NCBI GenBank assembly: GCA_002699185.1
Contig: PABG01000067.1
Coordinates: forward strand, 1 to 33,552
Length of the DNA: 33,552 nt
Source of the DNA: Gammaproteobacteria bacterium
Lineage (GTDB): Bacteria > Pseudomonadota > Gammaproteobacteria > Thiohalobacterales > Thiohalobacteraceae
Direction of reading: 5' to 3'
Each line of letters begins with the position of its first letter. Position 1 is the first letter of the stretch. The notes below the pieces were generated by a model. It had not been told where the DNA came from and ran no database searches. It was given only the letters and a program-made list of their open reading frames with translations. The position numbers and the translations under genes are program-made. Positions 1 through 33,552 of the stretch are shown one piece after another.

Positions 1-1
1 C

Positions 2-253
2 ACCGATGTCTGGGCCAGCATGGGCCAGGAAGAGGAACAGGCCAAGCGCCGCGAGGCCTTCCAGGACTTCCAGGTCAACGAGGAGATGCTGGCCGTCGCC
101 GACAACGAGGCCCTGTTCATGCACTGCCTGCCGGCCCATCGCGGCGAGGAGGTCAGCGCCGGCGTCATGGACAGCGCGCAGAGCGTGGTCTGGGACGAGG
201 CCGAAAACCGCCTGCACGCCCAGAAGGCGCTGCTGGAGTTTCTGCTGACCTGA
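2..253 (+). CDS. argF: Ornithine carbamoyltransferase, C-terminal part (5' truncated by window)
   Basis: Frame reads [26 protein letters not shown]...[21 protein letters not shown]...[18 protein letters not shown] is the OTCase C-terminal signature. Confidence 0.93.
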
Positions 254-301
254 AGCCAGCCCCGAGCCCCGGGGGAGTCGCCCTGCCGCGCCATTCCCAT
301 T

Positions 302-2032
302 ATGATCGGGTCCATGTCCGGACCCTCCAGACCCTACGCCGCCATGATCAGCCTGATCCTGCTGCCGGCGGTATTCCTGCTCGATCTCCAGCTGCCCCTG
401 GGCATCGCCACCGGCATCCTCTATGTGCTCCCGGTATTGCTCACTCTCCGGAGCCACCCTGCCCTGCTGTGGCTGGTCACCGGCCTGGCCTGTCTGCTGG
501 TGCTGCTCGCCATACCCCTGTCACCGGACACGGCAACCTGGACCGCCCTGACCAATCGCGGCCTGTCCCTGCTGGTGATCGTACTCAGTGCCGGGCTGCT
601 GCACTTACACCGGCGCCGGGAACAATCCCTGGTCCAGCATGTGCGCAAGGAGGAGATCCTGCAGGAGAGCGAGCGCTATCTGCGCCAGGTCATCGACCTG
701 GTCCCGCACCGGCTCTTCGTCAAGGACGCCGAGGGACGCTTTCTGCTGGTCAACCAGGCGGCGGCCGCCGCCTACGGCCTGAGCGTGGAGGCCATGACCG
801 GCCGCCTGCAGCGGGATCTGCACGTCGACCCCGGGCAGTTGACTCAGATGCTGGCCGACGACCGGACCGTAATCGAAAGCGGCTGCATCCGGCTGAATCC
901 CGAGGAAAGGTTCACCGGGGCCGATGGCATCCCGCGCACATTACGCACCACCAAGATCCCCTTCCGGCTGTCCGGGCACGGTGAGACCGCCGTCATGGGG
1001 CTGTCCATCGACATCACCGAGGACAAGGCGCGCGAGCGTCGCCTGCTCGCCTCCGAACGCAAATACCGCGCCCTGCTGGACAATGCCGTGGATGCCATTC
1101 TGCTGGCCGACATGGAAGGCAACCTGATTGACGCCAACCGCCAGGCCGAACAGCTGCTGGGCTACAGCCGTGATGAACTGAGTCGCATGCACGCAGCCGA
1201 CCTTCACCCCCCGGAAGAACTGCCCAACCTGCAGCAGGTATTCAAGACATTGCGCGAGTCGGGAACGACACTGGTCACCCACCCGGTCATCCGCGGCGAC
1301 GGCGAACTCATCCGCTGCGAGGTGGCGGCCACCTTCATCCGCTATGGTGATGAAGCTGTCGCCCAAGGCATCTTCCGCGACATCACCGAGCGCGAGCGGC
1401 AGATGCAGGCACGGCTGGAGGAGGAACAGCGTCATCGCACCGCCCTGATCCGGGAAGTGCATCACCGTATCAAGAACAACCTGCAGGGCGCGGTGGGCCT
1501 GCTGCGCCAGCAGGCCGGGGCGCATCCGGAGTTGGAGCAGGCCATAGCCGGCGTCATTGGACAGATCCAGTCCATCGCCCTGGTCCACGGCCTGCAGGGC
1601 AAGGGCGATGATCTCAAGGTCTGGCTGTGCGAGATGGTTCAGGCCATTGCCCGCGCTGCCCACCTGTCCAGGACACCGGTCGAGCGACGCGTCGATCTGG
1701 GCGAGGGCAGACCCGTCTGGGTACACAGCGACCATGCCGTGCCGGTAGCGCTGGTCCTGAACGAATTGACCCAGAACGCAGCCAAACATGGTGACGGCGG
1801 GGTGATCAGGATCGAATTGCAACGGGGTACGGACAACAGCGCGCTTGTCCTGGTACGCAACCGGGGATGGCTGCCTCACGGCTTCGATTTCGAAGCCGGG
1901 CAGGGTATCGGCACCGGCCTGAAACTGGTTCGCGCCCTGCTTCCGCCCGAGGGGGCACGGCTGACATTCGAGCAGGACCACGATGAAGTGCAGGCCTGTC
2001 TGCGGCTCGCACCGCCCATATTGCAAAAATAA
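302..2032 (+). CDS. Membrane-anchored PAS-PAS sensor histidine kinase (HisKA_2-type DHp, HATPase)
   Basis: Hydrophobic N-terminus, two PAS-like regions, H-box REVHHRIKNNLQGAVGLL, N-box LVLNELTQNAAKHG, G-box GQGIGTGLKLV. Confidence 0.85.
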   Translation: MIGSMSGPSRPYAAMISLILLPAVFLLDLQLPLGIATGILYVLPVLLTLRSHPALLWLVTGLACLLVLLAIPLSPDTATWTALTNRGLSLLVIVLSAGLLHLHRRREQSLVQHVRKEEILQESERYLRQVIDLVPHRLFVKDAEGRFLLVNQAAAAAYGLSVEAMTGRLQRDLHVDPGQLTQMLADDRTVIESGCIRLNPEERFTGADGIPRTLRTTKIPFRLSGHGETAVMGLSIDITEDKARERRLLASERKYRALLDNAVDAILLADMEGNLIDANRQAEQLLGYSRDELSRMHAADLHPPEELPNLQQVFKTLRESGTTLVTHPVIRGDGELIRCEVAATFIRYGDEAVAQGIFRDITERERQMQARLEEEQRHRTALIREVHHRIKNNLQGAVGLLRQQAGAHPELEQAIAGVIGQIQSIALVHGLQGKGDDLKVWLCEMVQAIARAAHLSRTPVERRVDLGEGRPVWVHSDHAVPVALVLNELTQNAAKHGDGGVIRIELQRGTDNSALVLVRNRGWLPHGFDFEAGQGIGTGLKLVRALLPPEGARLTFEQDHDEVQACLRLAPPILQK

Positions 2033-2084
2033 CGAAGCCGGAATACTGCACGGCGCAATCCGCCGATTCGCGTGCAGGAGTCAT

Positions 2085-4850
2085 TCACCCCACCCCCGCA
2101 TCTTCAACATACTGGCATGCGTCGAGCGGGCATGGCTGACTGAAATGGTAACCCTGGGCATAATCAATGCCTAGGCGTTCCAGTTCCGCCAGGATGGCGG
2201 AATTCTCCACGAACTCGGCGCAGGTCTGTATTTCCATGATACGGGCAATATTTCCAATCGCCTCAACCATGGCAGCGGCGACCGGATCCTCGTGCAGATT
2301 GCGGATAAAGCGCCCATCTATCTTGACCATGTCCACCGGCAGTTCCTTGAGATAATAAAGCGATGAAAGCCCCGAACCGAAATCATCCAGCGCGAAGCGA
2401 AATCCCAGCCCACGCAGACGATCCATGATCGCTACCGCGGTATCCAGGCTGGCCACCGCTGCGGTTTCCGTGATCTCGAAACAAATCCGCTGCGGCGAAA
2501 CGGCATGACGCCTGACCGTTTCCGCGATACGCTCGGCACTGTCGGGATCCGACATCGTGGTTCCGGAAAGATTGATATTGAGCACCCCGCCCCTGCCGTC
2601 CCGGAACCGTGGCGCCACCAGACGGCAGGCGTTCTCGATCACCCACTGGTCGATATCCGGCATAATCCCGTGCCGCTCGGCAGCGGGGATGAATGCCCCC
2701 GGACCGACCAGGCCGCCGGCATCATCACGCAGGCGCAGGAGCAGTTCGGAATGCGGAAGCAGCCGTGGTTTAAGGGGACGAATTTCCTGGCAGTAGAGTT
2801 CGAAACTGTTCTCATCCAAAGCCTGGGAAAGCCGGGCAACCCATTCCATGTGGCCCTGGCGTTCGATAAGACGGCGATCATCGGGACGATAGACATGGAT
2901 ATGATTGCGCCCCATCTCCTTCGCCGCATAGCAGGCGGTATCCGCCTCGCGGATCAACCCCTCCACGCCGATGTCGATATTCTCCGACCCGACCGCAACC
3001 AGACCGATGCTCAGACCGGTCTGGAAGGCCTTCCCCTCCCAGGGGAAACGCAGATCCCGCACCACTTCACGCAGCTTATCTGTTACCTGAAGCGCCTGAT
3101 CCACATCGCAATGCCTGAGCAGAAGCGCGAATTCGTCGCCTCCGAAACGCGCCAGCACATCCGACTCCCGCACCTGACGACGCATCAGGAAGGCAAGCTG
3201 ACGCAGCATCTGGTCTCCGGCAGCGTGACCGACGGTATCATTGACCACCTTGAAGTTGTCCAGATCGATAAAGGCAAGGACATGCTCGCCCTCATTGCGC
3301 CGGACATCCTCCAGCACCTCATGCAGAATCTGCTCGAAGGCCCGACGGTTATGCAGACCGGTCAATGGGTCGTGACTGGCGTGATAAGAGAGAATGCCGT
3401 CGGCATGCTGCAGCCGGGTCTTGCTCGCGAACACCACCACCGCCCCGACCACGTGGCCCTGACTGTCGCGAATGGGGGCGCAGGAATCGTCAATGGGCAC
3501 CTCGCGGCCATCGCGGGTAATCAGCACATGCCCCTCGGTCAGTACCTGAATTCGCCCCCTGTGAAGGCAGGCATTGACGGGGTCGGCATCGGAACTGTGA
3601 AGCCGGTTGTAGACCCGAAACACCTCGCTGTAATGTCGCCCGAAGGCTTCATGCAGCGGCCAGCCGGTCAACTCGACCGCCACGGGATTGAGATAGCGGA
3701 CACGCCCGTCGGCCTCGGTGGCCACCACCGCATCGCCGATGGAAGCCAGCACGGTCTCCGACATCTCCTTCTCCACGAACACCCGTTCCGCATCCCGTCG
3801 CACCCGGGCCAGGCTGAGGGTGGCCAATATTGCGGCCACGACCACCAGCACCAGATAGACGATCAGCACCAGGCCGTAATGACGTGCCTCGACGCGCAGC
3901 CGCGACAAGGCCTGCGCCGAAACCCGGTCGGCCAGTATGAACAGCCGGTTAATGAATGCCGTGCTTTGCGACCACCACTGCCCCACACTCAGTGGATAGT
4001 CACCTGTCTCGGCGGCGGCGAGCATCGCCGAGGCCGTCTCCAGCAGCATCGACCGGTGCGATTCAATATCCGCCAGCACTTTGGCGATGGCGGCATCCGT
4101 CTTCACCGGTTCGGCGGCAGCCAGGAGCTGCGCGAGATGATGGCGCGCCTGACGGTGGGCAGAGCGGGCCTGTTCCAGTTCGGCGGCGCGCAACGGCAGG
4201 CCGGCGGCCGAATGATAGGCCAGCAGGGCACGGAATCGGCCGGCATACTCGGCCACCTCGGCCACGTGGGAGTTGACCAGGAAATTCAGACGCATGACCT
4301 CGGGCGGGGCATCGGCGGCCAGCATCAGTTCCTGCCGCAGCGCGGCAGCCAGGATATTGAGTTGCGAGGTCGCATCGACCCAGTCGGACAGATCCACAGG
4401 TTCACCCGTCCCCGCCAGCCGGGCATCGACACGCCCGCGCAATCCCGCCACCCGATCCAGTGCGGCCTCGAGCCTGCCCAGACGCAGCCGGATCGGCCCG
4501 CTTCGCGCTCGCACTTCGGGGATCAGATCAATGCGTTCCCGTACCCGGGACCAGGCCGCATCGACTTCGGCGCGGATGTCCTCGAGCCCCGGGATCGCCG
4601 CCCCGACCGCCACCCCCGTACTCAGGCGCGCCGCGGTCAGCCCCCGCTCCCGGGCCTGGGCATCGGTGGCTTTCAGAATGGCATCGACCGCCGCCTGCAC
4701 ACGACCGAATTGCTCCACACTGCGATAGGCCAGCCACGCCTGCTGTCCCAGCACCAGCCCCAGCACCAGTACGATGATTGCGGCCGTTGCCACCGACAGA
4801 TGAATGATGTTTCCGGCAAGAAAGGCCCGGAGTTGTGTGGGACGATCCAT
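2085..4850 (-). CDS. PAS-GGDEF-EAL protein with N-terminal membrane/periplasmic sensor region
   Basis: RESDVLARFGGDEF (intact GGDEF with RxxD I-site five residues upstream), ELLLR (fits ExLxR), FEITET, DDFGSG, VKIDGRFI; PAS 'VRYLNPVAVELTGW'. Confidence 0.92.
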   Translation of the reverse strand: MDRPTQLRAFLAGNIIHLSVATAAIIVLVLGLVLGQQAWLAYRSVEQFGRVQAAVDAILKATDAQARERGLTAARLSTGVAVGAAIPGLEDIRAEVDAAWSRVRERIDLIPEVRARSGPIRLRLGRLEAALDRVAGLRGRVDARLAGTGEPVDLSDWVDATSQLNILAAALRQELMLAADAPPEVMRLNFLVNSHVAEVAEYAGRFRALLAYHSAAGLPLRAAELEQARSAHRQARHHLAQLLAAAEPVKTDAAIAKVLADIESHRSMLLETASAMLAAAETGDYPLSVGQWWSQSTAFINRLFILADRVSAQALSRLRVEARHYGLVLIVYLVLVVVAAILATLSLARVRRDAERVFVEKEMSETVLASIGDAVVATEADGRVRYLNPVAVELTGWPLHEAFGRHYSEVFRVYNRLHSSDADPVNACLHRGRIQVLTEGHVLITRDGREVPIDDSCAPIRDSQGHVVGAVVVFASKTRLQHADGILSYHASHDPLTGLHNRRAFEQILHEVLEDVRRNEGEHVLAFIDLDNFKVVNDTVGHAAGDQMLRQLAFLMRRQVRESDVLARFGGDEFALLLRHCDVDQALQVTDKLREVVRDLRFPWEGKAFQTGLSIGLVAVGSENIDIGVEGLIREADTACYAAKEMGRNHIHVYRPDDRRLIERQGHMEWVARLSQALDENSFELYCQEIRPLKPRLLPHSELLLRLRDDAGGLVGPGAFIPAAERHGIMPDIDQWVIENACRLVAPRFRDGRGGVLNINLSGTTMSDPDSAERIAETVRRHAVSPQRICFEITETAAVASLDTAVAIMDRLRGLGFRFALDDFGSGLSSLYYLKELPVDMVKIDGRFIRNLHEDPVAAAMVEAIGNIARIMEIQTCAEFVENSAILAELERLGIDYAQGYHFSQPCPLDACQYVEDAGVG

Positions 4851-5028
4851 AGCACGCCTGCCAATGACAACAGGGCCATGTCAGGTCAGACGCGGAGAGA
4901 CGTCACAATGATGGACACGGCCGGGCTTGCTGCGGGGATGAGGCAGACACAACCAGACTCCGGCGCGGAAGAAGGGCGCTGAGAGGGTCTGGCTTCACTA
5001 TTGCATGAATGGAGGAATTTCTCAACGA

Positions 5029-5047
5029 CCCGGCCATCACGGCCGGG
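5029..5047 (-). terminator. Possible hairpin downstream of phoU
   Basis: CCCGGCC-ATCAC-GGCCGGG, 7-bp perfect stem located 10 bp beyond the phoU stop; only a weak U-tract on the minus strand. Confidence 0.4.
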
Positions 5048-5056
5048 GTGGCCTGA

Positions 5057-5782
5057 CTAGGACGACGGCTTGCTGCGCGCCTCGGCCTCCATCTGCTCCA
5101 GGCTGGTGTGGCGCACGTCCTTGCCGCGCACCAGGTAGATCACGTATTCACAGATATTGCGGGCACGGTCGCCGATGCGCTCCAGCGAGCGTGCCGCCCA
5201 CATGGTATCCAGGGCACTGGGAATGCTGCGGTTGTCTTCCATCATCAGGGTGATGAGTTGGCGCATGATGCCGTCGTATTCCTTGTCCAGCTTCAGGTCC
5301 TCGCGCCAGACCTCCACCGCCATCTCGGCATCCATGCGAGCGAAGGTGTTCAGCGAACCCTTGAGCATCTTCCCCGCCAGCTCCCCCAGGTGTTCGATGC
5401 GCCCGTGGAAGCGGTCCACCTGCGACTTGTCGCTGATGTGCATGGCCATGCGGGCGATACGCTCGGCCTCGTCACCGATACGCTCCAGATCTGTGATGGT
5501 CTTGATCACCGCCACCAGCAGGCGCAGATCCCCGGCCGTCGGCTGCCGCCGGGCGAGAATGACATTGCACTCCTCGTCGATGGCCACTTCCATGGCATTG
5601 ACTTTGTAGTCGTTATTGACCACCACGTCGGCCAGTCGCTCGTCGCCCTCGACCAGCGAGCGCACCGCATCCGCCACCTGCTGCTCGACCAGACCGCCCA
5701 TCGACATCACCTTGTTGCGGATGTCCTCGAGTTCAGTATTGTACTGGCGCGATATATGCTGACTGATGCTGTTCTTGTCCAT
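5057..5782 (-). CDS. phoU: Phosphate signalling/transport regulator PhoU
   Basis: 241 aa; HISRQYNTELEDIRNKVMSMGGLVEQQV... and RIGDEAERIARMA repeated helical motifs; directly downstream of pstB. Confidence 0.95.
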   Translation of the reverse strand: MDKNSISQHISRQYNTELEDIRNKVMSMGGLVEQQVADAVRSLVEGDERLADVVVNNDYKVNAMEVAIDEECNVILARRQPTAGDLRLLVAVIKTITDLERIGDEAERIARMAMHISDKSQVDRFHGRIEHLGELAGKMLKGSLNTFARMDAEMAVEVWREDLKLDKEYDGIMRQLITLMMEDNRSIPSALDTMWAARSLERIGDRARNICEYVIYLVRGKDVRHTSLEQMEAEARSKPSS

Positions 5783-5816
5783 GGTGCTCCCCCTGTGCTC
5801 GCCTGGGTGCGGCTGA

Positions 5817-6647
5817 TCAACCGTAGCGCCCGGTGATGTAATCCTCGGTCATCTTCTGGGTCGGATTGGTGAAGATGGTGTTGGTGTCGCCGAATTCGAT
5901 CAGTTCGCCCAGATACATGAAGGCAGTATAGTCGGAAACACGCGCTGCCTGCTGCATATTGTGGGTGACGATCACGATCGTGTACTTCGACTTGAGTTCG
6001 TAGATCAGTTCCTCGATCTTGAGCGTGGAGATCGGATCCAGCGCCGAGGCCGGCTCGTCGAGCAGGATGACCTCCGGTTCGATGGCGATGGCCCGGGCGA
6101 TAACCAGTCGCTGCTGCTGGCCACCCGACAGGCCCATCGCGCTTTCATGCAGGCGATCCTTGACCTCGTCCCACAGCGCCGCCCCGCGCAGGGAACGTTC
6201 CACCACCTCGTCCAGGGTGCGACGGCTGGTCACGCCCTGCAGTCGCAGGCCATAGGCGACATTCTCGTAGATGCTCTTGGGGAAGGGATTGGGTTTCTGG
6301 AACACCATTCCCACCCGCCGGCGCAGATCGGCCACATTGGTGGAACGGGAATAGATATCGTCGCCATCGAGCCGGATGCTGCCCTCGATGCGCACGCCGT
6401 CGACCAGGTCGTTCATACGGTTGAAGCAGCGCAGCAGGGTGGACTTGCCGCAGCCGCTGGGACCGATATAGGCAGTCACGCGATTGCGGGGGATGGACAT
6501 GGTGATCTGTTTCAGCGCCTGACTCTGGCCGTAATACAGGTCCAGGGCCTGCACCTCGATACAGATGTCCTCCCGGCTGATATCCAGCACCTCGCGCCGC
6601 TCGACCAGATGTGGATCGATGGCATGGGTCTTGGTCTGTTCATTCAT
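5817..6647 (-). CDS. pstB: Phosphate ABC transporter ATP-binding protein PstB
   Basis: Walker [36 protein letters not shown], signature LSGGQQQR, Walker B VILLDEP. Confidence 0.97.
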
Positions 6648-6677
6648 GACTTTCTCTGCCTTTGCTCGACGACGGCG

Positions 6678-8351
6678 TCAGCCCTGATCGTACGCCTTGA
6701 ACTGTTCCCGCAGCCGGTTGCGGATGGCAATGGCCGCGATATTGAGCACCACGATGACCACTACCAGCAGCAGCGCCGTGGCATACACCAGCGGGCGGGC
6801 GGCCTCGACGTTGGGGCTCTGGAAGCCGACGTCGTAGATATGGAAGCCCAGGTGCATGAACTTGCGCTCAAGATGCACGAACGGCGGATTGCCGTCCACC
6901 GGCAGTGAGGGGGCGAGCTTGACCACGCCGACCAGCATCAGCGGCGCCACCTCGCCGGCGGCGCGCGCCACCGCCAGGATCAGGCCGGTCATCATGGCCG
7001 GGCTGGCCATCGGCAGCACGGTGCGCCAGAGCGTCTCCGCCTTGGTCGCGCCGAGCGCCAGGCTGCCCTCGCGGATGGTGCTGGGAATGCGTGACAGCCC
7101 TTCCTCGGTGGCCACGATCACCACCGGCAGGGTCAGCAGCGCCAGGGTCAGTGAGGCCCAGAAGATGCCCGGCGTACCGAAGGTCGGCGCCGGCTGGGCC
7201 TCGGGGAAGAACAGATCATCGATGCTGCCGCCGAGGAAGTAGACGAAAAACCCGAGGCCGAACACGCCGTAGACGATCGAGGGCACGCCGGCGAGGTTGT
7301 TGACCGCGATGCGGATGGTGCGGGTCAGCGGCCCCTGTTTGGCGTACTCGCGCAGATAGACGGCCGCGATCACACCGAAGGGCGTGACGACCACCGACAT
7401 CAGGATCACCATGATGACAGTGCCGAAGATGGCGGGGAAGATGCCGCCCTCGGTGTTGGCCTCCCGGGGCTCATCGCTGACGAACTCCCACAGCTTGGCG
7501 AAATAGAAGCCGATCTTGTCAACCGGACCCATGGCGTTGGGCCGGTAGACCCGCACCACCTTGGCCAGGGGCACCTCCACCTCGCGCCCGTCCATGACGG
7601 TGGCGAGAAAGCTGTCCCGCCGCAGCTGACCGTAAAGCTCGCCGAGTTGCTGCTGCAGGACCTCGTAGTCGTCCTGCAGCCGCTCCCGCCTGGTCTCGAT
7701 CGCGGCCAGATTGTCCGGTGTGTCCCGGCCCTCGAGTTCCAGCCGGCGCCGTTCCAGGCGCAGCTTCTCCATGGCGTAGTTGATATCGCCGATGCGTCCT
7801 TTCTCGATGTCCTCGATCCGGTGCTGCAACTCCGTGGCCCGCGCCAGCCTTTCCTGCAGGGCCTGCCAGGCGGCATCGCCACTGGCCACGACCCGGCCTT
7901 CCTGTTTCACGCTGACCAGGAAGCCGTAGAAATTGCCCCACTCGTAACGTTCCACCACCATGATGTCCGCCGGGGTGTCGCGATCCTGCACCCGCGGCTC
8001 CAGCAGCCAGCGGAAATCCAGGCCGACCAGGTCGCGGTTGCCGGTCTTGACCAGCAGGCGCTCGACCTCGAGCGCGTCACCCGGCACCTCGACGCCGGAG
8101 GCCTCGATCCGTCCGCGGGTCACGATCTCGCTGTCGTGGACCTCACCGATGATGCGCTGCTGCTGACCGTCCGGCTGCAGGTAGTCGAATTCATACACCG
8201 TGGCCGGCCAGAAGTGGGCCAGGCCGCGCACCGCAATCAGCGCCAGCAGCCCCACCACCATGATCATGCTGGCGCTGACCGCAGCCGCGTTGAGCCAGAT
8301 CCAGGGCGTGCCACTCTTGAACCAGTTGCCGATGCTGCGATTCGTTGTCAT
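6678..8351 (-). CDS. pstA: Phosphate ABC transporter permease PstA, long form with periplasmic coiled-coil insert
   Basis: C-terminal permease core (NNLAGVPSIVYGVFGLGFFVYFLG; ATEEGLSRIPSTIREGSLALGATKAETLWRTVLP); large Glu/Arg/Leu-rich insert between the first TM and the core. Confidence 0.93.
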   Translation of the reverse strand: MTTNRSIGNWFKSGTPWIWLNAAAVSASMIMVVGLLALIAVRGLAHFWPATVYEFDYLQPDGQQQRIIGEVHDSEIVTRGRIEASGVEVPGDALEVERLLVKTGNRDLVGLDFRWLLEPRVQDRDTPADIMVVERYEWGNFYGFLVSVKQEGRVVASGDAAWQALQERLARATELQHRIEDIEKGRIGDINYAMEKLRLERRRLELEGRDTPDNLAAIETRRERLQDDYEVLQQQLGELYGQLRRDSFLATVMDGREVEVPLAKVVRVYRPNAMGPVDKIGFYFAKLWEFVSDEPREANTEGGIFPAIFGTVIMVILMSVVVTPFGVIAAVYLREYAKQGPLTRTIRIAVNNLAGVPSIVYGVFGLGFFVYFLGGSIDDLFFPEAQPAPTFGTPGIFWASLTLALLTLPVVIVATEEGLSRIPSTIREGSLALGATKAETLWRTVLPMASPAMMTGLILAVARAAGEVAPLMLVGVVKLAPSLPVDGNPPFVHLERKFMHLGFHIYDVGFQSPNVEAARPLVYATALLLVVVIVVLNIAAIAIRNRLREQFKAYDQG

Positions 8352-8361
8352 TGCTTCCTGC

Positions 8362-10638
8362 CTACAGACTCGCGTACTTGCGCCGCAGCCGCTGGCGCAC
8401 GAATTCGGCCAGGGTATTGACCACGAAGGTGAACATGAACAGCACCAGCGCGGCCAGGAACAGCACCCGGTAGTGGGTGCTGCCGACCGCCGACTCGGGC
8501 ATCTCCACGGCGATGTTGGCCGACAGGGTGCGCATGCCCTGGAAGATATTCATATCCATCACCGGCGTGTTGCCGGTGGCCATGAGCACGATCATGGTCT
8601 CACCCACGGCCCGCCCCATGCCGATCATGACCGCGGAGAAGATGCCCGGGCTGGCCGTAAGCAGCACCACCCGTGTGAGCGTCTGCCAGGGCGTGGCGCC
8701 CAGCGCCAGCGATCCCGAGGTCAGATGCTTGGGCACGTTGAAAATGGCGTCTTCAGTGATGGAGAAGATGGTCGGAATCACCGCAAAGCCCATGGCCAGA
8801 CCGACCACGATGGAGTTGCGCTGATCGAAGTCCAGGCCAAGTTCACTTTTGAGCCACAGCCGCATGTCGCCGCCGAACATCCACGCCTCCAGCAGCGGGC
8901 TGAGGGTGAGCGCCAGCCAGCCCCAGAACAGCACCACCGGGATCAGCATTGCCGCCTCCCAGCCGTCGGGCACGCGGGTACGCAGCTGCCAGGGCAGCAG
9001 GTGCCACAAATAGGCGAACAGCAGCACCCCGAAGGGCATGACGATCAGCAGACTGAAGATGCCGGGCAGATGGGTCTCGACATAGGGCGCCAGCCACAGG
9101 CCGGCCAGAAAGCCCAGGATGACGGTCGGCAGCGCCTCCATGATCTCGATGGTGGGCTTTATGGAGCCGCGCATCTTCGGCGCCATGAAATAGGAGGTGT
9201 AGATGGCCCCCAGGATGGCCAGCGGGGTGCCGATCAGCATGGCATAGAAGGCCGCCTTGATCGTGCCGAAAGCCAACGGCGTGAGACTGAACTTGGGCTC
9301 GAAGTCGTTCGAGGCCGAGGAGGACTGCCAGATGTGGGCCGGTTCGTCGTAGCTCTCGTACCAGACCTTGCCCCAGAGCGAAGACCAGGATATCTCCGGG
9401 TGCTCATTATCGATCTTCCAGTAATGCAGTCGCCCGCTGTCATCCTCGGCCAGCCAGTAATCGGCCCGGGGCGAGACCGCAACCTCCCTGAAACCCTGCT
9501 CGCTGACCGTTCGACTCAGCACCCGGTTGTGGGCGGTGGTGTGATAGATGGTGATGCCGCCCCGGGCATCGGCTGCGAGCAGCCCCTTGCGCGCGTACTC
9601 GGGGACGATCAAGGTAATGGGACTGTCCTGGGCATCGAAGCCGCGGATGCGACGCAACTGCTCGCGATCATCGTCCTCGTCGCGCACGGTGAACCACTGG
9701 CTGATATGACCGTCGCTGTAGCCGGCCAGCAGCGAAATCCCGCCGGCCAACAGGTTCAGGCTGGTCAGTTCGCTACCGCTCTCGCTGATGGAGAGCTGTT
9801 CCACCAGCGCGGGACTGTCAACGTCACTGATGTCATAGCGGGCCAGTTCGCCCCTGCGGGTCGCGGCGTAGAGAATGCGTTGCTGCGGATTGATCAGCAG
9901 ATAGTCGGCCCGGCTCAGCGTCCAGGGCAGCTGATTGTGGCTGCGGATGATCTCGACATCGCCGCCCAGGAACGATTCCTCCTTGCGGATACGGCTGAGC
10001 AGCAGTCGGCCATCAGTGGTCAGCCCCGCCAGCGAACTGGTCTCCTCACCGACCTCCACCGCCAGCCGCTGCAGCGGCCTGCCCTCGGGGTCGACCGCGA
10101 CCGGCGCCTCGCCCAGCGGGTATTTCAGCTGCGGCGTGATCAGGCGCTTGTCGTCGGGGTAGGTAACGCGGTAGTCATGGTGCACCACCAGGGCGCGGCC
10201 ATCGGACAGGCCATAGGCCACGACGCCGCTGTCGGGCCTGGCCGCGGCAAAGGCGGTCACCTTCACATCCGCCGGCAGGGGCAGCGGGTAACGCGCCACT
10301 GGTTCACCACTGCGGGCCCGGAAAAACAGCACCTCGTCGGCGGTGAAGCGCACGGCGATCTCGGCCTGTTCCTCCATTGCCAGGTGCAGGGTCCGGCCCT
10401 CCCCCGGCACGGCGTAGTCGTTCACCGGTTCGGCCGAACCGGGCGTGAGCAGGGGAAAGACCACGTACAGGAGGTAGAAAAAGATCAGTACCACGGCGAT
10501 AATCACGCCAATTCCGCCGACCGTGACGCCGTGATGGGCGAGGCCGTCCTTGAACATGCGCCAAGCACGCCGCCGGCGCTGGGTGGCCTCGGGGATGCGC
10601 TCGATGACGGATGGCTGACTGGTAGGGGCGTCGGACAT
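8362..10638 (-). CDS. pstC: Phosphate ABC transporter permease PstC, long form with large periplasmic insert
   Basis: Permease core (AIYTSYFMAPKMRGSIKPTIEIMEALPTVILGFLAGLWLAP; EDAIFNVPKHLTSGSLALGATPWQTL). Start taken at MSDAPTSQPSV (10638); the longer ORF start at 10737 would place coding sequence across the Pho-box-like sites. Confidence 0.92.
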   Translation of the reverse strand: MSDAPTSQPSVIERIPEATQRRRRAWRMFKDGLAHHGVTVGGIGVIIAVVLIFFYLLYVVFPLLTPGSAEPVNDYAVPGEGRTLHLAMEEQAEIAVRFTADEVLFFRARSGEPVARYPLPLPADVKVTAFAAARPDSGVVAYGLSDGRALVVHHDYRVTYPDDKRLITPQLKYPLGEAPVAVDPEGRPLQRLAVEVGEETSSLAGLTTDGRLLLSRIRKEESFLGGDVEIIRSHNQLPWTLSRADYLLINPQQRILYAATRRGELARYDISDVDSPALVEQLSISESGSELTSLNLLAGGISLLAGYSDGHISQWFTVRDEDDDREQLRRIRGFDAQDSPITLIVPEYARKGLLAADARGGITIYHTTAHNRVLSRTVSEQGFREVAVSPRADYWLAEDDSGRLHYWKIDNEHPEISWSSLWGKVWYESYDEPAHIWQSSSASNDFEPKFSLTPLAFGTIKAAFYAMLIGTPLAILGAIYTSYFMAPKMRGSIKPTIEIMEALPTVILGFLAGLWLAPYVETHLPGIFSLLIVMPFGVLLFAYLWHLLPWQLRTRVPDGWEAAMLIPVVLFWGWLALTLSPLLEAWMFGGDMRLWLKSELGLDFDQRNSIVVGLAMGFAVIPTIFSITEDAIFNVPKHLTSGSLALGATPWQTLTRVVLLTASPGIFSAVMIGMGRAVGETMIVLMATGNTPVMDMNIFQGMRTLSANIAVEMPESAVGSTHYRVLFLAALVLFMFTFVVNTLAEFVRQRLRRKYASL

Positions 10639-10661
10639 TCCGCACAGCCTAGGGCACAAAC

Positions 10662-10679
10662 ATGACAATTTTGTTACAG
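10662..10679 (-). promoter_or_regulatory. Pho-box-like PhoB site upstream of pstC
   Basis: Minus-strand CTGTAACAAAATTGTCAT compared with E. coli consensus CTGTCATAWAWCTGTCAY: two TGT-type half-sites separated by an A-rich spacer; lies 24 bp upstream of the pstC ATG. Confidence 0.75.
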
Positions 10680-10724
10680 TCGGGCATGTCCCCGGAATCA
10701 GACCGGATGCGCCGCGCGTCGCAA

Positions 10725-10742
10725 ATGACAATTTCATGACAA
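10725..10742 (-). promoter_or_regulatory. Second Pho-box-like PhoB site in the pstC/ppk divergent region
   Basis: Minus-strand TTGTCATGAAATTGTCAT closely resembles the Pho-box consensus (two TTGTCAT half-sites spaced 11 bp apart). Confidence 0.75.
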
Positions 10743-10814
10743 CCGGCGCCCCAGGATTACGACAGCGCGACGATCCGGCATAATGACAGGCTGTGAACGC
10801 GCCCAGGGTACAGC

Positions 10815-12896
10815 ATGGACACCCCCGATCTCAGTCATCCCGACCTCTACATCAACCGCGAACTCAGTCTGCTGCAGTTCAACAAGCGGGTACTGGAGCA
10901 GGCCCGCGATCCCAGCACCCCGCTGCTGGAGCGGCTGAAGTTCCTCTGCATCTCCAGCACCAACCTGGACGAATTCTTCGAAATCCGGGTGGCCGGCCTG
11001 AAGCAGAAGGTCGAATCCGGCTCGGTCCAGGCCGGCACCGACAACTTCAGTCCGGGCGAGATCCTGGCCGCCATCAGCCGCGAGGCCCATCAGCTGGTCG
11101 AGCAGCAGTATTTCGTGCTCAACGAGGAACTGATCCCGGCCCTGCGCGAGCGCGGTATCCGTTTCGTGCGCCGTACCCACTGGAGCGAGGCGCAGGCCGA
11201 GTGGGTCAGAAACTACTTCAATCGTGAACTGGTACCGGTACTGAGTCCGCTTGGACTGGACCCGGCCCATCCCTTTCCACGCATCCTGAACAAGAGTCTG
11301 AACTTCATCGTCTCGCTGGAGGGCAAGGACGCCTTCGGCCGTTCCAGCGGCGTGGCCATCGTGCAGGCACCGCGTTCGCTGCCGCGCCTGATCCCGCTGC
11401 CCTCGGATCTCGCCGCCGGTGAATACAACTACGTGTTCCTGTCCTCCATCATCCATGCCTTCGTCGACGACCTGTTCCCGGGCATGACCGTCACCGGCTG
11501 CTACCAGTTCCGGGTCACCCGCAACAGCGACCTGTTCGTGGACGAGGAGGAGATCGACGACCTGATGCGGGCCATGGAGGGCGAGTTGCTGGCGCGGCGC
11601 TACGGGGATGCGGTGCGCCTGGAGGTGGCCGACAACTGCAGCGCGGACATGGCCAACTATCTGCTGCGCCAGTTCGGCCTGGACGAGGCGGATCTGTACC
11701 AGGTCAACGGGCCGGTCAACCTCAACCGGCTGTTCGCCATCGCCGACCTGGTCGAGCGTCCGGACCTCAAGTATCCGCCGTTCAAGCCGGGCCGCAGCAG
11801 CCTCCTGAACACCGAGCAGAGCATCTTCGACACCCTGTCACGCAAGGACATCCTCCTGCATCACCCCTTCGAGTCCTTCGTCCCGGTGGTGGAGTTCCTG
11901 CGCCAGGCGGCGGCCGACCCCGATGTGCTGGCCATCAAGCAGACCCTGTACCGCACCGGCCCCGACTCGGCAATCGTCGACGCCCTGGTCGAGGCCGCCC
12001 GGGCCGGCAAGGAGGTCACGGTGGTGGTGGAACTGCGGGCGCGCTTCGACGAGGAGGCCAACATCCAGCTCGCCAACCGGCTGCAGGAGGCCGGCGCCCA
12101 CGTGGTCTACGGCGTGGTCGGCTACAAGACCCACGCCAAGATGATGCTGATCACCCGGCGCGAGGGGCGCGGCCTGCGTCATTACGTGCATCTGGGCACG
12201 GGCAATTACCACGCCCGTACCGCGCGGCTCTATACCGACTACGGGCTGCTGTCGGCCGACAAGATCCTGGGGGAGGACGTGCACCGGGTATTCCAGCAGC
12301 TCACCAGCCTGGGCAAGGTCAAGGCCCTGCGCAAGCTGCTGCAGTCGCCCTTCACCCTGCACAAGGAACTGCTGCGCAAGATCGAGCGCGAGGCCGAGCG
12401 GGCCGCGGCCGGGGAGCCGGCGCGAATCATCGCCAAGATGAACGCCCTGATCGAGCCGCAGGTCATCCGTGCCCTGTACCAGGCCTCCCAGGCCGGGGTG
12501 AGGATCGACCTGATCGTACGCGGCATCTGCTGCCTGCGTCCGGGGGTGCCGGGGGTGTCCGACAACATCCAGGTACGCTCCATCGTCGGGCGCTTCCTCG
12601 AGCACACCCGGGTGTTCTATTTCCGCAACGGTGGGGAAGAGGAGGAACTCTACCTGTCGAGCGCCGACTGGATGGACCGCAATTTCTACCGCCGGGTGGA
12701 GATCGCCTTCCCCATCGAACAGCCGCAGCTGAAGAAGCAGATCATCAAGGAAGGACTGGAGTTGTACCTGTCCGACAACACCCAGGCCTGGGTGCTGCAG
12801 CGCGATGGCGACTACAAGCGTCTGCAGCCGACCGGCCGGCAGCGGCCGCGCTCGGTACAGACCACCCTGCTGGAGAAACGCGGCGAACCGGCCTGA
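10815..12896 (+). CDS. ppk: Polyphosphate kinase 1
   Basis: YINRELSLLQFNKRVLEQA, SSTNLDEFFEIRV, HHPFESFVPVVEFLRQAA, LRHYVHLGTGNYHARTARLYTDYGLL. Confidence 0.97.
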   Translation: MDTPDLSHPDLYINRELSLLQFNKRVLEQARDPSTPLLERLKFLCISSTNLDEFFEIRVAGLKQKVESGSVQAGTDNFSPGEILAAISREAHQLVEQQYFVLNEELIPALRERGIRFVRRTHWSEAQAEWVRNYFNRELVPVLSPLGLDPAHPFPRILNKSLNFIVSLEGKDAFGRSSGVAIVQAPRSLPRLIPLPSDLAAGEYNYVFLSSIIHAFVDDLFPGMTVTGCYQFRVTRNSDLFVDEEEIDDLMRAMEGELLARRYGDAVRLEVADNCSADMANYLLRQFGLDEADLYQVNGPVNLNRLFAIADLVERPDLKYPPFKPGRSSLLNTEQSIFDTLSRKDILLHHPFESFVPVVEFLRQAAADPDVLAIKQTLYRTGPDSAIVDALVEAARAGKEVTVVVELRARFDEEANIQLANRLQEAGAHVVYGVVGYKTHAKMMLITRREGRGLRHYVHLGTGNYHARTARLYTDYGLLSADKILGEDVHRVFQQLTSLGKVKALRKLLQSPFTLHKELLRKIEREAERAAAGEPARIIAKMNALIEPQVIRALYQASQAGVRIDLIVRGICCLRPGVPGVSDNIQVRSIVGRFLEHTRVFYFRNGGEEEELYLSSADWMDRNFYRRVEIAFPIEQPQLKKQIIKEGLELYLSDNTQAWVLQRDGDYKRLQPTGRQRPRSVQTTLLEKRGEPA

Positions 12897-12906
12897 CCGA
12901 CAACTC

Positions 12907-12926
12907 CTCTCCCGCCCGCGGGAGAG
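12907..12926. terminator. Candidate bidirectional terminator/palindrome between convergent ppk and the PAS-EAL gene
   Basis: CTCTCCCGC-CC-GCGGGAGAG, 9-bp perfect stem in the 62-bp convergent gap; no strong U-tract. Confidence 0.5.
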
Positions 12927-12958
12927 GGGCAGGGCTGAGGGTCGAAATCGGCAGCCGC

Positions 12959-15904
12959 CTACAGCGACTTGCCGCTGTGCAGCAGGATCTCCAACTCATC
13001 GACCGGCAGCGGCTGGCTGAACAGGTAACCCTGCATCAGGTCGCAATGCTCCGCGACCAGGAAATCCAGCTGCGCCCGGCGCTCGACCCCTTCGGCGACC
13101 ACCACCAGCCCCAGATTATGGGCCAGAGTGAGCACAGATCGGCTGATGGCGGCGTCACCCTCGTCGTCCGGCAGACCATTGACGAAGGGCTGGGCCAGCT
13201 TGAGAGCGCTGACCGGAAATAGTTTCAGATAGCTCAACGAGGAGAAGCCGGTACCGAAATCATCCAGTGCCAGGCGCAGCCCCATTCCCGACAGCGTTTC
13301 CATGATCCGGATCGAAGCCATCTGGTCGTACATGACCGCGCTTTCAGTGATCTCCAACTCCAGCTGTCCGACCGGCAGCCCGCTGCGCGTCAGCGCCCTT
13401 TCCACACTGCCGGTCAATCCCTTGCGCCGGAACTGCAGCGAGGACAGATTCACGGCCAGTCTCAAGTCCGGACATATCGATTCCAGCAATGGCTGGATCT
13501 CCCTGCAAGCGCACTCCAACACCCACTCACCGATCGGCACGATCAGACCGGTTTCCTCCAGCAGCGGGATGAATTCGCCTGGCGAGACGAGCCCCCGCTC
13601 AGGGTGCTGCCAGCGCAGCAGGGCCTCGACGCCGCTGACCCTGGCCGTGGCCAGATCGATCTGGGGCTGGTAGTGCAACACGAATTCCTCACGCTCCAGC
13701 GCCCTGCGCAGCGCGTTTTCCATGTCCAGATACTGGGCTGCACGGGCATTCATGTCGGCGGTATAGAACTGGTAGGAATCCGGCCCGAGCTGCTTGGAAC
13801 GAAACAAGGCGGTTTCGGCATTCGCCAGCAGGCTGACCACGCTGGTACCGTCGTCCGGGAACAGACTCACGCCCATGGACAGGGACAGGAACAGGTCCTG
13901 CCCCTCCAGCTGAACCGGAGTGGCAAACTGACCGTATACGGACTGGATGAAATCCGGTATCCGCCCGGCCAGCCGCTCGTGACTCAGGGTGAAAACGAAC
14001 AGGTCCGCCCCCAGGTGCGCCAACTCGGCCTCGTCCGACTCCTGTTTCGACAGGCGCCAGGCCACCTCGCGCAGCAGGGCGTCGCCGCATTCATGCCCGA
14101 GAGTATCGTTGATGCGATGGAAGCGATCGATATCCAGACAGACCAATGCCAACGATGTTTTCTCACGGGCCGCCTGTTCCAGCCTTCGTTTCAGCCGCTC
14201 CTGAAACAGGTAACGATTGGGCAGATCGGTCAGCGGATTGTAGTGCAGCAGGTAGCGCAGCCGGTCCTGCATACCCATTTGTTCCGTGATGTCCTTGCCG
14301 GTTGAGACGTAGTGGGTGAAGGGACGTTCGCCGGTGGCACTGAAGGGAGTGATGACCTTCTCCTCATAGAAGATGCTGCCGTCGCGACGCTTATTCACAA
14401 AGACGTCGGCAAAGGCCTCACCCGCGGCAAGGGTCTTCCACAGCCGGCGGTAGAAACCCTCATCCTGCAGGCCTGATTTGACGATATTGGGCGATCGCCT
14501 TCGCACCTCCTCGCGATTGAAGCCGGTCACTTTCTCGAAGGCCTGGTTCACGTATTCGATACGGCCGCGATTATCGGTGATCATCACCAGTTCGTCGGTC
14601 TGTTCCAGCGCACTGGAGAGCATGCACATCTCGGCCTCACGACGGCGCCGTTCGGAGATATCGACCAGCGTGGCGCGGAGCAGCCGTCGTCCCTCAGCTG
14701 GCATTCGCACCAGGGTGACCTGGGTCGACAATGCTCCCCCATCACGATGCCTGAAGGTCCATTCGAAGACGAGAGTCTCACCTGCCAGCACCCGCGCAGA
14801 GTCGGCCAGGATACCGAATTGGCTGGGCCGCCCATCGGGCTGACAGGCCGGACTGATGCCCAGAAGATCCAGCGCCAGCAGGTCCTCACGGTCATGCCCC
14901 AGCATGTCACAGACCCGGGGATTGGCCTCGACGAAGACGCCCGCATCGAGGTCGAACACCAGGATGCCCTCGGGGGCATACTCGACCAGGTTCTGATACT
15001 GGCGCGTACGTTCTGCCAGCCGGTCCAGGGTGTGATCCCGCTCCCATTCCAATGCCAGGCGCTTCGCGAAGGGTTTCAGCAGCCGCCGGGTCCATTGATT
15101 GATCTGCAGCGGACGGGTATCCATGACCGCCACCAGACCGCGCACCCGGTTGCGGGAATCCAGCATGGGAGCACCGAAATAACTGTCGATACCGAGCTGA
15201 AGCAACATCTCGTCATGCGGATACTCCTGCCTCAACCCACTGGGAATGAACTCCATGTTGCGGTCCAGCACGTCCTGGCAGGGGGTGCCGTGCAGGGAAT
15301 AGTCGAAGGGGTCGAGAAACTCGCCGTCCGCCCACAATGCCTTGATTGTCGCAGTGCCGGGATCATCCTCCCGCACCAGGGCGATGTAGGCGTAGCGCGC
15401 CTCGTACAACCCGGCCAGATCACGCACGCAACGGCGGTAGAAATCCTCATCACCCTGACAATCGCCACCCGCCACCGCCAGGGTGCCGAGGGCGCGCTCG
15501 TATTTGTCCTGTTCAGTCACATCGTCCAGCACCAGCAACAGCCGACGCTCATCACTGCCGGTGTCGTCCTGAAGTTCAATCACGGACAGATCCACCGCGA
15601 GGGTTTCGCGTCCGGTATTGAGCTGCAGACGGCGATCGAACAGCGAGCCACGATTGACAAGAACCGTCTGGACCAGCTCGATCAGACCGGGGTGGTGAAG
15701 GACCGTGTCCAGCCGGCGACCGTGCAGCATGGCATGGTCATTGTGCACGAACCAGGCGAAGAACTGGTTGGTGGTGACAATCCTCGTCTCCTGGTCAAGC
15801 ACGGCCAGTCCGACCGGGACACTGCACAGGATCCGCCCGGCAATACTCTCCAGCAGCGCATCACCGCCATTCGACACGGGAAATTCCGCAAAGCGTTCAT
15901 TCAT
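12959..15904 (-). CDS. GAF/PAS-degenerate GGDEF-EAL protein (probable c-di-GMP phosphodiesterase)
   Basis: EAL motif intact (GVEALLRWQHPERG; NLSSLQF; LEITES; DDFGTG; AEGVE), GGDEF position reads LGADLF. Start taken at MNERFAEF (15904) rather than 15958. Confidence 0.9.
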   Translation of the reverse strand: MNERFAEFPVSNGGDALLESIAGRILCSVPVGLAVLDQETRIVTTNQFFAWFVHNDHAMLHGRRLDTVLHHPGLIELVQTVLVNRGSLFDRRLQLNTGRETLAVDLSVIELQDDTGSDERRLLLVLDDVTEQDKYERALGTLAVAGGDCQGDEDFYRRCVRDLAGLYEARYAYIALVREDDPGTATIKALWADGEFLDPFDYSLHGTPCQDVLDRNMEFIPSGLRQEYPHDEMLLQLGIDSYFGAPMLDSRNRVRGLVAVMDTRPLQINQWTRRLLKPFAKRLALEWERDHTLDRLAERTRQYQNLVEYAPEGILVFDLDAGVFVEANPRVCDMLGHDREDLLALDLLGISPACQPDGRPSQFGILADSARVLAGETLVFEWTFRHRDGGALSTQVTLVRMPAEGRRLLRATLVDISERRRREAEMCMLSSALEQTDELVMITDNRGRIEYVNQAFEKVTGFNREEVRRRSPNIVKSGLQDEGFYRRLWKTLAAGEAFADVFVNKRRDGSIFYEEKVITPFSATGERPFTHYVSTGKDITEQMGMQDRLRYLLHYNPLTDLPNRYLFQERLKRRLEQAAREKTSLALVCLDIDRFHRINDTLGHECGDALLREVAWRLSKQESDEAELAHLGADLFVFTLSHERLAGRIPDFIQSVYGQFATPVQLEGQDLFLSLSMGVSLFPDDGTSVVSLLANAETALFRSKQLGPDSYQFYTADMNARAAQYLDMENALRRALEREEFVLHYQPQIDLATARVSGVEALLRWQHPERGLVSPGEFIPLLEETGLIVPIGEWVLECACREIQPLLESICPDLRLAVNLSSLQFRRKGLTGSVERALTRSGLPVGQLELEITESAVMYDQMASIRIMETLSGMGLRLALDDFGTGFSSLSYLKLFPVSALKLAQPFVNGLPDDEGDAAISRSVLTLAHNLGLVVVAEGVERRAQLDFLVAEHCDLMQGYLFSQPLPVDELEILLHSGKSL

Positions 15905-16025
15905 AGTCAAACCAACGCCTCCGGCAACGGGGTTGCGGGTCGTCAGCTGCGGGGGCATGGCAGACAGGAATCGGCCTCACCGCGGGATCGGGGCGGGAGA
16001 CCCGGCAGGTTTATTTATCCTAGAC

Positions 16026-16628
16026 TTATTTCTCGGTTTCGCAAGGATTCAGGATATTGACGGCATTGGTGGCGTTCACCAGTTCCTCGGCCACATCGGT
16101 AAGCTTCCGGCGCTGGGAACGGGCATGCCCGCGCAGACGCCCGAAGGCCAGTTCGCTGGTGAGATTGTAACGTTCCATCAACAAACCCACAGCCTGACTG
16201 ACCCGGCGATCGCCCTGCAATGCATTACTGAGATGGTACTCGCTCCGGCGCAGGCGCACCAACTCCCGAGCCCGGTACAGGGCGGTCTCGATGGCCGGAA
16301 TCAGCTGACTCATGTGCACCGGTTTGACCAGGTAGCAGAGAGCGCCCAACTCGCCCAGCGCCAAAACCAGGTCTTCCTCACTGTAGGCGGTCAAGGCAAT
16401 GAAGGGGATGTCTCTCTGCTTCAGTCGTTCCGCCAATTCCACACCGGACAGCCCGGGCATCCGTATGTCCAGAATCACCAGATCGACATCTGCCTGCTCC
16501 AGCAACTCCAGGGCCTGTTCCCCGCTGTCCGCCGCGTGGACCTCATATCCTGCCTGCCTCAATCCCTGAGTGACAGTAGCCAATACCAGGCGGTCGTCTT
16601 CCACGACCATCAGGCTTACATCCGACAT
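16026..16628 (-). CDS. Response regulator with REC and C-terminal ANTAR RNA-binding domain
   Basis: REC: VVEDDRLVL...VDLVILDIRMPGLSG...TAYS...YLVKPV; ANTAR-like helix region RRVSQAVGLLMERYNLTSELAFGRLRGHARSQRRKLTDVAEELV. Confidence 0.88.
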   Translation of the reverse strand: MSDVSLMVVEDDRLVLATVTQGLRQAGYEVHAADSGEQALELLEQADVDLVILDIRMPGLSGVELAERLKQRDIPFIALTAYSEEDLVLALGELGALCYLVKPVHMSQLIPAIETALYRARELVRLRRSEYHLSNALQGDRRVSQAVGLLMERYNLTSELAFGRLRGHARSQRRKLTDVAEELVNATNAVNILNPCETEK

Positions 16629-16817
16629 ACATCACCCTTTATGGATCTACGCCATATCACAACATTGACGATCTCTGACTTTAACATGTAACCTACCTAT
16701 ATAACCACTTATAAGCGCTTACTTATATGTTAATTATTTGTCACCACGCCGGCAGTGATTGATGCAAGATACAGAATCAGGCATATGGGTAGCACATGAT
16801 CCGGCATGACAAACACC

Positions 16818-17120
16818 TCATTCGATCACAAACAGCTTACCGAAGTTGGCAATATCCAGGATCTTCCTCACTGACTCGCTGGCACCGCGCAACACCACCC
16901 GGCTGGAACTCTCACCGGCATGCTGACGCAACAGCAGCAACATACCCAGCGCAGAACTGTCCATATATTCTGTCTGGCTCAGATTGACGATATAGCGCAG
17001 GTGTGAATCCCTATAGCGATAGGCCTCACGAAACTCCCTCTGCATGGAGAAATCGAACTGCCCCTTGATATCGATGACGACCTTCTCGTCATGCTCGGAA
17101 TACTGGCTGGATATTGACAT
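16818..17120 (-). CDS. STAS-domain protein (anti-sigma factor antagonist family)
   Basis: MSISSQYSEHDEKVVIDIKGQFDFSMQREF...NLSQTEYMDSSALGMLLLLRQH; canonical DSSALG phospho-serine loop. ORF opens at 17135, an internal ATG at 17120 is plausible. Confidence 0.85.
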   Translation of the reverse strand: MSISSQYSEHDEKVVIDIKGQFDFSMQREFREAYRYRDSHLRYIVNLSQTEYMDSSALGMLLLLRQHAGESSSRVVLRGASESVRKILDIANFGKLFVIE

Positions 17121-17149
17121 CCCCGCTTCCCCCAATTCCCCATAATCTG

Positions 17150-18343
17150 TCAGAAAAGTTCAATATCACCGGTATCCATGGAAGACTGAACCACTGTCTT
17201 GCGGCCAGCCGTCCGCCATTGTTCGCGCAGGGCCTGCAGTCGCTCCTGCACCACCCTGGCTTCAGCCTCGATCCGTTCCGGATTGCCTGTCGCGTCCCCC
17301 AGTGAGCACACGGCGCCGCTGATCGAATTCAGATGTGTCGCATGCCGCTGCGTCGAGTCGAGGGTCTGCATGACCATGTCCTCAAACTGGAAAGACTGCA
17401 CAGCCTGACCGACCGCATCATTGATGCCGGCGCTGACTCGCGCCAGTTCCTCAGCACGCTCCACAATGAAAGCATTGAGGTCAGCCACTTCCTCGAACGC
17501 CCGGTCCACTCGGCCCTTACCCTCGATGGTGACGTTCATATCCCGCCCTGCCATGGCACTGACCGTATCACGCACTCGCGCTATGGCATCACGGCCGGAA
17601 TTGACCCGTTCTCGGATCTGCTCGTTCATGGCATTGGAGCGCTGGGAAAGCTGACGCACCTCATCGGCCACCACCGCGAAGCCGCGACCCGCTTCACCGG
17701 CGCGCGCGGCCTCGATGGCGGCATTAAGCGCGAGGAGATTGGTCTGATCAGCAATGGTCTTTACGTCTTCCAACAGGCTGAAGATGCCGTCCATATGCTC
17801 GACCATGTCGTCAATCTGATGCACTGTTTCCACGCTCTGGCGACTGATATCGACCAGGGTATCGACGAAATACTGCATCAACTCCCTGGCCTCGCGGATA
17901 AAGCCATGCATGCCGGCGGTGGAACCCTCGCCCGATGTGGTACGCTCGATGATACACTCCACCAACTGCTCCTCGCAGCGCACACTGTTGTTGAGTACCT
18001 GGAAGCTGTCGGTCAGATCATGAACGGCCTCGGACAGCAGGCCTCGCATGCGAGCGACCTCCTCTTCCACACCGGCCGCACCTGTGCGCACCATCGTTGT
18101 GTACTCTGAAACGACGTCCTGCACCCGGCCACCCGCCTCCTTTCCGTCCGGCTCATCCGGCACCACAACAGTCGTGGGAGAGAACGGATACAGACCATTT
18201 CTGATCGTTGTTGCCAGCCATACCAGGGTCAGCACGACTACCGGCCACAGTGGCTGGCCTGCATATATCAGATAGCCGCACAGCGCACCGCTAAGGGACA
18301 ACGCCGGCAGCAGGCGCACCAGTAGTGTTCGCTTTTCATTCAT
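17150..18343 (-). CDS. Methyl-accepting chemotaxis protein without an extended periplasmic sensor
   Basis: Two short hydrophobic segments, then signalling hairpin [41 protein letters not shown]-terminus [11 protein letters not shown]. Confidence 0.88.
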
Positions 18344-19475
18344 GATCGGTTCCCGTGCATTCGACCCGTTCTGAAGCGTTTCGTTCCTTATCCAGCCCGA
18401 GTATCCTCTCGGCGACCAGCCCCAGCGGCACTACTTCGTCCACAGCCCCCAGTTCAACTGCTTCGCCCGGCATGCCCCAGACCACGCTGGTTGCCTCGTC
18501 CTGTGCCAGGGTGCGGGCCCCGGCCTGTTTCAACTCGAGCAGACCCCGGGCACCGTCATCCCCCATACCTGTCAGCAGCACACCAATCGCGTTCATCCCA
18601 GCAGTCTGGGCCACCGACCGGAACAGCACATCGACCGAGGGGCGATGTCGGTTGACCGGTGGCCCATCGTCGATTCGGCAATGAAGACGCGCTCCGCTGC
18701 GTTCGACCAGCAGATGCTTCCCGCCGGGGGCGACGTAGGCATGTCCCGGCACGATCTGCTGCCCGTCCTCGGCCTGGCAGACAGCCAGCGCACTGACACC
18801 GTTCATGCGCCGGGCAAAAGGCAGGCTGAACTCGGCAGGAATGTGCTGGGTGATCACCACTGCCGGAGCATCGGCCGGCAGCCGCATCAGCACCTCCTTG
18901 ATGGCCTCGGTACCTCCAGTGGAGGCACCGATGGCAATCAGGCTGTGCGTGGTCCGGAAGCGTTCCGCTGCATTGCGGCGAGGAATCACCGCATCGGCGC
19001 TGTAGCGTCGAATTGTCTCTGGCATGATCCGTTCCGGTCCACAGGGCCTGGGCCGTGCCTTCGCCGCGGTCCTGACTTTACCGATCAGAATTTCTGCATA
19101 CTCCTCCAGACCGGCCTGGACATCGAGCCTGGGCTTGGTGACGAAATCCACCGCTCCGATCTCCAGCGCATTCAGGGTGACATCCGCCCCCTGCTCCGTG
19201 AGCGAGGACACCATCACCACCGGCATGGGGCGCAGCCGCATCAGGTTCCGGAGAAAGGTGATGCCATCCATGCGCGGCATCTCCACGTCCAGGGTAATGA
19301 CATCAGGGTTGAGCTGCTTGATCTTCTCACGTGCGGCGTAGGGATCGGTCGCCGTACCCGCGACCTCGATACGCGGATCCTTGTCGAGGATCTCGGTCAG
19401 CACCTTACGCACCAGGGCCGAGTCGTCCACAATCAGAACGCGTATCGGATCGGGCTGCATCTTCATCCTGTTCAT
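18336..19475 (-). CDS. cheB: Chemotaxis response regulator protein-glutamate methylesterase CheB
   Basis: REC ([16 protein letters not shown]...[17 protein letters not shown]) and methylesterase domain ([42 protein letters not shown]). Confidence 0.96.
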
Positions 19476-20137
19476 TCGAACAGCTCCACCTCACCCTCCA
19501 TCGGGTGACGTTCAATCTCCTCCAGGTAACGGACCTCGCGCTGCACAATAGTGTCATTGTGCAGGGAGCGCAGCCGCTTGATTCGCGCACGGCCCGATAG
19601 CGGATGATAGAGCACCTTGCGCGGATAGATGTCACCCAGATCCTCCGCCGCCACCTGAAAGCCTTCCGTGCTCAGGTAGTCCCGGATGAATTCGATGTTG
19701 CGGCGGCCGATGTCAGTCATGCCGGCAATCATTCGTCCACCGCCGAATACCTTTACCTCCAGATTACGCCGCGAACCGCCGTGCTTGAGAATTGTGTTGA
19801 TGAGATGTTCCATGGCGAAATTCCCATAGCGGTTGGCCGCGCTCAGGCTCGTACTGGCACAACGCTCGTTGGGATCCGTGCCCATGGGCAGCATGAAATG
19901 GTTCATCCCGCCGATACCCAGAACCCGGTCCCGCACGCAGGCGGAGATACAGGAGCCGAGCACAGTGGCAACCAGTTCATCTTGGCGTGTCACGTAATAC
20001 TCACCTGGCAGGATTTTCGCGGCATGACGCTGGTTGCCATTATCCCAGTAACGGTTTACGTGCTCGAATCCCGGCAGCGCAGCAGGGGCCGACGGAATGC
20101 ACCGGGTATAGGCGGTACCTGTGCCTCCCTGCATCAT
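19472..20137 (-). CDS. cheD: Chemoreceptor glutamine deamidase CheD
   Basis: [30 protein letters not shown] (catalytic Cys/His), VFGGGRM; 4-bp overlaps with cheB and cheR. Confidence 0.95.
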
Positions 20138-20994
20138 GACAGCCTCCTGTAGATGGTGTTACCGACCAGCCGAAAGGCCTCGCTGACATTGTGCAGCGAC
20201 TCGGAGTGACCGAGAAACAAACAGCCTTCCGGTGTCAGCAGTTCGGAAAAGCGCGCAACCAGATCACGCTGTGTCTCCTTGTCGAAATAGATCAGCGTAT
20301 TGCGACAGAAGATCATGTCGAACGGACCACGCATGGGCCATTTCCGTATCAGGTTGAGCTGACGAAATGTGATCAACCGCCGCAGTTCGCTGACCACTCT
20401 GACCTTTCCGGCATTCCGGTCACGACCGCGCAGGAACCAGCGCTGTAGCCGCGCTCGCTCGATCTTGTCCACCTTATCCTGCGCATAGATACCCAGGCGA
20501 CCAAACTCCAGGACATCGGTATCCAGGTCAGTTGCCAGTATCCGAGCATCCCAATTCTCGATGTCGGTCAGGGTCTCGGCCAGAACCATTGCAATCGAAT
20601 AGGGTTCCTGTCCGGTGGAACAGCCGGCCGACCAGACGCGCAGCCGGCGTCGCCCATCATCATGTCGAACCAGCTCCGGCAACAGATGCTGGCGCAGATA
20701 GTCGAAATGGTGCTGTTCCCTGAAGAAGGCCGTGAGGTTGGTGGTCAGGGCGTTGACCATACGCACCAGTTCTTCTGCATCACCCTGTTGCAGCAACGCA
20801 CAGTATTCACTGAAGCCACTCAGCCCCAGCTGCCGCAACCGCCTCGACAGGCGGCTGTAGACCAGTTCACGCTTGGCTTCGCTGAGGTTGATCCCGGTCT
20901 GCTCCCGCACCATATCCCGCAGAAAGGCGAAATCCTGGTCGTCGAAGCGGAACTCCCGGGTATCCGGGATGACTGCTTCAGCCATGGCCTGCAC
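20134..20994 (-). CDS. cheR: Chemotaxis protein methyltransferase CheR
   Basis: FREQHHFDYLRQHLLPEL, RVWSAGCSTGQEPYSIAMVL, FDMIFCRNTLIYFD, GCLFLGHSESL. Confidence 0.96.
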   Translation of the reverse strand: MQAMAEAVIPDTREFRFDDQDFAFLRDMVREQTGINLSEAKRELVYSRLSRRLRQLGLSGFSEYCALLQQGDAEELVRMVNALTTNLTAFFREQHHFDYLRQHLLPELVRHDDGRRRLRVWSAGCSTGQEPYSIAMVLAETLTDIENWDARILATDLDTDVLEFGRLGIYAQDKVDKIERARLQRWFLRGRDRNAGKVRVVSELRRLITFRQLNLIRKWPMRGPFDMIFCRNTLIYFDKETQRDLVARFSELLTPEGCLFLGHSESLHNVSEAFRLVGNTIYRRLS

Positions 20995-21009
20995 GTGCGT
21001 CCTCCGGGC

Positions 21010-23025
21010 TCAGTATTTGAAGAAGCCGGTGAGGCGTGCCAGATACACGGCCTCATCCTGCAGCGATCGCGACGCTTCCGCCGCCTGTTCGACCAGCGCT
21101 GCATTCTGCTGTGTCATCTCGTCCATCTGCATCACCGCCTTGTTGACCTGCTCTATGCCAACCGACTGCTCCTGGCTGGCCGAGGCAATATCGGCGACGA
21201 TATCGTTCACCATTTTCACACCGCCGACGATCTCATGCAGGGTCCTGCCCGAGGCATCCACCAACTCCGAGCCCTGCTCAACCTTGCTCACACTGTCCTC
21301 GATCAGCCCCTTGATCTCACGAGCCGACTCGGCGCTGCGCTGAGCCAGGTTGCGAACCTCGCCTGCAACCACCGCGAAGCCACGACCCTGCTCGCCGGCC
21401 CGCGCCGCTTCCACCGCGGCATTCAACGCCAGCAGGTTGGTCTGGAAAGCAAGCTCATCAATCACGCCGATGATGTCGGCAATGCGTCTGCTCGATTCGT
21501 TGATCTCGCCCATGGCGGCTATGGTGCTTTCGACCACCTCGCCGCCACGTTCAGCCTGATCACTGGCATTCATCGCCAGCTGGTTTGCCTGCTGGGCATT
21601 GTCGGCGTTCTGCTTCACCGTGGAGGTCATCTGCTCCATGCTGGAGGCAGTCTCCTCCAGACTCGAGGCCTGCTCCTCGGTGCGCTGATTCAGCGAGTCA
21701 TTGCCCTGGGCAATCTGCCGCGCCCTGTCGGCGATGCGATTGGAGGTCGTGCTCAGGTCGTTGGATATCCCAACCAGATTCCCCACCATGTTCTTCAGTG
21801 ACTGCATGAGTCTGCCGAGTTCATCCTCACGGCGCACATCGATCTTCATCTTGAGATTTCCTGACGAAACCCCTTCTGCGACCAGCATGGCCTCGCGCAG
21901 CGCGCCGGTAATGCCGCGCACGATCAACACGGCAACACCCACCGCCGCGGCCAGCGCCAGAATCAGGCCGATGGCGATCCAGTTGCGGGTGGCCGCATAG
22001 TCTGCACTGGCCGATTTATAGGCGGTTTCCGCCACTTCAAGCTGCAGCTGCTTGAGCGCGGCTGCGCCCTGTTTGACCGGCTCGTAAGCAGGCTCCATCA
22101 CTTCATAGGCGATGCGACGCGCTTCCTCCAGTTTGCCGTCGCGCAGGGCATCGATGCCAGCGTTGAGCCCGTTACGGACAAAGTGCGTACGGTCCGCCGC
22201 CCAGCGCTCTGCCAGCCGCTTCTCCTCTGCCGTAAGGTAGGTCTCCATGTATTGCTTCCAGATCGCGCTGATTTGCTCACGGTTGGCCTCGATACGCGCA
22301 GTGTTCTCGCGAATGCGTTCCGACGTGGGCCGGTTGACGGCATCCAGCAGATAGCCGCGATTCTCCATCACCCGTTCCAGGATGTCGGAAATCTGCCCGG
22401 TAGGCACCAGACGATCGTCATACACCGTTGCCAGGGCCTGATTAGAATGCCGCATGCCGTTGAGTGCTGCAGTGCTGCCGATCACGGCCGTGATGGTCAA
22501 CAACAGCACCACCGCGCTCAGGCGCAGGCGGATACTGGGATTGCGCAGCCGTGCCAGCATACCGGGTATCCCTGTGCGCACGATGCGACCCTCGCGGACT
22601 GCCAGCCCTCTGGCCGTACCCTCCCGGAAGGCCTTGTAGGCACGTTCGGCCGCCTCGATCTGCGCCCGGCTGGGTTTGGTGCGCAACGACATGTAGCCGA
22701 TGATGCGGCCGTCTTCCCGGATCGGGTTTGCATTGGCCTCCACCCAGTAGTAGTCGCCGTTCTTGCAACGGTTCTTCACCATCCCCTTCCAGGGCCTGCC
22801 CGCCTTCAGGGTACGCCACAGGTCCTCGAAGGCAGCCGGCGGCATGTCGGGATGCCGCACGATGTTGTGGGGTGCGCCAATCAGCTCTTCCTCGCTGAAA
22901 CCGCTCACTTCCACAAAGGTCTTGTTGACGTAGGTGATGCGGCCCTTGAGATCGGTCTTGGACACGATGCTCGCGCGTTCATCGAACGTATGCTCCACGT
23001 CCGTCACCGGCAGATTTTTCCGCAT
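21010..23025 (-). CDS. Aer-like methyl-accepting chemotaxis protein with N-terminal PAS
   Basis: [49 protein letters not shown]...[14 protein letters not shown]; periplasmic helical domain; MCP hairpin [39 protein letters not shown]. Confidence 0.93.
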
Positions 23026-23069
23026 TTCAGTACTCCTTCAGACGGCGATACCTCTGCATCAGGGAAGAC

Positions 23070-25142
23070 CTAGAACTCCTCCCATTCGTCATCGCTGCCC
23101 CGCGCGCGCTCGACAACCGGCGCCCGGGAAGGTGCCGGATTCACCGATCTGGATTCAGTGGCTGCCTGCGTTGCTGCGGGACGCTGGGCAGATGCAGACA
23201 CGGCACGGACGGACGTGGCAGCGCCGCTGACCTTGAATGCACCCACCTGATGGTTGAGGGCCTGGGCCTGTTCCTCCAGCGATTTCGAAGCCGCAGCGGC
23301 CTGCTCCACCAGAGCGGCATTCTGCTGAGTGACCTCATCCATCTGCATCACTGCCTTGTTGACCTGCTCGATGCCGGCCGACTGCTCCTGGCTGGCGGCG
23401 GCGATCTCGGCGACGATATCAGTCACCTTCTTCACACTGCCCACGATCTCCTCCAGAGTCTTGCCGGAGGCATCCACCAGTTCCGAGCCCTGACCCACCT
23501 TACTTACACTGTCCTCGATCAGTTCCTTGATTTCGCGGGCTGACTCGGCACTGCGCTGCGCCAGATTGCGCACCTCCCCGGCAACCACTGCGAAACCACG
23601 GCCCTGTTCGCCGGCCCGCGCCGCCTCCACCGCGGCATTCAACGCCAACAGGTTGGTCTGGAAGGCGATTTCATCGATCACACCGATTATGTCGGCGATA
23701 CGCTTGCTGGAATCGTTGATCTCACCCATAGCGGCCACCGCCTGGCTGACGACCTGTCCACCGCGCTCGGCCTGTTCACGCGCACTGACTGCCAGCTGAT
23801 TGGCCTGCTGCGCATTATCGGCGTTCTGCTTCACCGTGGAGGTCATTTCCTCCATGCTTGAGGCAGTCTCCTCCAGGCTGGAAGCCTGCTCTTCCGTGCG
23901 TTGTGAAAGATCTGCATTGCCGGAAGCGATCTCACCGCTGGAGCTCCTGATGGAGTCTGCAGCACCCTTGATCTCGATCACCAGTGCCTCGATCTTTCCG
24001 GCAAACTTGTTGAAGCCGGCGGCAAGCTGACCGATCTCATCGCGTCCCTGGGCATCCAGGCGACGGGTGAGATCACCCTCGCCTTCGGCGATGTCGTTCA
24101 ACGCGGTCACAGCTGCATGCAGCGGCCGGACAATGGCGCGGATCATGACCAGCGACAGGACAATGGCCAGCGTGGCGGCAATGCTCGCCAGCGCCAGATA
24201 CAGGACAAGATCCGAGTGAGCTTCGCTGCGCAGATGCCCGGCCTCCGTGCCGAGATCGGAGGCCAGACGATCCTCGACCTCCTTGAGCAGATTGATCTTG
24301 GCGGTCTGCTGATCGAACCAGCGGCCGGCGTCGATACCGAAGTTGCCCTTGCCGGCGCGTTCGAAGGCCACCTGGCGCATGCGCTCCACCTCACGCACTG
24401 CGCTGCCCTGCATCTTGGTTTCGTAGAATTCCACCTCGGTATCGGTGGCCAGGTTGCGGAACATCTTCAGGAAGGCCTCCTGCTCGGCGACCAGGGCAGC
24501 GAAGCGTACGAACATGCCGGGCGCGAATCGATCCGCAGCAAAGGTGTTCGCCAGCACGGCCCGCTCAACGCCTGCACGCTCTTTGGCCAGGAGAAAGCTC
24601 TCATAGCCGGCCAGTTCCCGCACAATCGCGCCCTGATCCGTCTGCTTGGCGAGTTGAGCCACGATATCCAGCATCCTGGCGTTGAGACCGGTGTAGTAAC
24701 CGATCGCGTCCGCGCCCTTGATATCCAGCCGCGACACCGCGGCGCGGATCTGGCCGATACCATCCAGATCCCGCAGTGCAGCATCCAGCGGCCCGGTAAC
24801 CGTGCTGCCCAGATCCTCCCGCTCCAGCGTTCCGATATACTCACGCAGTTCCGCGGCCCGGGTATCGGTCGTCGCCCGCTGGCCGGGCAGAGCGGAACTG
24901 AACTGCTCACCCTTGCTGCCCAGGAAGCCGGCGGTCATGCCGCGCTCCTTCTGGGTTTCATGCACCAGCGCGCTGATGTGTACTGCAAGTTGGGATAATT
25001 GCTCCACCCGCTCCATCTCAGCAGCCAACTCACGCTTTTCCATCACCCCCACCAGGGAGAAATACGCCAACCCGAGCAGCGGGAATACCAACATGAGAAT
25101 GATCTTGTTGCGAATCGCGAGATTCGATATGAGTCCAAACAT
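23070..25142 (-). CDS. Methyl-accepting chemotaxis protein with NIT (nitrate/nitrite-sensing-like) periplasmic domain
   Basis: [22 protein letters not shown]...[18 protein letters not shown] characteristic of NIT domains; HAMP; MCP hairpin; C-terminal pentapeptide EWEEF. Confidence 0.9.
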
Positions 25143-25145
25143 GGT

Positions 25146-25736
25146 TTATTCCTCCGTTTGGGAAAGCGCCGGCTCGACACCGGCCTGATGCGTGGATGCG
25201 TTGATATCCTGAAGTTCTTCAGAACTGAGCAGGCGATCTATATCAAGCAGCATGACCATTTTTTCATCCACCGTGGCGATGCCTTCGATGAAGTCAGTCT
25301 GAATGTTGTCACCAAAATCCGGTGGCGGCCTGAGCTCGCCTCGATCGACGGTAACGACATCGGAGACCCCGTCGACAACCACGCCCAGCGTGCGCCGGCG
25401 CTCGCCATCGATGATGGTGAGTACGATTACCACGGTGACGGGAGTGTATTCGACCCGATCCAGATTGAATCGCATGCGCAGGTCGATGATTGGGACGATG
25501 GTGCCACGCAGGTTAAGAACCCCCTGCATGTATTCCGGTGTATTCGGGACACGGGTTACGGGCATCCAGCCCTTGATCTCCTGTACCCGCAGAATTTCGA
25601 CGCCGTATTCCTCGCCATCCAGAGTGAAGGTCAGAAACTGGGCTCCGCTGTCGTCGCGGGCCAGTTCGCTGGTCACCGCCAGTTCGGAGCCGCTCGCCGC
25701 GCGCGTCGCCATATCAAGCTCTTTGCCTGTAGCCAT
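25146..25736 (-). CDS. cheW: Chemotaxis coupling protein CheW
   Basis: FLTFTLDGEEYGVEILRVQEIKGWMPVTRVPNTPEYMQGVLNLRGTIVPIIDLR. Start ambiguous (25769, 25736 or 25712). Confidence 0.95.
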   Translation of the reverse strand: MATGKELDMATRAASGSELAVTSELARDDSGAQFLTFTLDGEEYGVEILRVQEIKGWMPVTRVPNTPEYMQGVLNLRGTIVPIIDLRMRFNLDRVEYTPVTVVIVLTIIDGERRRTLGVVVDGVSDVVTVDRGELRPPPDFGDNIQTDFIEGIATVDEKMVMLLDIDRLLSSEELQDINASTHQAGVEPALSQTEE

Positions 25737-27753
25737 AAGCTGTGCTCTCCTGCTCAGAAGTTCGTGCATTGCGGATCACTCCGGCGATATCAACGATCAG
25801 TGCCACCGACCCGTCGCCGAGTATGGTCGCGCCCGAGATACCTTCGACCCGCCTGAAGTTGGTTTCCAGTGACTTGACCACCACCTGCTGCTGCCCGAGC
25901 AGATCATCGACGAGCAGCGCTACCCGTCGGCCTTCGCCCTCGACCACCACCAGCAGCCCCTCGCTTATATCGCCGCACCGGCTCTGGCCACCGAACAGAC
26001 TGTCAAGGCGGATCACCGGCAGATAATCTTCCCGCCAGGCGAAGGTCTCGCCGCGCCCGGCGACCTGGTTGATGGAGCCAGGCCGGACCTGGATCGACTC
26101 GATGATGGAGATGAGGGGGATGATGTAGTTCTCCTCACCGACGGCAACGGTCTGACCGTCAAGAATGGCCAGGGTCAGGGGCAGACGAATCGTGAAGGTC
26201 GATCCCTTGCCGAATTCGGAGGCGATCTCGATCGAACCACCCAGGCCCTGGATATTGCGTCGTACCACATCCATGCCCACGCCGCGCCCGGAGACGTCAC
26301 TGACCTGCTGCGCGGTTGAAAAGCCGGGCATGAAGATGAGTTCATGGATCTGCTCAGGCGATAATTCGGCGTCATCGGGAATCAGCCCGCGCTCAACGGC
26401 CTTGGCCCGGATGCGCTCGGCGTTCAGGCCACGGCCGTCGTCACGGATCTCGATGACAATGTTGCCCCCCTTGTGAAAGGCATTGAGACCCAGCCACCCA
26501 CATGCTTCCTTTCCGGCGGCCCTGCGCTCCTCCGGCGGCTCTATACCGTGATCCAGGGCATTACGCACCAGATGTACCAGCGGGTCGCCGATGTGTTCGA
26601 CCACGGTCTTGTCCACCTCGGTGGACTCACCACCGATCTCGAGTTCCACCTCCTTGCCGAGGCTGCTGCTCAGGTCATGCACCATGCGCGGAAAACGGTT
26701 GAACACGAAGCCGATACGCAGCATGCGCATGCGCATGACCTGATCCTGCAACTCGCGTGTATTGCGCTCGAGCTGCGCCAGACCGTCATGCAGCCGCTGC
26801 AGTCGGCTCATGTCAAAATCCTCGCCCAGGGTGCTGAGCATGGATTGGGTGATCACCAGTTCGCCCACCAGATTGATCACCGAGTCCACCTTGTCGATAT
26901 TAACCCGGATCGAGGAACCGTCCATCCCGGCGCCGGAGGCACGCCGGTCACCGTTGCGTCGCCGGTCACCGCCGCGCCGGCGCTCCAGCATCAGTTCGCC
27001 GGCCACCCCTTCCTCGGCGTCGGCCATGCCTTCGCCCGGTGCGGACAGTGGCTCAATCACAAGTTCGCACTCATCCTCGACCCAGGCGAAGACCTCATCG
27101 AGGCTCGCACGCGGGATATCACCCTGCAGCTTCAGTTTCCAGGCGAGATAGCTCTGTTCCGGGTCGATGTCGGCGAATGCCGGCAGGGCGGCGGTATCCA
27201 CCTCGATTTCGAGTTCGCCGAGTCCATCAAGTTCGCGCAGAATCCGTACCGGCTCGTTGCCGGTGAGAAAGAAATCCGGATGCGGCCGGAAATCCACACG
27301 CCAGCCGCACCCGTTCCCATCAGTATCGGCAACCGACGCTGTCGTCACAGTGGCTTCGCCTTCCTGCTCCAGCAACCGTCGTAACCGCGTCTCCAGGTCG
27401 CGGCTGCATTCCGGCGTCTGCTCTCCATCCTCGCGACAATGGGCGAGCAGCTCCCGGATGCAGTCGACCGACTGCAACAGCAGATCTACCGTTTCACGTT
27501 CGGGCTGACGGGTGCCGTTGCGCATCTCATCCAGCAGCGTTTCCACGAGGTGGGTGAACCCTGATATGGCGGTCAGGCCGAAGGTGCCGCTGCCACCCTT
27601 GATGGAATGGGCGGCACGGAAAATCCCATTGAGCAGTTCCGGATCGTCACAGTCGCCGTCAGACAGTGCCAGCAGACTCGACTCCATGATATCCAGACCT
27701 TCGAAACTCTCCTCGTAGAAGGTCTGCAGGAATTGCGATGTGTCGATACTCAT
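25714..27753 (-). CDS. cheA: Chemotaxis histidine kinase CheA
   Basis: Hpt FRAAHSIKGGSGTFGL, P4 VHLVRNALDHGIEPPEER, DDGRGLN, GRGVGMDVVRRNI, C-terminal CheW-like P5. Start taken at MSIDTSQFLQTFYEES (27753). Confidence 0.96.
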   Translation of the reverse strand: MSIDTSQFLQTFYEESFEGLDIMESSLLALSDGDCDDPELLNGIFRAAHSIKGGSGTFGLTAISGFTHLVETLLDEMRNGTRQPERETVDLLLQSVDCIRELLAHCREDGEQTPECSRDLETRLRRLLEQEGEATVTTASVADTDGNGCGWRVDFRPHPDFFLTGNEPVRILRELDGLGELEIEVDTAALPAFADIDPEQSYLAWKLKLQGDIPRASLDEVFAWVEDECELVIEPLSAPGEGMADAEEGVAGELMLERRRGGDRRRNGDRRASGAGMDGSSIRVNIDKVDSVINLVGELVITQSMLSTLGEDFDMSRLQRLHDGLAQLERNTRELQDQVMRMRMLRIGFVFNRFPRMVHDLSSSLGKEVELEIGGESTEVDKTVVEHIGDPLVHLVRNALDHGIEPPEERRAAGKEACGWLGLNAFHKGGNIVIEIRDDGRGLNAERIRAKAVERGLIPDDAELSPEQIHELIFMPGFSTAQQVSDVSGRGVGMDVVRRNIQGLGGSIEIASEFGKGSTFTIRLPLTLAILDGQTVAVGEENYIIPLISIIESIQVRPGSINQVAGRGETFAWREDYLPVIRLDSLFGGQSRCGDISEGLLVVVEGEGRRVALLVDDLLGQQQVVVKSLETNFRRVEGISGATILGDGSVALIVDIAGVIRNARTSEQESTAYGYRQRA

Positions 27754-27787
27754 CTGCCCATGTCTCCTTCGGCCCGTCTGGCCGACT

Positions 27788-28150
27788 TCATCCCAGGACC
27801 TTCTTGACTGTGGCCAGGAGTTGGTCGGGACTGAAGGGTTTGACAATCCAGCCGGTCGCCCCGGCCGCCTTGCCTTCCTGCTTCTTGTCCGCACCGCCTT
27901 CCGTGGTCAACATCAGGATGGGCGTGAATTTATAGCTGGGCAGGCCACGCAACTCCCGGATCAGACTGATACCGTCCATCACCGGCATGTTCACGTCGGA
28001 GATGACCAGGTTGAAGGCCTTGCCCTTGGCGGCATTGAGCGCCTTCTGACCGTCCTCGGCCTCGACCACCTCATGGCCATCCTGCTTTAGCGTGAATGCC
28101 ACCATCTGGCGCATCGAAGCCGAATCATCCACTGCCAGTATCGTTGCCAT
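27788..28150 (-). CDS. cheY: Single-domain response regulator CheY
   Basis: 120 aa: ILAVDDSASMRQMVAFTLKQDGHEVVEAEDG...LVISDVNMPVMDGISLIRELR...LTTEGG...GWIVKPFSPDQLLATV. Confidence 0.95.
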   Translation of the reverse strand: MATILAVDDSASMRQMVAFTLKQDGHEVVEAEDGQKALNAAKGKAFNLVISDVNMPVMDGISLIRELRGLPSYKFTPILMLTTEGGADKKQEGKAAGATGWIVKPFSPDQLLATVKKVLG

Positions 28151-28201
28151 TGCAGTTCTCCCTTTATGATTGAAAGCGTTCGCGCTAGCGGTCGTGCCCG
28201 G

Positions 28202-28489
28202 TCAGGCCACTTCCGGCAGTGACAGAATATTCGTCAATCCTGTCAGCCGGGCGGCGTCGATCAACGCCGGTGAAACCGCCGCCCAGTGGCATTCCAGCCC
28301 CAGGGTTTTCGTTTCCTGCATGAAGGCGCACAACAATTGCAGCGCGGCAGCGTCGAAACGCTCCGCCTCCTTGGCATCCAACTGGATGGGAAGAGCCTGC
28401 TGCAGTCCATCAGCAAGCATGGCTCTCAGGGATTCAATCCTGGTGATGTCTATCGATCCGTTCAGATCGATGCGGGTGTGGTTGGTCAT
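28202..28489 (-). CDS. STAS-domain protein lacking the usual DSS(G/A)L serine
   Basis: MTNHTRIDLNGSIDITRIESLRAMLADGLQQALPIQLDAKEAERFDAAALQLLCAFMQETKTLG; STAS-like fold pattern, loop reads FDAAAL. ORF opens at 28546; ATG at 28489 is plausible. Confidence 0.78.
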   Translation of the reverse strand: MTNHTRIDLNGSIDITRIESLRAMLADGLQQALPIQLDAKEAERFDAAALQLLCAFMQETKTLGLECHWAAVSPALIDAARLTGLTNILSLPEVA

Positions 28490-28981
28490 CTGACTGCCCC
28501 CTGGTCCTGTAATACTGAATGCCGGCGAAGCACGCTGGCGTCGCATCTGGCGTTCCCTTCAACCGGCAGGATTTGGGGCAGTCGAAGGTGTGCGGGAAAT
28601 GCGGGAAGCAAATCCCATGCCTTTTTCTGACAAAACGGAGGATCGGTATATTCCGGATGATCTCTTGCAACTGGAACTCACACCGGAAATATAGTTAAGC
28701 CATTGTTATTTATTTATTATTTTCAGGCCGCGCGATGAAGCGGAATGCAGCGCTTTCCATTGGGGGGAACTGACTCAACCCCGTCGCCGAGCGGATATCG
28801 GCTACAGATTTTTGTCGCAACGGATCAGGGTGTCGGCGCATCGACGCCAGAATCGCATCGCAAAATGAGTGGGCATGGCAGCGCAGATCCGCCGACTCAA
28901 CTCAATACGGGACGCTACGCGGAAAACATAAGGAAGGGATTATACAGCGTTCAAACACATCGGCCGGAGACCGAAGGACTA

Positions 28982-29371
28982 TCACACGGCCTTGCGGCCG
29001 ATCAGTTCGATGGGGTAGCCGTCGGGGTCCTCGACGAAGGCGATGATGGTGGTGCCGGCGTTCATCGGGCCGGCCTCGCGCAGGATTTTGCCGCCGCGGT
29101 TGCGGATCCGCTCGGCGGCCTGGTAGACATCGTCCACCTCGATGGCGATGTGGCCGTAGCCGTCGCCGAGGTCATAGGACTCCGTGTCCCAGTTGTACGT
29201 CAGTTCCAGGACGGTGTTCTCCGACTCGTCGCCGTAGCCGACGAAGGCCAGGGTAAACCGGCCGTCCGGGTAATCCTTCTGGCGCAGCAACTGCATGCCC
29301 AGCACTTCGGTATAGAATCTGATCGAGCGGTCCAGGTCGCCGACCCGCAGCATGGTGTGCAATATCCGCAT
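28982..29371 (-). CDS. gloA: Lactoylglutathione lyase (glyoxalase I)
   Basis: [49 protein letters not shown]...[27 protein letters not shown]...[15 protein letters not shown]-like AGGAGA upstream of ATG 29371. Confidence 0.95.
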
Positions 29372-29397
29372 GGCTGTTCTCCTGAGAAGATCAAAAG

Positions 29398-29632
29398 AAA
29401 AGAGCGCCACGGAAAACACGGAAAGCACGGACATGTATTGCTATATGCCAAGGCGCTGCGCGCTTGGCAGTATCATGATAACCCAGATGACTCCGTCATG
29501 CCGGCGGAGGCCGGCAACCAGGCGCCTCATCCCCCTGGATTCCGGCCTACGCCGGAATGACGAAGAGGGAACCAATCGGGGGATGTATAATAGGTTCGTC
29601 CGTGCTTTCCGTGTTTTCCGTGGCGCTCTTTT
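29398..29632. repeat. Nested inverted-repeat element A between argG and gloA
   Basis: Perfect 35-bp inverted repeats AAAAGAGCGCCACGGAAAACACGGAAAGCACGGAC (29398-29432) and its reverse complement (29598-29632), enclosing a small hairpin (29446-29469) and a 69-bp imperfect palindrome (29494-29562). Confidence 0.9.
29494..29562. repeat. REP-like imperfect palindrome inside element A
   Basis: CGTCATGCCGGCGGAGGCCGGCAACCAGG ... CCTGGATTCCGGCCTACGCCGGAATGACG; 25 of 29 arm positions complementary. Confidence 0.85.
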
Positions 29633-29636
29633 ATAA

Positions 29637-30851
<1,215 letters not shown>

Positions 30852-30879
30852 GGGATGGACTCCGAATATATTCGATATA

Positions 30880-31122
30880 AACGCAGAGGACGCAGAGGCG
30901 CTAAGGCGCAGAGATATTCAATATAAAGACCATTGTCATTGCGAGCGCAGCGAAGCAATCTCGGAATGCTGGCAATGCGGCTTGTGCGAAGAGATTGCTT
31001 CGCTGCGCCCATAGAAGCCCTTCGGGCTTCATTATGGGTACCCCACCCTGCGGATCTGGGCATCGCAATGACGTGAATATATTTGTACCTTTGCGCCTCC
31101 GCGCCTCTGCGTCCTCTGCGTT
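30880..31122. repeat. Nested inverted-repeat element B between the E2-E3 gene and argG
   Basis: Outer arms AACGCAGAGGACGCAGAGGCGCtaAGGCGCAgAG (30880-30913) and reverse complement of AACGCAGAGGACGCAGAGGCGCggAGGCGCAaAG (31089-31122): 31/34 identical, first 22 bp perfect; encloses further palindromes. Confidence 0.9.
30935..31072. repeat. Inner palindromic repeat inside element B
   Basis: GTCATTGCGA (30935-30944) / TCGCAATGAC (31063-31072) flanking an 18-bp perfect pair GCGCAGCGAAGCAATCTC (30945-30962) / GAGATTGCTTCGCTGCGC (30991-31008), plus hairpin GAAGCCC-TTC-GGGCTTC nested in CCCATA/TATGGG (31008-31038). Confidence 0.85.
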
Positions 31123-31130
31123 ACTCCCGC

Positions 31131-33552
31131 TTACTTAGCCTTGACCTTCGCACTCCGCCGCAACCGCGACAGTAGCCGCCGCGCCAGTTCGCCGAACAGT
31201 TCGGTCTGGGTCGGGTGCGGGTGGATGGCGTTGCCGACCTGCTCCAGGGTAAGCCCTGCGCTGACCATCATCACCGCCTCGCCGATCAGGGTGTCGGTGT
31301 GGTCGGCCAGGAAGTGCACGCCGATGATGCGGCCGGTGGCCTTGTCGGCGACCAGCTTGATCAGGCCATGCTCCTCCTTGTTGATCATGGCCTTGGCATC
31401 GATGTTCATGGGCACCTTGGCCTCGACCGCGTCGATGCCCTTCTCCTTGGCCTGCGCCACCGACAGGCCGACGAAGCCGGCCTCGGGGCGGGTGAAGATG
31501 ACGCCGCAGTCCTTGTCCTGATCGTACTTCATGTCCTCGCCCAGGATGCTCATGGCGGCCACCCGGCCCTGCTGGGCGGCGGTGTGCGCCAGCATCAGGC
31601 CGCCGATGACATCGCCGATGGCGAAGATGTGCGGAACGCTGGTGCGGCAACGGGCATCGACCTTCACGGCCGGGCCGTCGGTGGCGATGCCGGCCTGGTC
31701 CAGATTGAGGCCGTCGATCTCGGGCCGCTTGCCGGTGGCCATGATGACATAGTCGGCCTTGAGCTGGTGCGACTTGCCCTCGGCATCCGTGTACCTGGCG
31801 GTCACCGCGCCGGGCTTGCCGCTGATCTTCTCCAGCTTGACCGAGGTGTGCACGCTCAGGCGCGGATCGTCGTTGAGCACCTGCGTCAGGTGCTTGGCAA
31901 TCTCGGGCTCAACCTCGGCCAGGATGCGGTCCTGCGCCTCCAGCAGGGTGACCTCGGCGCCGAAGTCCTGGAAGATCTGCGCCATCTCCACGCCGATCGC
32001 GCCGCCGCCGACCACCACCAGTTTTTTCGGTGGAGTATCCAGCATCCAGACGGTATCGGAGGTCAGCACCGATCCCGTCTCCAGCCCCTCGCGGGCGCCG
32101 TCGATGGGCGGCACGAAGGGCGGCGCGCCGGTGGCGATGACGGCGCAGCCGAAGCTCACCGTCTTGACGTTCTTGCCGTCACCGGCCCGGGCGCGGGTGT
32201 GCGGATCGTCCTGGTTGCCGCCGGCATCGATGGCGACATGATGGTCGTCGACGAAGCGGCCATAGCCCTGGATGTAGGTGATCTTCACACCCTTGTCGGT
32301 CTTGAGCGCCATCTGGCCGCGCGTCTCCAGCACGTTGCGCCGGTGCCCCTCCAGGGTCTTCCATTCCAGCTTCGCCTGATTGGTGCCCTGGATGCCCAGG
32401 TCGGCGTCGTGAGCCCGATCGCGGATACGGTCGGCCGCGGCGCGCCAGGCCTTGGAGGGGATGCAGCCGCGCCACAGGCATTCGCCGCCCGGGTAGGGGG
32501 AGTCGTTGATCAGTGCGACCTTGTGGCCGTGACCGGCCAGATCGCGGGCGCAGTCCTCGCCGCCGGGACCGCCGCCGATGACGACGACGTCGTAGTCCCA
32601 GTCGCCTTCGGGGATGGCCGGGCCGGTCGGGCCCATCCAGCTCTCGGGCGCCTCGATGAGTTCCTTCAGGTCCTTGAGGTACAGGGCCACGTCGGCACCG
32701 TTCACCACCCGGTGATCGCCGGTGATGGTGAAGGGACTGCCCTGCTCGGTGTCGGCGGAGATGGCGAGTATTGCCGCGATGCCCGGCGTGGCGATGGCGT
32801 CGAAGTGACTGACGCCGAACATACCCATGTTGGAGACCTGGAAGGTCGAGCCCGAGTATTCCTCGGGCTTGAGCCGACGCTTGCGGGCGCGCTCGACCAG
32901 GTCCTGCCAGTCCTCGTTGAGTTCTTCCAGACTGCGCGATTCGCAGCCGCGCAGCACCGGCACCACCAGGCCGCCTTCGACGGCCACAGCCATGCCGACG
33001 TCGACATTGGCGCGCTCGACCAGCTGGTCCTGCGGCTTGTAGCACCAGTTCATCTTGGGATGGTTTTTCATCGCCTCGGCGCAGGCCTTGGCGATGGCGA
33101 CCGTGACCGACACACCCCTGGCCTTGGCGGCCCTGATCAGGCCACCCAGCCGGATGTGGCTGGTGACGTGGAAACTGGGGATGGACAGCGATTCGGTCAT
33201 GGAGCGGCTGATGGCCGCCTCCAGCTTGTTCATCTTCCGGCCCTCGCCGGGCACGTCCACCTCGGGGAAGCCGCCGGGGGCGGCGGCACCGGCCGGCCTG
33301 GCGTTGGCGACATCCGCCGCGACCACGACCCCGCCGGGGCCGGTGCCGGGTACGGTGTTCAGATCCACGCCCTGCTGGCCGGCGATCTTGCGGGCGAACG
33401 GCGTCGCCCCCCGGCCCTGCGGACGCGGCGCGGGCGTGCCGCCCGGCACGGAGGCCGGGGTGGACGGACGCGCAGCCGGCGCAGCGGCCGACGGCGCGGA
33501 AGCGGCTTGCGCCTGCTCGGCCGGCTTCGCAGCGGCAGGTGCGGCTTCCTCG
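31131..33552 (-). CDS. E2-E3 fusion: dihydrolipoamide acyltransferase (PSBD + catalytic core) fused to dihydrolipoamide dehydrogenase; N-terminus beyond the window
   Basis: ATPFARKIAGQQGVDLNTVPGTGPGGVV (PSBD-like), E2 core ...FQVSNMGMFGVSHFDAIATPG...GDHRVVNGADVALYLKDL, then DYDVVVIGGGPGG, GGECLWRGCIPSK, VVVGGGAIGVEMAQ, IFAIGDVIGGLMLAH, AIHPHPTQTELF. Frame remains open through an Ala/Pro-rich linker to the window edge. Confidence 0.92.
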   Translation of the reverse strand, partial: EEAAPAAAKPAEQAQAASAPSAAAPAARPSTPASVPGGTPAPRPQGRGATPFARKIAGQQGVDLNTVPGTGPGGVVVAADVANARPAGAAAPGGFPEVDVPGEGRKMNKLEAAISRSMTESLSIPSFHVTSHIRLGGLIRAAKARGVSVTVAIAKACAEAMKNHPKMNWCYKPQDQLVERANVDVGMAVAVEGGLVVPVLRGCESRSLEELNEDWQDLVERARKRRLKPEEYSGSTFQVSNMGMFGVSHFDAIATPGIAAILAISADTEQGSPFTITGDHRVVNGADVALYLKDLKELIEAPESWMGPTGPAIPEGDWDYDVVVIGGGPGGEDCARDLAGHGHKVALINDSPYPGGECLWRGCIPSKAWRAAADRIRDRAHDADLGIQGTNQAKLEWKTLEGHRRNVLETRGQMALKTDKGVKITYIQGYGRFVDDHHVAIDAGGNQDDPHTRARAGDGKNVKTVSFGCAVIATGAPPFVPPIDGAREGLETGSVLTSDTVWMLDTPPKKLVVVGGGAIGVEMAQIFQDFGAEVTLLEAQDRILAEVEPEIAKHLTQVLNDDPRLSVHTSVKLEKISGKPGAVTARYTDAEGKSHQLKADYVIMATGKRPEIDGLNLDQAGIATDGPAVKVDARCRTSVPHIFAIGDVIGGLMLAHTAAQQGRVAAMSILGEDMKYDQDKDCGVIFTRPEAGFVGLSVAQAKEKGIDAVEAKVPMNIDAKAMINKEEHGLIKLVADKATGRIIGVHFLADHTDTLIGEAVMMVSAGLTLEQVGNAIHPHPTQTELFGELARRLLSRLRRSAKVKAK

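Follow-up and report, generated by a model that had tools for sequence, protein, structure and literature searches.

The gap between argG and gloA in the window (the 33,552-nt stretch of gammaproteobacterial DNA analysed here, contig PABG01000067.1) holds a small cassette, element A, of a kind whose positions are stable over the lifetime of the genus while its contents and arm flavour turn over. The interiors of these cassettes are exchanged and inverted at orthologous sites, and arms of the same class flank genes for the GxxExxY protein (PF13366/TIGR04256), a predicted nuclease, across bacteria. We propose, with somewhat more belief than doubt, that element A belongs to a GxxExxY element family, as a member that lacks the gene, and that the family's nuclease would work at the arms and promote cassette exchange and inversion.

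Element A had been described as an exact 35-nt inverted repeat that fills the argG–gloA gap and has tandem units in its arms, and this was borne out by the sequence: the arms are perfect reverse complements, far beyond what chance would produce, and are built from the tandem units CACGGAAAA/CACGGAAAG/CACGGAC (Table 1). The cassette starts 4 bp past the argG stop codon (29637–29639) and its other end lies 26 bp ahead of the gloA ATG (29371), as originally described. Two nested structures were likewise confirmed, namely a 7-bp hairpin and a CGTC-tagged palindrome, which measures 69 bp counting the outer C and G and 67 bp from GTCATG to AATGAC. As called mechanically, the gloA ORF runs on into the arm (window 29372–29434), and arm-derived peptides of this sort probably contaminate the N-termini of annotated proteins.

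A second arm pair, element B (30880–31122), is located beyond argG, upstream of the gene; it is of the CGC flavour and has a CGTC-type REP inside. At this site G001 has a minimal arm-loop-arm structure, and in G002 and G008 a GxxExxY gene lies immediately upstream of argG between doubled arms (AACCGCCAAGACGCC). The arms at the same site in G005 and G006 are of the CACGAAATCC type, and upstream of argG in G003 (locus L082) several degenerate elements, their arms of the CCACGAAGTCC/CCACTGAAACC kind, stand in tandem.

Table 1. Features of elements A and B and their neighbours (window coordinates)
Feature	Coordinates	Strand	Description
gloA (lactoylglutathione lyase), downstream neighbour	28982..29371	-	ORF; start codon 29371; name from the original prediction
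Left arm, element A	29398..29432	+	AAAAGAGCGC end and three tandem CACGGA units (CACGGAAAA CACGGAAAG CACGGAC); exact reverse complement of 29598-29632
Exchangeable interior, element A	29433..29597	.	Unrelated to the orthologous interior in two sister species
GC-rich hairpin TGCCAAGgcgctgcgcgCTTGGCA, element A	~29446..29469	.	Sequence; TGCCAAG...CTTGGCA
CGTC-tagged REP palindrome, element A	29494..29562	.	Sequence; CGTC class described in PMC3733652; further copies dispersed over the genus
Right arm, element A	29598..29632	-	Sequence
argG (argininosuccinate synthase), upstream neighbour	29637..30851	-	ORF; name from the original prediction
Left arm, element B	30880..30914	+	CGC flavour: AACGCAGAGGACGCAGAGGCGCTAAGGCGCAGAG
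Interior, element B	30934..31073	.	CGTC-type palindrome (GTCATTGCGAGCG...CGCAATGACG)
Right arm, element B	31089..31122	-	Sequence

The arms are dispersed through the genome to which the window belongs (G000; 2.9 Mb, 79% complete) and do not occur at argG–gloA alone; paired copies elsewhere were the check first suggested for a dispersed element. A DNA search of G000 gave 134 matches, arms near-identical to the left arm of element A occur at about 100 places, and the places examined contained at least 101 arms and at least 46 inward pairs of 100–524 bp. The core of the arms (CACGGAAAACACGGAAAGCACGGA) hardly varies, and their outer end reads ATAGC, ATGGC or AAGAGCGC. From pair to pair the arms are nearly identical and the interiors mutually unrelated, comprising GTAG REPs (GTAGGTCGGGTTAGC), CGTC REPs (GTCATTCCGGC, GTCATTGCGAG), GC-rich hairpins, a CCCTC/GGGAG triplex motif or a gene, which among the G000 arm pairs read was once GxxExxY. 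The intrastrand-triplex (TMECO/PIT-like) motif, CCTCTCCCCCTTGGGGGAGAGGG, was seen between arms at L040:3009–3194; triplex repeats (PMC4666352) were rejected as an explanation of the family, the motif being just one of its cargoes. Element A carries inward tandem CRCNRA(G/A) units at 8–10 bp spacing on both sides, as the family does. Its interior is a hairpin plus a REP with no GxxExxY gene, and it is therefore a gene-less derivative at most. No full copy of this interior, which might have served as donor, was found elsewhere in G000, G001 or G002; its relatives there are at the level of REPs, plus one hairpin-and-REP composite enclosed by arms of another flavour (G001, L240).

With its terminal inverted repeats, short non-coding interior and many copies, the element A family also resembles MITEs. 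Correia/NEMIS, Chunjie, Nezha and ERIC elements similarly are intergenic, multi-copy and non-coding, span 100–300 bp and end in terminal inverted repeats, and Correia elements also invert (PMC10969869). The arms could accordingly be the ends of an unrelated transposon of the DDE or RAYT type, with the elements (100–500 bp) as its MITEs and GxxExxY captured once, a reading that we regard as very improbable. Unlike in MITEs, the interiors are unrelated between copies, the arms consist of tandem units spaced 8–10 bp, and the partner gene encodes a predicted PD-(D/E)XK nuclease rather than a DDE transposase. No target-site duplication was seen among 45 elements in G000, where a boundary direct repeat of at least 5 occurred in 4% compared with 8% in shuffled flanks. 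Nor would a single capture suffice, since such arms enclose GxxExxY time and again, in many phyla; it is the only enzyme found between them in a non-exhaustive search for others.

REPs likewise do not account for the arms. GTAG and CGTC REPs are known classes, the latter without a dedicated transposase (PMC3733652), and such palindromes are among the interiors; the ends of the family elements, however, are CRCNRA units and not GTAG-tagged REPs, which sit inside. A RAYT transposase was rejected as driver of the system, as no Y1 (RAYT) transposase (PF01797) was found in the 79% complete G000. GTAG REPs are abundant in that genome all the same. Within 0.8 Mb of contig C1 of G002 (L169–L208), 35 of 164 REP clusters lay between arms, compared with about 1% or less of random positions, and 116 of the 164 were armless on both sides. 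As some 70% of REP clusters in this region lie outside arms, REPs are taken to be mobile on their own, being enriched between arms rather than confined there.

Turnover of the interiors was evident from orthologous sites. argG orthologues were present in 10 of 11 relatives searched, and an empty argG–gloA site, for which the original prediction had suggested looking, was sought in the genus and not found: in the sister species the arms are the same and enclose a different interior. At this site a GTAG-REP interior is common to G001 and G002; the window's interior is unrelated to it, within the same outer ends and flanks. All 26 comparable orthologous sites were occupied in every genome compared (G000, G001 and G002), with no empty site in the genus among them. 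When REP-masked interiors were compared pairwise (40 comparisons), 11 were the same, 8 inverted and 21 different, under a conservative threshold by which some 'different' pairs share more than REPs. The 8 inverted comparisons represent both orientations of an interior at one site, as in invertons, which also have inverted repeats; unlike in invertons, interiors are replaced wholesale as well.

This exchange bears on an RNA-level role, which we consider improbable, in which a transcribed stem-loop would stabilise, process (through RNase III) or attenuate the argG–gloA mRNA and the arms would be conserved for that purpose. The element is intergenic and past a stop codon, its RNA fold is very stable (z = −14, a trivial consequence of the arms), and RNase III processing of Correia-element stems has been reviewed (PMC10969869). 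Against this, the interior is not conserved at orthologous sites, and its wholesale exchange argues against a conserved RNA function of the interior. The same arms moreover enclose a protein-coding gene, and their sequence class is conserved between phyla, although a stem needs pairing only. An Rfam search of element A gave no credible match, the sole one being MIR1437 to the hairpin, far under the gathering score.

Outside the genus, junctions with and without an element were found in pairs. The radA–FAD junction of Bacteroides finegoldii reads TTCACCACAGAGG...GxxExxY...CCTCTGTGGTGAA and that of Parabacteroides distasonis is a 13-bp gap; at fabD–fabG, Sphingomonas parapaucimobilis has an element and S. 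paeninsulae a gap of about 30 bp. These pairs are of different species or genera and thus do not delimit the exact target. All empty sites came from other species or genera, with no truly recent insertion seen.

The gene that links the cassettes to a protein is present at two places in G000. At the first (C69:2129–2467), in the accB–accC gap, GxxExxY is enclosed by exact arms of the same flavour as those of element A (2052–2075 and 2493–2516); at the second, the flanking arms are of another flavour (CGCAGAGACGC...). Between G000 and G002, the flanks of the accB–accC site are 93–96% identical and the gene interior 68% only. The predominant arm type also differs, being AT-ended in G000 (57 compared with 42 GCGC-ended) and GCGC-ended in G002 (36 compared with 10 AT-ended). 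Judged from these sequences, the joint difference in accB–accC gene and genome-wide arm type amounts to a natural switch.

Conservation and structure modelling point to the likely activity of the protein. Across 76 GxxExxY sequences, G23, G25, E28, D67, E77 and N108 show no variation and K79 and Q91 almost none, a pattern that at the level of the alignment is that of a PD-(D/E)XK active site. The structure model had a pLDDT of 94.8, and the nearest solved folds by Foldseek, in matches that were weak (best E = 3e-3), were LHK-Exo, Cas4 SSO0001, AddAB, lambda exonuclease and MGME1; the homing endonuclease I-Bth0305I ranked lower. A profile search for solved sequence relatives found none. GxxExxY is thus predicted with high confidence to be a small PD-(D/E)XK nuclease, nearest to lambda exonuclease and Cas4. 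A search of an open-access library gave incidental mentions only of GxxExxY/PF13366/TIGR04256, with no functional study among them, and no mention of the arm sequences; a prior description elsewhere is possible.

The association of gene and arms extends across bacteria. Scanning GTDB species turned up 80 GxxExxY loci, which were placed in at least 17 phyla. Of 77 loci, 57 had a flanking inverted repeat with a score of 32 or higher, compared with 0.8% of 1703 control windows, and inward tandem CRCNRA(G/A) units stood on both sides of 55 of 76 genes, compared with 5 of 1250 controls and with 6 loci that had the units outward. The units at GxxExxY loci are spaced 8–10 bp and mostly number three per arm; about 28% of the surveyed genes had no recognisable arms on both sides. 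In an independent sample from the window's phylum, arms occurred at 13 of 26 loci and at 0 of 154 controls. A further gene-less inward pair was found within about 4 kb of 17 loci (22 pairs compared with 13 outward arrangements), a weak signal taken alone. Among 398 genomes of the phylum, the gene was present in 11 of the 15 that were arm-rich (at least 8 matches in excess of the reversed-pattern control, a cut-off chosen after seeing the table) and in 32 of the 383 others (Fisher p = 7e-9, odds ratio 30), leaving 4 arm-rich genomes without it; the co-occurrence was also seen inside one family (p = 0.008).

Arm type tracks the lineage of the nuclease. Left and right arms are closer within a locus (distance 0.62) than between loci (2.16), and arm distance correlates with protein distance (Mantel r = 0.25, reached by 0 of 2000 permutations). 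The CAC/CGC state of the arm changes 10 times on the protein tree compared with 16.5 times in shuffles (p = 0.002; p = 0.024 when shuffling within phylum), and the tree itself mixes phyla, with 39 changes where the minimum is 17.

These data weigh on the main rival of the nuclease model, in which the arms are ordinary long inverted repeats acted on by host homologous recombination or hairpin template switching, and GxxExxY, which might serve in defence or repair, is carried along as a passenger. Inverted repeats by themselves can flip loops, and interior inversion can arise passively from them, as reported for hairpin inversions in chloroplast spacers (PMC2903610). Most interiors here are palindromic and so likely recombinogenic, and the enzymatic role of GxxExxY is a prediction from its modelled fold. 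Inversion alone therefore fits passive recombination; the association in many phyla, the inward orientation and the covariation of arm type with the protein, even within phyla, do not, and neither does the keeping of one arm grammar (CRCNRAG at 8–10 bp) in unrelated hosts. The gene was absent from all 50,697 phage records searched and present in 8 of the 72,556 plasmid records, a distribution that appears unlike that of a typical mobile defence gene, and PADLOC gave weak matches, to Cas4 and nothing else, for one of the two G000 copies. Two of three examined plasmid records with the gene (L276 and L277) carry housekeeping genes (rplI and fabD; radA and thrA) and therefore look chromosomal. On balance we judge passive recombination unlikely.

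The simplest model for all the data remains a nuclease at the tandem units, with arm-mediated swap and flip. The family would consist of small cassettes bounded by inward arms of tandem CRCNRA(G/A) units at 8–10 bp spacing, and its full members would carry a single gene, for the minimal PD-(D/E)XK nuclease GxxExxY. The nuclease would recognise the tandem units and cut or resect at the arms. Another copy, engaged through its 25–35-nt arms by annealing or recombination, would then be used in repair, and one interior (REPs, hairpins or the nuclease gene) would take the place of another; an element whose own two arms recombine would be inverted. We infer that the protein binds and cuts the arms and thereby drives exchange. 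Lambda-Red-like annealing through arms of 25–35 nt is an analogy suggested by the fold: homing endonucleases and lambda-Red/Cas4-type nucleases share the small PD-(D/E)XK fold predicted here, and exchange via short homologous arms would work alike. Those systems differ in that the GxxExxY family has terminal inverted repeats and gene-less derivatives, a nuclease activity that is predicted, and a sequence profile that finds no solved homologue.

The interpretation first put forward for element A was therefore partly supported. Among the roles it offered, that of a non-autonomous mobile element survives, given that the element belongs to a dispersed family with paired arms and that arms of this class flank a predicted nuclease gene both in this genome and bacteria-wide. 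Dispersed cassettes with common ends that also flank GxxExxY point to an undescribed mobile-element family. More tentatively, GxxExxY nucleases might define a bacteria-wide class of mobile elements, an idea that we hold to be possible and somewhat short of probable, in which a solo Cas4/lambda-exonuclease-like enzyme with tandem arms would work by break-and-anneal exchange and would give rise to swappable and invertible non-autonomous cassettes, REPs included, in housekeeping operons.

GxxExxY is widespread and uncharacterised, and linking it to DNA sites whose grammar can be read provides a testable substrate at once. If the proposal is true, the set of enzymes by which small elements spread would gain a PD-(D/E)XK nuclease. 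CGTC REPs, which have no known transposase, would then have a route between loci, and a class of bacterial intergenic repeats would be accounted for.
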